A DNA stretch of 64,000 nucleotides, from assembly GCF_026130175.1 (NCBI RefSeq), contig NZ_JAIGNI010000029.1, positions 4,200 through 68,199 of the forward strand, written 5' to 3'. Made by a program: the position numbers and the translations under genes. The DNA is from Lyngbya sp. CCAP 1446/10. GTDB taxonomy: Bacteria; Cyanobacteriota; Cyanobacteriia; Cyanobacteriales; Microcoleaceae. Under the pieces are notes generated by a model. It saw only the letters and a program-made list of their open reading frames with translations. It had not been told where the DNA came from and did no database searches. Of the stretch, positions 1-64,000 are shown one piece after another (the first letter of the stretch is position 1; every line of letters begins with the position of its first letter).

Positions 1-2
1 CA

Positions 3-3000
3 AACAGCAGCGCGCCGGTGCCGGGATTGGGAGCAAGTGACGATGGGTCTATCGCCTCTTACACCATCAACACCCTGCCACCAGCAGCCCAAGGAGTCCT
101 ATTTTTAGGAGATCCAGCCAACGGCGGAGTAGCCGTGACACCAGGTCAAGTTTTGACACCGGCACAAATAGGACAACTATTTTTCCAATCTACCGGCGAC
201 TTTAGCGGAGCCACATTCAACTACAGCGCCACAGATAACCTCGGCGCAGTTAGTCCCCTAGCTAACGCTACTCTCGGTTTAACAGGAGCGACTCCCAACC
301 AACCGCCAGAAGCCGACAATACTAACCTCACGGTAGGGCCAAACAGCAGCGCGCCGGTGCCGGGATTGGGAGCAAGTGACGATGGGTCTATCGCCTCTTA
401 CACCATCAACACCCTGCCCCCATCCGCCCAAGGAATCCTGTTTTTAGGAGATCCAGCCAACGGCGGAGTAGCCGTGACACCAGGTCAAGTTTTGACACCG
501 GCACAAATAGGACAACTATTTTTCCAATCGACAGGCAGCTTTACCGGTGCCAATTTTACCTACAGCGCCACCGACAACCTCGGCGCAGTTAGTCCCCCAG
601 CTAACGCGAATCTCGGTTTAACAGGATCGACCCCCACACCGACTCCAGCACCAGTACCAACACCCACTCCCACACCATTACCAATACCGACTCCAGCACC
701 AACTCCCACACCAACTCCCACACCGACTCCCAACCAACCGCCAGCAGCCAACAATACTAACCTCACCCTAGACCCCAACAGCACCGCGCGGGTGCCGGGA
801 TTGGGAAAAAGTGACGATGGGTCTATCGCCTCTTACACCATCAACACCCTGCCCCCATCCGCCCAAGGAATCCTGTTTTTAGGAGATCCAGCCAACGGCG
901 GAGTAGCCGTGACACCAGGTCAAGTTTTGACTCCGGCACAGCTAGGACAACTATTTTTCCAATCCACAGGCGACTTTACCGGCGCCAATTTCAGCTACAG
1001 CGCCACAGATAACAACGGCGCTACCAGTCCCCTGGCTACCGCTACTCTCGGTTCAACAGCATCAACTCCCACACCAAATCCCCTAAACTTACCGCCAGTA
1101 ACCAACAATGCTAACTTCACGGTAGACCCCAACAGCAGCGCGCGGGTGCCGGGATTGGGAGGAAGTGACCCCGATGGGTCGATCGCCTCTTACACGATCA
1201 ACACCCTGCCCCCATCCGCCCAAGGAATCCTGTTTTTAGGAGATCCAGCCAACGGTGGCGTAGCGGTGACACCCGGACAAGTCCTGACTCCGGCACAGAT
1301 TCAGCAACTATTTTTCAAATCCACAGGCGACTTTACCGGCGCAAATTTCAGCTACAGCGCCACAGATAACAGCGGCGCTACCAGCCCCGCCACTGCTACA
1401 GTTGCCGCTATCTCCCCGACTTCCAACCAACCGCCATCGATTAACAATGTTAACTTCACGGTTCCGACTAACGGCATCGTGCAGGTGTTGGGATTGGGAG
1501 GAAGTGACCCCGATGGGTCGATCGTCTCTTACACCATCACCAGCGTCCCCCCAGCCAACCAAGGAGTCCTGTTCTTATCAGATCCAGTCAACGGCGACGT
1601 ACCCGTGACAGCAGGTCAAGTCCTGACTCCGGCACAAATAGGACAACTATTTTTCAAATCCACAGGCGACTTTAACGGAGCAACTTTCAGCTACACCGCC
1701 ACGGACAACCTCGGCAAAGTCAGCCCCGCTAGCGCTAATGTTGCTGCTATCTTGAGGCCGGTTGGGACTGTTCCCCCACTCACACCTACACCCACACCAA
1801 CGCCCGCGCCCGGTATCTCAAATCCGATCGCCGAACCAGATACCGACTGTCTGTGTCAGCCCATTCCTGAAAAACCGGGAATTAACTTTGCACCGCCACA
1901 GCAACCGCCCGCAGTGAGATTTGTCCGACCGATTTCGCAACTTGGAGAGGGACAAACCACCAAAGGAACCAATGGCGATGACTTGATCGCAGACACCAAA
2001 GGCAACCAAAAAATCCTCGGTTTGCAAGGCAATGACCTGCTTTTAGGTCAAAATGGCGCTGATGAAATTCACGGCGACGAAGGCAATGACACGATTTTTG
2101 CGGATACTGACACCGATATTGCCTATGGCGGCGATGGCAACGATATCATCCATGCTGGCAAACAGAACGACTGGATTTCAGGAGACTTAGGCTCTGACAC
2201 CCTGTTTGGAGATGAAGGTGCCGATACGATTTTGGGAGACAACGGCAACGATAACTCCGCTAGCGCTGACGACAATGGCGATTTGATCTTCGGATGCGCT
2301 GGCAATGACATCATTAACGGTAACGAGGGAAACGATACTATCCATGCCGGAAAAGATAACGATATTGCCGTAGGAGGCAAAGACAATGACCTCATCTGGG
2401 GCGAACTCGGCTCGGATACGTTGATTGGTGGCACCGGCGAGGACTCCTTGTTCGGCGGCACCAACAACAAAAGGATCGTTGACTTCCAAGGACGCGACTT
2501 GCTCTACGGAGGCTTCGGTAACGACTTCCTCAGCGGCCAAGAAGGCGACGATACGCTGGTTGCAGGCAAAGATAACGATCGCGCTTACGGAGGCAAAGGC
2601 AATGACCTGATCTACGGTCAATTAGGCTCAGATACCCTCTACGGCGGCGAAGGAGCCGATACTCTGCTCGGCGACAGCGGCAGTTCCCAGTCAATCGGGG
2701 ATACCGGCGAACAAGACTTAATCTTTGGTGATACCGGCAACGACATTATCGGCGGCGGCAACGGTAATGATACCGTCCAAGCTGGCAAAGGCAACGATGG
2801 CGTTTGGGGCGGCAAAGATAATGACTTGATTTGGGGCGAACTCGGTTCTGATACCCTTGTCGGCGACAGCGGCGATGACACCATGTACGGCGGCGCTCGC
2901 AGTCGAGCTCAAGATGTCAACGGCCAGGACTGGCTCTTTGGTGGTGATGGTGCTGATGCGCTGTTCGGCGATGAAGCTGACGATACCATCAGTGGCGGTG

Positions 3001-3611
3001 AAGGCAACGACAAAATTTACGGCGGCAAAAATAATGACCTCGTACACGGAGATCTCGGCAACGACTTGATTTACGGCGGTGACGGTAGTGATGAACTCTG
3101 CGGTGGCGAGGGCAACGATACCATAAGCGGCGATCGCTCCGATAACCGGGGTTTCGCGGTGGGCGCAAACGACCAGCAAGACTGCATCAACGGCGGTGAC
3201 GGCGATGACTTGCTCTACGGCAATGAAGGGCAAGATAACATCAACGGAGATGCTGGCAACGACACCCTCTACGGAGGTAAAGATAGCGACATTCTCAACG
3301 GCGGTGCTGGCGATGACTGGCTGTTTGGTGGCGCAGGCGAGGATACTTTAATTGGAGGGCTTGGGAGCGATCAATTTGTGTTGGGTGCTGACGGTGGCAT
3401 CGATACTGTGATTAACTTCGAGGTAGGCGTCGATAAGTTTGTTTTGACTGGCGGCGTGAGTTTCCAGCAGTTACAATTTAGCGCCACTCCTGACGGTACG
3501 TTGCTGCGAGTCGCAGGAAGTGGTCAGGTTTTAGCGAATCTGGTGGGGGTTAATGGGGCGATCGGCTCCTTGGATTTCCTATCATCAAATCTCTTCCGTT
3601 CTGAGGGTTAG
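3..3611 (+). CDS. Large secreted RTX protein with cadherin/Ig-like repeats, 5' truncated by the window edge
   Basis: The reading frame is open at the left edge, so the N-terminus is missing; the GTG at 18 lies inside a repeat and is not the start. About 570 residues consist of five copies (the first partial) of a roughly 95-residue extracellular module containing VPGLG.SD(P)DGSI and [10 protein letters not shown]. They are separated by PTPTP linkers and resemble cadherin/Ig-like tandem domains. A Cys/Pro-rich spacer follows, then about 480 residues of RTX nonapeptides (GGxGxDxLx type, e.g. GGEGNDTI), which bind calcium. The C-terminal block [20 protein letters not shown] is the usual end of hemolysin-type repeats. 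Such proteins normally leave the cell through type I secretion using an uncleaved C-terminal signal. The role is probably surface or matrix adhesion (inference). The first two repeats are nearly identical at DNA level. Confidence 0.85.
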
Positions 3612-3644
3612 AATTGGCGGCGAAAGTCCGCTATTCTCATAACA

Positions 3645-3679
3645 AAACGCCACAGAAGTTGCAAGCTGCTGTGGCGTTT
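3645..3679 (+). terminator. Probable rho-independent terminator of the RTX gene
   Basis: Inverted repeat AAACGCCACAG / CTGTGGCGTTT, 11 bp arms, starting 33 bp after the RTX stop codon. The right arm ends in TTT followed by CCATCATTTTC, a weak T-rich tail. Confidence 0.6.
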
Positions 3680-3711
3680 CCATCATTTTCAATACTCGTC
3701 TAAAACTCGAC

Positions 3712-3993
3712 TTGAAGTACATAAATTGGGAGCATCTCATTAGTGAAAAAAGCATTTTTTATTATAGTGCGATCGGGACGCTGGCGAGTCTTGCACCGAT
3801 CGCACTATTAAATGCAAGGTTGTCCCTTGGATGTCTTTGGTTGGTGTTCACGCGAGACTGCTATCCTAAAATTACAGCTTGGTGCGATCCACTGCTTGCC
3901 CGTCCCTCTTGGCAGCAAACGCAAGTAACGGAGGCAGACATGGCAGCTTTTGCAGCTCGGAGACAAAGTTTTTTGGCACAATCTGAAGTCTAA
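3712..3993 (+). CDS. Hypothetical small protein (doubtful)
   Basis: 93-residue frame with a TTG start and no clear ribosome binding site. It has one hydrophobic segment (about residues 18-45) and an Ala/Gln-rich tail. Its stop codon overlaps the ATG of the next gene (TAATG), which suggests translational coupling and is the main support. Against it, a HIP1-containing inverted repeat lies inside the frame (3764-3808), as in non-coding DNA. No family recognised. Confidence 0.3.
   Translation: MKYINWEHLISEKSIFYYSAIGTLASLAPIALLNARLSLGCLWLVFTRDCYPKITAWCDPLLARPSWQQTQVTEADMAAFAARRQSFLAQSEV
3764..3808. repeat. Inverted repeat with HIP1-type arms
   Basis: Arms ATAGTGCGATCGG and CCGATCGCACTAT (13 bp, perfect) around a 19 bp spacer, preceded by a T-rich run. 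It could be a second terminator downstream of the RTX gene or a repeat inside the doubtful small ORF. Confidence 0.6.
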
Positions 3994-4421
3994 TGAATAA
4001 ATTAACTCTGGTGCGATCGCTCTTTTTCCTAGCTGTGTTCGCCTGCATCCAACTTCCCGTCGCAGCACTTACACAGCCGGCAAGTCGATCGGGCTATGAA
4101 ACAATTAACCCCAAACAGTTCATTGCCGATCGCAAAATCACCGTCTCCAACCCCAAAGATATCGCTGCCAAACTCTTTATTCTCGATCGAGAATCTGAAG
4201 GCAGAAAAAGCGACCAAATTTCAGTTGAATATCCCACGCGAGACACCGCCGTAATTGTCCAAACTGTCATCGGTTTAGCTGACGATTCTGTTGCCGGAAT
4301 GCGGCACCGCATCGAGCTCAGACTCAGGCAAAATAAATGGGAAATTGTCTGGATTGGCCGACAATCTCAGTGTCAACCAAATCGCGGACACCAAAATTGG
4401 GCAAGCGGGCGCTGTCTGTAG
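3993..4421 (+). CDS. Exported hypothetical protein
   Basis: 142 residues. The N-terminus MNKLTLVRSLFFLAVFACIQ has a basic start and hydrophobic core, giving a signal peptide with likely cleavage near PVAALTQ. The mature part is a small mixed alpha/beta domain ending IELRLRQNKWEIVWIGRQS, with two cysteines near the C-terminus (residues about 127 and 141), so it is probably periplasmic or cell-surface. The ATG overlaps the stop of the preceding small frame. The RQNKWEIVWIG end resembles small secreted cyanobacterial proteins of unknown function; no named family is claimed. Confidence 0.65.
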   Translation: MNKLTLVRSLFFLAVFACIQLPVAALTQPASRSGYETINPKQFIADRKITVSNPKDIAAKLFILDRESEGRKSDQISVEYPTRDTAVIVQTVIGLADDSVAGMRHRIELRLRQNKWEIVWIGRQSQCQPNRGHQNWASGRCL

Positions 4422-4643
4422 AAAGGTCGATCGGCTTTTTGCTTATTACCCATCAGCGCCTAGAAACCCGCACCGCAAAAGTTTGATGGTTTCTGAATAA
4501 TCGCGATCGCCTGCACGATATCACCTGGGATGAATTGCCGATAATTAATTCGACCGAAATAGCCAAAGCACAGGGGATTTAAGCCCCCATCTTTAGGTGG
4601 ATTGTTTTTAGGCCGGGGATTTAAGCTCCAGCCTAAAAACTTC

Positions 4644-4679
4644 GCTGTCAACTGTCAACTGTCAACTGTCAACTGTTAA
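4644..4679. repeat. STRR heptamer tract (TCAACTG)n
   Basis: About five copies of the heptamer AACTGTC, directly before the 3' end of the convergent SH3b gene. Short tandem heptamers of this kind are typical of filamentous cyanobacterial genomes. Confidence 0.85.
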
Positions 4680-4687
4680 TCAGAAGT

Positions 4688-5644
4688 CTACTTGCACATG
4701 ATCAAGTTTCCAGCCGAGATGAATCCGGGTACAGGGGCTGAAATCTCAACCCAATTGCGGTCTTCTCCATTCTTGTCTTTCACTAACTGGAAATTCGGCA
4801 CTAGCGTTACTTGACCGTTAGCCGCTACGCCACCTTTAACAGCAGCAGTTTTTGAAGGCTCCGTGCGGATTGCTAGACCCTTCGGCGCTACGCGAGGTTC
4901 TACTTGGCGGCACAGACTGACAGGGCCCGTTGCAGGTGCAGGTGCAGGTGCTGGTGTCGGTGCAGGTGCTGGTGTCGGTGCAGGTGCTGGTGCTGGTGTC
5001 GGTGCTGGTGTCGGTGCTGGTGTCGGTGCGGGCGCAGGACTTGGACTGGGTGTCGGTGCCGGTGCTGGTGTCGGTGCAGGACTTGGACTGGGTGTCGGTG
5101 CTGGTGCTGGTGCTGGCGCTGGCGCTGGTGCTGGCGCTGGCGCTGGCGCTGGTGCTGGTGCTGGTGCTGGCGCTGGTGCTGGCGCCGGTGCTGGTGCTGG
5201 TGCTGGTGCTGGCGCTGGAGTTGCGCTTGCTGTTGTGCACGAAACTAAATTACTTTCGTCTTTGGGATATCCGCTAGCCACATACCCTTTGACGGGAGCG
5301 GTAATTTGAATCCAGAGGCGGCCGTCGGAGGCTTTAACAGAAGTAGCGCCTTGGAACAGCGTTACCTTAGTATTCATTGCTACACCGCCAACTCTCGGAG
5401 ATTTGGGGTCTGGGTTCTGGCGAACGGTCAAACCTTCTTTGGGAGTGACTTTGCGACAAAGGGTGTCAGCTTGGGCTATTTGAAAGGTGGCGCTGTTTTC
5501 AAAGGAAATATTTTCAGCATCCTGACTGGTAGTGGATGTTGGTAGGGCGGCAATACCGATCGCCTGAGCCTGCAAACTTCCGGCTACGATCGCGATCGCG
5601 CCCAGGAATGCAGCGGGTTTGTTCCAGCAATTCAAATTTTTCAT
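4688..5644 (-). CDS. Secreted protein with two SH3b-like domains joined by a Pro-Ala linker
   Basis: 318 residues. A signal peptide (hydrophobic core AAFLGAIAIVAGSLQAQA) points to export. The first SH3b-like domain (about residues 60-135) and the second (about 245-318) share the pattern LCR.V..GL.(V/I)R..P......GGVA, and each begins and ends with a cysteine, so each may hold one disulfide. Between them lie about 105 residues of PAPAPA/PTPSPS linker. SH3b domains commonly bind cell-wall peptides, so a periplasmic or wall-associated role is inferred. The start is supported by AGGAG 8 nt upstream of the ATG. The opposite strand of the GC-rich linker gives long spurious frames. Confidence 0.8.
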   Translation of the reverse strand: MKNLNCWNKPAAFLGAIAIVAGSLQAQAIGIAALPTSTTSQDAENISFENSATFQIAQADTLCRKVTPKEGLTVRQNPDPKSPRVGGVAMNTKVTLFQGATSVKASDGRLWIQITAPVKGYVASGYPKDESNLVSCTTASATPAPAPAPAPAPAPAPAPAPAPAPAPAPAPAPAPAPAPAPAPTPSPSPAPTPAPAPTPSPSPAPAPTPAPTPAPTPAPAPAPTPAPAPTPAPAPAPATGPVSLCRQVEPRVAPKGLAIRTEPSKTAAVKGGVAANGQVTLVPNFQLVKDKNGEDRNWVEISAPVPGFISAGNLIMCK

Positions 5645-6239
5645 CCGTTCAACTCCTCACTTAACCACAATCATTATCTTAATTGCAGGCCAATATAGCA
5701 AAAAATAGATTTCTATTCCATACCCACGTTCACATAACATTTTTATGGGGATAAGTCAATTTTGATTTATATAGCTTAATATTTGGTGAGTTAAGCAAGG
5801 ACAAATTAAGCTGCTACGCCGATCGATGGCTCGTTATGGCAGGGCAGGGGAGACTGAGAGTGGGAGAGAGTGGGAAAGTCAACAGTCAACAGTTTAAATG
5901 CGTCACCTGCGATCGCACCTTACTTAAAATTACCGCGAAAAATAGACAGTGGCAGCAAGTGGAAGAACGCCCAGATTCATCTGTAAAGTCAATTCTTGCA
6001 TCTAAATTATCAAAATTTACTGATTTTAGTTTATCCTTCCAGAGAGCGGCTTTGGAGTCAATTTTTAGATCTAAAATCTCTAGTCTAAAATCTCAAATTG
6101 ACTCAGTTTTTTTGCTTCAATCTATCAAAAGACTGATTTTTTATAAGAAGTCGTCGCCGGATAACCTCTATCTGGAGAATGGTTTAACCGATCGCCCAAA
6201 TCGAGTAAAAATAGAATGTCATATCTGATTTTGTATTCT
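5645..6239. other. Intergenic region without a supported gene
   Basis: Divergent spacer of about 600 bp between the SH3b gene and the next plus-strand gene. It must hold promoters for both. It contains AT-rich sequence and partial STRR-like TCTAAAATCT units near 6065-6095. A 130-codon frame crosses it but has low-complexity composition and overlaps the real downstream start, so it is not called. Confidence 0.5.
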
Positions 6240-6683
6240 ATGAAACTGAATTATTTTATCAAACGGATTTCGACCGTCGGGCGCTATCTAGCTGCAACTG
6301 TGCTTTGCGTGTCAGCGATGGCATTTGTTTGGCAGAGTTCGTTGTTCTCGAACACCGCAGCAATGGCCTCTCCTGCTGTAAGCTCGATCGCAGCAGCAGA
6401 TTTGGGCGATCAAGTTCAAAACAAAGCGAGCACAGATGCTGGAAGAGCCAAGAACTTCATCCGAGATACAGAAGAGAAGGTGAAGGAAACAGCCAAGACA
6501 AATGCTGCTAAAGTCGATCGAGCATCAGAAGATGGTAGTTTGGCCGAGCGCAAAGCGAAGAAAGATGCCGCTACAATCGAGAAAAGAGCAGAGGAAGATT
6601 CTGCTCGCACTCAGAAAGCAGTAGATAACACCAAGAATGCTGTGGAGCGCGCTGTTGACAGCATCAAGGATGCTTTTAACTAG
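6240..6683 (+). CDS. Membrane-anchored or exported alpha-helical LEA-like protein
   Basis: 147 residues from the ATG at 6240 (MKLNYFIKRIS). An upstream in-frame ATG at 6216 would add only eight residues with no better ribosome site. A basic N-terminus is followed by one hydrophobic segment (YLAATVLCVSAMAFVW), then a possible signal-peptidase region (NTAAMASPA). The rest is very hydrophilic and rich in Ala, Lys, Glu and Asp with a repeated 'A..A/K' spacing (e.g. TEEKVKETAKTNAAKVDRAS). It should form amphipathic helices like late-embryogenesis-abundant or apolipoprotein-like stress proteins. Function is inferred from composition only. Confidence 0.7.
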   Translation: MKLNYFIKRISTVGRYLAATVLCVSAMAFVWQSSLFSNTAAMASPAVSSIAAADLGDQVQNKASTDAGRAKNFIRDTEEKVKETAKTNAAKVDRASEDGSLAERKAKKDAATIEKRAEEDSARTQKAVDNTKNAVERAVDSIKDAFN

Positions 6684-6726
6684 ACAATCAATCAGATCGT
6701 GTTGACTCTCCCCACCACTGTCAAAC

Positions 6727-6933
6727 AGGTTCCTAGTGAGGACTTTAGTCCTTCTTTTGAAAAATACTAAAGTCCTCACTAAAAACCAAAAGTATTAAAG
6801 GTTCGTAGTGAGGACTTTAGTCTTTCTTTTGGCAAATACTAAAGTCCTTACTAAAAACCAAAAGTATTAAAGGTTCGTAGTAAGGATTTTAGTCCTTCTT
6901 GTCCCAAATACTAAAATCCTCACTCAAAACCAA
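6727..6933. repeat. Three tandem ~72 bp units, each a hairpin
   Basis: Units begin with AGGTTC at 6727, 6799 and 6871. Each contains arms of the type TAGTGAGGACTTTAGT / ACTAAAGTCCTCACTA around a variable loop, then AAAACCAAAAGTATTAA. The third unit has changed C to T in the left arm and G to A in the right arm at the paired position. The array lies between two convergent genes and may end transcription from both sides. Confidence 0.85.
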
Positions 6934-7066
6934 TTCAATCGGGGTGATACTATTCGGACATGAGATCGTGTTTTTTCGCCCTTTTCTCATTCCTCGAAAC
7001 CAAAAGCATCGCTCTGCATTGACAGAAACCTCTATACCGAACCTCAAACCGATCGCAATCCATCAT

Positions 7067-8071
7067 TTAAAATTGCCGCAAAAAACGCAAATCGCTAGAA
7101 TAAACCCGGCGAATATCGTCAATTTCATAAAGTACCATTGCGAACCGCTCCACACCAAAACCAGCCGCAAATCCAGTATATTTTTCTGGATCTAAACCGA
7201 CTCCTTTAAGAACATTTGGATCTACCGCGCCGCAGCCCAAAACTTCCAGCCATTTGCCGTTCCACTGCAAATCAACTTCAGCAGAAGGTTCTGTAAACGG
7301 AAAGTAACTCGTGCGGAAACGAATTGGCAAATCTTGCCCGAACATTTGCCGCAAAAACTCTTTAATTGTGCCTTTCAAGTCAGTAAATGTCAGATTTTCA
7401 CCAATTGCTAAAAGTTCGATTTGGTGAAAAACTGCTGCGTGAGTAGCATCCACAGTATCGCGGCGGTAAACGCGGCCGGGAGAAACAATCCGAATCGGCG
7501 GTTTGTGCTGTTCCATGTAGCGAATTTGCACCGATGATGTCTGAGTCCTTAGCAAGTCGCCACCGGGCAGGTAAAATGTATCTTGCATATCCCGCGCCGG
7601 GTGGTCGGGCGGAGTATTTAGCGCCTCGAAGTTGTAATAATCTGTTTCCATTTCCGGGCCGTTGGCGACGGTGTAACCCAGCCCGACAAAGATATCGAGA
7701 GCGCGGTCTATGACGGCATTTAAGGGGTGAATTCGGCCTTGGGGACTGAAAATCCCCGGCATGGTGACATCGAGGGTTTCTGAGGCTAATTTGGCTTGAA
7801 TCTGGGCGGTTTGGAGGGCGGCGCGTTTGTCTTCTAAGTCGGCTTGGAGAGCTTCTTTTACAGTATTGGCGATCGCGCCTACTTTGGGCCGCTGATCGGC
7901 AGACAATTTGCCCATCATGCCTAAAATTTGAGAGAGTTGGCCTTTTTTGCCGAGGTAGCCGACGCGCAACTGTTCGAGTTGTTCGAGGGTATTCGCGGTG
8001 GCGATCGCACTTTTGGACTCGCTTGCGAGGGTTTCTAGTTGAGTTTCAATGTCGCTTAGTTGGACAGTCAT
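7067..8071 (-). CDS. pheS: Phenylalanyl-tRNA synthetase alpha subunit
   Basis: 334 residues, full length for bacterial PheS. The N-terminal about 85 residues form the tRNA-binding coiled coil (with [12 protein letters not shown]). The class II synthetase core follows: motif 2 region [34 protein letters not shown] and the C-terminal motif 3 [17 protein letters not shown]. With PheT it charges tRNA-Phe; no pheT lies nearby, which is usual in cyanobacteria. The ATG is preceded by almost no Shine-Dalgarno sequence because a heptamer repeat array ends four bases upstream. Confidence 0.97.
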
Positions 8072-8074
8072 CTT

Positions 8075-8103
8075 GATTTTAGATTTTAGATTTTAGATTT
8101 TAG
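8075..8103. repeat. STRR heptamer tract (GATTTTA)4 abutting the pheS start
   Basis: Four copies of GATTTTA occupy the place of the pheS leader and ribosome binding site. A related shorter tract lies at about 8663-8687. Confidence 0.85.
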
Positions 8104-8115
8104 CTAGACAGACAG

Positions 8116-8640
8116 GAATCCCCACACTATACCACTTCGGTTAGTGTGGGATGAAAGACTTGCTGAAGATGAGGATTCCAGACGCCCTGAGCCTCCTACG
8201 CCGTAAGCGTTGAGCCGTGAGCGTGTGGATGAGGACATCAAAGCACAATAAGTTCTTTATTGTTTTTAAAAGAATCCCCCACTCTAAATAAGTATAGTGA
8301 GGGAATTATTCTTTGAACTAATTTAAGTTCAACTCCTTACGGAGTGGTTTTCTTCGTCAATGTTTGTCCAGGTTTTCATCAGCAACACTTTCCCCTTAAC
8401 TCCAGAGGTATGTTTAATTACTGACCGCAGTGTTCAGCGCTAGAAAACGGTTTACCAAACCTGTACGCTGAAGTGCCTATATATTCTGAACAAACGTAGC
8501 GACCAAGAGTTTAACGAGCCACTGAGACGGTGGGACACGCTCCCTAATTTCTTAAGAAGCCCACACGCTCGACGGTCTTCCGTTCAGTGTGTGGAGTTGT
8601 CACATTGATGGCAGTTTTGAGCCAAGCTGAGTTTAGCGCA
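8116..8640 (-). mobile_element. Probable relic of an IS200/IS605-type element (ends and structured RNA region, no transposase)
   Basis: The pheS-surE spacer of about 700 bp has no gene but holds ordered hairpins: CCCCACACTA / TAGTGTGGG at 8120-8150, an imperfect CCCCCACTCTA / TAGTGAGGG at 8276-8303, ACAATAA / TTATTGT plus T5 at 8245-8267, and CCACAC..ACGG / CCGT..GTGTGG at 8561-8594. On the minus strand the first two end in GGGGATTC. A hairpin of the same type sits at the breakpoint of the truncated cyclase at 27828. Imperfect subterminal hairpins without inverted ends are the hallmark of IS200/IS605. No TnpA or TnpB frame survives. This is inference from structure only. Confidence 0.35.
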
Positions 8641-8787
8641 ATTTTGGCTCGACAGTCTTGGAGATTTTAGATTGTAGATTTTAGATTTTCGGTAGTTACG
8701 GATAATTCGTAATAGGTAATTGGATGTTAGAGCGATCGCCCTACTTGAATCTAGTTTAAGATTATTCTCAGGCCTCTAAAAATTTCA

Positions 8788-9627
8788 ATGAAACTTTTAA
8801 TTAGCAACGACGATGGCATCTTTGCCCAAGGCATCCGTAGCCTCGCCAACGCTCTCGCCGCCGCAGGCCATGACGTGAGTGTAGTCTGTCCCGACAGAGA
8901 GCGCTCCGCTACGGGCCACGGCCTCACGCTACACCAACCCATCCGCGCCGAAATTGTCGAATCTGTTTTTGACCCCGCCGTCACAGCTTGGGCCTGTTCG
9001 GGCACTCCCGCCGACTGCGTGAAACTAGCTTTGTGGGCTTTACTTGACAAACCGCCGGATTTTGTGATTTCCGGCGTCAACCACGGGCCGAATTTAGGCA
9101 CGGACATCATCTGTTCGGGCACGGTTTCGGCGGCAATGGAAGGAATCATGGAAGGCATTCCCAGCATTGCTTTCAGCCTCGCCAGCTATACTTCCCAGGA
9201 ATTTGGGCCGGCGGTAGATTTCGCTGTCACCTTGCTGGGACAGTTGGAAAAACAGCCAATGCTGAAACCGATGCTGTTGAATGTCAACATACCAGCGGTT
9301 ACACAAGCAGAAATTACCGGAGTTGCGATCGCCCGTCAAGGCATTCGCCGCTATTTCGACATATTTCAAAAGCGCACCGATCCGCGCGGCAAAACTTATT
9401 ATTGGCTAGCTGGGGAATTGTTAGAAGATGTAGAAGAAACCCTAGATCTGGCCGTGCCGCATGATATTCCTACAGACGTACAGGCTATTCGCCACAACAA
9501 GATAACCGTTACTCCGCTGCAATACAATCTCACCTGCGCTCCCGACTTGCACTCGTTGCGGGATTGGCAATTTGAAGGTTTTCCCAAACAGTCAGCTCCG
9601 ATCGACCCGATTCGAGCGGTAAACTAG
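8788..9627 (+). CDS. surE: 5'/3'-nucleotidase SurE
   Basis: 279 residues, slightly longer than typical SurE (about 250). It opens with the diagnostic [10 protein letters not shown], whose Asp8-Asp9 bind the divalent metal. [17 protein letters not shown] and [20 protein letters not shown] follow, the Asn of SGVNHG being a further ligand. SurE removes phosphate from nucleoside 5'- and 3'-monophosphates and short polyphosphates in the cytoplasm and has been linked to stationary-phase survival. It stands alone, with a small zinc-ribbon gene about 90 bp downstream on the same strand. Confidence 0.95.
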
Positions 9628-9719
9628 GAATTAAGGAAAAGTGCCTATAAAGGTCTATGCCCCAGGCGTTAACGCAGGCTCTAAATTAGTTGTTGGTTTT
9701 TTACTCAAGAAAAACAGTT

Positions 9720-10118
9720 ATGAACGCTCCCACCTATAACACTCATTCTGTCACTTGCCCGATTTGCCATCGTTCCAGCGTCGTGGGCCCAGTCGGAATG
9801 GTCAGCGGACTATTCACCTGTCCCCACTGCCATTCTCATATGGTAATTAGCTGGAGTGGCCATTTTGTCCGCGATCCTTTTAGTCTCAAACAATTGACGG
9901 TAGGAAAGATGCTCAGGCGAGAGAGCAGGCCACTAGCTCGCCTTCAGCGGGACTTTGGGCTGGGTAAGCATTTTCCGCTGCTGGCAATTTTGGGAAGCGT
10001 GGTATTTTTGGGATGTGCGATCGCCGCTACAGAACAATCGCTGCCCCGACAGAATTCATTTCAAGGGTTTGTAGAGTGGGTCAACGGAACTGGCAATTCT
10101 CAAGATGTCTCGCGTTAA
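9720..10118 (+). CDS. Zinc-ribbon membrane protein of unknown function
   Basis: 132 residues from ATG 9720 (MNAPTYNTHSV). A frame extension to a TTG at 9690 is less likely. The N-terminus carries a CPIC and a CPHC pair (CPICHRSSVVG and FTCPHCHSH), forming a four-cysteine zinc ribbon. A basic middle region (KMLRRESRPLARLQRDF) precedes one transmembrane helix (FPLLAILGSVVFLGCAIAA), and a short tail follows. Predicted topology is zinc ribbon in the cytoplasm with a single anchor. No specific family or role recognised. Confidence 0.7.
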   Translation: MNAPTYNTHSVTCPICHRSSVVGPVGMVSGLFTCPHCHSHMVISWSGHFVRDPFSLKQLTVGKMLRRESRPLARLQRDFGLGKHFPLLAILGSVVFLGCAIAATEQSLPRQNSFQGFVEWVNGTGNSQDVSR

Positions 10119-10186
10119 CATTTCTCAACAGTGTGACAGATACTCCGTGCAAACATCTATTCCTTTAGATAGAAATAAGGATACAA

Positions 10187-10290
10187 CACTTACGCATTCC
10201 GACTCCGAGAAACCGGGTTTTTACCGTTTTGATGGGATTTAACGAATTATTTTCGTTAAAAACCCGGTTTCTGATCCCCGTGCGTAAGTG
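10187..10290. repeat. Compound palindromic element of about 104 bp
   Basis: Nested inverted repeats: outer CACTTACGCA / TGCGTAAGTG, middle AGAAACCGGGTTTTTA / TAAAAACCCGGTTTCT (16 bp perfect), inner TTTAACGAA / TTCGTTAAA. The AGAAACC(C)GGT arm motif recurs in the hairpin at 23220-23253 and near 27962, so this is a dispersed repeat. The rest of the 10119-10487 spacer has no recognisable gene. Confidence 0.8.
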
Positions 10291-10487
10291 CTAGTGGTTT
10301 GAACTTATACCCATTTTGAAAAGTATGGCTGCTCTTAAGAATTGGTAATTTTCGATCGCTCAATAGACTTATTGCATAAATCTTTGATTGATAAGTCAAC
10401 CGCAGATCTAGGCGGATCAACGCAGATGCAACGCAGATAATTTCATTCTTAGGAGAGTGCAGGAATGCAATCTTTGTAATTGAGAAA

Positions 10488-11711
10488 TTAATTGAGAAAC
10501 TCAGCAATTTTTCTAACTGCTGCTTCCAAAATTTCTGGTGACTCAACTAGGGCAAATCGCACGTAGCCTTCTCCTGATTTCCCGAAACCGGCGCCGGGGG
10601 AAGCTGCGACTCCTGTACTCTGTACTAGCTGAGTGCAAAATTTCACCGAATCCGAGGCCCAAGGTGCTGGTAGTTTCGCCCAGACGTACATGGTGGCAGG
10701 GGGTACGGGTACTTCCCAGCCGATCGCGCTCAGCGCATTTACAAAGGCATCTCGCCGTTTTCTGAAGGTTTGTACACTGGTGGTGACGGTATCTTGGGGG
10801 CCTGTTAATGCCGCACTCGCTCCGTTCAAAATCCCTAAATATTGGTTGAAGTCTACTGTGGCTTTAACTTGTCGCAGGGCTGCAATTAGTTCGGGATTGC
10901 CGATCGCATATCCGACTCGAAAACCTCCCATGCTGTAGGATTTGGATAGCGTGAAAAACTCGATCGCCACACTCTTATCTCGATCCGCCTGAAAAATCGA
11001 CGGCGCCATCAATTTACGCAATTCCTCGATATCCGAGGGCGGGCGCGCACCATCCACCGCCCCTACGGAATCGTCAAACACCAAATCCACATAGGGGAAA
11101 TCGTGCACTAAAACGAGATCATGTTGACGACAAAAAGCCACGGCTTTCTCAAAAAATGCCAGCGGGGCGATCGCAGTTGTAGGATTGTGAGGATAGCTCA
11201 AAACCATCATCTTCGATTGGGCCAAGACAGGCATCGGAATATCTTCAAATACTGGCAAAAACTGATTTTCTGCTAATATTGGCATCGGGTAAATTTGACC
11301 GCCCGCTAAATACACACCGCCCGCGTGGGAAGGATAGCCCGGATCGAGCAGCAAAGCAAAATCTCCGGGGTTTAGTACAGCTAAAGGTATATGTGCCGTG
11401 CCTTCTTGGGAACCAATTAGTGGCAGCACTTCTGTTTCGGGATTGACTGAAATTCCAAATTTTTGTTCATACCAGCAAGCTGCGGCTTCTCGGAAAGAGC
11501 GGGTTCCGTTAAACAGTAAATAGCCGTGGGTGCTAGGATCGGATAGCGAAAGGGCGATCGCATCTGTAATGTGAGCAGCCGCTGGCAAATCCGAAGAACC
11601 CAGAGACAAGTCAATCACATTTTGTCCGGCGGCTCTGGCTAGAGTTTTCGCCCGATCCATGTCGGCAAATACATTAAATTTGAGGGGTTCTAAACGTTGG
11701 GCAAATTGCAT
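10488..11711 (-). CDS. PLP-dependent class I/II aminotransferase, LL-diaminopimelate aminotransferase-like
   Basis: 407 residues, fold type I. The N-terminus (VIDLSLGSSDLPAAAHITDA) and YGYLLFNGT-like region match DapL/aspartate aminotransferase-type enzymes. The PLP lysine is Lys257 in LSKSYSMGGFRVGY, preceded by the cofactor-binding region SYPHNPTTAIAP and HDFPYVDLVFDD. Cyanobacteria usually carry one true DapL for lysine and cell-wall synthesis plus paralogues annotated the same way. This protein lacks some features I would expect of the core DapL, so the substrate is uncertain. The ATG has no clear Shine-Dalgarno. The gene stands alone. Confidence 0.85.
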   Translation of the reverse strand: MQFAQRLEPLKFNVFADMDRAKTLARAAGQNVIDLSLGSSDLPAAAHITDAIALSLSDPSTHGYLLFNGTRSFREAAACWYEQKFGISVNPETEVLPLIGSQEGTAHIPLAVLNPGDFALLLDPGYPSHAGGVYLAGGQIYPMPILAENQFLPVFEDIPMPVLAQSKMMVLSYPHNPTTAIAPLAFFEKAVAFCRQHDLVLVHDFPYVDLVFDDSVGAVDGARPPSDIEELRKLMAPSIFQADRDKSVAIEFFTLSKSYSMGGFRVGYAIGNPELIAALRQVKATVDFNQYLGILNGASAALTGPQDTVTTSVQTFRKRRDAFVNALSAIGWEVPVPPATMYVWAKLPAPWASDSVKFCTQLVQSTGVAASPGAGFGKSGEGYVRFALVESPEILEAAVRKIAEFLN

Positions 11712-11928
11712 ATTTTTGTAAGTTTTGGCGATATTAATAAATCATTTTAAATCGCTGAAAAATGATTCTTTTTGATGGTTCTTTAGAGAATGTTTTTTAA
11801 CCGCAGAGAGCGCAGAGGGCGCAGAGTCAGAGAGGAAGATTGAGGAGAAAAGAGAGATGTTTACAAATTCTTTGGGATTGTTATAGTTGTGACTTGGGAG
11901 TTGGAAACTCCCGAATCAATTCAAAATT

Positions 11929-12252
11929 TTATAAGTGACCGTCGAGCAAACCGATCAAAGTTTGTTTAGTAATCGCTCCCTCATGGGAAAGGACTACTTC
12001 GGCATTTTTAAACAGTCTCAGTGCTGGGACTCCTTCTACTTTATACTGCTTGACAGTATTCGGATTAGGGTCAATTTCCATTTTAACCACTTTCAGGTCG
12101 CTGTAGTTGGCAGCCACCCAGTCTATCGAAGGCGCAATCAGTTTGCAAGGCCCGCACCAAGATGCCCAAAAATAGGCAAGCACTGGTTGCTCTGCTTTCA
12201 GAACTTCTGTTTCAAATTTTTCGTCGTTGATGACAATTACACTGTTGCTCAT
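11929..12252 (-). CDS. trxA: Thioredoxin
   Basis: 107 residues, one thioredoxin fold. The redox motif WCGPC has its cysteines at residues 33 and 36, and the cis-proline is in EGVPALRLF. The start MSNSVIVINDEKFETEVL is typical. It reduces disulfides of cytoplasmic target proteins, using electrons from ferredoxin- or NADPH-thioredoxin reductase. Cyanobacteria carry several paralogues; which type this is cannot be told from sequence alone here. The preceding 200 bp hold an 'aaccgcagagagcgcagagg' direct-repeat motif common in these genomes. Confidence 0.93.
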   Translation of the reverse strand: MSNSVIVINDEKFETEVLKAEQPVLAYFWASWCGPCKLIAPSIDWVAANYSDLKVVKMEIDPNPNTVKQYKVEGVPALRLFKNAEVVLSHEGAITKQTLIGLLDGHL

Positions 12253-12403
12253 GATTTTACGATGATTTTTCCTGGTTGGTTATTTATAAAAAAGCACGGG
12301 CGGGCTTGAAATTTGCACTAATTTAGAAGAGGGACACAAAAACTGTTACTAATTTTAAAACATTCTGTGAATTTATTGAGTAGAAACTCAGGATTTGAGA
12401 CTG

Positions 12404-13156
12404 ATGGCTAATTCTGTATGGCGTTTAATTCCGCTGCTGCAAGCGTCTGGTAGTGTGCAGATGGCGATCGACCAATGGCTGCTACAACAGCATCTAGCGG
12501 GGAAAAATCCGCCAACTCTGCGATTTTACACCTGGGCACCGGCGGCGATTTCCTTGGGCTACCATCAGCAGCGGTGGCCTGAGTTTTGGCAGCATTTGTC
12601 CTGGGAGGGAACGCCTGTGGAGTTGGTGAGGAGGCCTAGCGGTGGGCGCGCCGTGCTCCACCAGGGTGATTTAACTTACGCAGTTGTGGCGTCGGGATTT
12701 GGCAGCAGTCGCATGAAAGCTTATCAGACTATTTGCGAGTTTTTGATTGAGGGTTGGCGGGCGATGGGTGTGGATTTGCACTACGGGGAAGCTGGGCGCG
12801 GTTATATTCACAATCCGAATTGTTTTGGTACTGCTACGGGTGCGGATTTGGTTACACCTGATGGCGGCAAGTTAATTGGTAGCGCGCAATTGCGCCGGGG
12901 TGATGCTATTTTGCAGCATGGTTCGATGCGTTTGCGATCGGATATTGGTTTGTTTTCTCAAGTTTTTGGGGAGGAATTAATTCCTGTGAAGTTACCTTTA
13001 TTTCAAGGGGGAGATGATTCGATTCCGACTATAATTGATGTTTTGAGTGCGGCGGCTTGTCGGTGTTTTGGGATTGACTTGGAAGTGCGGCCGCTTTCGG
13101 AGGAGGAATGGCAGGATATTTCGGAATTTAACACAAAAAACTCTATTTGTCGGTAG
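12404..13156 (+). CDS. Lipoate/biotin-protein ligase A-B family protein
   Basis: 250 residues from the ATG at 12404 (an in-frame TTG lies nine bases upstream). The motif RRPSGGRAVLHQGDLTYAVV matches the ligand-binding loop of LplA-type proteins, and the catalytic lysine is expected in GGKLIGSAQLRRGDAILQHG. The family moves lipoyl or octanoyl groups onto lipoyl domains of dehydrogenases and glycine-cleavage H protein. In cyanobacteria this version may act as an amidotransferase or octanoyltransferase instead of an ATP-dependent ligase; the sequence alone does not settle that. Confidence 0.85.
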   Translation: MANSVWRLIPLLQASGSVQMAIDQWLLQQHLAGKNPPTLRFYTWAPAAISLGYHQQRWPEFWQHLSWEGTPVELVRRPSGGRAVLHQGDLTYAVVASGFGSSRMKAYQTICEFLIEGWRAMGVDLHYGEAGRGYIHNPNCFGTATGADLVTPDGGKLIGSAQLRRGDAILQHGSMRLRSDIGLFSQVFGEELIPVKLPLFQGGDDSIPTIIDVLSAAACRCFGIDLEVRPLSEEEWQDISEFNTKNSICR

Positions 13157-13172
13157 GCATTGCCAGCTATAT

Positions 13173-13393
13173 CTAGGTAGTGCGAACAGTAAAAGATATA
13201 TTTTCTAGCACTACATTAGGAATATTTCCTGCACCTAAAACCTGTGTACCATCTAAAACTTCTATCCCTACCAATAACTCATTTTTACCAATATTTAAAG
13301 CAATTTTGTCCGTTAACTGTAATCACACTGATGCTTACCTTCTACAAGCCTAATGTAGAGAGCATCAATTTCTGAATCATAACTAATCTTCAT
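13173..13393 (-). pseudogene. Frameshifted DUF2283 gene
   Basis: Read on the minus strand from ATG 13393, the frame begins MKISYDSEIDALYIRLVEGK and then stops after HQCDYS. A second frame, starting at the bases that overlap that stop, continues LTDKIALNIGKNELLVGIEV and on to LENISFTVRTT, followed by TAG at 13173. Together these give one complete DUF2283 domain, a small family of about 70 residues often found near toxin-antitoxin genes. A single indel near 13315 breaks it. The rest of the spacer up to 13606 has no recognisable feature. Confidence 0.75.
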
Positions 13394-13606
13394 AAAATTT
13401 TACCTCAAAAATCAAAAGTATCGATCGCGCTCGCCGACTCTTGACCACTAAAATGAGGGCGATCGCTACTTTTTTCTGATTCTACGATTTTAGATCGGAG
13501 TAAGATACTTTGTTAACGAGAGACACAATTTCTGCTATTTTTGCTGAAACTATTGTGGGCGGGCAGACAATCCAGCCCAAAAAGTTAGATTGAAATGCTT
13601 TACAGC

Positions 13607-14401
13607 TTATGGTTTCGGATCAGTTTGAACTTGGACGATCGGCTGTTTGGCAATTTTGGCCAATTTCACCGCATCGAGCAAGCTTTCCCAATCAGAATCC
13701 AGCACTGTATCCGAAGGGCGATCGCGGCGAGCAGCAGCTAAATTGCTGAGAGCATCTTGCCAAATCCCATTTTCAGCATAAATCGCGGTTTTTCGGCGCG
13801 GATCTGCCTTTTCTAATTGACTGCGGATATCTGCACTGAGTTCAACTCGGCGTACAGTACCGATGTCGAGCAGATCTGCCGATCTATCTTCAGCCTCGCA
13901 AATCACTGTAAAATTCCAAGTGTAATTTTTGCCTACTTCCAACGGAGGCACATTTTTGTTAGCGGGGATGCTAACGCCGATTACTCCTGATAAATTGGTA
14001 ACTGTGAGAGTCTGTTTATAAATCTCGTTCCCGCTGGGATCTAGTAGGATGAATTCGGCTGATTCCGCCTTTGTTGGAGGCAAGTAGAAAAAGAATGTTG
14101 GATAGTCAGAAACAGTCCGTCCGATTTTATTTTCAGGGACTAAGCCTGTGAGATTTATTGGATTTAGCTGACTGTTGCGGCAGTTACCGCGAGTCGATCT
14201 GCCCGATCGAGGGGGCGATTGATCCATATCTTCAGGGGGCTGAGTGAAACGCGGCCCTCCCGGTACAGTTTGGCGCGGCTTACCACTGCCCCCCAACCCA
14301 CTTGGCAGCTCTTGTGCCAGACTTACAAATTGGCAAGTCTGAAATGCTCCTATCAACAATAGGGAAGAAAATACCAGCCATTTTAGTGTGAATTTAGTCA
14401 T
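13607..14401 (-). CDS. DUF928 family exported protein
   Basis: 264 residues. A signal peptide or anchor (WLVFSSLLLIGAFQTCQF) is followed by a Gly/Pro/Arg-rich stretch and then the DUF928 domain: RGNCRN, LTGLVPEN.IGRTVSDYPTF, TLTVTNLSGVIGVSIP and the charged end ENGIWQDALSNLAAARR. The ATG has AGGAAA just upstream. In cyanobacteria DUF928 genes commonly sit beside CHASE2-domain genes, as here (47 bp downstream of the CHASE2 cyclase on the same strand). This suggests a shared envelope-sensing role; the biochemical function of DUF928 is unknown. Confidence 0.88.
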   Translation of the reverse strand: MTKFTLKWLVFSSLLLIGAFQTCQFVSLAQELPSGLGGSGKPRQTVPGGPRFTQPPEDMDQSPPRSGRSTRGNCRNSQLNPINLTGLVPENKIGRTVSDYPTFFFYLPPTKAESAEFILLDPSGNEIYKQTLTVTNLSGVIGVSIPANKNVPPLEVGKNYTWNFTVICEAEDRSADLLDIGTVRRVELSADIRSQLEKADPRRKTAIYAENGIWQDALSNLAAARRDRPSDTVLDSDWESLLDAVKLAKIAKQPIVQVQTDPKP

Positions 14402-14448
14402 TGTTTTCCTAGCAGTTGTATGATTGTTTCAAGATATTTTGTCAGTTG

Positions 14449-16428
14449 TTATTTTTTCGATCTTTTTTCTCCCAAGACTCGGTAGACATCAACTTTTTTA
14501 TCCCTGCCTTTTAAAGGTAAAGCTCCCCAAGATTCTACCTCAAATTTTCCCTCAAGATGCACTAAAGTTTCTTCGGCAATCAAGATGCGGCAGGTGTCCT
14601 CTTGCCGATTTTTTTCACAGCTTTCTAGGCGAGAAGCGATATTGACACTATCGCCGATTACTCCATATTCTAAACGGGTTTTACCGCCCAAACTGCCCAC
14701 CATCACAGGCCCTGTAAAAATTCCGACTCGCATTTTTGCTGGCGGCAAACCCCGATCGCTCCAACTTTGATTCAGGGCTGGTAAGCACGCACTTATAGCT
14801 ACAGCGCAAGATACGGCAAGGCGAGCATCTTCGGCAATTTCTTCGGGAGTTGTGCGGGGAATAGGCACGCCGAATACAGCCAGCATTCCATCTCCGGTAA
14901 ATTTATTAATCACCCCTTGATGTTTTTGCACTTCCTGGGCCATTGCTGATAAATATTCATTTAACCAAGGCATTACTACTTCTGGCGGTAGTTGTTCGGA
15001 AATGGTGCTAAAACCCTGCAAGTCAGTCATGATCATTGTAGCAGTGAGTCTTTGCCCTGGCAATAGCCCCGACTGGAGGAGATGGACGCGCTCTTTCCAT
15101 AGCGCATTGGCGATCGCCGGTGAAGTTTGCTGTCCTAATAATTTCATCACAATTTCTTGCTGCTGCTTTGACTGCTGGTACTTGTATGTGATGATCACTC
15201 CTAAGGTGATTAAAAATCCCAGTGTCGGCCCTGTCACAGATATCCACCCTTGTTGAGTGAATAGAAAAAATGTGAATCCCCATAATATGCCGCCAAGTGC
15301 GATCGCGCTCACCATGAAATTGAGCGTATTTTCTAGCCTCCAAGCTAAACAGCCGCCAACTCCTACCCAAACAGCGAGCCAAAGCATTTCTTGCCATTCA
15401 TCCCAAAACCAAAATAGCTTTTTACCGTCTAAAACTGCGCTGATAATTTGGCTAGTTGCTGTTGCATGAATCAATACCCCAGCCATCATGCGGTTGTCGC
15501 TGGCACTAGCGCTATAAGGGGTAGAAAAGACATCTTTTACAGTTGGAGCTGTAATCCCGATTAGCACTATTTTACCCTTCACCAAATTGGGGTCAAGTTT
15601 TCCCTCCAAAACTTGAGTTAGGGTCACGGTTTTTGCTATATTTTCAGGAGAGCGATAATTAAGCATAATTTGATAGCCTCGATCGTCAATAGTCTGATAA
15701 CCTCCTGAGTACGATCGCAGTAGCGGAAAGACTGTTTCTCCGAGCTGAATTTCTTTATTTTCTGTGACTTTTGTCTTGACTTTCTGGCTGGTTAGATAGT
15801 TAAAAGCTAGTACCATAGAAAATGAGTTAGTAGTCAATTCTTCATCGGGAAGAAACATCAAATTTCGGCGAATTATACCGTCTGGATCGATGATTAAATT
15901 GTTAAATCCTCTGCGTTTTTTGGGTATGGTGGGAGGTGGCAGAGCTCGATCGTACTCTGAGTTGCCGATGAAAGTAATGGCGATGACTTTGGGGTTTTTG
16001 AATTGAGCAGTCAATTCTGCGTTTCCCGGTTCGTAGGGGATATCGCGGATTATATCCAAACCAATCACGGTGGGTTCGAGACGCGCTATTTCGGCGATCG
16101 CTTTTGCTAAAACGCGATCGGAAATTGGCCATTTTTTTAGAGCATGAATGTCCTTTTCTGTAACTGTCACTACCAGCAACCTCGGGTCAGGCCCTGCATC
16201 GGGGCCCAACTGCACCATCAGGTCAAAAAATTTTAATTCCAAGGGCTGCAACCAACCTAAATGTCGCACTCCTAAGAGAGTTCCTGTCACGACAATGCAG
16301 GTGATGGCAAGAGGTTGTAAGTCAGCGAATGGGAAGGAGAAACTTAACTTTTTCCAACTCCAACGTTTCTCTCCCAATTGATGATCAAATATCTTAAAAA
16401 GATTGGGCATGAGAAATCTTTTAACCAT
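14449..16428 (-). CDS. CHASE2-domain class III nucleotide cyclase
   Basis: 659 residues from ATG 16428. Order: one N-terminal membrane helix (about 45-65), extracytoplasmic CHASE2 domain (about 70-330, with VIGLDIIRDIPYEPGN and GKIVLIGITAPTVKD), three membrane helices (about 345-415) and a C-terminal class III cyclase (about 465-650). Metal-binding aspartates are present in MTDLQGFST and FTGDGMLAVFG, and the transition-state Asn-Arg pair in VNIASR. The purine-recognising lysine is in INKFTGD, but the usual Asp/Thr partner position is Gly (YGVIGDS), so base specificity is uncertain. It is the first gene of a probable operon with the DUF928 gene. Confidence 0.9.
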   Translation of the reverse strand: MVKRFLMPNLFKIFDHQLGEKRWSWKKLSFSFPFADLQPLAITCIVVTGTLLGVRHLGWLQPLELKFFDLMVQLGPDAGPDPRLLVVTVTEKDIHALKKWPISDRVLAKAIAEIARLEPTVIGLDIIRDIPYEPGNAELTAQFKNPKVIAITFIGNSEYDRALPPPTIPKKRRGFNNLIIDPDGIIRRNLMFLPDEELTTNSFSMVLAFNYLTSQKVKTKVTENKEIQLGETVFPLLRSYSGGYQTIDDRGYQIMLNYRSPENIAKTVTLTQVLEGKLDPNLVKGKIVLIGITAPTVKDVFSTPYSASASDNRMMAGVLIHATATSQIISAVLDGKKLFWFWDEWQEMLWLAVWVGVGGCLAWRLENTLNFMVSAIALGGILWGFTFFLFTQQGWISVTGPTLGFLITLGVIITYKYQQSKQQQEIVMKLLGQQTSPAIANALWKERVHLLQSGLLPGQRLTATMIMTDLQGFSTISEQLPPEVVMPWLNEYLSAMAQEVQKHQGVINKFTGDGMLAVFGVPIPRTTPEEIAEDARLAVSCAVAISACLPALNQSWSDRGLPPAKMRVGIFTGPVMVGSLGGKTRLEYGVIGDSVNIASRLESCEKNRQEDTCRILIAEETLVHLEGKFEVESWGALPLKGRDKKVDVYRVLGEKRSKK

Positions 16429-16600
16429 CTTTGACAAAATCTGCTAAGTAGGCGGTCATGATTAACGGAGAAATTCCATCGGTCATAATTTCCTGACAGC
16501 AAGGAAATTAGATTTTTAGGTTTAACGTTTAGTTTATTTATGCACACCTATTTACACCTGAAGTTGTGACTAATCTCGATGATTCATGCCAAATTTTTAA

Positions 16601-17797
16601 TTAATTTTCTTGTACGGTTTTAGCGATCGCACTTAGCTGCAATCCTTGGGGATAACTGTTCTCTGCTTTGCTGCGCTTGATGTCGGCTTCGGAAATCTGG
16701 GGTTTGAGGTATTTTGCCAAAACTTTCACCACGTCGCCCCGATCGATCGTCCCTACGACTGAACCAATGGGCGAGAGGACAATGATTCGCGGGAGTTGGC
16801 GGGCTTCCATGCTGTTAATCACGTCTGCGATGGATGCTTTTTCTGAGACTGTGGGGGTTTTTTCCAGGGGCTTCAAAATGTTGTGCAATGTCTGAATTTC
16901 CCACTGACTGCGCTCTGTGCAGCGGATATCGTCGATCGACACTAAGCCCAAATCCCGCCCGTTGGTCGCAGCGATGTAAAATGGAAACGGATTGACTTCT
17001 AATAAATAGCGATCGGCAAATTCTCGCAAAGTCAAATTTGCATCGACAACTCGAAACTCGCGGCTCATTGCATCGGCGGCCTTAGTTTTGATCAGCGCTT
17101 CTTGCAACGAAGTAAAGCGGCTGTAGCTACTAGCATTCCGAATCGCAAACCAGCCGATCAGCGCAATCCACAAACCGCCGTACTGGCGCGCTAACACACA
17201 TAAACTGACACCGAAAGCAACGGCCAGCCAACCCAAAACTTGTCCTGTTTTTGCCGCCCAGCGAACGCCGGCAAATCGAGAGCCGGTGATTTTCCAAATT
17301 GCTGCTTTTAAAACTTGTCCTCCGTCCAAAGGCAGACCGGGAATTAAGTTAAATAATCCCAAAACAAGATTGATTACTGCTACCTTTTCTGTGATAATTG
17401 ATAGCAAACTTGTCGGGGGGAAAACTTGAGAACCCAAACCGAGGATTAAAAACAGCGCGAAGCTGACGAGAGGGCCCGCAATAGCTACTTGAAAAGCTTG
17501 ACCGGGAGTTTTTGATTCCGAGTCGATCGAAGCTACTCCGCCAAATAAGAATAGAGTAATAGAATTAACTTTAATGCCTTGGGACATCGCCGCCAAGCTG
17601 TGTCCGAGTTCGTGCAAGAGCACGGAAGCAAACAGCAGCAAAGCTATTGCCAACCCGGCACTCCAGGAGAGCGCAGGCCCCCACAAGCGGTAACTGCTGG
17701 CGTATTCGCGGGTTGCGAGGGCTAAAATTATAAACCACGAATAATCTATGAGTAGCGGAATGCCAAATAATGAGCCGATTCGCCAACCTGTCTGCAT
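16601..17797 (-). CDS. Site-2 protease family intramembrane metalloprotease with CBS domains
   Basis: 398 residues from ATG 17797, which has AGGA about 8 nt upstream; an in-frame ATG at 17815 has no ribosome site. The core has several membrane helices with zinc motif HELGH and the second motif NLIPGLPLDGGQ, whose Asp is the third ligand. Two CBS domains occupy about residues 240-375, ending in GSVVGTIDRGDVVKVLAKYL. CBS-fused site-2 proteases cleave membrane substrates and may be gated by nucleotides bound at the CBS pair. Neighbours (psaK, CHASE2 cyclase) give no substrate hint. Confidence 0.92.
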   Translation of the reverse strand: MQTGWRIGSLFGIPLLIDYSWFIILALATREYASSYRLWGPALSWSAGLAIALLLFASVLLHELGHSLAAMSQGIKVNSITLFLFGGVASIDSESKTPGQAFQVAIAGPLVSFALFLILGLGSQVFPPTSLLSIITEKVAVINLVLGLFNLIPGLPLDGGQVLKAAIWKITGSRFAGVRWAAKTGQVLGWLAVAFGVSLCVLARQYGGLWIALIGWFAIRNASSYSRFTSLQEALIKTKAADAMSREFRVVDANLTLREFADRYLLEVNPFPFYIAATNGRDLGLVSIDDIRCTERSQWEIQTLHNILKPLEKTPTVSEKASIADVINSMEARQLPRIIVLSPIGSVVGTIDRGDVVKVLAKYLKPQISEADIKRSKAENSYPQGLQLSAIAKTVQEN

Positions 17798-17878
17798 GAA
17801 ATTTTCCTGCCGCATGAGAGGAAGAAAGAGTTTCTATTATATCTTTTTATACCTCTTGCCTTCCCCTTCCCGTGATTT

Positions 17879-18163
17879 TTAAAGCACTCCGGCGTTACCC
17901 AAGCCCAAGATTACTCCAGCCCCGATCAAGTGGCCCAAGCTGGTTGTGGCTAGCAATTCTGGGATGCCGAAGCCTTTGAACATTCCTGGGACTGCAACGG
18001 GTAAGGCTGGGCCCTTGCCTCGGTTTTGCTTGTTTATGCCGTAGTAGCCGATCGCGATCGCCAGCAAATTGCATATAATCATTGTCAGTCCTACCATTGG
18101 TGTCCACTCCACCGTTAAGGCAGTTGCAGATGGTACGGCTAACAGCAAAGATGAGTTAATCAT
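17879..18163 (-). CDS. psaK: Photosystem I reaction center subunit X (PsaK)
   Basis: 94 residues with a short cleavable or non-conserved N-terminus. The conserved core is two membrane helices (TPMVGLTMIICNLLAIAIGY and LGHLIGAGVILGLGNAGVL) joined by the loop GKGPALPVAVPGMFKGFGIP, then ELLATTSLGH. PsaK sits at the edge of photosystem I and takes part in trimer contacts and phycobilisome-driven excitation. AGGAG lies 8 nt before the ATG. It is alone, divergent from trpF with about 135 bp between. It firmly identifies the organism as a cyanobacterium. Confidence 0.96.
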   Translation of the reverse strand: MINSSLLLAVPSATALTVEWTPMVGLTMIICNLLAIAIGYYGINKQNRGKGPALPVAVPGMFKGFGIPELLATTSLGHLIGAGVILGLGNAGVL

Positions 18164-18298
18164 GTTCTTATGCTCCTGATTTCAGAAATATATTGAGTTC
18201 CAGAATTATAAAAAGCGTTTTGCATTAAACTAAGATTTGTTTTAATAGTTAACAATTCCTTGATATTTTGATACAAAGAAAGGAACGGAGGAGCCGGA

Positions 18299-18940
18299 GT
18301 GCGGGTTAAAATTTGTGGAATTACCAAATTAGACCAGGGAATTGCGATCGCAGCTTTGGGAGCCCAAGCTTTGGGGTTTATCTGCGTGTCGGCTTCCCCG
18401 CGCTATGTCAGCCCTCAAACAATTCGCTTGATTGTTGAGCAGTTGCCCGAAAATGTCGATCGCATTGGCGTGTTTGCTAATAGCACAATAGAAAATATCT
18501 GTCAAGTAACGGCAGAGTCAAATTTAAGCGGGGTGCAGTTGCACGGAGATGAAACAGCGGAATATTGCGATCGACTGCGCGAGTTTTTGCCGGGAATTGA
18601 AATTATCAAAGCTTTGAGAGTTAAGACTGCTGAAACTTTAGCCACGGCTGCAATTTACGCCCTTTGTGTCGATACTTTACTGTTGGATGCTTACCATCGA
18701 GATCAACTCGGCGGTACTGGCAAAACTATAGATTGGATGATGTTAGCAGAGTTTAAACCGCCTTGTCCTTGGCTGCTGGCGGGCGGTTTAACAGCGGATA
18801 ATATTTTAAATGCAATCGATCGCACCAGAGGCAATAAATTCAGCGGTGTTGACCTTTCTAGCGGTGTAGAAATAGCGCCGGGAGATAAAGATTTGACCAA
18901 AGTTGCTCAGTTGTTCGATAAATTAAAAGCTTTCAAATAA
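18299..18940 (+). CDS. trpF: Phosphoribosylanthranilate isomerase
   Basis: 213 residues, the normal length. It catalyses the Amadori rearrangement in tryptophan synthesis. The catalytic cysteine is in [10 protein letters not shown] and the catalytic aspartate in LLLDAYH; phosphate-binding elements are [19 protein letters not shown] and GVDLSSGVE. The start is GTG at 18299 with GGAG a few bases upstream. Other trp genes are absent nearby, as is common in cyanobacteria, where the pathway is scattered. Confidence 0.96.
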
Positions 18941-19000
18941 ACAGTCCTGAACGTATAAAAAATATGTAGGGTGCGTATTGCGCGAGAACCCGATAAAAAA

Positions 19001-19558
19001 ATGCCTTTTCTCTCTTGCTTCTTGCTTCTTCCCTGGGAGTTACTCCCACGCCGCCTCACCCACGCTTTTTCAACTATTCCCGATTTCACCGATTTACTGG
19101 TTGCAGCCATGCTCGCCCTAGTTTACAGTGTGATCGCCCTTCCCATCGGTTTTTGGTCGGGATTTCTGAAAGTAGACGTGCAAACTTCTCGGCGTATAAT
19201 TGCTGGAGCACTCGTGGGCTGTTTGTTGAGTCCCGGTATCACCGAGGAATTATTGTTCCGGGTGTTAATACTGCCGCACCCGTCTGAGAATGTTTCTGGC
19301 TTAATGCTGTGGTTTTGGGGATGCTTGAGTTTGGTGCTGTTTGTAGTTTACCACCCGCTGAACGCGCTGACTTTTTATCCGATCGGTCGATCGACCTTTA
19401 TGAATCCCGTGTTTTTGCTACTGGCGGCTGTTTTAGGGGTAGCCTGCTCCATCGCATACCTGCAAAGCGGTTCTATCTGGCCTGCGGTGGCGGTTCACTG
19501 GCTCGCAGTCACAGCTTGGCTGCTGCTATTGGGCGGTTACAGGAGGCTTTATGGTTAA
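19001..19558 (+). CDS. CPBP (CAAX/Abi type) family intramembrane metalloprotease
   Basis: 185 residues from ATG 19001. A GTG at 18971 would add ten residues but lies inside a GTAGGGTGCG repeat-like sequence, so I prefer the ATG. Four or more membrane helices. Motif 1 is EELLFR (glutamates plus arginine of the active site), motif 2 includes YHPLNA, and motif 3 is VAVHWLAVTAW. CPBP proteins are glutamic-type membrane proteases; the substrate is unknown. The stop codon is directly followed by an ATG of the next frame, so the two genes are likely cotranscribed. Confidence 0.85.
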   Translation: MPFLSCFLLLPWELLPRRLTHAFSTIPDFTDLLVAAMLALVYSVIALPIGFWSGFLKVDVQTSRRIIAGALVGCLLSPGITEELLFRVLILPHPSENVSGLMLWFWGCLSLVLFVVYHPLNALTFYPIGRSTFMNPVFLLLAAVLGVACSIAYLQSGSIWPAVAVHWLAVTAWLLLLGGYRRLYG

Positions 19559-19603
19559 ATGTACACAGTCCAGCATCACTATATTGTCAGGAGGAACTCC
19601 ATC

Positions 19604-20980
19604 GTGGGTATTATAGGAGCGATCGTAGGTTTTTTGGCAGGGATAGCAGTTGCTTACTGGTTAGTGGAAAAGCGGTTGCACAAGCAAAAGCAAGAACACT
19701 TGCTGCAAACTCGCAGAATAGCTCAGGATATAGAACTAGCTCAGATATCTCGAATGCAACCAACTACCGAATCTCAGCACGGAGAAGGAGAAGATCGGTT
19801 GAGAAAAGCTACTGTTGAACACGAAAATTTACTCAGACAAGTTACTACCCAATACGAAAATCAGCTCAAACAAGTTGCGGATCAATATGAAAATCGGCTC
19901 CAACAAGTTCTAGTAGAACGCGATCGGCTCCAACAAGTTGCAGGCGCTCACGAGCAGCAGATCCGACAAGTCAGCCAGGAATTAGAGGCTGCTCACAATG
20001 CTAGGCTGCAAGAAAATCTGCAATCTTTGCAAGCAGAACACGAACATCATTTACTCACAGTTTCTGATGAATTGCATCACAGTTATCAAGCTCAAATGGA
20101 CGAACATTTGCAAAACCTGCAAAAACAACACGAAATTCAATTGAGACAAACTGCTTCGCCATCTGGGAACAGCGAAGTTGAGATGCAATTAACTAGGGAG
20201 GCTTTGCAACAGCAATATGATAGTCAGTTGCAAGCTGCTTACGCTCAGTTTCAAGCTCACGAAGCTCAGATGCAAGCTACTATCAAGTCATTGCAAGAGC
20301 AGTACCAGAGTAATGTACAACAAGAAGTCCCCGAACAGCAGTTCAGTCAGTTAAATCAAACAGAATTTGGATCGGATTTACCACAACAAGAAGTTTGGGA
20401 AGAACAGTCAAGTGAGTTAAATCAAACAGAAGTTGAACAAGAGTTAAATTACACAGCATTTTCCGAACCAGAATCAATTGATTTAGAACAACCAGAAATC
20501 GGACAAACGCTTGAATCTCCCATACAAACACCAAACTACTCATCGGTATCAGAATCAATTGATTTAGAACAACCAGAAATCGGACAAACGCTTGAATCTC
20601 CGATACAAACACCAAACTACTCATCGGTGGCGCAGTTGATGGGATGCGTTCAAAGTCCGAACACAGAAACCCGCAAGTTTGCAGCGTCTGCTTTAGGTAA
20701 TATGGGTGCTGCTAATGCTTTGAGAGCCGACGGTCAGCGAGCAATAGAAACTTTGGGGAAATTAGCTCAAGATTTTCACCCGGAGGTGCGGCAAGCTGCT
20801 GTGGAAGCACTAGCAATGATTAAGTCTGAAAAAGTGATTCCGCTCTTGCAAAGAGCTTTGCGAGATACAGATAGCGGTGTGGCAAAATCGGCAAGTGCTG
20901 CGCTCAATAAGTTTAAGTTTTATCCGCGCACTCCGGCGGTGAAACCGAAAATTGTTGATGTGAAAAAACCCAAGCCTTAA
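19604..20980 (+). CDS. Membrane-anchored coiled-coil protein with C-terminal HEAT repeats
   Basis: I place the start at GTG 19604, which has AGGAGG nine bases upstream; an in-frame ATG at 19559 directly follows the previous stop and would add 15 residues. Revised length is 458. A short N-terminal membrane helix (GIIGAIVGFLAGIAVAYWLV) is followed by about 230 residues of Gln/Glu/His-rich coiled coil. An acidic segment with an exact tandem duplication of 27 residues comes next, then about 100 residues of HEAT repeats (TRKFAASALGNMGA, VRQAAVEALAMIK, VAKSASAALNKFK). HEAT arrays mediate protein contacts. Role unknown; probably a scaffold facing the cytoplasm. Confidence 0.8.
   Translation: MGIIGAIVGFLAGIAVAYWLVEKRLHKQKQEHLLQTRRIAQDIELAQISRMQPTTESQHGEGEDRLRKATVEHENLLRQVTTQYENQLKQVADQYENRLQQVLVERDRLQQVAGAHEQQIRQVSQELEAAHNARLQENLQSLQAEHEHHLLTVSDELHHSYQAQMDEHLQNLQKQHEIQLRQTASPSGNSEVEMQLTREALQQQYDSQLQAAYAQFQAHEAQMQATIKSLQEQYQSNVQQEVPEQQFSQLNQTEFGSDLPQQEVWEEQSSELNQTEVEQELNYTAFSEPESIDLEQPEIGQTLESPIQTPNYSSVSESIDLEQPEIGQTLESPIQTPNYSSVAQLMGCVQSPNTETRKFAASALGNMGAANALRADGQRAIETLGKLAQDFHPEVRQAAVEALAMIKSEKVIPLLQRALRDTDSGVAKSASAALNKFKFYPRTPAVKPKIVDVKKPKP
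20470..20631 (+). repeat. 81 bp in-frame tandem duplication inside the HEAT protein gene
   Basis: Unit 1 at 20470-20550 and unit 2 at 20551-20631 differ by one internal base (CCCATAC against CCGATAC) plus the edges, encoding SESIDLEQPEIGQTLESPIQ and the residues after it twice. Such near identity implies a recent duplication. Confidence 0.9.
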
Positions 20981-20998
20981 GCAGTTACTGCAACACCG

Positions 20999-21027
20999 TA
21001 GGGACACAAAATTGTGTTGTGTCCCTA
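20999..21027 (+). terminator. Rho-independent terminator of the HEAT protein gene
   Basis: Perfect 11 bp stem TAGGGACACAA / TTGTGTCCCTA with a 7 nt loop, 18 bp after the stop codon, followed by AATTTTC. Confidence 0.75.
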
Positions 21028-21180
21028 AATTTTCTGTGCTTGTCCAGGTGATGCAACGCAAATTAACGCAGATAATTTCTAGATAGTCTGGCAACGAATG
21101 CCATCTTGTCTAAGATGGAACAAGGAAGAAGATTTATTGATTAATTTTTTGCCTCTTCCCTCTTCCCTCTTCCCTCTTCT

Positions 21181-21264
21181 ATCAACTATCAACTGCCAAC
21201 TGCCAACTGCCAACTGCCAACTGCCAACTGCCAACTATCAACTGCCAACTGCCAACTATCAACT
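21181..21264. repeat. STRR heptamer tract (CAACTGC / CAACTAT)n
   Basis: About twelve heptamer units, mostly AACTGCC with interspersed AACTATC, ending three bases before the 3' end of the convergent Omp85 gene. It is preceded by a CTTCCCTCTTCC pyrimidine tract. Confidence 0.9.
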
Positions 21265-21266
21265 AT

Positions 21267-22961
21267 TTAAAATCGCTGCTTTGTACCGAGGACAAATTTG
21301 ATGTCGCCGCCATCGCTAACACCCAAATCTAAGCGAATTAATCCCAAGGACGATCGCACTCTGACACCCAAACCAACACCAGCCCCAGTCCCCGGTTTAT
21401 CCCTCACCGAAGCGGGTTTTCCCAACACGCTGTCACCAGTCCCCAAATCCGACGCAAAATCAGCAAATATCACGCCGCCGACATCCCTGCCCACCGGAAA
21501 CCGATACTCACCTGAAGCCAAGAAATAACTCCGCCCGCTGCCAATATCCCCGCCATCGTAACCCCGCACAGAATTGCGGCCGCCGAGTCGAAACGCTTCC
21601 GTCGGCGGCAAATCTCCAATTACAGTGCCCCCTTGCAAATTAAAAGCCAGCATTTCTGGCAAGGCTTCGGATTCGCTGATACCCAGTAAAGTTACTGGTA
21701 CATATTGTATATAATTTGCCAACAGGCGGTTGCTCACAATGTTACCTCCCCCAAGAGGTATCGATTGCTCGGTGCTGAGGCTGAGAATCGAGCCGCTGGT
21801 GGGGTTAAAGGGATTGTTTCGCCGATCGCGAACCGCGCCAAAAGAAACAGTGTATAACTCATCAACGCCCGAACCGCTGAATGTGAGAGGATTGCCCAGT
21901 TCGTCGCGGCGGGCAATATTTAAATCGCGATCGCGCGTGCTGATATTTGTATAATTTAATCCTAAAGTTCCGCGCCAATCGCCCAAAGGTCGCGTAACTG
22001 CGAGATTTCCCCCGATCCGAATTTCCCGAACTCGATCGCCATTCTGCAAATCGATATCCTTGTTGAAAATTTCGGAGATTTTGCGATCGCCAAAAGCTCT
22101 CACACTGTATCCCAAACGGTCATCGGCGGCAACGTAAGGGCTGACAAACTGGACATCGTACTCGATACCTCGGAGGCTGGGCTGAATTTCCACCGCCAAC
22201 CGCTGCGGGTTTGTGCCGAAAGTGCGATCGACATAGGAAAGAGGAACAGCAACACCAACATCATCGCTAATGCTAGCACTCACGCCAAACGATCGAGCCG
22301 ATCGCTCTTGAACGTTGTAAATTACATTAACATCCGTCCCAACTTCTTCAGTAGAAACCGTCACCTTGTCAAACAATCCCAACTGCTGCAACTGCTGCAA
22401 GTCTAGTCGTACAACTTCCGGGCTGTAATTATCCCCCGCCTTAAGTTTGAGCTCACCCCGAATAAAATCTTCCGAAATTCTGCCTTGAATCGGATTGCCT
22501 TTTTTATCAACTGCTTCGCCTTTGGAATTGACAAAGCGAATTTTCACCTCAGCCACGTAAACGCCCTCAGCATTGCCCGCTTGACTGATTTGTCGAGTAC
22601 CGCCTAGTTGTTGCGCGTTGCTGTTTACTGGTTCGGTTTCGGGTTTGGTGGCGATCGTCCCCGCAGTTGGTAACAGAGAGGTAAAATCTTTATGGTTGCT
22701 GAACTTGACTGAGGGCGATCGAACTTCTCCAGCAACCGCGATCTCATCAGATGCCGGCAAATCCCGCACAATTGGACTCACCTCATCCTCCTCCCTCTGT
22801 GCCCTTGTGGGATAGGCGTCTCGCCTGTCAATCTCTGCGGTTCCTTCTCTCAACTCCACCTCACGCGGTGCGACTGTCGGATCGATCGCCCGCGCCCCCA
22901 ATTCACCACCAGCCACCGCCGCCAAAGTCAAAAATGCAATAATTGGAATTCGCATAAACAT
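21267..22961 (-). CDS. Omp85/BamA-family outer membrane protein with one POTRA domain
   Basis: 564 residues. A signal peptide (IPIIAFLTLAAVAGGELGARA) is followed by a low-complexity segment (to about 165), one POTRA domain (about 165-255, ISEDFIRGELKLKAGDNYSP and LGLFDKVTVSTEEVG) and a 16-strand beta-barrel. The barrel carries the family motif VRGYDGGDIGSG and a C-terminal phenylalanine. Omp85 proteins insert or translocate polypeptides at the outer membrane. With only one POTRA this is shorter than the main BamA/Toc75-type protein (usually about 650-850 residues with three), so it is likely an accessory paralogue. It ends against an STRR tract. Confidence 0.92.
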   Translation of the reverse strand: MFMRIPIIAFLTLAAVAGGELGARAIDPTVAPREVELREGTAEIDRRDAYPTRAQREEDEVSPIVRDLPASDEIAVAGEVRSPSVKFSNHKDFTSLLPTAGTIATKPETEPVNSNAQQLGGTRQISQAGNAEGVYVAEVKIRFVNSKGEAVDKKGNPIQGRISEDFIRGELKLKAGDNYSPEVVRLDLQQLQQLGLFDKVTVSTEEVGTDVNVIYNVQERSARSFGVSASISDDVGVAVPLSYVDRTFGTNPQRLAVEIQPSLRGIEYDVQFVSPYVAADDRLGYSVRAFGDRKISEIFNKDIDLQNGDRVREIRIGGNLAVTRPLGDWRGTLGLNYTNISTRDRDLNIARRDELGNPLTFSGSGVDELYTVSFGAVRDRRNNPFNPTSGSILSLSTEQSIPLGGGNIVSNRLLANYIQYVPVTLLGISESEALPEMLAFNLQGGTVIGDLPPTEAFRLGGRNSVRGYDGGDIGSGRSYFLASGEYRFPVGRDVGGVIFADFASDLGTGDSVLGKPASVRDKPGTGAGVGLGVRVRSSLGLIRLDLGVSDGGDIKFVLGTKQRF

Positions 22962-23046
22962 AAAACTAAAGCATACTCAACGCATATTAACCAAAATTGG
23001 TCATGATGCCTAATCCCAAACCTGGATTTAATATCGCTCTATTCTT

Positions 23047-23210
23047 CAACCCGCCTCCGCGGGTTTTGTCTGTGTAGACGCCATCTCAACCGCCATCTCA
23101 ACCGCCATCTCAACCGCCATCTCAACCGCCGTCTCAACTACCGTCTCAACTACCGTCTCAACCGCCATCTCAACCGCCATCTCAACCGCCGTCTCAACCG
23201 CCGTCTCAAC
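23047..23210. repeat. Dispersed palindrome followed by 11 tandem 12-mers
   Basis: The segment 23047-23077 (CAACCCGC..GCGGGTTTTGT..TGTGTAG) matches a repeat that also occurs at 34221-34250. It runs directly into 11 copies of the 12-mer CGCCATCTCAAC (23079-23210), with variants CGCCGTCTCAAC and TACCGTCTCAAC. There is no spacer diversity, so this is not a CRISPR array. Confidence 0.9.
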
Positions 23211-23219
23211 CGCCCAAAA

Positions 23220-23253
23220 AGAAACCCGGTATTTTTGAAGATACCGGGTTTCT
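23220..23253 (-). terminator. Rho-independent terminator for the 66-codon minus-strand gene
   Basis: Perfect 13 bp stem AGAAACCCGGTAT / ATACCGGGTTTCT with an 8 nt loop. Read on the minus strand it is followed by TTTTTGGG, placing it about 70 bp downstream of the small gene. Confidence 0.65.
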
Positions 23254-23321
23254 GCGATGCCCTGAAATGTGGGGAAAAGTCCATCGCGGGCGATCGTACA
23301 ATTGGGAAACCGAAAATTTGT

Positions 23322-23522
23322 TTAAATAGCTTGTCGAGAAACACGCTTCTCAAAATTAGCCTGAGTCTGCTGCAACAGTTGTTCGCGACTGTCCTTAGCA
23401 GTGGTAATGTTAGGGAGCAAGTTGCGAGCTTGTAAAGTCATGTGAAGCTGTAGGTCTGCTACGTACTCACTGACATCTTCGCGCAGGGAGCAAGCCGGGT
23501 ACCGTTTTAAAGTAGAGTTCAA
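23322..23522 (-). CDS. Small hydrophilic hypothetical protein
   Basis: 66 residues starting at TTG 23522, supported by AGGAG six bases upstream on the minus strand, and followed by a good terminator at 23220-23253. The sequence has normal protein composition: MNSTLKRYPACSLREDVSEY at the start, then a predicted helical, Gln/Arg-rich second half (SREQLLQQTQANFEKRVSRQ). No membrane segment or family recognised. The ribosome site and terminator favour a real gene; a homology search is missing. Confidence 0.5.
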   Translation of the reverse strand: MNSTLKRYPACSLREDVSEYVADLQLHMTLQARNLLPNITTAKDSREQLLQQTQANFEKRVSRQAI

Positions 23523-23684
23523 AGTGTTCTCCTGCTTTGAGTTTGCAGTTATTTCAAATAATAATAGAGACTATCACGCTCTACTTCTAATTGTGTACTC
23601 CGTAATGAAGTTTAACCTTTGGACTGCTGTTTTGTTACAATTATTTACATATAATCTTTCTGAAGCCTCAGGAGTCGATCGCCC

Positions 23685-24509
23685 GTGCAGTCAATAGCAG
23701 TAGCACATAACACAGTAACCACATTTGTCAATAGCAGCAGCCAAACAGCCGCCTACCTCGACATCGGCAGTGGCCCACCCTTATTGCTGTTGCACGGTTT
23801 TTTCGGAGAAAAAACCTGCTGGCTACCCTTAATTGAATTATTGCAATCTCAATTTCGGTGCATCAGTTTAGATATGTTAGGTTTTGGAGAATCTAGCAAA
23901 CCCAAAATCCAGTACGACGTAGCCGTAGAAGTTGCCTTTGTGCGGCAAGTTGTAGAACAACTAAACATCGAACCCTGCGGCATCATCGGACATTCTTTTG
24001 GCGGTTGGGTAGCCTCTGCATACGCCCTAAAATATCCCAATTCTGTCAGCAGTTTAGTGTTAGCAGCACCTGCGGGAATTCGGGACGACAGTTTTTGCGG
24101 TCAATACGATGCTTTGCGGCCGCTGCTGTGGGAAACCCCAGCGGTTGATTGGGCCTTACAGTTAGCCAAACCTTTTGCTAGTTTAGTGGGGAAAAGTGAA
24201 AAATTGCAGCAAATTGCCGGGTGGCGCAGAGAGTTAATGTCTCAACCCGTAGCAAGGTCATTTTTAATGAGCCGGATGCGGCCGGAAGACGCAGTTGATA
24301 CCGTAGAAAAAGAAATTCATAAATTGCAAATTCCTGCCTTAGTTATCGCAGCAGCTAGCGACGAAACCATTCCTCTATGGCACTGCGAAACCTACGCTAA
24401 CGAGATACCAAGGGCTGAGTTAGCAATTATTCCCAATGCTACTCACGGGTTGCCACAAACTCAATCTCAAATCATCGCGGAGTTGATTGCTAAATTTTTG
24501 GATCATTAA
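23685..24509 (+). CDS. Alpha/beta-fold hydrolase
   Basis: 274 residues with a GTG start at 23685 and AGGAG about ten bases upstream. Oxyanion-hole region LLLLHGFFGEKTCW, nucleophile elbow GHSFGGW with Ser104, acid Asp226 in AASDETIPL and His254 in ATHGLPQ form a complete catalytic triad. A helical lid spans about residues 125-215. It resembles cyanobacterial hydrolases near esterases and haloalkane or epoxide hydrolases; the substrate cannot be assigned. It has no operon partner. Confidence 0.9.
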   Translation: MQSIAVAHNTVTTFVNSSSQTAAYLDIGSGPPLLLLHGFFGEKTCWLPLIELLQSQFRCISLDMLGFGESSKPKIQYDVAVEVAFVRQVVEQLNIEPCGIIGHSFGGWVASAYALKYPNSVSSLVLAAPAGIRDDSFCGQYDALRPLLWETPAVDWALQLAKPFASLVGKSEKLQQIAGWRRELMSQPVARSFLMSRMRPEDAVDTVEKEIHKLQIPALVIAAASDETIPLWHCETYANEIPRAELAIIPNATHGLPQTQSQIIAELIAKFLDH

Positions 24510-24615
24510 GAAAAAGTGCGATCAACCACAAACTTGAAACAATAGTGCCTGATTATACCACAGATGCGATCGATACGGAATATATTGCTGACTGTACTTG
24601 TACAAAAAAGTTTTT

Positions 24616-26094
24616 ATGGCAATAAAATATTGTGTCAGCACGAGCTACAAACATTTAGTTGATTCTGGAGTATTACGAATGGCGGCACTGAGCAACTACT
24701 TTAATCTGGAAGAAATTACGACAGCCAGAAAAGTTAGTGCTGCGGTAATTAACATCAGCGGCCGCCAGCGAATGCTTTCCCAGCGATCGGCATTTTTTTG
24801 CATGAGATTGGTTGCTTCTGAGAATACCGCAGAAAGAGCAAAACTGCGCGGGAATTTGTTAGAGGCGATCGAACTTATGGAAAAATCTCACCACGACTTA
24901 ATTAATACTGACAGCAGCAACTTATTGAGTTCCCCTTCACCCACCGTCAAGGCGATGTATTTTGAGGCGCCGCTATATCTAGACAAGCAAGTCCGCAAAT
25001 ATATCGATCGCATAAAAGCATTAGTGCAAGTTCCCGACACCGAACTCAACCTAGAAAATCCTCATCTACAGTACATTATCGAAGCTGCCGGTGGCGAATT
25101 GCCAGCAGCTTTCGATGCCGTCGTGAGTCAATACCAGCAAGAAAGCGAAATCGAACAATTTGAAATCGACCTCAAACAGGTTGAACTCTATCAAGAAAGT
25201 TGTGCAGCTACCTCGAAAGCCGAAGCTCAAGCAGCCCAGATCGATAGCGCACTTCGGGAACTGAAACAAACTCAAGCTCAACTTCTCCATAGCGAAAAAA
25301 TGTCTTCCCTGGGAGCCCTAATGGCTAGTATCGTCCACGAAATTAATAACCCAGTTAGTTTTATTTACGGCAACTTGAGCCATGCCGAAATTTATACTCA
25401 AGATTTACTCTACCTGCTGCGTCTCTATCGAGAATACTATCCGAATCCCTGTGCCGAAATTCAAGATCAAATCGAAGAGATGGATCTGGAATTTCTAGTT
25501 GAAGACTTGCCTAAAGTTATGTCTTCTATGCAAATGGGTTCAATTCGCATTCGCGAAATTGTCAAATCTATGGGCAGCTTTTCGCGAACAGACAACAGTA
25601 ACATGACGCCGTGCGATTTGCATGACAGTATTGACAGCACCATCTTAATTTTGAGAAACCGTCTTAATGCTAAAAAAGACCGTTGCGAAATTCAAATAGT
25701 TAAAAATTATGAAAAATTGCCTGGTGTAGAGTGTTATGCTGGACAGATTAATCAAGTATTTATGAATCTAATTAGCAATGCGATCGATGCTTTGGAAGAG
25801 GTAGCAGAAAATCAGCCCAATGCTCAGCTAAAAATTTCTATCCGCACAGAAGTCGTTGGTTGCGATCGCGTCAGAGTGCGGATTGCTGACACGGGATCGG
25901 GAATGACAGCAGAGGTAAAAAAACGGATGTTCGAGCAGTTTTTTACCACAAAGGCGATCGGTAGAGGTACAGGTTTAGGATTATCTATTGTCTACAAAAT
26001 CTTAGTAGAAAATCACCGAGGAACCCTCAGGTGCGAGTCCGAACCGGGGAAGGGAACCGAGTTTATCATTGAACTGCCAATACAACAAACTTAA
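24616..26094 (+). CDS. Soluble histidine kinase with PilJ/NarX-like N-terminal domain
   Basis: 492 residues from ATG 24616 (a TTG at 24598 is in frame). The N-terminal about 180 residues match the type IV pilus methyl-accepting (PilJ/NarX-like) sensory helices, with VINISGRQRMLSQRSAFFCM, but no membrane segment is visible. Next come a short coiled coil and a HisKA-like region with His241 in IVHEINNPVSF, then a HATPase domain with N-box NLISNAIDAL, ADTGSGM and GTGLGLS. This kinase subtype (FIYGNL.., ECYAGQINQVFMN) is widespread in cyanobacteria; the 517-residue ethylene kinase at 36384 has the same transmitter. No response regulator is adjacent. Confidence 0.9.
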   Translation: MAIKYCVSTSYKHLVDSGVLRMAALSNYFNLEEITTARKVSAAVINISGRQRMLSQRSAFFCMRLVASENTAERAKLRGNLLEAIELMEKSHHDLINTDSSNLLSSPSPTVKAMYFEAPLYLDKQVRKYIDRIKALVQVPDTELNLENPHLQYIIEAAGGELPAAFDAVVSQYQQESEIEQFEIDLKQVELYQESCAATSKAEAQAAQIDSALRELKQTQAQLLHSEKMSSLGALMASIVHEINNPVSFIYGNLSHAEIYTQDLLYLLRLYREYYPNPCAEIQDQIEEMDLEFLVEDLPKVMSSMQMGSIRIREIVKSMGSFSRTDNSNMTPCDLHDSIDSTILILRNRLNAKKDRCEIQIVKNYEKLPGVECYAGQINQVFMNLISNAIDALEEVAENQPNAQLKISIRTEVVGCDRVRVRIADTGSGMTAEVKKRMFEQFFTTKAIGRGTGLGLSIVYKILVENHRGTLRCESEPGKGTEFIIELPIQQT

Positions 26095-26127
26095 ACAGTT
26101 GATAAACATCCAAATTTATCTGCATAA

Positions 26128-26188
26128 ATTGTGGCACGTCCCGCCTGTGCAAATAATTGTGCCACGTCCAGCCAGTGTAAATAATTGT
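26128..26188. repeat. Two tandem 28 bp imperfect repeats
   Basis: Units ATTGTGGCACGTCCCGCC.. and ATTGTGCCACGTCCAGCC.. start at 26128 and 26156; a third ATTGTG begins at 26184. Confidence 0.7.
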
Positions 26189-26292
26189 GCTTAAAATTTA
26201 CCAGAAAGAATTGGTTTAAAGCCTATCCCTGATCGGGAGAAATTAAAAGCAGACGATTCATTACTCTAATCCTCTTCCTTCTTTTGTCAAGT

Positions 26293-26345
26293 GCTGTCAA
26301 CTGTCAACTGTCAACTGTCAACTGTCAATTGTCAACTGTCAACTG
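26293..26345. repeat. STRR heptamer tract (CTGTCAA)n
   Basis: Seven or so copies of AACTGTC, one with a T substitution (AATTGTC), ending 14 bases before the 3' end of the STAS gene. Confidence 0.9.
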
Positions 26346-26358
26346 AATGAAACATCAC

Positions 26359-26712
26359 CTACTCCAATTCTAACTTCAAAGTTGGCAACAACTTTTCTAA
26401 ATTTTTGAGAGATTTCTGTTGCCAAGGAACATCATTTGAACCCAGTACCAAAAGTTGAATCGTTTTCTTTTTCCGCACACTAATCACAAACTTAGACAGC
26501 ATATTAATACCAGAACTGTTAACAAAATCCAATTTTTTTAAGTTCAAAGTAATAGTAGGCGGTTCGGGATTAGCGACCTCCTCTAATAAATCAACTATTG
26601 GCTTATAATCTGGCGCTCCATCTAAGCTGAGTTCGCCTTGGAAACAGACTGTCACCGATATTGGATCGTATTGAATACTGTAGTCTTGACCTTTGATTTC
26701 CTGAATGTCCAT
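26359..26712 (-). CDS. STAS-domain anti-sigma-factor antagonist (partner-switching)
   Basis: 117 residues, one STAS domain. The phosphorylatable serine is in DFVNSSGINMLSKFV (Ser66/Ser67), as in SpoIIAA/RsbV proteins. In this family the GHKL kinase phosphorylates the serine, and a PP2C phosphatase reverses it. Both genes lie upstream in the same operon: GHKL protein with 63 bp between, and the Cache-HAMP-PP2C gene further up. The first residues (MDIQEIKGQDYSIQYD) resemble the small STAS proteins of cyanobacterial partner-switching modules such as the HmpUVW system of Nostoc. The final target is unknown. Confidence 0.9.
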   Translation of the reverse strand: MDIQEIKGQDYSIQYDPISVTVCFQGELSLDGAPDYKPIVDLLEEVANPEPPTITLNLKKLDFVNSSGINMLSKFVISVRKKKTIQLLVLGSNDVPWQQKSLKNLEKLLPTLKLELE

Positions 26713-26775
26713 TGTCTTGTAGTTTCCTGAGTGAATTATTGTGGCACAACAAAGTCAATATTGAAAAAGTTAAAA

Positions 26776-27387
26776 CTAAACACTAATTTGAACGATCGTC
26801 GTAATAGCGATCATATTGGAACTATCAGACATCCTCTCAAATTTCCAACCGATCTTAGCTGAATAGTCATTAATCATCGTCAGCAATCCCAGTCCCGATG
26901 TTTCACTTTCAGATTCAGCATTCTTTTCAAGCTGCTGTAAATATAATTCATCAGAATCAGAATTAAGCAATTCTACAATAAATTCCTGCAATTTTTTTGC
27001 CGCAGGTTGCTGCACATAGTTAGTTGCAAAAATTACTGCAATAACATCAGCTTCTCCTATAAAATGTATCCCAAATTTTACCTTATAATTGCAACTATCA
27101 TCAGTAAACTTGATCGCATTTTCTAATAGTTCATTGGCAATGTAACTCACGGCTCCCTTACTTTGTTTAATCCGTTTCTCGCTGCTAGCATCCTGCTCAT
27201 CCACTGGTAGAAAGCTAGACAAATAATCTGCTACAAAATGAGCAGATACCCTATTGTTGCGCCAGCGCTGCTTGATGGGGCGAGAACTGGGCGTAAATGT
27301 AAGTTCCAGGGAGTCGTGATCCGGTGGAAATTGTTCGATGAATTCTCCAAAAATTTCTGTCATAGTTTGTAAACTTCCAGATGTCAT
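26776..27387 (-). CDS. GHKL ATP-binding protein, anti-sigma/serine-kinase-like
   Basis: 203 residues. The C-terminal two thirds are a divergent GHKL ATPase with N-box ANELLENAIKF (Glu and Asn for Mg-ATP) and a glycine box SGLGLLTMINDY. The N-terminal about 60 residues (FPPDHDSLELTFTPSSRP) are specific to the cyanobacterial SiaB/Slr1658-like group. In a partner-switching module this protein would phosphorylate the STAS protein encoded next. The central GHKL D-box is not obvious, so kinase activity needs a test. A cyclase remnant lies upstream with 53 bp between. Confidence 0.82.
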   Translation of the reverse strand: MTSGSLQTMTEIFGEFIEQFPPDHDSLELTFTPSSRPIKQRWRNNRVSAHFVADYLSSFLPVDEQDASSEKRIKQSKGAVSYIANELLENAIKFTDDSCNYKVKFGIHFIGEADVIAVIFATNYVQQPAAKKLQEFIVELLNSDSDELYLQQLEKNAESESETSGLGLLTMINDYSAKIGWKFERMSDSSNMIAITTIVQISV

Positions 27388-27440
27388 TATTTTTCTACCT
27401 CTTTTAAATTAATGTATTAATATCATTTATGGGTAAATTT

Positions 27441-27803
27441 TCACACGCCATTCCAGTTAGCAGGAATACTATTTTCTAACAGTGATTGGATGCGTTTTAG
27501 GTAAATTTTGCCGGGTTCATCAGCGGGATTTAGCGCCACTATCTGTTCAAAACAAACTTGGGCATTAGCAAAATTTTCCTGACAATATTGTTCGAGTCCT
27601 TCCTCAAAAATAGGCAAAGTTTGAATTTTGAGCGATCGCACTGGTTCTACTTCAACATCTAACACCTCACAAACAGTAATGGCTTCTTGTCTACCTTTGA
27701 CAATTGCCCGATCCAAAAAACGAATATGATACTTTTCAGGTTGACTCAAACGTTTTACCACATTTCCTGAAATTAATAAAGATACGCCATAATACTTAGT
27801 CAA
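27441..27803 (-). pseudogene. Truncated C-terminal remnant of a class III nucleotide cyclase
   Basis: The 120 codons match only the last part of cyanobacterial adenylate/guanylate cyclase proteins: TKYYGVSLLIS, VKGRQEAITVCEVLD and the TPR-like tail TLPIFEEGLEQYCQENFANA. Homology continues a few codons above the TTG (RLES, the end of the cyclase motif ASRLES) and then stops abruptly beside a hairpin at 27828-27862. All metal-binding and catalytic residues are lost. It lies inside the partner-switching operon. It could still be translated as a small TPR-like protein, but origin by 5' deletion is clear. Confidence 0.75.
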
Positions 27804-27827
27804 ACTTTCCAGACGAACTCTTTCAAG

Positions 27828-27862
27828 CCCCCACTATATCGGTACTCCGATTAGTGGTGGGT
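27828..27862. mobile_element. IS200/IS605-like terminal hairpin at the cyclase breakpoint
   Basis: CCCCCACTATATCGG / CCGATTAGTGGTGGG imperfect hairpin, very like the one at 8120-8150 (CCCCACACTATACC.. CGGTTAGTGTGGG). It touches the point where cyclase homology ends. No transposase is nearby, so it is probably an end left behind. Confidence 0.4.
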
Positions 27863-27982
27863 GGTTGACTCGCTCGTACATTACTATAATTTATACGGGC
27901 GGATCTGAAAATCCGGCTTCTGCTTCGATGCTTCGCCACTAAATTCAACAGCGATGTTAGAAACCGGGTTGATGACTGTCAA

Positions 27983-30127
27983 TCATAAATTATGCACAAT
28001 ATTTCCCTGTTGCTTCAATACTAGCAAAGTAATGTCATCAAATACCTTTTGTTCTCCAATAAATTCTCGCAAATCATCGATCGCAGCTTGTTTAATTTCT
28101 TCGGCGCTCAAATGCCAGTTTTGAGAAACCACTTCACAGAGTCTTTCGATACCGTAGAATTTTTTGTGGATATTTCTGGCTTCGGGAATGCCGTCAGTGT
28201 AAAGCACCACGCCGTCCCCTGGCTCTAACTCTACTAAAATATGGCCAATCAAAGCTGAAATATCCTCATCTAAGCCGATGGGAAATCCTAAATCCATTGT
28301 ATCGATCCGCTCGATTTTACCGCTTTTTCTGACGACAATAGTTTCCTCATGCTGACCGCTGATGCTGATTTTCCCATCGGCATAATTTAGGATAGCCAGT
28401 GTCAGATTCTTATCTGAGTTCATGCGCTGAATATTTTGATAAATAGTGCGGTTGAGAGTATCTAAAAAGCGTACCGGATCTGATTCTCGGATTTCGTGAA
28501 GAGTGCGGACAACCGATTGAGTCATCACCATCAAAATGCCACTTTCTAGTCCGTGTCCGGTGACATCGCCAATGCAAAGCGTAACCACCCCGTCATTAAA
28601 AAGTACGTCGTAGTAATCGCCACCAACTTCATCGGCGGCTTCCATAAATCCGGCAATATCTAAATCTTTAATTGCTGCGAGTTCAGCAGGTTTGGGCAAA
28701 ATTAACTGCTGCATTTGTTTGATTAGATCGAGTTCGGAACTCATGCGCCGATTTTCCGCTTTCAGCCGCTTGTTGAGTTCTGCAATTTCTTGATTAGCTG
28801 TGGCGAGTTCTGAGGTGCGTTCGGTAACTTTATATTCGAGAGTTTCAAAGGATTCTTTTAGTTGTTGTGCCATACTATTGAAGGAATTAGCTAATGTTTC
28901 AAATTCAAAAATTTTGCTATGATTAATATTCTGATTTAGAGCGCCACCTGCGATATTTTCGGAAGCCTTAGCAATTTGTAAAATCCGGCGAGTAATCTTG
29001 TTGGCGCTGAGAAAGCCGAGTCCTATTGAGGCAATTAGAGCCGCAATACAAAGCAAGATGGTGTTGCGAGTATTGGCATAAATTTGGCTCATAAAGTCGG
29101 ATTCTGGTACTACAACTACAATTAGCCAGTTGAGACCGTACTTGTCAGTTAGGGGAGAAACTTGGAGAAATTGCCGCTGACCGTTGAGGTTTAAATTAAG
29201 TTGAACAGTTTCTTTAATATTGTCTAAGCGTTTGAAGCGATCGAGTAAATAAACTACACTTTTGCTCATCAGCGGGTTGCTGTCATCCTGTGCTTTGATC
29301 CGCTTTTGGTCTTGGCCTTTGCCGAGGGACAGAGCCTGATTTTTCAGCGAGCTAGCGATTAATTTGCCGTCCGGCTCAATGATAAATATTTGACCGGATT
29401 TACCAATGCTTAAGGTTTGCAGGAAGCCGCGAATTTGATCTAGCCCGATCCTGCAAGTCAGCACGCCAATCAGTTTGCCTTCAGGGTTATAATAGGGTTG
29501 ACTGGCATTCATTTGCAGCGTACCGTAGGCTAAATTAATGTAAACATCGCTCCAAGCAGCCTGTTTTTTTTCGACAACAACGGTGTAAAAGGGGCGGATG
29601 CGAACGTCATAATTGGGCTGAGACCTTTCAATTTCGGTCGGATTTCCATCAGCATCAAGGTTGTAGTAAATTAAGTCTCCACCTCCGGGAGTCAGTTGCT
29701 GAGCAAGCTGAGGTTTCTCAGATACATCCAGTCGGTTCACCCAACCCATTCGCAGGTACTCGCCTTTTTCGTTGGCAATTCCCGCGTGACCGATCGCACT
29801 AAACCGCAAAAGTTGCTTCCAGAGATAAGGTCTAGATCGCTCCAAATCGTCGAAATCCAACAGTCCCAGAGGTACAGCATCATGATTGAGTTGATTGACT
29901 AACGGCGGAGTTTCGATGTAGTTTTGGACGCGATCGTAAACTCTGGCACTGATGGAGTGCTGTAACTGACTGGCGAGATCGTTGACTGTCTTCTGTCCGT
30001 TTCTGTAAGAGAGATAGCCAACCCAGCCAACAGCAGCGACAATTTGCAACACAAACGGCACCACCAAGACACGACTGAGACCGATTTGGCGCCTACTGGG
30101 GGCGATCGCCCGTTTTTGAGAAACCAT
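27983..30127 (-). CDS. Cache-HAMP-PP2C (SpoIIE/RsbU-type) sensor phosphatase
   Basis: 714 residues from ATG 30127. Order: membrane helix (about 18-40), extracytoplasmic double-Cache domain (about 45-330, with DVYINLAYGTLQMNASQP), second helix (about 345-365), HAMP, coiled coil with ELNKRLKAENRRMSSELD, and PP2C phosphatase (about 480-705). Metal ligands are visible in DEVGGDYYD, GDVTGHGLESG and YTDGIPEARN. It should dephosphorylate the STAS protein of the same operon when a small ligand binds outside. It is analogous to HmpU/RsbU proteins. The gene is first in the operon, divergent from the VOC gene. Confidence 0.93.
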   Translation of the reverse strand: MVSQKRAIAPSRRQIGLSRVLVVPFVLQIVAAVGWVGYLSYRNGQKTVNDLASQLQHSISARVYDRVQNYIETPPLVNQLNHDAVPLGLLDFDDLERSRPYLWKQLLRFSAIGHAGIANEKGEYLRMGWVNRLDVSEKPQLAQQLTPGGGDLIYYNLDADGNPTEIERSQPNYDVRIRPFYTVVVEKKQAAWSDVYINLAYGTLQMNASQPYYNPEGKLIGVLTCRIGLDQIRGFLQTLSIGKSGQIFIIEPDGKLIASSLKNQALSLGKGQDQKRIKAQDDSNPLMSKSVVYLLDRFKRLDNIKETVQLNLNLNGQRQFLQVSPLTDKYGLNWLIVVVVPESDFMSQIYANTRNTILLCIAALIASIGLGFLSANKITRRILQIAKASENIAGGALNQNINHSKIFEFETLANSFNSMAQQLKESFETLEYKVTERTSELATANQEIAELNKRLKAENRRMSSELDLIKQMQQLILPKPAELAAIKDLDIAGFMEAADEVGGDYYDVLFNDGVVTLCIGDVTGHGLESGILMVMTQSVVRTLHEIRESDPVRFLDTLNRTIYQNIQRMNSDKNLTLAILNYADGKISISGQHEETIVVRKSGKIERIDTMDLGFPIGLDEDISALIGHILVELEPGDGVVLYTDGIPEARNIHKKFYGIERLCEVVSQNWHLSAEEIKQAAIDDLREFIGEQKVFDDITLLVLKQQGNIVHNL

Positions 30128-30291
30128 TGTTAAAATCACTTCTAGCGGGTTGTTTACCTTGCTTCAGCATCGTCAGCACAAGACAAAATACGATAGTTGA
30201 ATCTGCTGAAAGTATATCAAATCACCAAAAACTCTGGGCTTTTGGCGGAGTCGCTCTACAGTTATAATTAAAAATTAATTGTTTGCCAACC

Positions 30292-30651
30292 ATGAAAATT
30301 ACTCAATCCCTCCACGCCGCCCTAGTTATCTCGAATATCGAAAAATCCGAACAATTTTATAGCAAAGTTTTAGGACTGGAAAAAATCGATCGAGAATTAA
30401 AATTTCCTGGAATCTGGTATCAAATCGGCGACTTCCAACTTCATCTAATTTTAGCAGCAACAATTATACCAGATGCCATAGATTCCCAAAAATTGGGACG
30501 CAACCGACATCTGGCATTTTCTGTGGCAAACTTAGAGGAGGCAAAACAACAATTAAGAGCCAGCAACTGCCCGGTGCAAATGAGTGCGTCAGGTCGATCG
30601 GCATTATTTACCCAAGATCCCGACGGTAACATCATCGAACTCAGCGAGTAA
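30292..30651 (+). CDS. VOC (glyoxalase/dioxygenase) family protein
   Basis: 119 residues from ATG 30292, one betaalphabetabetabeta pair fold. Likely metal ligands are His in QSLHAALVIS, His in FQLHLIL, His in NRHLAFSV and Glu in GNIIELSE. It is small and dimeric in related proteins; reactions range from glyoxalase to dioxygenase or antibiotic binding, so no substrate is claimed. Only three bases separate it from the recombinase-like gene downstream, so the two are probably cotranscribed. Confidence 0.9.
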   Translation: MKITQSLHAALVISNIEKSEQFYSKVLGLEKIDRELKFPGIWYQIGDFQLHLILAATIIPDAIDSQKLGRNRHLAFSVANLEEAKQQLRASNCPVQMSASGRSALFTQDPDGNIIELSE

Positions 30652-30654
30652 CAG

Positions 30655-31935
30655 ATGAAAATCATCGCCTATTCATACAGCGAACCGCTGCTAGAATCCA
30701 CGCCAGCAGCCGAAATTTGGGGCCAAGAGGTCGATCGCACCTATCAAGACTTAGGAGGGCGCCAGCAACTCCAGCAACTCCTCAAAGACTGCCAAACAGA
30801 ACCAGTCAAATACCTGTTAATTCAGCGCCTTGAAGAACTCGGCGACACAGTACAGCAAGTGTGCACCCACCTAGAACAACTAGAAACCCTCGGCATCCAA
30901 CTAATTGTCACAGACGAAAAACAAACCGAAAACAGAGCAAACTTACTCAAACTCCTCGCAGAAGTCCAGCGCAGCCAACAAAGCCGCAGCATTCGCAAAG
31001 GACACGCCCGCAACCGCATCAAATCCCTTCCCCCACCCGGAAAAGCCCCCTACGGTTATCGGCGCGGCAAAGATAAATATGCGATCGACAAAACCGCCTC
31101 CCCCGCCGTCAAAGACTTTTTTGAACACTTCCTCATCTACGGTTCCCTGCGCGGTTCCGTGCGCCATTTAGCCAAGAAATACAACAAAAAAATCTCCGTC
31201 AGCACAGGCCGCCGCTGGCTGACAAATCCCGCCTACCGAGGCGATTTAGAATATCAAAACGGCCAAGTAATTTCTAACACCCACGTCCCGATAATTTCCA
31301 GAGAAGAAGCCGCCCAAATAGACAGATTGCTGCGGCGCAACCGTAGCCTTGCTCCCCGCAGCGCCAGCGCCCCGCGTTCCCTCGCAGGATTAGCAATTTG
31401 CGCCGAGTGCAAATCGCCCATGACAGTTGCCAAAGTCACAGCCTACCGCAAAGAAAAAGAATACCTTTATTTGCGACCGATTAACTGTCTCCAGCAGCCT
31501 AAATGCAGCGGCATTTCCTACGAAGAAGTATTGCAATCAACCATAGCAGGAATTTGTCGGGATTTGCCCAATGCTGTTGCTGGCTTGCAAATGCCGGAGA
31601 TGAAGGGAATTAAAGCAGGAATTGCCGGGGCTATCTGCTCGAAACAACAAATCTTAGAGCAACTTCCCGCCATGATTGAAAGCGGCATTTTAGACACAGA
31701 AACAGCAGAATTGAGAGCCTACAAAATCCGCACAGAAATTGCAGAACTCCAAAGCAAATTAGCGCAACTGCCGCCAGTGAATTTGCGAGAAACAGCGCAA
31801 ACTGTTTCTCTTCCCCAATTTTGGCTGGACTTGTCGGAATCGGAACGCAGGTTCTATTTTCGAGAGTTTATCGATCGCATTGAGATAGTCCGGGAAAAAT
31901 CCCAGGTAAAACTGCAAATTATTTTCATTTTTTAA
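30655..31935 (+). CDS. Large serine-recombinase-like protein lacking catalytic residues
   Basis: 426 residues with the three parts of large serine recombinases: resolvase-like N-terminal domain (1-120), recombinase domain (about 125-235, GKAPYGYRRG and LTNPAYRGDLEYQNGQVISN), and a zinc ribbon (CAECK, then cysteines in NCLQQPKCSG) with a coiled coil. In ungapped alignment with gamma-delta resolvase (YARVS, LDRLGR) the catalytic Ser10 is Glu10, Arg8 is Tyr8, and Arg68 and Arg71 are Glu and Asp (LEELGD). It should bind DNA but not cut it by the known chemistry. Similar XisF-labelled proteins occur in many cyanobacteria, as I recall. No attachment sites seen. Confidence 0.85.
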   Translation: MKIIAYSYSEPLLESTPAAEIWGQEVDRTYQDLGGRQQLQQLLKDCQTEPVKYLLIQRLEELGDTVQQVCTHLEQLETLGIQLIVTDEKQTENRANLLKLLAEVQRSQQSRSIRKGHARNRIKSLPPPGKAPYGYRRGKDKYAIDKTASPAVKDFFEHFLIYGSLRGSVRHLAKKYNKKISVSTGRRWLTNPAYRGDLEYQNGQVISNTHVPIISREEAAQIDRLLRRNRSLAPRSASAPRSLAGLAICAECKSPMTVAKVTAYRKEKEYLYLRPINCLQQPKCSGISYEEVLQSTIAGICRDLPNAVAGLQMPEMKGIKAGIAGAICSKQQILEQLPAMIESGILDTETAELRAYKIRTEIAELQSKLAQLPPVNLRETAQTVSLPQFWLDLSESERRFYFREFIDRIEIVREKSQVKLQIIFIF

Positions 31936-32020
31936 TTACCCAAACCATTAATTTTATAGCATTTTTTTCTTCCTTCTTCCTTCTTTCTTCTTCCTTCTTC
32001 CTTCCGATCTAACTTACCAA

Positions 32021-33178
32021 TTAGCTTGAAATAACTTTTTTAGCCTTGAGCCAATAGGCGATCATATCTCCTTTCCCTTTAAGCAGAATTGCGCCCCGTT
32101 CCTCAAATAAATATCCATCTTTTAACTGTTCGTAAACAGCCGCAGTAACTTGAATATACCCCGGCAATCCTTGACATTCCATCCGAGAAGCAACATTAAC
32201 AGTATCCCCCCACAAGTCATAGATAAATTTTTTAGTGCCAATTACGCCAGCAACTACTGGGCCTGTATGAATCCCAATCCGAATTTGAAGTGGTTCGCCT
32301 GTGTCGGTTTGAAAATCTGCGATCGCCTCCTGCATATCCAAAGCCATATTTGCGATCGCCTCAGCATGATCTGCCCTCGGCACCGGCAACCCCCCCGCTA
32401 CCATATAAGCATCTCCAATTGTTTTAATTTTCTCCAAACCGTGTTTTTCAGTTAATTGGTCAAACTTGGAAAAAATCTTATTGAGAAAATCCACTAATTC
32501 TAAGGGTGAAATTCTCGCAGCAAGAGACGTAAAATCGACAATATCAGCAAAGAGGACTGTTGCTGACTCAAACCTCTCAGCAGGAGAACCCTCGCCCTTT
32601 TTCAAATTTTCAACAATCGCTGCTGGTAAAATATTCAGCAATAAATGATCCGACTTTTTTTGAGCAAGCCGTAAAGCTAGCTCAACCCCCTGCCGCTCTT
32701 TAATTTCGTTTTGCAAACGTTCGACAAGTCCTTCTAATTGCTTCGTTTGCTCTTGAAGTAGCTTTTGCTGACTTTGAATTGTCAACTGACTTGCCACTCG
32801 TGCCAATACTTCTTTATCTTGAAAAGGTTTAGTAATATAGTCAACTGCTCCCACATCAAAGGCTTTCACCTTATCTAAAACGTCATCTAAGGCGCTTAAA
32901 AAAATCACTGGAATGGAACTGGTTTTTGGTGAAGCTTTCAACTGTGCACACACCTCATATCCATTCATCTCTGGCATCATCACGTCCAGCAGAATTAGAG
33001 TCGGCGGAAACTCCTGCACTGTAGCGATCGCCCTTTGTCCGTTCAGCGCTTTACGAACCTGATACCCTTGTGTGGTCAAAATTGTAGATAAAAGCCGCAC
33101 GTTATCTGGCTTATCATCAACTATTAGAATGTTGGCGGAAATTATAGGACATTGATTGCTGTTCATGTGAGCGTTCAC
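32021..33178 (-). CDS. Response regulator with class III adenylate cyclase output
   Basis: 385 residues. Receiver domain (16-135) with acidic pair Asp21-Asp22, phosphoacceptor Asp65 in LILLDVMMPEMNG, and lysine in ITKPFQD. A coiled coil (about 140-185) leads to the class III cyclase (about 190-380). Metal aspartates are in FADIVDFTSL and TIGDAYM; the adenine-specifying pair is Lys in KIKTIGD and Asp in YDLWGDTVNVASR, as in mammalian adenylyl cyclase C2; Asn and Arg of the transition state are present. Product should be cAMP. It is last in an operon with the two ethylene-receptor-like kinases (24 bp gap), so they likely phosphorylate it. Confidence 0.93.
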   Translation of the reverse strand: MNAHMNSNQCPIISANILIVDDKPDNVRLLSTILTTQGYQVRKALNGQRAIATVQEFPPTLILLDVMMPEMNGYEVCAQLKASPKTSSIPVIFLSALDDVLDKVKAFDVGAVDYITKPFQDKEVLARVASQLTIQSQQKLLQEQTKQLEGLVERLQNEIKERQGVELALRLAQKKSDHLLLNILPAAIVENLKKGEGSPAERFESATVLFADIVDFTSLAARISPLELVDFLNKIFSKFDQLTEKHGLEKIKTIGDAYMVAGGLPVPRADHAEAIANMALDMQEAIADFQTDTGEPLQIRIGIHTGPVVAGVIGTKKFIYDLWGDTVNVASRMECQGLPGYIQVTAAVYEQLKDGYLFEERGAILLKGKGDMIAYWLKAKKVISS

Positions 33179-33202
33179 GGTATTTTTTTAATACAAAATA
33201 TA

Positions 33203-36200
33203 TTAACACTGACGTGCCGTAACTGCCGATTTAGCTAGCTCTATAATATCGTCAAATAGGAAATTATGCGCTAAATTAGTTAAATATTGTGAGGCAGAAG
33301 CAAATTCTCTAGGCATTTCCTCTATCAAGCTAAAAATTTTATCATCGCAACATTCATAAGCAGCATTATATATCTTCTCCACCCACTCAACAGGCATTTG
33401 ACAGAGTTGTGATTCTACAGATTGATTGCTAAAAACTCCGCTAATTTCGCTTTCATTTTCTAGTTTTGTATCAACAGGTTCCTCGTAAATGTAGCGTACT
33501 CCTAAAAGTTCTGCGATTTTTGCAAATAATATTTTTGCCTCAAAAGGTTTACGCATGAAATCATTGCAACCTGCTGCCAAAATAGTTTTTCTATCCTCTT
33601 CAAAAGCGCTCGCAGTGAGAGCAACAATCACCGTTTCTTTTCCAAGAGGATGAGATTTAATGTGTGTGGTGGCTTCATAGCCATTCATCACCGGCATTTG
33701 CATATCCATCCAAATCAGGTGTGGCTGCCAATCCTCCCATATAGCAACAGCCTCTTGACCATTTCTAGCTTCTCGCACGACTAGGCCTAATGGTGACAAT
33801 AATCTATCTATAACTAGACAATTATCGGCGCGATCGTCAACCACCAAAATGCGATATTCTGGTTGATTGGGTTCTAAACCAATTACTTTTTTATGTGGTT
33901 TTAGCATTTTAACATCGGTAGGAGCGGCTAGGCTGATTTGAATATCAAAGGCAAATTTACTGCCCAACCCAATCATACTGTTTACAGTAATATCTCCTCC
34001 CATCATTTCTACAAATTTGCGACTAATTGGTAAGCCTAACCCAGTCCCCTGTTGAGATTGCTGACCTGTTTTTGTTTGCTCAAAGGGTGCAAATAACTTA
34101 TCCATTTCTTCTGCGGCAATGCCAAGCCCAGTATCTTCAATTTCAAACTGAAGGCGTAAAAATACCGGGCGAATGGAATTCGCGTCTACACAATCAAAGT
34201 CCGCCTGCGGGGACTGATCGCAACCCGCGTCGGCGGGTTTTGTTTGTGTGCCCGTAAACTCTGCGGTTTTAACCGCCAAGCTTTCTTCTACCTTCATTTT
34301 CACTCGCAAGGTAACGCTACCCGTCTCTGTAAACTTGATCGCATTTCCTAATAAATTAATCAAAACTTGGCGCAATTTGCCTTCATCTCCATTGACAAAG
34401 TGCGGTACGCCATCAGCCACTTCAAAAATTAGCTGCAATTTTTGAGATTTTGCTTTCAAGCGGAACATCTCTTCCAAGGTTTCTAGTAAGCGGATTAAAT
34501 TGAAACTGCTTTCATTAAGCTGACTTCTGCCTGCTTCAATTTTAGACATTTCCAAAATGTCATTAATTAGCGACAGCAAATGTTCCCCAGCGCGATTAAT
34601 AATTTCTAGGTGTTGCTGGTGTTGATTGTTGAGAGATGAATCGCGCACCATCACCTGACTAAATCCCAGAATTGCATTCAAGGGAGTACGCAATTCGTGG
34701 CTCATAGAAGAAAGAAATTCACTTTTGGCGAGGTTAGCAGCATCAGCAACCACAACAGCTTTTTGCAGCGCTACTTCTGCCAACTTGCGCTCGGTAATTT
34801 CAGTTTTCGCTTGTTCAAACAGGGTGCATTGCTGGATGGCGATCGCTAGCTGTACGGAAATTTGCTTGAGAGATTCTATCTCAGAAGAGTGCCACTGCCT
34901 TTGACTGCGGCAGTGATGAGCAATGAGTAGCCCCCATAATTTTTCACCTTGCAAAATGGGAACCACGAGGTTAGCTTTAATTTCAAACTGGCTGAGTAAA
35001 TTAATGTGGCACTCTGAAATACCAGCCGTATAAATATTATCGATCGCGCGAATGTGTCCCTGCTCGTAAACAGAAACGTAACGTTCCCGAAAACAAGGGT
35101 CATTAATGTCAATTCCGTGAATTGGCATCACACCCCCTGCTACCGATTCGACAGCTATAAATCCGCTCCAATCTGGGTTGAATTGGTAAATAACTGTCCT
35201 ATCAGTTGACAAAAACTGGCGCACTTCTTCCACAGCCATTGTCATAACTTCTTCTAGGTTAAGAGAAGAGCGAATCCGCTCTTGAATGGAATTCACCAGT
35301 CGCTCCCTTTTTAGTTGCTGCTGCAAAGCTGCTTCTGCCTGTTTGCGAGCAGTAATATCTACTCCATAACCAACACACTCCACAGGTATGCCAGCAGCAT
35401 CTTTGACCAACTTAACTTCATCGTAAATCCAGCGATAACTACCGTCTTTGTGCCGTTCGCGGTATTCGTAGGAAATCCATTCTTTTTCCAATATCTGAGC
35501 GAATGCAGTATCTACAGTTTTTCGATCTTCCGGGTGAACGAGGCTGCGCCAATCAAGGGAACCTTCAAAAAAATCTTGCGCTTCGTAGCCAATCAATGAA
35601 ATAATGTTTTCGCTGACAAATGTTACGTCATAATTTTCCCCTAATTTGCAGCTAAAAATAACTGCTGGAGTAGTAGCCAATAAATATTGCAAGCGTTCGG
35701 TAACAGAGCGCAAATTTAACTCGGCTTGCTGGCGCTCGCGAGCTTCCATTGCTAAGCAAGTATTGGTTTCTGTCAACTGTGCGGTACGCTCTTGCACTTT
35801 AAGTTCTAAATCTTCATAGGCGCAGCGCAGAGCTAATTCTGCCTCTTCGCGCACGGCGATTTCCCGCTGTAATTTGATATTAATTACTTCTAATTCTTGA
35901 GGGGTTTTTAATGATAAAAACTGGGGGATTAGCCCGAACAGCGTTCCAGCAGTGTAGCAGGAAACGAGGCCAGTAATTCCTTTTTCAATCCCCGACAGCC
36001 AATAAGCGGAATGCCACAGCGTCCAAATGTCTATCAAGTGACCAGTACCGCAAAGAACAATAAATGTACTAAATAAAGCAAATATTCCTGAGAAGGGAAC
36101 GTCGCGTCGCTTCAAAATAAAATAAATTAGCATCGCCGGAATTGAATAGTAGGCGAGCGCGATTAAAAAGTCGCCGGTTACGTGCAGCCACACCAAAGGC

Positions 36201-36274
36201 GTTTGCCACAGATAGCAGTGACCGTGCGGCATATACTGAGTTGGAGAAAAAATATTTTTGAGTAATTCCCACAT
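33203..36274 (-). CDS. Hybrid histidine kinase with ethylene-binding domain and DXCF cyanobacteriochrome GAF (UirS/SynEtr1-like)
   Basis: 1023 residues. Residues 15-125 are three membrane helices matching the plant ETR1 ethylene domain, with Asp35, Tyr42, Ile45-Pro46, Cys75 and His79 at the ETR1 positions 25, 32, 35-36, 65 and 69 (Cu(I) and ethylene site). A PAS domain (about 195-310) follows. The GAF (about 325-490) has DPCF with Cys394 and SECH with canonical Cys422-His423, exactly 28 apart, plus IKANLVVPI, so it should carry a bilin. HisKA His526, HATPase (GTGLGLP) and receiver Asp857 complete it. A repeat-derived insertion lies in the HATPase domain. Synechocystis UirS has the same sensor order but no receiver. 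Confidence 0.93.
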   Translation of the reverse strand: MWELLKNIFSPTQYMPHGHCYLWQTPLVWLHVTGDFLIALAYYSIPAMLIYFILKRRDVPFSGIFALFSTFIVLCGTGHLIDIWTLWHSAYWLSGIEKGITGLVSCYTAGTLFGLIPQFLSLKTPQELEVINIKLQREIAVREEAELALRCAYEDLELKVQERTAQLTETNTCLAMEARERQQAELNLRSVTERLQYLLATTPAVIFSCKLGENYDVTFVSENIISLIGYEAQDFFEGSLDWRSLVHPEDRKTVDTAFAQILEKEWISYEYRERHKDGSYRWIYDEVKLVKDAAGIPVECVGYGVDITARKQAEAALQQQLKRERLVNSIQERIRSSLNLEEVMTMAVEEVRQFLSTDRTVIYQFNPDWSGFIAVESVAGGVMPIHGIDINDPCFRERYVSVYEQGHIRAIDNIYTAGISECHINLLSQFEIKANLVVPILQGEKLWGLLIAHHCRSQRQWHSSEIESLKQISVQLAIAIQQCTLFEQAKTEITERKLAEVALQKAVVVADAANLAKSEFLSSMSHELRTPLNAILGFSQVMVRDSSLNNQHQQHLEIINRAGEHLLSLINDILEMSKIEAGRSQLNESSFNLIRLLETLEEMFRLKAKSQKLQLIFEVADGVPHFVNGDEGKLRQVLINLLGNAIKFTETGSVTLRVKMKVEESLAVKTAEFTGTQTKPADAGCDQSPQADFDCVDANSIRPVFLRLQFEIEDTGLGIAAEEMDKLFAPFEQTKTGQQSQQGTGLGLPISRKFVEMMGGDITVNSMIGLGSKFAFDIQISLAAPTDVKMLKPHKKVIGLEPNQPEYRILVVDDRADNCLVIDRLLSPLGLVVREARNGQEAVAIWEDWQPHLIWMDMQMPVMNGYEATTHIKSHPLGKETVIVALTASAFEEDRKTILAAGCNDFMRKPFEAKILFAKIAELLGVRYIYEEPVDTKLENESEISGVFSNQSVESQLCQMPVEWVEKIYNAAYECCDDKIFSLIEEMPREFASASQYLTNLAHNFLFDDIIELAKSAVTARQC
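34198..34277. repeat. Dispersed palindromic repeat inserted in frame in the hybrid kinase gene
   Basis: Three hairpins in a row: AGTCC..GGACT (34198-34215), AACCCGC..GCGGGTT (34222-34239) followed by TTGTTTGTGTG, and GCGGTT-TT-AACCGC (34263-34276). The middle part matches 23047-23077; the last matches 51723-51742. It encodes about 27 residues inside the kinase ATPase domain without breaking the frame. Confidence 0.8.
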
Positions 36275-36383
36275 AATACTTGTTATTGGCAGATAATATG
36301 GATTTGATGATGCCTAAGTTAGGCAAAAAATAAAATAAACCGAAAATTGTATGTAGCTGGATTCAGCATTATTTATTAACGCC

Positions 36384-37937
36384 TCAACCCAGCTTGTTCA
36401 TAACAGCTTGCTTCTGCACTAGGTGGCGCTCGCCAAATTGCGATCGCCAAGGAATTTCAATGATAAACTCAGTACCTCTCCCAACCTCGGAAGTGCAGCG
36501 CAAATAACCTTCATGGGCTTGAATAATCTGATAAGAAATCGCCAAACCCAGCCCGGTACCAGCACCGATAGGTTTCGTTGTATAAAATGGATCGTAAATT
36601 TTAGCGATCGCATCATAATCTATGCCAGTGCCATTATCAGCAATGTGAATCTGCACCCACTTGCCATCAACTAAAAGCGTGCGGATGCGAATTTTTAGCA
36701 GTGGGCAATGGGCATTTTGTAAGTTGTCAGATAAATTATTTTCCCAATAGCCGTTGGTCAAATCTCCCTGCTGTGCCATCTGTTCTAAAGCATCAATAGC
36801 ATTAGAACAAATATTCATAAATACTTGGTTAAGCTGCCCAGCGTAGCATTCCAATAGTGGCAAATCTCCATACTCTTTAATCACTTGAATCGGCGGACGG
36901 TTTGGTTGTTCTTTCAAGCGGTGCTGCAAAATCATTAAAGTGCTATCGAGTCCTTCATGAATATTTACCTTTTTCATGTCGGCTTCGTCTAACCGGGAGA
37001 AAGTTCGTAAAGATTTAACAATTTCCCTAATTCGCTCTGCTCCAATTCTGATTGAACCAAAAAGTTTTTGCAAGTCTTTTAAAATAAAATCGAGTTCGAT
37101 AGTGTGAATTTTGTCTGCAATTTCCGGCGCAGGAGTGGGGTAATAAACTTGATAAGCCTTAATCAATTCCAAAATATCTTTAATGTATTCCTCCGCCGGA
37201 ATCAGATTGCCATAAATGAAGTTAACAGGGTTATTGATTTCGTGAGCAACGCCAGCTACCATTTGTCCCAAAGAGGACATTTTTTCAGTTTGCACAAGTT
37301 GAGTTTGGGCGCCTTTGAGTTGTTGCAGAGTCTTTTCTAGCTGCTGAGTTTGTTCGAGCAGTTTAGCTTCCGAGTGCCGCAATGAATTTTCAGCCAAGGA
37401 GCGATCGCGATTTTCTTGTAGCAAAAGTTCATTGGTTGATTCTAAAGCCAGCGTCCTCTCCAGAACCCGTTTTTCCAATTCCAGCATTAATTCTGAGAGT
37501 GCTTCCTGAGCTTGTTTGCGATCGCCAACCTCATTTTGTAAAGCCAAATTGGCCGCCGCCAATTGATCGGGACTGGGGATAGCCAAGATTTTTGGGATTA
37601 GTTCCACCAGCACTGCTGCTGTACATAGCGAAATCAGCGCCGTAATCCCTTTAAGAAAACCAGAGAACCAATAATTAGGATGCCACAGCGTCCATATTTC
37701 CATAATATGGGTAATGCCGCAGCAGACAATAAAAGAGCCAAACAACATGAAAATCCAGTCAAAAGGCACGTCTTTCCGCTTCTTGACAATATAAATCAGC
37801 GTGATGGGTATCAAAAAATAAGCGGTGGCAATCAAGGCATCGGACAAAATGTGCAGCCCCACTAATCCAGGCTTCCACAAGTAGCAATGACCGTGAGGAA
37901 TAAAATAATTTGGGAACATTTTATGAACCATTTGCAT
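36384..37937 (-). CDS. Histidine kinase with ethylene-binding domain
   Basis: 517 residues, first gene of the operon. The N-terminal ethylene-binding domain has three membrane helices with all ligand residues of ETR1: Asp33, Tyr40, Ile43-Pro44, Cys73 and His77 (VCCGITHIMEIWT). Like the downstream kinase it starts with a conserved PHGHCYLW segment. A coiled coil (about 125-215) leads directly to the transmitter with His232 in VAHEINNPVNF, N-box NICSNAIDAL, ADNGTGID and GTGLGLA. There is no PAS, GAF or receiver, so this is an ethylene-only input that could share the downstream receiver and cyclase. 109 bp separate it from the next gene. Confidence 0.93.
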   Translation of the reverse strand: MQMVHKMFPNYFIPHGHCYLWKPGLVGLHILSDALIATAYFLIPITLIYIVKKRKDVPFDWIFMLFGSFIVCCGITHIMEIWTLWHPNYWFSGFLKGITALISLCTAAVLVELIPKILAIPSPDQLAAANLALQNEVGDRKQAQEALSELMLELEKRVLERTLALESTNELLLQENRDRSLAENSLRHSEAKLLEQTQQLEKTLQQLKGAQTQLVQTEKMSSLGQMVAGVAHEINNPVNFIYGNLIPAEEYIKDILELIKAYQVYYPTPAPEIADKIHTIELDFILKDLQKLFGSIRIGAERIREIVKSLRTFSRLDEADMKKVNIHEGLDSTLMILQHRLKEQPNRPPIQVIKEYGDLPLLECYAGQLNQVFMNICSNAIDALEQMAQQGDLTNGYWENNLSDNLQNAHCPLLKIRIRTLLVDGKWVQIHIADNGTGIDYDAIAKIYDPFYTTKPIGAGTGLGLAISYQIIQAHEGYLRCTSEVGRGTEFIIEIPWRSQFGERHLVQKQAVMNKLG

Positions 37938-38526
37938 CTAATCAACTCGGTTATTTGCTAATATTGGTAGTCCTATTTAGGTAAGGATGGATATAGCTCT
38001 TTTCCTGTATGTAAGGCTTTCAGAGCTTGGAGCCAACCTTACAGACCTGAAGTATCCTGGCTTTTTTAATGTATTTGCAGCTACAAAGCCAAGACATTAA
38101 CGAAATAATCAGCACTTTGAACCCTGTCCTGAGCAGATACTTGGATCTTTCTACATGGTAGTAAATCAATGAACTCCAGACTGCCAAGGAATTTCAACCA
38201 TCCTTACCTTTAGGGCACTACCCTAATATTTTGTATAGGGATTACAGGAGGAGTGTCAAACCTGCTGGCACAAAAAGAAGAATTAGGCTTTTAAACTTAA
38301 CACTTGTGATGAGTAGATACAGCGATCTGAAACTACCTTTAATTAAATTAACATCAATCCACTAAGCTTTAGCAAGGTCAACTGTCACATTTTTAATTGT
38401 TGCTTTACGACCAAATGTGACACCTGCATGACATTTTGGCGAATTCGCTTTGAAAAACTGAGCACTGCTACCTGAAAGGGAACTCAGCCAACGCCTCTTG
38501 AAATTGGGTTATGGCGCTCAGCATAG
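37938..38526. other. Intergenic region upstream of the ethylene-kinase operon
   Basis: About 590 bp without a gene before the palindromic element. It must contain the operon promoter on the minus strand. A 10 bp inverted repeat TGTCACATTT / AAATGTGACA lies at 38383-38422 with a 20 bp spacer, a possible operator. GTAAGGATGG and ACCATCCTTAC are found at 37981 and 38199. Confidence 0.5.
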
Positions 38527-38674
38527 GTGTCAACTTAAGTCTAGATCCCCCCTAGCCCCCCTTAAGAAGGGGGGAACCGGAAGTTATCAAAGTCCCCCTT
38601 CTTAAGGGGGATTTAGGGAGATCTCGCCAGAGGATAAAAGCGAGATGTCTCAGGTTTCATACTTAAGTTGACAC
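38527..38674. mobile_element. MITE-like palindromic element, copy 1
   Basis: Perfect 14 bp terminal inverted repeats GTGTCAACTTAAGT / ACTTAAGTTGACAC enclose a core with GATCCCCCCTAGCCCCCCTT, AAGGGGGGAA and TCAAAGTCCCCC..GGGGGATTTAGGG. The direct repeat GGCGCTCAG flanks it (38513-38521 and 38682-38690). The core is shared with 44023-44128 and 55584-55721. No coding capacity. Confidence 0.8.
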
Positions 38675-38864
38675 GCCTTTGGGCGCTCAGTGACCAGTAA
38701 ATCCTTTATTGATATTGGTGCGCCGCGGTGAGATTTAACGGATTTGACCTGTTATTCCCTGAGAAATGTAGGTACAGGCTGGCGTCGCAATCCAATAGGC
38801 GATCGGCTTTACAGTCAATCATAAGTGATAATATCAACGATATACTTACTTATAATTGCAAATT

Positions 38865-40187
38865 ATGACGATAGATGAGGTAATACAGCTAACTCGTGCC
38901 CGATCGCAAAAAGACTTACATCCCGTACAAGAAATCATACTCCGCCAAGTTTGGGAAGGAAAGACTTATACAAGCATCGCATCTGCCTCTCATTACGGAG
39001 AGCATTACCTGAGAAACATCGCCTCCGGTTTGTGGCAATTTCTCTCTGAAATCTTGCAGACACCTATTAGTAAATCAAATTTTCGCTCCTCTCTAGAATC
39101 GCGTTCCTTGACTGCGAAGGAACAAAAATTAATTGAAGAATTCACCCGCAGCCAATGCCTAGTAACACCTTTAGAATATCCCGGCTCTCCCGTACCCCTC
39201 GGTTCGCCATTTTATATTCCTCACCCGCTAATTCAAAAACTCGCGTATCAAGAAATTGCCAAACCTGGAAGTGTTCTGCGGATTAAAGCTCCCAGGAAGA
39301 TGGGTAAAAGTTCCCTCCTGCTACGGATTTTAGATCGCGCTAATTCTCTTGGCTGCCGAACTGTAAGTTTGGATTTTCAGCAAGCCGAGGAAGCTGTTTT
39401 AGACAACCTAGATAAATTTTTACGGTGGTTTTGTGCGAACATCAGCCGTCACCTAGAATTGCCACCTCTATTAGATGATTATTGGGATGAAGATATGGGT
39501 AGCAAAGTAAGCTGTACCATTTATTTGCAACAATATATATTAACTGAAATTAATAGCCCTCTGGTTTTAGCTTTAAATGAAGTCAATAGAATTTTTGAGT
39601 ATCCCAAAATTGCTAGAGAATTTTTGCCACTGCTGCGAAGCTGGCATGAAGAAGCAAAGCGGACTGAAACTTTGGGAAAACTGCGGTTAATCGTCCTTCA
39701 TTCCACAGAAATTTATATTCCTTTAAAGCTCACTGAATCGCCTTTTAATGTCGGTTTGCCGCTGCAATTGCCCTATTTTACAGAAGAGCAGATACTTGCT
39801 TTAGCGCAGCGTTACGGACTGGATTGGACAGATAGCCCCGATGCCAAGCGACTGATGGCAATGGTGGGGGGACATCCTTATCTGGTACGGCTCGCTTTTT
39901 ACCACCTCTGTCAAAAGGCTATAACGCTAGATCAGCTTCTACAAGAAGCTCCCACAATAGGAGGAATTTATAAAGATTACTTGCGGAGTTTTTGGGTGAC
40001 ATTGCAAGAAGATCCCGAACTCGCAATTGCACTTAAACAAGTCGTAAAATCTGAGCGTGGCGTGGAATTAGATCCGATAGTAGCTTCTAAATTAGTTAGT
40101 ATGGGTCTGATTAATATCGATAACAACCGCTGTATGCTGAGCTGCGAGTTGTATCGCCTGTATTTTGGTTCCCACAATTTTATTTAA
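38865..40187 (+). CDS. AAA-like (AAA_35) protein with vMAP-type N-terminal domain and altered Walker B
   Basis: 440 residues from ATG 38865. Residues 1-70 (MTIDEVIQLTRARSQKDLHP, EGKTYTSIASASHYGEHYLR) are the HTH-like N-terminal domain found in vWA-MoxR-associated and related cyanobacterial conflict-type proteins. The AAA_35 NTPase spans about 105-390: Walker A APRKMGKSS with Lys148, and a Walker B position reading LNEVN (Asn238, Glu239, Asn241), where relatives usually have LDEVD. A winged-helix end (MGLINIDNNRCMLSCELYRL) follows. It lies 115 bp upstream of the WD40 STAND gene on the same strand, so the two may act together. Confidence 0.85.
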   Translation: MTIDEVIQLTRARSQKDLHPVQEIILRQVWEGKTYTSIASASHYGEHYLRNIASGLWQFLSEILQTPISKSNFRSSLESRSLTAKEQKLIEEFTRSQCLVTPLEYPGSPVPLGSPFYIPHPLIQKLAYQEIAKPGSVLRIKAPRKMGKSSLLLRILDRANSLGCRTVSLDFQQAEEAVLDNLDKFLRWFCANISRHLELPPLLDDYWDEDMGSKVSCTIYLQQYILTEINSPLVLALNEVNRIFEYPKIAREFLPLLRSWHEEAKRTETLGKLRLIVLHSTEIYIPLKLTESPFNVGLPLQLPYFTEEQILALAQRYGLDWTDSPDAKRLMAMVGGHPYLVRLAFYHLCQKAITLDQLLQEAPTIGGIYKDYLRSFWVTLQEDPELAIALKQVVKSERGVELDPIVASKLVSMGLINIDNNRCMLSCELYRLYFGSHNFI

Positions 40188-40302
40188 ATCGAGGTTTTAG
40201 AGTTTATTTGTGTAAGTTATATTAGAATCAAGCGATCGCACCACATCCTCACCTCTCAATAGATTCATTACATACTCACCTTTAAACCAACCTATAAACG
40301 GC

Positions 40303-43300
40303 ATGACCAAAATTACATACCAAATTGGCGGCAGTCTCGCCAATGATGCACCTACTTATGTAGTGCGACAAGCAGATTCCGAACTCTATCAAGCCTTAAA
40401 AAACGGCGAGTTTTGTTACGTCCTCAACTCGCGACAAATGGGAAAATCTTCCCTATTAGTCCGCACCCAACACCGATTACAAGCAGAAGGCTGCCAATGC
40501 AGCACCATTGACATGACCCGCATTGGCAGCGAAAATATTACCCCTTTACAATGGTATAAAGGCATAGTTGGGGAACTTTGGCGCAGCTTCAATCTCTTAG
40601 GAAAGATGAACTTAAAAACCTGGTGGCGCGACGAAGAAGATATCTCCCTGCTTCAGAGATTGAGTAATTTTATTGAAGATATCCTACTCGTCAAATTTCC
40701 TCAAGATAGAATTTTTATATTTATTGATGAAATTGACAGTATTCTCGGTCTAGATTTCTCCGTTGATGATTTTTTTGCCTTAATCCGGTTTTGCTACAAT
40801 CAACGAGCGATTAATCCAGAATATAATCGCATTTGTTTTGCAATCTTTGGCGTAGCGACACCGAGCGATTTAATTGCTGATAAAAAACGCACACCTTTTA
40901 ATATTGGTCGTGCTATAGATTTACGGGGTTTTGAACTGCACGAAGCCCAGCCATTAGTAGAGGGATTGGTAAGTAGAGTGAGTAATCCTCAAACAGTTAT
41001 CAAACAGATATTGTTTTGGACTTCAGGACAGCCATTTTTAACGCAAAAGCTGTGTAATTTAGCTTATAGAGCCAGCCGGGAAGCGGCGCGAGGCTTAGTA
41101 AATATTCCACCAGGAACGGAGGCATTTTGGGTGGATAATTTAGTGCAAAAAAATATTGTTACTAAGTGGGAATCCCAAGATGAACCAGAGCATTTAAAAA
41201 CAATACGCGATCGCATCCTTCGTAACGAACAGCGTGCTGGTAGATTACTCGGTATCTACCAACAAATTTTGGAATCAGAATCATTTTCAATGGTACTAGG
41301 AGGTATTTTAACCGATGATTCTCCAGAACAAATCGAACTATTATTATCAGGATTAGTAGTTAAAGAGAATGGTTATTTGCAGGTAAAAAACAGGATTTAT
41401 GCTGAAGTTTTTAACCTTGAATGGGTAGAGAAACAATTATGGCAACTGCGCCCTTACTCGCAAACCTTCGATGCTTGGATTGCTTCACAACAAACAGATT
41501 ATTCGCGGCTATTGCGCGGGCAAGCTTTAAAAGATGCCCAAATCTGGGCGCAAGAAAAAAGCTTGAGCAACCTAGACTATCAATTTTTAGCTGCTAGTGC
41601 CGAACTAGACAGGCGAGAAGTTCAACAAGCTTTAGAAGCAGAACGCACTAAAGAAGTTGAAGCACGACTAATAGAGGAACATAAGCGATTAATTCAAGAG
41701 AAAACAGCAGCCAAACGACAGAGAAGATTACTATTTGCAGTTAGTATTGCACTGCTGCTTGCCTGTGGTTTAGGAGTAACAAGTTATTTTCAATACCGAC
41801 GTGCAGCTATTAGCGAACGCGAAGCAAGAATTAGCGAAATTCAAGCGCTGGTTTCTTCTTCTGAGGGACTGTTTGCCTCTAATCGCCGATTGGATGCACT
41901 AATAGAAGCGATTAAAGCTAAACGCAGACTGCAAAAGTTAGGCAATACAGACACAAATATTGAACATCAAGTTATCAATGTATTGCGGCAAGCAGTTTAT
42001 GAAGGCGATGAATACAACCGTTTATCGGGACATAAAGCGGCGGTGATGACTGTCGATATTAGTCCTGACAGTAAGCTAATTGCCTCTGGAAGTGTAGATA
42101 AAACTATCAAACTGTGGGGGAGGGATGGTACAGAAGTGGCAACCCTCAAAGGTCATCAGGCGATCGTGAGATCGGTTAAATTTAGCCCTGATGGTCAGTT
42201 AATTGCTTCTGGAAGTGATGATGGTACTGTGAAATTATGGCAAAAAGACGGCACGTTGTTAAAAACTTTTCAAGGTCACAGTGCTGGCATTTGGCTAGTA
42301 GCATTTAGCCCCGATGGTCAAACTATTGCCTCTGCTAGTGTGGACACAACTGTAAAACTTTGGCAAAAAGACGGAAGTTTGCTGAAAACTCTCCAAGGTC
42401 ATACTGCTGGGGTATCCTCAGTAGCATTTAGTCCCGATGGTGAAACGATTGCCTCTGCCAGTGGAGACAAAACGGTAAAACTTTGGCACAAAAACGGCAC
42501 TTTGCTAAGAACTCTTCAGGGTCATACTGCTGTGGTATCCTCAGTAGCGTTTAGTCCCGATGGTCAAACTATTGCCTCTGCCAGTGGAGACAAAACGATA
42601 AAACTTTGGAATAAAAACGGCACTTTGCTAAGAACTTTTCAGGGTCATACTGCTGTAATATCAGCCGTTGTGTTTAGTCCAGACGGTCAAATTATCGCCT
42701 CAGCAAGTCGAGATAAAACGGTAAAAGTTTGGAATATTGACGGCACAGAATTGATGACATTTAGAGGTCATAGTGCTGGGATTTGGGGGATAGCTTGGAG
42801 TCCTGACGGCAGCTTTATTGCTTCGGCGGGTGCAGAAAATAGCGTCATATTATGGCGAAGTCAAAATCCATTGCGTAAGATGATTACTGCACATAAAGCT
42901 GGGATTTGGGCTTTAGATATTAGTGCTGATAGTTCTACAATTGCCACAGGTAGCGAGGATGGCACGACTAAAATTTGGAGTCGGCAAGGTAAATTGGTAG
43001 CAACTTTGAGCGAACAAGATGCTGCGATTTATGCAGTTGCTCTGAGTCACGACAATCAGTTAATTGCTTTTGCGAAAAACGATAATATTGTGAATATCTG
43101 GGATCGTAAAGGCGTTTTGCGGGAAAGTTTTGTAGGTCATAGCGCTAGACTGACTGGATTAGCTTTCAGTCCTGACGATCGCACGATCGCATCCGCAAGT
43201 CAAGATAATACGATTAAGCTTTGGCGGCATAACAGCATTTGTAGGGGGGAAACATCCGCCGCCAAATCTCTAGGCAACACCAATAGATGCGCCCCTATCA

Positions 43301-43887
43301 CCCTCATAGGACATCATACTCCTATTTGGCAGGTAGTATTTAGCCCCGACGGTCAATTAATTGCCTCCGCAGGGGGAGATGGTACTGTAAAGTTATGGAA
43401 GCTTGATGGTACGTTAGCGAGAACTTTCCGAGGTCATCAAGCTGCGGTATGGAGAGTGGCATTTAGCCCTGACGGTAAGATGGTCGCTTCTGGCAGTGGG
43501 GATAATACGATTAAGCTTTGGACTATTGATGGCAAGTTGTTAAGAACTATTGAAGGTCATCAAGCTGCGGTATGGGGAGTGGCGTTTAGTCCTGATGGTC
43601 AAATGATTGCTTCTGGCAGTGTGGATAATACAGTAAAGCTTTGGAAACTTGACGGTACGGAATTAACAACTCTCAGAGGTCACAGTGCGGCGATTAGGGG
43701 AGTGGCTTATAGTTCTGATGGGACGTTTGTGGCTTCCGTTAGTGAGGATAACACGCTGATTCTGTGGAATGTGCAGCGAATTCTGAGTCTGGATTTATGG
43801 AGTTATGGGTGCGATCGCGTGGGGGATTATTTGCGGGTGAATGCGGAGGTGGAAAAGGGCGATCGCTTATTGTGCTCGCGCAACTGA
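40303..43887 (+). CDS. STAND-type AAA-like NTPase with a membrane helix and 14 WD40 repeats
   Basis: 1194 residues. AAA_35 NTPase (about 10-390) with Walker A SRQMGKSS (Lys48) and intact Walker B FIDEID (Asp142, Glu143). A linker and coiled coil (about 410-470) lead to one membrane helix (about 473-492, [20 protein letters not shown]), then more helices and 14 WD40 repeats (from about 572), which fits two seven-bladed propellers. Repeats 3-6 are very similar, a sign of recent amplification. A short insertion ([14 protein letters not shown]) sits between blades 10 and 11. Such proteins are thought to sense ligands through the propeller and signal by oligomerising; the partner is unknown. Confidence 0.93.
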
Positions 43888-43974
43888 GATGCTCCCGTCC
43901 CCGCATAGCACAGGTTAAAGAAGCTGTGCTATGCGGGGACGGGAACACTACAAAAGCAAAACTGAGATGCTCCC
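43882..43974. repeat. 20 bp perfect hairpin framed by 15 bp direct repeats at the WD40 gene stop
   Basis: Arms CCCGTCCCCGCATAGCACAG / CTGTGCTATGCGGGGACGGG (43894-43913, 43924-43943), loop of 10. The direct repeat AACTGAGATGCTCCC occurs at 43882-43896 and 43960-43974; the first copy includes the TGA stop codon of the WD40 gene. No T-tract follows, so it is a repeat more than a classic terminator, though it may end transcripts. Confidence 0.8.
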
Positions 43975-44022
43975 CCTTCGAGTTTCACACCCGAAGCGGT
44001 TAAAACCAATTTTTTATGAGGC

Positions 44023-44128
44023 TGCACATATCTCGATCCCCCCTAGCCCCCCTTAATAAGGGGGGGACAAGAATGCTCTCAAAGTCTCCCTTGCTTTCGG
44101 GGGATTTAGGGGGATCGAGATATGTGCA
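44023..44128. mobile_element. MITE-like palindromic element, copy 2
   Basis: Perfect 20 bp inverted repeats TGCACATATCTCGATCCCCC / GGGGGATCGAGATATGTGCA around the shared core (CTAGCCCCCCTTAATAAGGG, TCAAAGTCTCCC, GGGGGATTTAGG). Pairing resumes outside with ACCAATTT and AAATTGGT. It lies between the convergent WD40 and RTX genes. Confidence 0.8.
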
Positions 44129-44187
44129 ACTTCACGTTAAATTGGTATAAAACCGCCGCATGATACGCCGAAGCATAAAAGGGGTCA

Positions 44188-47100
44188 CTACAGAGTAATG
44201 AAATCGCTAGCGGTGAGAGTACCGGGTGCTACACCGTTAAGCTTAGCTAACAATTGATTAGTTCCAGTCACACTAATCAAAGTTTGATTGTTGCTAGACG
44301 TAATACTGAGTTGATTGAAACTCAAACTGGGATTCAACCCAATTAAATCCTCGCCCTTGTGGAAATCAGTAATGATATCGCTACCCAAACCTTGATTTAG
44401 CAGAAATACATCATTTCCCGAACCTCCAGTCAATGTATCGTCCCCAACATCCCCGGAAAGGAAATCGGAACCGCTGCCACCGCTGAGAATATCATTACCT
44501 TTGCCGCCGTAAAGCGTATCGTTACCAATGTCGCCGCAGAGTACATCATTCTCATTGTTGCCGAACAGCAAATCATTGCCCTCGCCGCCATCGAGACTGT
44601 CGTTTTCTTTGCCTCCGTAAAGCGTATCATTTCCCGACCCGCCAAAAATCAGGTCTGTACCTTCATTGCCAAACACAATATCGTTGCCATTCCCAGCATT
44701 AATTGTGTCATTTCCCAAGTTGCCTAAAATGTAGTCGTCGCCATCTTCACCCAGCAAAATATCGTCATCTTTGCCGCCAAAAATGGTATCGTTGCCAACG
44801 CCACCAGCAACAGTATCTTTGCCGATATCTCCCCTCAAAAAGTCGTCGCCATCTCCGCCAACAACAGTGTCATTGTCTTTGCCGCCGTAGATGGTATCGT
44901 TGCCAGCGTCGCCAGAGATGAAATCGCTGCCTTCATTGCCGAAGATTGAGTCGTTATCTGCACCGCCTTGAATGTTGTCATTGCCGCCCATGCCGTAGAG
45001 AGTATCGTTGCCGGCTTGTCCGTTAATTGAGTCGTTGATGTTACCGCCCATGATGAAATCGGTAGTGTCGCCGCCGTTGATAGTTTGTTGGACGGGGTTG
45101 GGGGTGATGGCAGCAGAGTCGAAATCTGGGGCGGTCAGGTCATCTAGCAGGCAATCATCTTTGTCGGGTGTGGGTGTCGGAGTTGGTACAGGTATCGGAG
45201 TCGGAGTCGGTGCAGGTATCGGAGTCGGAGTCGGTGCAGGTGTTGGAGTTGGAGTTGGAGTTGGAGTTGGAGTTGGAGTTGGAGTTGGAGTCGGAGTTGG
45301 TGTGGGAGTCGGTGTCGGCGTGACTGTAGTTGTGAATTCAAAAGCGCCGATATCGACGATCGCACTTCCGTTACCATCACCATCAGCCGGGCGAGTCACA
45401 CCGCGCTGATCCTTAGCTGGCGCACCCGCACCAGTACCTGTGTCAATGGCAGGACTTCCGACTAGCAGCGGCAGCACGAAAGCGCCGTTAATATTTTGCA
45501 AAGGGCCGAGTTTCGGATCTGCGATCGTAATACTTGCCGTCGCATTATTGTCATTAGGATCGCCCGTCGTCAGTTTAGCAGGAAATTGCAGATTATTTCC
45601 CCCGTCAATTAGTGCCCTTCCAGTTTGGTATTTAACTTTAAAAGGATTGCCAGCCGTATTGCTATCAAAAATCGAATTCTTGACAGTAATTGGCTGATTT
45701 CCAAAAGTCGCAATACCGCCAGAATACTCTCCAGCAGTGTTCTTGGCTAAAGTCGAGTTGACAATGTTAGTGGAAAAGGAATCTCTGTTGCCGACAACTA
45801 TTCCCCCGCCCTGTTTAGCAGCGGTATTGCCGGAAAACGTACTGTTTACAATGCTGACATTTCCATCTTCTCCTATCCACAAACCGCCACCGTTATCATC
45901 CGCTGTGTTGTTGGCAAAAGTGGTATTTGTTACTGTCAAATCAACATTTCCGTGGCGGACTCCGCCGCCGGAACCTCCTTGGCCTGCTGCATTTTTGATA
46001 GCCTTGTTGTTAACAAAAGTGCTATTTTCCAAAACTACTTTGTCTTGGTTGTAACCAAACAAAAAGGATCCACCTCCTTCTCCTGTCCCGATATTGCCGT
46101 CAAAAGTGCTGCCTCGGATGATAATATTGCCAGCAACAGGGCCCGGAGTTGCATTGGGGCCCGAAGCATTAGCGCCATCGACGTAAACCGCCCCGCCAGG
46201 GCCTTTATCTGTGCGGTTGCCAGTGAATTTAGAGTTTTCGATCGTCATGCTGCCCAACAGGTTATTCACAGCCCCGCCGTAGCTGCCTTTGTTGTTGGTA
46301 AATTCGCTATCTCTGATATTCAGAACACCGCCGCTTTTAGTAGCGATCGCCCCGCCGCCGCGTTCGGTATTGCTAGCCAAAGAACCGTCATTGCCACTAA
46401 ACTTGCTGTTAATTACTGTTGTGGTGCTGCGAAAACCCGTGTAAATTCCGCCGCCGAAACCGGCAACATTATTGTTGACTTGGCAATTTTCTAAAGTTAA
46501 AGTGCTGTTACCGCCAGTTTGAATGCCGCCGCCGCTGCTAGTTGTCTCGTTATTGGGATCGGTTCCCGAAACTTTGCCATTGGCAACAATCAGGTTTTTT
46601 AGAGTAACATTTGTTGAACCTTCGGTGAGGATTACCCGCGAAGTGTTGTTGCCACTGATGGTTAAATTACTAGCACTAATTGCATCAATTGTCAAGTTTT
46701 TGTTGATGACAAGTTGACCGGAAGTCAGAGTAATTGTTTGATTGGCAAGAGTGGAGGCAAATTGAATGGTGTCGCCGGCTGCTGCGGAGGCGATCGCACT
46801 TCTCAAGGAACCGGGCCCGCTATCATTACTGTTGGTAACGGTAACAGTCGCTAAAGTCCCTTGGTAATTTGCCATTGCTTCTGGAGTCAACGCTAGCGGT
46901 GCTTCAATATCACCCTTGGTAAACTCCAAATTCCAGTTACCACCGCGGCCAGTGCGATCGCTAGATGCCGCAATATCAGCCCCGGTTAACTCCGAAAGGC
47001 GATCGACAAAATCGCTTCCATCACCCGCAGCCACATCGCAACCATAAAGCATGATATCAGCTTGGTCGCTCAGTGCAGTGCGCCACCCTTGCAACTGGCT

Positions 47101-47406
47101 TTCATACTGCGGCAAATTATCGGAATTCAACGTCGCCGAACCTAGCTGCAAACTGCCAGAATTCCCGTGAGAAAAAATGTGAATTTGGTCTACAGTTCCC
47201 CCCGCAGCAGCAATTGTTTGCAGTTTCGCAGTAATTTGCTCGACTCCGTTGCTATTTTTATCTAAAATGATTGTCTCAGCATTCCCGATCACGCCCCCCG
47301 CCAGGGTTTGATAGTCATCTAAGTCCGAGTCAATGAAGACAAGAGATTTAGAACGAGACTTGCCGAGAACAGACTGTGAATCAATACTGGTAAAAGTTGA
47401 GTTCAT
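44188..47406 (-). CDS. DUF4347 / beta-helix / RTX secreted protein (paralogue A)
   Basis: 1072 residues from ATG 47406 ([13 protein letters not shown]), chosen because the paralogue at 47933 begins [11 protein letters not shown]; an in-frame start 51 bases upstream is less likely. DUF4347 (about 20-175, [50 protein letters not shown]) is followed by a right-handed parallel beta-helix with choice-of-anchor type repeats ([29 protein letters not shown]). A PTPTP linker and about 200 residues of RTX nonapeptides end in [15 protein letters not shown]. Type I secretion and calcium-dependent folding are expected. The role is probably cell-surface or matrix; DUF4347 may be a cysteine-peptidase-like domain (inference). 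Confidence 0.9.
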
Positions 47407-47810
47407 TTTGCATACCCTATGATCGTGTTTACTATTTGCTGGTAGATTCACCTTCAAGGCAGAAGGATCTCTGATGCTGCCTTCACTCGGTCGAATTAAA
47501 ACCTCCGCGATAAATCGGGGGATTTCAATTAAGAAGAAAACCAGGTTTTCCTCGATGATTTAAATTCGTGAAGTGCATCAAAATTCAAATTCTGGTAGGT
47601 GGCAATTGCTGTTATTTCAATTAACCGTAGAGGATGTAATGTCAATCCTGAAAAGAGATGCTGCGGTTCCGAATTACTGAGGATTGATTTAGCGCTGCAT
47701 ACATTCGTCTTACCTAGAACCATAAAATCTGCACTCCTGCTCGGTCAATCTCACCTGGAAAGCGCGATCGCAAAAAGTTCCAAAAAATCCGAAATTTAGG
47801 TAACTAACAG

Positions 47811-47873
47811 TAGGGTGCGTCAGGGAGAAAATCCTTGGTCTTTCGTCAAAACATTCAGCCCTGACGCACCTAC
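47811..47873. repeat. Short inverted-repeat element (TAGGGTGCGTCAGGG type)
   Basis: Imperfect inverted repeats TAGGGTGCGTCAGGG / CCCTGACGCACCTA around a 33 bp centre. Related GTAGGGTGCG sequence lies at 18966-18975. Typical small dispersed palindrome of cyanobacteria; the rest of the 47407-47932 spacer shows no supported gene. Confidence 0.75.
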
Positions 47874-47932
47874 AAAAACTAACAGATGTCGTGCCAGTAG
47901 TAAGGTGCGCGTTCACACCCTACCAGAGGCAA

Positions 47933-50900
47933 TTAGATTGTTACCTGAGTGAAATCGCTAGCAGCGAGAGTACCGGGTAAACCGTTCAGTTTCGCTAACA
48001 ATTGATTAGTCCCAGTGACGCTAATCAAAGTTTGATTGTTGCTAGACGTAATACTGAGTTGATTGAAACTCAAACCGGGAGCCAATCCAATTAAATCCTC
48101 GCCCTTGCGGAAATCAGTAATGATGTCGCTACCCACACTTTTAGTTAGGAAAAACACATCACTTCCCGAACCGCCAGTCAAAGTATCATCTCCTACATCG
48201 CCGGAAAGGAAATCGGAACCAGCACCGCCAATGAGGAGATCGTTACCCTTACCGCCGTAAAGCGTATCATTACCGACGTTGCCCGCAAGCACATCGTTTT
48301 CATTGTTACCGAATAGCAAGTCGTTGCCCTCACCGCCAGCGAGACTGTCGTTGTCTTTGCCACCGTAAAGAGTGTCATTTTCCGCCTCACCAAAAATCAG
48401 GTCTGCACCTTCATTGCCGAACACAAGATCGTTGCCGTTTCCAGCACTAATTGTGTCATTTCCTAAGTTACCCAAAAGGTAGTCGTCCCCATCTTCACCG
48501 AGCAAGATATCGTCATCTTTGCCGCCAAAAATAGTGTCGTTGCCCATACCGCCGGCAACAGTATCTTTGCCGAGATCTCCCATTAACGAGTCGTTGCCAT
48601 CCCCGCCAACAATAGTGTCATTATCTTTGCCGCCACTGACGGTATCGTTGCCAGCGCCACCTTGGATAAAATCGTTGCCATTATTGCCGAAGAGCAAGTC
48701 ATTATCCGCACCACCATCAATGTTGTCATTGCCGCCCATGCCGTAGAGAGTGTCGTTACCGGCAAGTCCGTTAATCGACTCGTTGATGCCACCGCCCATG
48801 ATGAAATCGTCTGTGTTACCGCCGTTGAGAGTTTGTTGGGCGGGGTTGGGGGCGATCGTAGCAGGGTCGAGTTGCGGGGGGTTGAGACCATCCAGCGGGG
48901 AACCATCCCCAGCCGGAGTTGGAGTCGGCGCGGGTGTGGGAGTTGGCGCGGGTGTTGGAGTCGGAGTTGGAGTCGGCGCGGGTGTGGGAGTCGGCGCCGG
49001 AGTCGGTGTGGGAGTGGGAGTTGGCGCGGGCGTTGGAGTCGGCGCGGGAGTCGGTGTCGGAGTTGGAGTCGGCGCGGGTGTGGGAGTCGGCGCCGGAGTC
49101 GGTGTGGGAGTGGGAGTTGGCGCGGGCGTTGGAGTCGGCGCGGGAGTCGGTGTCGGTGTGGGAGTTGGCGCGGGTGTGGGAGTTGGCGCCGGAGTCGGTG
49201 TGGGTACGACTGCACTGCTGTATTCAAAAGAGCCACTGTCAACGATCGCACCTGGAATGGTATCGCCATCTTGAGGGCGAGTCACACCACGCTGATCCGC
49301 AGCAGGCGCACCACTTGCAACCCCTTTATCAATTGCCGGACTTCCGAGCAGCAGAGGCCTGACGAAAGCGCCGTTGATATTTTGCAGAGGGCCGAGTTTG
49401 GCGTCTGCGATCGTCACACTTGCCGTAGCATTGACATCGCTGCCGTCATTGGGGTTTTTTGCAGGCCATTGAAAATTCCCTCCTTGATCGGCGTATTGGG
49501 CAGTGACGTGTTGCTGAATTCCCCAAGGGTTTCCTCCGTTAGCCGCTGTATTGTTGGAAAAAATCGTGTTTTTGAGGGTGACATTATTGGCATCGGCGAA
49601 GATACCTCCACCAACCCAGCCGGCGCTATTATCGGCGATCGTCGTGTTGACAATAGTTGTAGGTGCACCAAGAGTCATTGCACCGCCGAGTTTGTTGAAA
49701 TCACCAGCAGCAAACACCGTGGAGTTGCCAGAAAACGTACTGTTAGTAATCGTAGCAGGGGCATTGCTTGTCCACAGACCACCACCTTGATTGTTGGCTT
49801 TGTTGCCAGCAAAGGTGGTGTTGGTAATGGTCAATCCCTGGTTGGTGCTGTCGCTCAAATTCGTTACCGCACCACCGTTTCCAGAACCTCCACCGTTGGG
49901 TAGCGCCAGAATTTCGTTATTTTGGAAGGTGCTATTTTCCAAAATTACCTTGTCTTGGCTGCCGGTGAACAGATAAGCTGCTCCTCCTTCGCCCCGACCT
50001 TTATTGTCTTGAAATACGCTGCCACTAATCCGAATTGTGCCGGAAGCTTCAGTTGTAGAACTAGCTCTGTCTGTGTAAACTGCGCCACCAAAACCCCTTA
50101 AAAAGGGATTATCTTGGCCTGTTGCGTAAACGGCTGCGGTGGTGTCGTTGCCGATGAATCGGGAGTTTTCAATTGTTAACTTGCCTTGAAGGCTGTTAAT
50201 TGCTCCACCATTAATTCCTTTGTTGTTGGTGAAGTCGCTGTTGGTGACAGTAAAAGTTTTGGAGCTCAAAAAGCCGATCGCACCTGCACCGCGTTCGTCA
50301 TTACCTGCGGTGGCGATGTTGCCGTTAAATTTACTGTTCGATACTGCCAGGGTATTGTTGAAATTACCGAAAATTGCGCCACCACCTTGATCGGCAACGT
50401 TGTTATTGAACTGAACGTTGTCTACTGTGAGGCTTACTTCGTCGGTTGTGCCGATCGCGCCACCTGTCCCAGTCGTTTTACCGTTGACAATAGAGAGATT
50501 TTTGACGGCAAAATTCGTGGCAGTCACAACGTTTGCATTGACAAAAAAGGCGCGGGATGCGTTATTACCGCTGATGGTTAAACCCGCGGCGGCCGTGCCG
50601 TCAATGGTGATATTTTTGCCAGCAGGAATATCGAGTTGACCGCTGGTGAGGGTGATGGTTTGACCAGCCAAACCGGGAGCGAAGGTAATTGTATCACCAG
50701 CTACAGCGGAGGCGATCGCAGCCCTTAACGAACCTGCTCCGCTATCGCTATTGTTGGCTACAACGATAGTAGCTAAATCACCTTGGTAATTTGCCATTGC
50801 CGAAGACTGTAAAGCTAAAGGAGATTCTATTTGACCCTTAGCAAATTCTAAGTTCCAGTCGCCGTCTTTGCCGGTGATATTGGTAGACGCGGCAACGTCA

Positions 50901-51328
50901 GCTCCAGTAAATTCACTGAATTTGTTAACGAAATTAGCACCTGTACCTGCTGCTACATCGCAGCCGTACAGCATGATGTCTGCTTGTGGGGCGAGTGAAG
51001 TTTGCCACTTTTCCAACTGGCTTTTATATTGCTCGATGTTATCTGAACCCAGAGCGGTATTACCCAGTTGTACGCTGCCAGAACTCCCGTGAGAAATAAT
51101 GTGAACCGAATCGATCGCCCCATTACTAGAGGCATATTTTCCAATTTCAGAGGTAATTTCTTCGATGCCATTTTTAGTGCGATCGAGTATTACCACCTGC
51201 TGTCCTGGCAGCACTCCTGCGGCAATTGACTCGTAATCTTCCACACCAGAATCAATGAAGACTAAGGAACGGGGTGGCAGTTTTTCTAAAGAAAGTTGTG
51301 AGTTAACTTGAGCGAACGTAGAACTCAT
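47933..51328 (-). CDS. DUF4347 / beta-helix / RTX secreted protein (paralogue B)
   Basis: 1131 residues, same domain order as the neighbour at 44188: DUF4347 (about 15-170, [36 protein letters not shown]), beta-helix (about 190-690), a Pro/Thr/Ala linker of about 110 residues built from APTPTPTP repeats, RTX repeats and an end almost identical to the neighbour ([20 protein letters not shown]). The linker is the most different part. ATG with GGAG 8 nt upstream. Tandem duplication of an ancestral gene is evident. Predicted export by type I secretion; the function is unknown. Confidence 0.92.
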
Positions 51329-52314
51329 ATTTGATACTCCATTATGGGCGTTATTGGTAGATACAGCCCTAGAGTAATCTTATCAGTCTTGTTTGATTAC
51401 ATATTAACACAAATTTTTGGTTTAGTGCAATATTGAAAAGTTTTTTTTGAACATCTTTTGATCCGGATTTACTTTTGAGCGCTTGTAGGAACTGGGATTT
51501 TTGACTGCAATCACTGGGGAGTAAATAACAAAAATTATCGGGAACATTTAAATAAATTTAGCTTCTACTAGCCGAATTTTGTCATAAAAATGGGCGGTTG
51601 AAACCGTATCTATATAAACAAAACCCGATTTCAGAAAGGTTGAATATCGGGCGGTTTAAATTACCTTATTTTCTTTACCCCACGGAGGTGAAATACCCTT
51701 CCCGAAGGCTAAAGCGTTTTTATAGACGCGGTTTTAACCGCCGTCTAATCTGATATTAAATGTTGGTTAATCGATCGCAATTAAGTTGTTTTTGTGCTGC
51801 CGCGCGTACTTTGGGAAATGCCGTAGTTACTACAAAGGTTATGAGAATTATTGAGCGGGAGTTGATCTGATCGATCGCACATTCAGTCAAATTTAATCGT
51901 TGATTGCGATCGCCCCTACATCCGCTAATGAGCGTTGCACTCTAGCCAGTTGCCCTCAGCACGCTCCACATCCTCAATTAAATCTCTCCTTAATTAGCAA
52001 ACAGTCGATCGCCCGTGCGGTCGTTGCTGAGTGTGTCGATATCTCGATCGGCATAAGCCAAGGTAATATTCTTGATAAGTATGTGGGTACATATAAACAT
52101 TAGATTCGGAGTTTCAAACCGCTGGAGTCAGATCATCGGAAATTGGTAGTGACCTGGTTTGTTTCGCCGATCTTTATCAACCTACATATTAGTCTCGCCT
52201 ATTTCTGGGATGCTGCCATCCGCGATCGCACGGAATTTATGTTCTGCATATTTTCCCAAACGGCCGGCAGGCCCGTAATTACCGATCGATCCTGTATCCT
52301 GGCATTAACATCGC
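51329..52314. other. Intergenic region without a supported gene
   Basis: Nearly 1 kb. It includes the paralogue B promoter side, an AT-rich stretch, and at 51723-51742 TAGACGCGGTTTTAACCGCC, the tail of the dispersed palindrome also present at 34263 and related to 23047. Frames of 60-75 codons exist but have no ribosome site or protein-like composition. Confidence 0.5.
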
Positions 52315-53811
52315 TCAAGATTCTGTGGAAGATGGCGGTTTTTTCCCAGAATTCCGAATATTAATAATCTTGTTGAGGGCATCGAACCAAAAACTAGCTC
52401 CCATTGAAATAGCTACGCCACTCAATATCCAACCAAACAATTTTGCGATCAAAGCCGGCAACAATAAATTACCCTGCGCGTCTATTTCTAACCTGTTCGG
52501 TTCGCTCCATCCAAAAGGCAGAGCTACATTATCCAAAGCTCGATCGACATCCTGCTGAACTTGGCTCAGACCGGTTAAATTATCTAATTTAGTCTTAGCG
52601 TTTTTTTCCACCAACTGCTGAGCATACAAATTGACAGTCGATCGCAGCATCGAATCCTTCGACAACCGATTAACAATATGAATGCTATCAGCATTAACGG
52701 TAATCGCGATCGCAGTTCCCAGCAAAATCGCCACCCCTCTAGAATTCCGCTTGTAAACCCCCGAAGCGCGCTCCATCGATTGGTCAAACCAAACTTCAAT
52801 TTCTTGCTGAAACCGCTGCAACTGGTCTTGAGTATCTCCGCCACCTGTTTCAGCGCGCTGAGCTAAAATATAAAGACTGCGTTTCAAAGATTCTGGCATA
52901 CTGTCCAAGGTTTCTTGAATTTGCTTGTAAATCGGACTCTCCTCTCTCTCATCCATAATTTGTGCTACCGTCTCCTGAGTTTTGCTAACTTTCCTCACAG
53001 TATTTAACAGATTACTCAAACTGGGTTGCAGTTGCGCCCGCAGCGCCGCCCGCTCAAATTCGCTATCAAAACTCGCCTTAACAAAAGCCATCTGTCTCTG
53101 AAATTCTCTCCCTCCCAGCTCGGTTTCTGGCAGATAAACCTGAGAATCATTAATATAAAATCCCAACTTTTCCGACATCCGATCTAAACTGTTGTTCAAA
53201 CTTCCCAAATCGTTTTTATAATCTTCAACAACTCGATTGAACTCCGCAGTCAGCCAGCCAAATTCTTGTTCAATAATCGGTTTAGTAGACTCCGGCAGAT
53301 TCAGACCCTCTCCAATCACTTGAATTTGTGCCAACTGTAAATCTTTAAATCTTTCCAGTCTACTTTTAGAGAGCGATTCCACCAAACGAGAAATTTTTAA
53401 AGTATCCAAAAGGCTCGCAGCAAAACTATCTGCTGGAATATAAGAAGGCCCACTTGATTTATTACCAAAAATATTTTTAGTCCCAGTGATTTGGAGGAAA
53501 AAATGCCCCAAACGGTGCGTAATAGAGCGGAATCCCTCTGGTAAAAGTCCTTTCGCTCCCTGATTCAAATCCTTGATGATTGGATTGGCGTAAATTGAAT
53601 TAGCCAACTGTCCGACTCGCTGAAATTGCACCGAATCTTTCGCGCCTTCGCTGCCTCCAGAAATCAGCACTTCGATCGACTTTTTTAAATGTTCCGCCCG
53701 CCACTGCAAAACAGTAGCAATCAATTCCTGAATTTCGGAAGCTAGCAAGCTTAATGTCAGGTAGATAAACACTAAGCCAATGATAATATCTATAATTACA
53801 GGCAAGTTCAT
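52315..53811 (-). CDS. Integral membrane protein of unknown function
   Basis: 498 residues. An N-terminal membrane helix (VIIDIIIGLVFIYLTLSLLA) is followed by about 330 residues of soluble, largely helical sequence with Gln/Glu/Leu-rich coiled coil. Further helices lie near residues 355-375 (GVAILLGTAIAITVN) and 450-475 (LIAKLFGWILSGVAISMGAS), then the motif FWFDALNKIINIRNSGKKP. That last motif recurs in a bacterial family without known function, as I recall; I cannot give its name. The gene is divergent from the GT39 gene (74 bp apart), and its start has GGGGAAA upstream. Confidence 0.75.
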   Translation of the reverse strand: MNLPVIIDIIIGLVFIYLTLSLLASEIQELIATVLQWRAEHLKKSIEVLISGGSEGAKDSVQFQRVGQLANSIYANPIIKDLNQGAKGLLPEGFRSITHRLGHFFLQITGTKNIFGNKSSGPSYIPADSFAASLLDTLKISRLVESLSKSRLERFKDLQLAQIQVIGEGLNLPESTKPIIEQEFGWLTAEFNRVVEDYKNDLGSLNNSLDRMSEKLGFYINDSQVYLPETELGGREFQRQMAFVKASFDSEFERAALRAQLQPSLSNLLNTVRKVSKTQETVAQIMDEREESPIYKQIQETLDSMPESLKRSLYILAQRAETGGGDTQDQLQRFQQEIEVWFDQSMERASGVYKRNSRGVAILLGTAIAITVNADSIHIVNRLSKDSMLRSTVNLYAQQLVEKNAKTKLDNLTGLSQVQQDVDRALDNVALPFGWSEPNRLEIDAQGNLLLPALIAKLFGWILSGVAISMGASFWFDALNKIINIRNSGKKPPSSTES

Positions 53812-53885
53812 GGTATTTCCCCGATCGCAAATAACTGCTGTCTAAGTTTACCTTCTCTTTGGGACGCTAAAAACTCTCTTAAGTT

Positions 53886-55547
53886 ATGTCAGAAATCTTT
53901 CCATTCCCAGACCGCAAACCGAAAACTCGCTTCAATGACAGCTTGACAGACAAACTGTGGATACTGGCTTTGCTGTTGGCTGCGGTGCTAATTTTTGGGC
54001 TGAATCTGGGCGGCGTGGCGTTGCGGGATTGGGATGAAGGGATTGCAGCCCAGGTAAGCCGGGAAATTTGGCGCGGCAATTTAAATTGGCTATATCCAAC
54101 GATCGGCTCCGTGCCTTATTTGAACAAGCCGCCGCTGGTACACTGGCTGATCGGGCTGTGTTTTGGCGCCGGCGGTGTCAGCGAATTGACGGCGAGGTTG
54201 GTACCGGCGATGCTGACAGCGGCTTCAGTGCCCCTGCTTTACGCCATTGGGCGGGAGTTGTATCCGCAGCGCTCGATCGCCATTTTTTCGGCTCTCGTTT
54301 ACCTAACGCTGCTTCCGGTAGTGCGGCACGGACGTTTGGCGATGTTAGACGGAGCAGTTTTGTGTTTTTTGCTCGTCTCGATGTGGTGTTTGCTGCGATC
54401 GCGCCGTGACTTGCGCTACGCCTTGGGGGCGGGGATCGGGTTCGGACTCATTTGTTTGACTAAGGGCGTGATGTTGGGGCTGTTGCTGGGCGCGATCGGC
54501 TTTATTTTCCTGGTTTGGGATACCCCGCGACTCCTCACTTGTGGCTATCTTTGGGGCGGATTGGCGATCGGAACTTTCCCCGTAGCGGGTTGGTATTTTG
54601 CCCAATGGCTGCACTACGGCCAAGATTTCATCAACGCTAATTTACTTAACCAATCTTTCCGACGCATTTGGGAAACATTAGGAAATCACGAAGGCCCGCC
54701 CTGGTATTATCTTTTAGAAATTTTAGAATCAGCTTGGCCGTGGCAGTTATTTTATCTGCAAGGGCTGTATTTGAGTTGGGAAAATCGCAATTTTCCTGGG
54801 CCAAAATTAGTATTAGTTTGGACGGGAGTATATCTGCTCGCTATTTCTGTGATGAATACCAAATTGCCTTGGTATGTTTTACCAGTTTATCCAGCTTTTG
54901 CTCTAGCTGTTGGCAGCTATCTCGCTGAAGTTTGGGAGCAAATGTGGCTACCGGAAGAGCAGATCAAAGATGAAGCAGAAGAACATTTTAATGCTATATC
55001 TTTGTTACCTCATCCCGCGATTTTTGGAATAATAGCAGTAGTTGCTGTCGTCGGTTGTGTGTACTTCAGCGGCTTGCTAAGGCTGGGCGGACAAATTGTG
55101 TCTCCCCAGCGAGATTTGCAATTAATAATGATGTTTTTAGCTTTGACAATGACACTGGCTGGCGTATTACTGCACCGCAAAGATCGACAGTTTTTATTGG
55201 TTTTAATTTGGGGAACTTACGTCACGCTGTTAGTATTTGTGGCTTCTGATAACTGGGTTTGGGAACTAGCGGAGGATTATCCAGTTAAGCCGATCGCCGA
55301 AATTGTCCGCCAAGGAACCCCAGTCGGTCAGGAAATCTTCACCTCTCATAAATTACCTCGTCCGTCGCTGAATTTTTATAGTGAAAGACAAGTGATTGTC
55401 GCCGACGGGCTGACACTTAAAGAGAAATGGCAATCTCTCCCGCAACCTTATTTTCTGTTGGAAAAACCTGTGTTAAAACATTTAGCTTTGGAGAATGCTG
55501 AGGTTGTGAAAACAGCGGACGATTGGGTTTTAGTCACTAGAAAATAA
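53886..55547 (+). CDS. Glycosyltransferase family 39 (ArnT/PMT-type) membrane protein
   Basis: 553 residues with about twelve membrane helices. The N-terminal loop has the diagnostic acidic motif RDWDEGIAAQVSREIWR (Asp-Glu of the catalytic loop), followed by WLYPTIGSVPYLNKPPLVHW. Further conserved pieces are RHGRLAMLDGAV and NHEGPPWYYLLEIL. GT39 enzymes use polyprenyl-phosphate sugars to glycosylate lipids or proteins on the outer face of the inner membrane. The C-terminal about 100 residues form a small soluble domain. It stands alone. Acceptor unknown. Confidence 0.9.
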   Translation: MSEIFPFPDRKPKTRFNDSLTDKLWILALLLAAVLIFGLNLGGVALRDWDEGIAAQVSREIWRGNLNWLYPTIGSVPYLNKPPLVHWLIGLCFGAGGVSELTARLVPAMLTAASVPLLYAIGRELYPQRSIAIFSALVYLTLLPVVRHGRLAMLDGAVLCFLLVSMWCLLRSRRDLRYALGAGIGFGLICLTKGVMLGLLLGAIGFIFLVWDTPRLLTCGYLWGGLAIGTFPVAGWYFAQWLHYGQDFINANLLNQSFRRIWETLGNHEGPPWYYLLEILESAWPWQLFYLQGLYLSWENRNFPGPKLVLVWTGVYLLAISVMNTKLPWYVLPVYPAFALAVGSYLAEVWEQMWLPEEQIKDEAEEHFNAISLLPHPAIFGIIAVVAVVGCVYFSGLLRLGGQIVSPQRDLQLIMMFLALTMTLAGVLLHRKDRQFLLVLIWGTYVTLLVFVASDNWVWELAEDYPVKPIAEIVRQGTPVGQEIFTSHKLPRPSLNFYSERQVIVADGLTLKEKWQSLPQPYFLLEKPVLKHLALENAEVVKTADDWVLVTRK

Positions 55548-55583
55548 GTGCAGCAATGAGAGTTAATATAGCCCAATATACTT

Positions 55584-55721
55584 CAATACGGTTCACTTAA
55601 GAAAGATCCACCCTAACCCCCTTAAAAAGGGGGGGACAAGAATGCCCTCAAAGTCCCCCGACTATCCGGGGGATTTAGGGGGATCTCCGGGGGTATAAAT
55701 AGTGTTAAATGAACCGTATTG
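55584..55721. mobile_element. MITE-like palindromic element, copy 3
   Basis: 12 bp inverted repeats CAATACGGTTCA / TGAACCGTATTG around a core with GATCCACCCTAACCCCCTTA, AAGGGGGGGACAAGAATGCC, TCAAAGTCCCCC and GGGGGATTTAGGGGGATC. Outer arms share nothing with the other two copies. Confidence 0.78.
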
Positions 55722-55826
55722 CAATATACTTGGGTGAGCGCTATATGTCATTGCGCTCTCGTATAGCGAACCAATCGCCTGGACTATGGCGCAATAAGCT
55801 TGGGTTAGCTAAGCGTGTCCGACCTC

Positions 55827-55874
55827 GCAATGACAGTGAGATTGCTTCGTTCCTGGCAATGACAGTGAGATTGC
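55827..55874. repeat. Two direct copies of GCAATGACAGTGAGATTGC
   Basis: 19 bp identical units at 55827-55845 and 55856-55874 (29 bp apart), downstream of the palindromic element. A 60-codon frame across this spacer is built of repeat sequence and is not a gene. Confidence 0.75.
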
Positions 55875-55899
55875 GATGCAAACGGACATGATCTAACAG

Positions 55900-58800
55900 C
55901 TAACAATCAACAGCTTGCTGTTCTATTTTTAACGCCGCTGCGACTCTTTGATATTCCGCCTCAACCTGTTGTAAAAGCCCGCAGGAGTGCCCAGATAAAG
56001 GCTGGTTCGCATTTGTCCCCATCCGGCCCATGATTTCGAGTTCCTCGCACAACTCAAACAAGCGAAAAGCACCGAGAGTTCCGCTAATCGATTTCAAGGA
56101 GTGAGCCGATCGCCTTAAAGCTAGCGGATCGGCATTGCTGAGGGCCACAGAGATGCCTCGCAGCAGTTGGGGAGCTGTTTCGAGGTAAATGTCGATCACC
56201 TCCTCCAAAGCTTCCACATCTCGCAGTCCTTCTATAATCTTGGGATTCAGGCAATCGCCAGTTTTTGGTAAAGCCCGATCGACATTTGATACATCACACC
56301 CGACAACTGCGGGAGAATTGGGCATTTTCACTTGTTGATTTTCCGCCACAGCCCCATTCGATCGCGATTTACACGCGCTCAAAGCTCGTACCAACTCCTC
56401 AATGGCGATCGGCTTACTCAAATAATCGTCCATCCCCGCAGCCATGCACTCTTCGCGATCGCCCTGCATCGCATTTGCCGTCATCGCCACAATCCAAGGG
56501 CTCGTCGATTTTAGATTTTGGATTTTGGATTTTGGATTGTTAGATTGTTCGTCAGTTTCAGAAACTTCTGATTCTCCCGTGGGATTTTCTGAGGTAAAAT
56601 CCTCTAAAAATTGCTCGCGGATGCGGCGGGTAGCTTCCAAACCGTCCATTTCCGGCATTTGCACATCCATCAGCACCACATCGTAAGGTTGGCGGCGCAA
56701 AGCTTCCAGCACTTCGATACCGTTTCCTGCCACATCCGCGCGATACCCCATCCGCTGCAAAATTTGCAAAGCTACCTTCTGATTCACCAAATGATCGTCA
56801 GCCAGCAGAATCCGCAGAGGTAAGTTATCCGCCAGTAGGGGTATGCTTTGCAAGAAAGGCTTATTGGTGTGCTGTACTCTAATTTCAGTTGCCTGTTTGC
56901 CAAAAATATTGATTAAAACATTGTAAAGCTGAGATTGTTTGATCGGCTTGTTCAAAAAAGCAGCAAAATCTACCTCGATCGCAGGGGTGTTAATTTCTTG
57001 TCTGCCGATCGAAGTTAGCATCACTAACGGCAACTTTTGGCGATCGGGATACTGGCGAATTTGGGCAGCTAAATCCAACCCGTCCATTCCCGGCATTTGC
57101 ATATCCAAAATTGCCAAGTCAAACTCTTCTTTGGCAGCGATCCAATCTAAAGCCAAACGAGCCGAAGCTGAAGCCCTAGGCACCATTCCCCAAGATTGAG
57201 CTTGCAGAGTCAAAATTTGGCGGTTGGTAGCATTGTCATCGACAATTAAGACTCGCTTACCAGCTAATTCTGGTTGAGAATTGCTCAAGTTAACTGGTAA
57301 TGAACTATTGGAGCCAGAAACAATCGTGCTGAAATAAAAGGTAGAGCCTACTGATTTGGGATTTTGGTCGATCGGCTGGTTGCTGAGTACAGATTTGCCA
57401 GAGCAATATTTTTCAGCAATTTCACAAGATTCTCCCCATTCCAAATCAAAAACTGCCGCTTGAAAATCTGCGGGAGGATTGCCCGCAATACAACCCATAC
57501 TTTCCACCCACATCCTGCCGCCCATCATTTCTGCCAAACGCTTGCTAATTGCCAAACCTAATCCGGTGCCGCCGTAGTGCCGGCTCGTTGAAGAATCAAC
57601 CTGGCTGAAAGATTTAAACAGTCGATCCATGCGATCGCCCGGAATGCCGATACCAGTATCTTTAACCGCAAATTGTATTTCGTATAGTTGGTTAATTGCT
57701 AGTGGTTCGCCATTAATTTCGGGCGGTTCTTGATCGTCGATCATGGACAATGCAAGCTTTTTGGCTGTCACCGAAAGCACCACTTCTCCTGCTTGGGTAA
57801 ATTTCACAGCATTGCTGAGCAAGTTGATTAAAATTTGCCTCAAGCGGGCGCTGTCGCCGATCGCCGTTGGTGGTACGGAGCGATCGATCAAGTAACCCAA
57901 TTCCAGTTTTTTTTCTGCCGCCTTGGTAGCTACCAAGTCGAGAGATTCCTCAATGCAAGTGCGGATGTCAAACGGATGTTCCTCCAAGTCCAATTTGCCC
58001 GACTCAATTTTCGAGAAATCTAGAATATCGTTGATCAGCGTCAGCAAAGCATCGCCGCTGCTGCGGATAGTTTCTACAAAATCACACTGTTCGCGAGTTA
58101 AGCTCGTATCTAGCAGTAAACCAGTCATGCCGATGACTCCATTCATCGGAGTGCGAATTTCGTGGCTCATGGTGGCTAAAAATTCACTTTTTGCTCTGGT
58201 AGCCGCCAGTGCTTCGTCGCGAGCTTTTGCCAAATCTACGCCTGTTTGCTGGTGTTCTAGTTCGCTTCCTACCCACTGAGCCATCAGTTTCACCAACTCT
58301 CTGTCTACAACTCGGAATGGTTCTGTTAGAGGAGTCTGAGCAAAGAAGCATAGAGTGCCGTAAACTTCACCTGCCACCGTGACGGGAATGCCCATATAAG
58401 CTTCGATATTGAAGGCAGGAACGCCCGTATTTAAGGACAAACCCGAAAACCTCACCGACTCAAAGTACATCGGTTCTGTTGACATTGCCGTAGCCACGCA
58501 GAAGGTTTTTTCCAAATCGTAGATTTCTGATTTGGCGATCGACTCATCGGGACATTCAACAGCCATTATTTGATAGTTGTCGCCTTGAATGCGGGACAAA
58601 ATTCCCACGGACAGGTTTAGCTGTCGGCATCCCATTCCCAGCAGTTCTTGGAGGCGCAAATCAAACGTAGAAAGGATGCCCTGGGGGTCTGTACGGGGAG
58701 CCGAAATCACTTGGTACAAAGTTTTAATGGCAGCTTCGCTTTCTCGCAATTCTTGCTCTGTTTGCTTCCGCAGGCTGATGTCGCGGGAAACGCCGATAAT

Positions 58801-60249
58801 TTCTTGTACGGAGCCAGTTTGGGGATCGCGGATCGTGCGGCTGGTGGTTTCAAACCAAATGTATTTGCCGTCTTTGTGGCGGATGCGGTAGCTAAGGGTG
58901 TAAGTAACTGGGAGCGCCAGGACTTGCGAGTGAGCTTTGGCGATGCTTTCTAAATCGTCGGGGTGAAAATAATCGCTGGGGAGGTGGCCGATCAGTTCTG
59001 AAGGTTCGTATCCCAGCAAAGCTTGGCTGGCTGGCGAGACGTAAACAAATACGCCTTTGGGGTTGTGTCTCGTGATCATGTCGGTTGAGTTTTCTGCCAT
59101 CAACCGATAGCGGTTTTCGCTCTCCTTATGTTCGACTTGAGAATTGCCCAATGCTTCTAGCATCTGGTTGATGGTGTCGGCCAAGCTGCTGAGTTCATCG
59201 CCTCCTGGCATTTGAACGCGCAAGTCGGGATCGCCGTTGGCTGCGATGTTGCTGACGCTAGTGCTCAAGTCCCCCAATCTCGCCAAGACTAATTTTTCTA
59301 GCAACAGCAGGGCGATCGCGCTAAATATTACACCTACTGCCAATATCGAGAAGGTAAAGAGTTCTAAAGTAGCCTGACCTTGGCGAGAGATTACTCGGTC
59401 TACTTCTACTCGCAGCAGCAGCGCTAGCTTGCCCCGGATGTCGCGAATCAGCGCGTATCCTGCGACTACGCTGTCGCTGAGCGGCTCAACTAAAATTTCT
59501 ACTGATTTGAGGTTGGAAATTTTTAGTTTGAGATTTTCCAAATCCTGGCTTGAGCTAGCGAGTGCTTTAGCGCCTGGGCCTGAGTAGTTCGTGGCTCCCA
59601 CTTTAAAATCTAAACTCGGCAATCTAAAATCCACTGACAGGTGAGTCAGTTTTGAAAGCAAACCGATTTCGGTGTTGTCGAGGTAGCGTGCCAGGATCAG
59701 CGTCCCCCGTGGCGGGCCGATCGCGTTGCTGTTGACGATCGGCTTTGAGGCAATTAGCAGTCTAGCTTCTGGCAGAGTCAGGACACCTGTTTTGGCGGTT
59801 GGGCGATCGGCAGAACCTGTCTGTGACTCTAGCAGCGCCTCGGTCAAGTGCTGTTTTAAGCTTGCCGGAATCGGGATTTCGGTTTGGGATTTCAGGTCGA
59901 AACCTTTGCTGAAGATGGTCTTGCCGTTGGAGTCCAGCAGCACCAATAAGTTTAGCCTCAAGTAAACAAATGTCAAATCGACAAAATTTGACTTGACAAA
60001 ATCCTGGTTCCGTGTATTGACAAAAGAGTAAGTGTCATCCCACTCGGCGTAATCTTGAGCGCTGGTGTCTAAATTCGACAAATCGTCATCTAGCGCGTCC
60101 AAAGCCCGCGCCACATCCTGGCGGACGTACTGTGCCTCCAGGTTGTTAAAATCGTGCAGCAAAATGGTTGATGCAGTGGCATAGAGAACCACAATCAGGC
60201 TGATCAGGGCTGCACCGATGATTAATAGTGTTTTTTTACGGAGTTGCAT
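55900..60249 (-). CDS. CHASE4-HAMP-PAS-GAF hybrid histidine kinase with two receivers and HPt
   Basis: 1449 residues. Order: N-terminal helix, extracytoplasmic CHASE4 domain (about 35-290, DTSAQDYAEWDDTYSFV), second helix, HAMP, PAS (about 390-505), GAF (about 525-675; no bilin cysteine), HisKA with His696 (SHEIRTPMNG), HATPase (GTGLGLA), receiver 1 with Asp1049 (ILDMQMPGMDG), receiver 2 with Asp1195 (LMDVQMPEMDG), and C-terminal HPt with His1383 (SAHSLKS). This permits a complete phosphorelay in one chain. About 30 residues coded partly by a heptamer repeat interrupt receiver 2. A second partial repeat-like stretch codes DLENLKLKISNLKSVE in the CHASE4 region. No partner gene adjacent. Confidence 0.94.
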   Translation of the reverse strand: MQLRKKTLLIIGAALISLIVVLYATASTILLHDFNNLEAQYVRQDVARALDALDDDLSNLDTSAQDYAEWDDTYSFVNTRNQDFVKSNFVDLTFVYLRLNLLVLLDSNGKTIFSKGFDLKSQTEIPIPASLKQHLTEALLESQTGSADRPTAKTGVLTLPEARLLIASKPIVNSNAIGPPRGTLILARYLDNTEIGLLSKLTHLSVDFRLPSLDFKVGATNYSGPGAKALASSSQDLENLKLKISNLKSVEILVEPLSDSVVAGYALIRDIRGKLALLLRVEVDRVISRQGQATLELFTFSILAVGVIFSAIALLLLEKLVLARLGDLSTSVSNIAANGDPDLRVQMPGGDELSSLADTINQMLEALGNSQVEHKESENRYRLMAENSTDMITRHNPKGVFVYVSPASQALLGYEPSELIGHLPSDYFHPDDLESIAKAHSQVLALPVTYTLSYRIRHKDGKYIWFETTSRTIRDPQTGSVQEIIGVSRDISLRKQTEQELRESEAAIKTLYQVISAPRTDPQGILSTFDLRLQELLGMGCRQLNLSVGILSRIQGDNYQIMAVECPDESIAKSEIYDLEKTFCVATAMSTEPMYFESVRFSGLSLNTGVPAFNIEAYMGIPVTVAGEVYGTLCFFAQTPLTEPFRVVDRELVKLMAQWVGSELEHQQTGVDLAKARDEALAATRAKSEFLATMSHEIRTPMNGVIGMTGLLLDTSLTREQCDFVETIRSSGDALLTLINDILDFSKIESGKLDLEEHPFDIRTCIEESLDLVATKAAEKKLELGYLIDRSVPPTAIGDSARLRQILINLLSNAVKFTQAGEVVLSVTAKKLALSMIDDQEPPEINGEPLAINQLYEIQFAVKDTGIGIPGDRMDRLFKSFSQVDSSTSRHYGGTGLGLAISKRLAEMMGGRMWVESMGCIAGNPPADFQAAVFDLEWGESCEIAEKYCSGKSVLSNQPIDQNPKSVGSTFYFSTIVSGSNSSLPVNLSNSQPELAGKRVLIVDDNATNRQILTLQAQSWGMVPRASASARLALDWIAAKEEFDLAILDMQMPGMDGLDLAAQIRQYPDRQKLPLVMLTSIGRQEINTPAIEVDFAAFLNKPIKQSQLYNVLINIFGKQATEIRVQHTNKPFLQSIPLLADNLPLRILLADDHLVNQKVALQILQRMGYRADVAGNGIEVLEALRRQPYDVVLMDVQMPEMDGLEATRRIREQFLEDFTSENPTGESEVSETDEQSNNPKSKIQNLKSTSPWIVAMTANAMQGDREECMAAGMDDYLSKPIAIEELVRALSACKSRSNGAVAENQQVKMPNSPAVVGCDVSNVDRALPKTGDCLNPKIIEGLRDVEALEEVIDIYLETAPQLLRGISVALSNADPLALRRSAHSLKSISGTLGAFRLFELCEELEIMGRMGTNANQPLSGHSCGLLQQVEAEYQRVAAALKIEQQAVDC
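56508..56547. repeat. STRR heptamer tract inside receiver 2 of the hybrid kinase gene
   Basis: ATTTTAGATTTTGGATTTTG and further heptamers encode NPKSKIQNLKS on the minus strand. The same GATTTT(A/G) heptamer family lies in the pheS leader at 8075. Confidence 0.85.
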
Positions 60250-60634
60250 GGCGTCGGCCTCCTCACGGTGCTACTAGGCAACTAGCCTGGGGAGGTTGGA
60301 GACGTAGGTTGTTTTGTTTAGCATTGGCGATCGCAGGGCCTGCGTATTTTGACTGTTGTGGGCGGATTTGGAAAAGCCCTTGGTCTGACGGGGTATCCGG
60401 TATGTCGCTCTCACATCAGTGTAATATTTTCACAGCTCTAGTCATCTATTATGCACAACCTGTAAACTCTCCTTCATCACCTAAATATCAATATTTTCTC
60501 AGATTCAACAAAATAGTGGAAAATAATTAAAATTTGATACTGTCGTATATTCGTGACAGGCGGGTGGTTTTACAGATGATGGGTAGAGTCCCAATTATTG
60601 CTGTTGCTGGGAGAGATTTTTTGCTTTTTTAAAA
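60250..60634. other. Intergenic region upstream of the 1449-residue kinase
   Basis: About 385 bp, includes the kinase promoter on the minus strand. I see no gene or clear element apart from a GGTAGGTTG-type stretch and the terminator that follows. Confidence 0.4.
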
Positions 60635-60675
60635 AGATAGAAAATAGAAAATGCTTAATTTTCTATTTTCTATCT
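60635..60675 (-). terminator. Rho-independent terminator of the GT4 gene
   Basis: Perfect 18 bp AT-rich stem AGATAGAAAATAGAAAAT / ATTTTCTATTTTCTATCT with a 5 nt loop; on the minus strand it is followed by TTTTT. It lies 38 bp after the GT4 stop. Confidence 0.7.
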
Positions 60676-60712
60676 GCGAGCCAATGTTTACTTCTAAGTT
60701 TTGAATTTGCAA

Positions 60713-61759
60713 CTAGAGTGAAGCCAGCCGCGCTGCAAGAACCTCAATATAATGTTCGCTGTTGTGTTCTTCGAGCGCCAATTTATAACCGCATCTTGCT
60801 TGGGCTTGGGCTTCCTGGGGATTGTTTAATAGCTTTTGGATCGCCTCGCGCAAACCTTTAGCATCCCCTGAATTAACCACTGTAGCGATACCAGGATGTG
60901 CAAGATAATCAACCAACCCTTGAGTTTTCGTCACCACCACCGGCCTTTGACAGGCCATCGCCTCTAACATCGAAGTCAACCCAGCACAGAACTTATTCTC
61001 TGTAACGGTGACAGCAACTAGATCGGCATCGCGGTAGAGTTGCACCAAATCAGGCCAAGAATAGAATTTGTGTGACATATTTGCTGGCAAAGTTTCTGGG
61101 AAAGCCTTGGCCATTGCGATCGCATCCTTCGAGAAACCGCTAATCTTCACATCAACATCAAGATCAGCCGTCGCTTCCGCCAGGAGTCGATAGTCCCGCT
61201 TTTCCAGGCCCACACTAGCAATAATTGGGCGTTGCTGATTAGACGTTGAAACACCAGGGGTGAAAAAAGCTGTATCTGTCTGTTCTGGTAACATCAACAG
61301 ACGACTTTCAGACACTCCCAAATTACGGAGGAAATCTAACTGAAGGCTGGCATTACTTACAAACAAGTCAATCTTGTCGGCCAATCGAAACAGTTTCATC
61401 ACCAATCGGCCTCGTGGTCGATCTATATTATGGAAAAATACAGCAATTTTTGGTCGATTACGCTTAGCCCCGCAAAGTATTGCGATGGGAATACCCACAT
61501 CTTCGCCAGTGCAGAAGATCGTATCATTGCTATCAAGTTGCTCAGACAGTTGGCGGGCTAGAGCCCAATTTTCCGGGCGACTAGACATTTTAGATCGTAT
61601 TTTGTCGAACAATGACACCGGATGGCCTGACGGTTGATGGATAGTTGCCCCTAGTCGCTGGCTGATTCCCCACATCACATGGCGCGGAGAAAGGCCAACT
61701 TCAGCATCGTGGGCGATACTCTCTAGATTGATCGGGCGACCTAACGCTAAATGGTACAT
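60713..61759 (-). CDS. Glycosyltransferase family 4 (GT-B fold)
   Basis: 348 residues. The N-terminal half has a Rossmann-like acceptor domain (EVGLSPRHVMWGISQRLGA, FFHNIDRPRGRLVMKLFRLA). The C-terminal donor domain has KISGFSKD, SHKFYSWPDLVQLYRDADLV and the EX7E-type end GLTSMLEAMACQRPVVVTKT. It moves a nucleotide sugar onto an unknown acceptor, perhaps in exopolysaccharide synthesis. The start lacks a ribosome site and sits 7-8 bases after a long hairpin on the minus strand. It is slightly short at the N-terminus compared with GT4 proteins of about 370-400 residues, so the start is not certain. Confidence 0.88.
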   Translation of the reverse strand: MYHLALGRPINLESIAHDAEVGLSPRHVMWGISQRLGATIHQPSGHPVSLFDKIRSKMSSRPENWALARQLSEQLDSNDTIFCTGEDVGIPIAILCGAKRNRPKIAVFFHNIDRPRGRLVMKLFRLADKIDLFVSNASLQLDFLRNLGVSESRLLMLPEQTDTAFFTPGVSTSNQQRPIIASVGLEKRDYRLLAEATADLDVDVKISGFSKDAIAMAKAFPETLPANMSHKFYSWPDLVQLYRDADLVAVTVTENKFCAGLTSMLEAMACQRPVVVTKTQGLVDYLAHPGIATVVNSGDAKGLREAIQKLLNNPQEAQAQARCGYKLALEEHNSEHYIEVLAARLASL

Positions 61760-61766
61760 AAAATAA

Positions 61767-61822
61767 AATTTTAACCTGTCTAGACTATTATTCTATAAGG
61801 ATAGTCCACACAGGTTAAAATT
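61767..61822 (-). promoter_or_regulatory. Long hairpin directly before the GT4 start codon (terminator or attenuator)
   Basis: Arms AATTTTAACCTGT / ACAGGTTAAAATT (13 bp) with inner GACTAT / ATAGTC. On the minus strand the hairpin is followed by TTTATTTT and then ATG. It may end the upstream repeat-protein transcript or control GT4 translation. The direct repeat ATAGGGCTATGGGC lies at 61922 and 61955 in the same spacer. Confidence 0.55.
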
Positions 61823-62034
61823 CTTAGCCTGAAACACTCTATTTTCCGTTTGTAGCTCGATTCTAGAATCGCCTTGAAACACTTATAGCCTTTGGATCTC
61901 TCATCTGAGGTACTATCCGGCATAGGGCTATGGGCATAGACCTCCGTGGGCATAATAGGGCTATGGGCCTACCTCACCACGCTTGAGAACCGCTATATTC
62001 TCTGGTTTCCCATTAACAACTGTCCGAAATATTG

Positions 62035-64000
62035 TTACCGGATCACGGCTAAAGCACCAGCACCTGCTGCTGCTACGGCCGAAGTAAGAGCGGTAAAAAA
62101 CAGCCACCAAGAAGCAACTTCCGCTGCTTTCCGGGTTTCTTCTGCTTGTTTTTCAGCTTGAAGTTTGATGCTTTCAAGGCGAAGCTGGGCTTCTTGCTGC
62201 AAGCGTTCTGCTCTTTGCAACACTCTATTGCGGGTGACTTCAATTTGGTCGATCAAGCGGTTAGCATCGGCTTCGGAAATGTCCTCGCGGGAACTAATAA
62301 GGGCTACTAAAGTATCGCGGTTGAAATGACCTAGCCGATCGCGCAAAGCATCAAATCCGGCTTGCGGATCGTCAAATAATTGGCGCACGTCCCGCGTAAT
62401 CCCTTCATAATTTAGTTCAGGGCGATCGAGCGAATTGAGGTAATCCCGAACTTTTCCGAGAATCCCGTCAATTACCGACTGAATGCCCTCCTGAATTTTC
62501 TGGATTTGCTGTGCGAATTGGTCGCGCACCGACAAAATTTGATCGACAATGCGAGCAGCTTCTGCTTCCGAAATATCCTGCCGCTGAGACAGCAGAGAAA
62601 TCATAGTCTCTCGATCGATGTGCGACAGACGCTCGCCCAAGCTGTAAGCGCCGACTTTTGGGTCATGTAGCAACAGTTGCAAGTCGCGCTTGATGGCTTC
62701 GGGATTTAATTCATCCTTGCCCGTATTGCGCAAATAATCCTCTAAAATGCTCTGAAAATCGTGGACTTGGGTTTGTACCCGCTTCGCCAAACGGCGCGGC
62801 GCTTTCACGATCGATCCCAGAGTTTCCTGCACTTGGTCGATAATTTGATTGACTTGTTCCTCAGTCAAATCTTGTCTTTGAGAAAGAAGTTTTACCAAAG
62901 TATCGCGATCGACCTGAGACAGGCGGCCGCGCAGCGCTAAAGCCCCTTCTTTGGGATTTTCCATCAGTTTCGTCAAATCGCGCTGAATCCCTTCAGGATT
63001 GAGTTCTGATTTGCCAGTATTGCGGAGGTAATCTGCCAGGGCGGTGGTCGTTTGGTCGTACTGATCCTTAGCTTTTTCTGCCAGTTGTTGCGGTGCTTGG
63101 AGCGCGCTGTGCCAAGTTTCCTCGGCGCTGTCGAGAAGCTCGTTTACTTGGTTTTCGTTAAGGTCTTTCCGCTGAGATAGCAATTTTACCAAAGTTTCGC
63201 GATCGAACCGAGAAGCTCTAGCTTTAAGCGCCCACATTCCCGCTTCTGGGTTGTCCAGCAGCGTTTTGAAATCGCGCTTGATGCCTTCGGGATTGAGTTC
63301 TGATTGGCCCGTAGACTGCAAGTATTCTTGTACTTTTTGCCACTGATTGTCTAGTCGGACTTGGGCGGCTTCTTGCAGGCCTTTAGCATCTGCTAAAGCG
63401 ACATCTCGCGTCCTGTCCAACTCGTTGACAATCTGTTCTACTTCCTGGAAGCCGAAGTTTTCGCGGCCTCTCAGGATTTGCACAAAACTGTCGCGGGTGT
63501 AAGGAGAAAGCCGATCGCGCAACTGTTCGTAACTTGCATCGGAATCATCTAAGATTTTTTTGAAATCGCTCCCGATACCTGCTGCTGTCAGTTCCTCTTT
63601 CGGTGTCACCTTCAAATAAGTTTCCACCCGCCACTGCAAATCGCGAGCTTTTTCTTGCTCCTCGGCAAAGATCACAGTTTGCAAAACTCGCTGTCTAATT
63701 CCTTCTAATTCCTGGGAAATTTCTTTAATTTTGTCTTGGGTAAAAACGCCGCGACTTGCCAAAATTTCTGCAAAATTCGACTGTTTGAGTTTTTCTAATT
63801 CGCGGCGTACAGTTCCAGGATCGGCCGTAGGATCGTAGAGCACGTCACGAAATTCGCGCTCGATCGCCTGCGGGTTCATTTGCCACGAATAAGTGTTGAG
63901 CAAGTAGTTTTCTACATCGGTGCGGATCGGGCTGTAAGTTTCGGGTTCGCCTTTGACTTGAGCGGTAACTTTATCAGCTTGGGCGCTAACTTTGTCTTTA
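62035..64000 (-). CDS. Repeat protein with a C-terminal membrane helix, 5' end beyond the window
   Basis: The frame is open past 64000 (the TTG at 63903 is internal), so about 655 residues of the C-terminal part are seen. It consists of six repeats of about 100 residues, each with consensus DYL..TGK.ELNPEGIKRDL..LL.DP..G..AL..RLS..DR(D/E)TLV.LLSQR.DL.E...N.I(I/V)DQ. Linker helices between them are rich in Gln, Ala and Lys. The last segment WWLFFTALTSAVAAAGAGAL is one membrane helix near the C-terminus. The LSQRxDLSEEQVNxI helix pair is reminiscent of SAP/UBA-like folds. Function unknown; possibly an anchored coiled-coil scaffold. Confidence 0.85.
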   Translation of the reverse strand, partial: KDKVSAQADKVTAQVKGEPETYSPIRTDVENYLLNTYSWQMNPQAIEREFRDVLYDPTADPGTVRRELEKLKQSNFAEILASRGVFTQDKIKEISQELEGIRQRVLQTVIFAEEQEKARDLQWRVETYLKVTPKEELTAAGIGSDFKKILDDSDASYEQLRDRLSPYTRDSFVQILRGRENFGFQEVEQIVNELDRTRDVALADAKGLQEAAQVRLDNQWQKVQEYLQSTGQSELNPEGIKRDFKTLLDNPEAGMWALKARASRFDRETLVKLLSQRKDLNENQVNELLDSAEETWHSALQAPQQLAEKAKDQYDQTTTALADYLRNTGKSELNPEGIQRDLTKLMENPKEGALALRGRLSQVDRDTLVKLLSQRQDLTEEQVNQIIDQVQETLGSIVKAPRRLAKRVQTQVHDFQSILEDYLRNTGKDELNPEAIKRDLQLLLHDPKVGAYSLGERLSHIDRETMISLLSQRQDISEAEAARIVDQILSVRDQFAQQIQKIQEGIQSVIDGILGKVRDYLNSLDRPELNYEGITRDVRQLFDDPQAGFDALRDRLGHFNRDTLVALISSREDISEADANRLIDQIEVTRNRVLQRAERLQQEAQLRLESIKLQAEKQAEETRKAAEVASWWLFFTALTSAVAAAGAGALAVIR

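Follow-up and report, generated by a model that had tools for sequence, protein, structure and literature searches.

A conserved ETR1-type kinase and class III cyclase cluster in Lyngbya sp. as a candidate ethylene- and light-to-cAMP pathway

We analyzed a 64,000-nucleotide stretch of Lyngbya sp. CCAP 1446/10 (assembly GCF_026130175.1, contig NZ_JAIGNI010000029.1, positions 4,200 to 68,199), hereafter the window. Three genes lie on its minus strand in the transcription order K1, K2, and CYC (Table 1). The original prediction described them as an operon joining two ethylene-receptor-like kinases to a receiver-adenylate cyclase, and its open reading frame coordinates, strand, and intergenic gaps of 109 and 24 bp all proved accurate. 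Its numbering of the receiver aspartate of CYC, Asp65, is correct when counted from the GTG start; alignment of orthologues prefers the ATG four codons downstream, use of which would widen the K2-CYC gap from 24 to 36 bp.

Table 1. Features of the three-gene cluster and its divergent neighbors, by position in the window
Feature	Position	Strand	Basis
K1: ETR1_N - HisKA/HATPase histidine kinase, 517 aa, without receiver or GAF	36384..37937	-	Pfam
K1 ETR1_N membrane domain, residues 25-120	37578..37865	-	Pfam, E 2.1e-41
K1-K2 gap, 109 bp	36275..36383	-	coding strand without terminator-like match
K2: ETR1_N-PAS-cyanobacteriochrome GAF-HisKA-HATPase-REC hybrid kinase, 1023 aa	33203..36274	-	Pfam
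K2 ETR1_N membrane domain, residues 27-122	35909..36196	-	Pfam, E 9.2e-39
K2 PAS_3, residues 218-303	35366..35623	-	Pfam
K2 GAF, cyanobacteriochrome type, DPCF (C394) and ECH (C422, H423)	34835..35260	-	Pfam, structure matches
K2 HisKA, phospho-His526	34529..34729	-	Pfam, alignment
K2 HATPase_c, best stretch, residues 707-778	33941..34156	-	Pfam
K2 own receiver, Asp857	33515..33850	-	Pfam, alignment
K2-CYC gap, 24 bp	33179..33202	-	coding strand without terminator-like match
CYC: REC - class III nucleotidyl cyclase, 385 aa, probable true start ATG at 33166	32021..33178	-	Pfam, orthologue alignment
CYC receiver, D21 D22 D65 S95 K117	32795..33130	-	Pfam Response_reg, 1.2e-30
CYC class III catalytic domain, putative metal Asp 212/256, adenine-type K252/D321, N328, R332	32045..32581	-	Pfam Guanylate_cyc, 2.4e-67
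AAA_35 NTPase gene, divergent from K1	38856..40187	+	Pfam; recurrent neighbor of ETR1-kinase loci
AAA-WD40 gene behind AAA_35	40303..43887	+	homologue comparison

The shared strand and short gaps were accompanied by no terminator-like match within either gap, in a terminator scan that itself performed near or below chance level. There were 9 promoter-like sites, where shuffled sequence averaged 15.3, and 9 terminators, where it averaged 6.6, so that these scans carry little information. An Rfam search of the whole window returned no matches and ARAGORN predicted no tRNAs. Among the matches listed, no NCBIfam family exceeded its own cut-off for K1, K2, or CYC, and no AraC-type regulator appeared for CYC or the scanned neighbors (30283-31935, 27983-30139, and 38856-43887).

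Ethylene binding in AtETR1 needs seven residues, according to the part of PMC6682694 that we considered. Profile searches identified an ETR1-type domain in both kinases, as the original prediction had proposed, with ETR1_N scores of 140.5 bits for K1 and 132.1 bits for K2 against a curated cut-off of 27. The residue numbers it gave were exact (D33/35, Y40/42, I43-P44 / I45-P46, C73/75, and H77/79 in K1/K2), and I70 of K1 and I72 of K2 complete what we take to be the counterparts of the seven needed in AtETR1. K1 thus holds all seven (D33, Y40, I43, P44, I70, C73, and H77), with H232 also present. This residue set was invariant in 9/9 K1 rows of the orthologue alignment and in all 21 K2 rows holding the column (22 rows in total). 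When compared with solved structures, the ETR1 domain of K2 had no relative, its sole match reaching E 0.39. By analogy with AtETR1 and SynEtr1, both kinases would bind ethylene.

K2 differs from K1 in carrying a putative light-sensing domain. The solved structures closest to its GAF domain are GAF domains of bilin photoreceptors, RcaE and phytochromes among them. The DXCF motif is described as holding the second cysteine of some cyanobacteriochromes (PMC11284453, in part), and K2 has the two features of that type: the canonical Cys-His pair, C422-H423, and C394 within DPCF. Both bilin cysteines were invariant in 22/22 K2 rows. These features suggest that K2 is an ethylene-receptor kinase and likely also a light sensor, with photochemistry like that of cyanobacteriochromes. 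K1 is most likely an optional member of the cluster, which would supply a second ethylene-type input in the absence of a light domain.

The third gene was confirmed by Pfam as a receiver joined to a class III cyclase. All catalytic residues expected of a class III adenylate cyclase are present in CYC, where we take D212 and D256 to bind metal, N328 and R332 to form the Asn/Arg pair, and K252 and D321 to be the adenine pair that marks the adenylate type. CYC sites were invariant in 20/20 or 21/21 rows holding the column, and the phospho-sites of the kinases likewise did not vary among orthologue rows with the column. CYC should therefore make cAMP, with adenylate rather than guanylate specificity predicted from these residues. 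The genome has 36 Guanylate_cyc matches, some of them weak. Class III cyclase domains are thus common in this organism, and CYC may be one of many enzymes feeding a single cAMP pool.

We examined conservation in 39 genomes including the window's own, 24 of which belong to the same genus group. CYC orthologues, which as observed had 84% identity or more, occurred in 18 of these 24 and lay directly behind K2 in all 18, including one (G016) whose contig ends inside CYC. The six genus genomes with no CYC orthologue were G003, which is 74% complete, G007, G008, G010, G017, and G023. K1 preceded K2 in half of the 18 (G000, the window's genome, and G002, G005, G012, G013, G014, G016, G019, and G020) and was absent at the other nine. 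The conserved core is therefore K2 and CYC, with K1 optional.

An overlapping set of named genomes, comprising the best 80 of 108 stretches encoding a relative (78 loci), gave close K2 orthologues in 21 loci (L100-L120). CYC followed K2 in 20/21, of which 19 were whole and one (L111) was cut by the contig end; the remaining locus (L107) ends before CYC. Gaps between K2 and CYC ranged from -7 to 183 bp, counted from the first possible start codon. In L118 and L119 (USR001), which have one 208-aa flanking open reading frame in common, both flanks differ from those of the window and K2 and CYC are still adjacent. A Kamptonema locus (L117) has a different downstream flank but the window's AAA genes and K1 upstream, and there too K2 and CYC are adjacent. 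The 18/18 adjacency and its persistence at L118 and L119 despite changed flanks imply that the pairing is not due to chance.

Remnants of K1 were found as pieces in L102 and L104 and as a 26-residue piece in L119, suggesting that an early K1 probably disappeared on more than one occasion. In L119 a frame break separates the ETR1 part of K2 from the rest, which may mean loss of the ethylene input in one lineage or a sequencing error. Alignment columns were missing from the rows of L107 and L111, which are cut by contig ends, of L114, whose frame is partial, and of L119, whose frame is broken. Across nine hand-chosen named loci, dN/dS was 0.08-0.48 for all domains and pairs compared. The domains of the cluster are under purifying selection.

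A related arrangement exists outside the genus. GeiEtr2 of Geitlerinema sp. PCC 7105 (Baaleninema simplex) was grouped by Lacey et al. (2019) with a gene encoding a diguanylate cyclase domain (PMC6682694, in part). Its identity with K2 is 43% across residues 1-1011, and both have the order ETR1-PAS-GAF-HK-REC. The REC-output gene directly downstream shares 11 bp with GeiEtr2, and over 168 residues its receiver region matches that of CYC at 51% identity. The two loci differ in that the GeiEtr2 partner is a REC-GGDEF-EAL protein, implicating c-di-GMP, whereas CYC carries Guanylate_cyc instead, and in the second ETR1 kinase, K1, of the window's cluster.

To survey such receptors, K2 residues 1-320 were compared with 386 genomes of the phylum, 69 of which matched at E 1e-45. 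Up to five candidates were scored per genome, making the resulting at least 134 rows a lower bound that leans toward K2-like genes. Eighteen rows fell in the genus; of the 116 outside, 114 were analyzed and the other two lay within a locus already covered. Loci were annotated by custom domain queries, with K2-type denoting the order ETR1 ... HK-REC-C-terminal domain. There were 21 K2-type kinases among the 114, and a REC-bearing gene came next in 17: REC-GGDEF-EAL (8), REC-HK (6), REC without a recognized output (2), and REC-cyclase (1). The remaining four were followed by a further hybrid kinase (1) or by no REC gene (3).

A class III cyclase lay within the next two genes for only two of the 114 ETR1 genes, counting seven loci that end before the second gene. 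One (L198), checked with Pfam, has all of K1, K2, and CYC and comes from a different genus within the family. The other (L253), from another family, encodes an ETR1-HK protein (436 aa), an overlapping 153-aa single-receiver protein, and a REC-GAF-Guanylate_cyc protein. Custom queries also found GGDEF or GGDEF-EAL fused to ETR1 in one chain in 6/114, and all three that were checked with Pfam (L199, L256, and L291) were confirmed. Since the output partnered with K2-type kinases varies and class III cyclases are rare among them, K2 would be a known kind of ethylene/light receptor with an unusual output, cAMP.

Trees were built for kinases (33 rows) and receivers (46 rows). The kinases linked to REC-CYC fell on one side of a branch with 89/87 support, found in 90% of 200 bootstrap trees. 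That side includes the kinase of L099, which has no ETR1 domain, has a 48% identical kinase-REC part, and is followed by REC-CYC. It also includes L141, for which no partner was seen, and another kinase of the window's genome (on contig C67) with a divergent REC-GGDEF-EAL neighbor, and because these two lie inside, support for the grouping is moderate. In the receiver tree, the ETR1-linked CYC receivers formed one group (98/97). This tree placed the CYC receiver neither among nor apart from the other ETR1-partner receivers, and it discriminates neither a retained receiver with a swapped output nor recruitment of a whole REC-cyclase gene.

The divergent AAA genes recur elsewhere. Homologues of AAA_35 occurred near 15/114 survey loci, most of which also had an AAA-WD40 homologue, and AAA_35 was upstream on the opposite strand in 14 of the 15. 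These 15 genomes belong to eight families (f1, f4, f8, f9, f18, f24, f25, and f26), with four each in f9 and f18. The ETR1 cluster of L253 sits between AAA_35 and AAA-WD40, a neighborhood related to that of the window and not identical with it. The window's genome has 6 strong and 8 weaker AAA_35 matches, a copy number from which fewer than one chance placement would be expected in 114, a rough figure given that the genomes are related. The same genome has 8 ETR1_N matches; another of its ETR1_N kinases adjoins FTR1 and multicopper-oxidase genes.

We propose that the cluster is a two-component system in which ethylene and light act on K2, with K1 as a second input, and K2 acts on the CYC receiver to change cAMP, a reading to which we assign a probability of roughly 55%. 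Ethylene at the ETR1_N membrane domain and light at the cyanobacteriochrome GAF would set autophosphorylation of K2 at His526, and the phosphate would pass from His to Asp65 of CYC, changing cAMP. Where present, K1 would be a second kinase feeding the same receiver, with an ethylene domain and no light domain. SynEtr1 is proposed to be less active as a kinase when ethylene is present, and AphC-CyaC to work by an activating phosphorylation of the cyclase; if both hold here, the likely effect of ethylene would be a fall in cAMP, which a CRP-type receptor could read out. The genome has 15 cNMP_binding matches, and two CRP-like proteins (L182 and L184) combine cNMP_binding with HTH_Crp_2. Both have a GE...PRS stretch that presumably resembles the cAMP-contacting cassette of CRP, making them candidate cAMP readers. 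The original prediction, in which ethylene and light would change cAMP, is strengthened by the intact ethylene-binding residues, K2 bilin cysteines, phospho-sites, and adenylate-type cyclase, and by the conserved K2-CYC linkage. The kinase tree, the REC-bearing gene next to 17 of 21 K2-type kinases outside the genus, and the L253 cluster also favor the proposed system. Points against it are the many class III cyclase domains of the genome, the nine genus loci with no K1, the six genus genomes with no CYC, the scarcity of cyclase neighbors in the survey, the two ungrouped kinases inside the REC-CYC side of the kinase tree, and the broken K2 frame of L119. It needs revision in that K2 and CYC are most likely the functional pair, K1 is optional, and the light-sensor domain is found in K2 only.

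Other explanations merit consideration. K2 might sense light, and perhaps redox or copper, with ETR1_N binding copper or anchoring the protein in the membrane, giving a light-to-cAMP route like AphC-CyaC, with something other than ethylene as the physiological input. In Anabaena, light is reported to control cAMP by way of a phytochrome-like kinase and CyaC (PMC4284465, in part), the bilin cysteines of K2 are as invariant as its ETR1 residues, and the ETR1_N kinase beside FTR1 and multicopper-oxidase genes also favors this explanation. However, no K1 or K2 row holding the column departs from the seven ethylene-binding residues, even though K1 has no light domain, and SynEtr1, which likewise combines an ETR1 domain with a cyanobacteriochrome, binds ethylene (PMC6682694, in part). 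We regard this explanation as unlikely, if still a serious one.

It is slightly less probable still that the genes are mere neighbors, with K2 signaling through the receiver it carries or a separate regulator and CYC driven by a different kinase. K2 is a hybrid kinase, so phosphate may go to its own receiver first, which argues against direct transfer to CYC, and the receiver tree did not resolve any kinship of the CYC receiver with those of other ETR1 partners. Against this stand the unbroken adjacency in the genus, its survival beside changed flanks, and the ETR1-less kinase of L099, whose related kinase-REC part also has REC-CYC next to it. The K1 pieces and the broken K2 frame of L119 could instead mark an old, degenerating cluster of little function, retained by chance in close species, but every domain compared has a dN/dS well under 1 and the active-site residues are invariant, which makes this very improbable.

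SynEtr1 ends in its kinase domain and is not known to carry a receiver. The SynEtr1/UirS - UirR - LsiR system of Synechocystis PCC 6803 is similar to the cluster in placing an ETR1 domain and a two-cysteine cyanobacteriochrome on a histidine kinase (PMC3546692, PMC6682694, and PMC7076178, each in part). In the portions considered, it works with the AraC-type regulator UirR, whereas the output of the window's cluster is a cyclase. SynEtr1 is described as signaling by His autophosphorylation and transfer to a regulator, with indirect evidence for inhibition by ethylene (PMC11819568, in part). In Anabaena PCC 7120, the light-sensing kinase AphC was proposed to phosphorylate and activate the adenylate cyclase CyaC (PMC4284465, in part). 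That system differs in having no known ethylene input. To our knowledge AphC has no ETR1 domain, and CyaC has its own kinase domain. AzoEtr1 - AzoRR of Azospirillum brasilense also places a bacterial ethylene receptor kinase beside a response regulator gene, but the part of PMC11819568 considered describes neither a cyclase output nor a cyanobacteriochrome. The original prediction also needs qualifying in that an ethylene receptor beside a second-messenger gene has a partial precedent, GeiEtr2 with its diguanylate cyclase-domain neighbor (PMC6682694, in part). In the portions of open-access literature considered, we found no account of a cyanobacterium in which ethylene controls cAMP, an absence that is weak evidence.

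The odds seem about even that this is the first ethylene-to-cAMP circuit, in which the REC partner of a GeiEtr2-type receptor in Microcoleus-group cyanobacteria is a class III cyclase, while the same kind of receptor serves c-di-GMP elsewhere. The ETR1 kinase locus would then be a plug-in site for second-messenger outputs, with the AAA_35 / AAA-WD40 pair alongside in several families. Plant ethylene receptors are thought to descend from cyanobacteria. In this kind of receptor the sensor and kinase appear constant, and it is the REC-linked output that varies, being a c-di-GMP enzyme, a kinase, or an adenylate cyclase. In the portions of the literature considered, UirR is the single cyanobacterial ethylene-receptor output to have been worked out, and the varied outputs make the question of what ethylene controls in bacteria testable via cAMP or phosphotransfer. 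Gliding and pili in cyanobacteria are reportedly governed by cAMP (PMC4284465, in part). Hence, an ethylene-cAMP route, if true, would connect the motility of filamentous mat formers with a gaseous signal.

Genes for AAA_35 proteins, usually accompanied by an AAA-WD40 gene, repeatedly adjoin ETR1-kinase loci across several cyanobacterial families, including the locus in the window. An AAA_35 gene lay near the ETR1 kinase at 15 of 114 survey loci from outside the window's genus, and the window's own genome held six strong AAA_35 matches. To our knowledge, neither gene has been tied to ethylene signalling. The intergenic region separating AAA_35 from K1, the first ETR1_N histidine kinase, carried a MITE-like inverted repeat (31 nt, 84% complementary, 20-nt spacer).

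A second case of an ETR1 kinase clustered with a cyclase was found in another family (L253), in a construction unlike that of the window's two kinases and REC-cyclase (K1-K2-CYC). The window itself encodes a further class III cyclase, whose N-terminal part appeared CHASE2-like by eye.

In USR001, the frame of K2, the second kinase, was broken past the ETR1 part, while the remainder of K2 and CYC were open, reflecting either loss of the ethylene input or a sequencing error. A divergent kinase in the window's own genome matched ETR1_N from profile position 11 and adjoined genes for an FTR1 permease and a multicopper oxidase; this suggests that its role concerns a metal and not ethylene. Finally, three loci encoded single proteins joining ETR1_N with GGDEF or GGDEF-EAL, which are candidate one-component ethylene-to-c-di-GMP receptors.

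Coordinates of features in the window and at fetched loci (L-numbers)
Feature	Locus	Position	Strand	Remark
AAA_35 and AAA-WD40 genes	window	38856-43887	+	adjoin ETR1-kinase locus
AAA_35 beside ETR1-kinase locus, list 1	L101, L112, L115, L116, L117, L121, L134, L153, L198			
AAA_35 beside ETR1-kinase locus, list 2	L201-L203, L207-L209, L227-L229, L234, L235, L241, L245, L253			
Inverted repeat	window	38543-38624		K1/AAA_35 intergenic region
Class III cyclase	window	14449-16437	-	662 aa
ETR1 kinase, single-receiver protein, REC-GAF-class III cyclase	L253	4040-7499	-	
K2 with frame break	L119	10001-12573		Oscillatoriales cyanobacterium USR001
Divergent ETR1_N kinase	L195	3950-8853	-	own genome, contig C115; ETR1_N E 1.1e-21
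ETR1_N with GGDEF or GGDEF-EAL	L199	3501-5507		
ETR1_N with GGDEF or GGDEF-EAL	L256	3516-5408		
ETR1_N with GGDEF or GGDEF-EAL	L291	6000-8507
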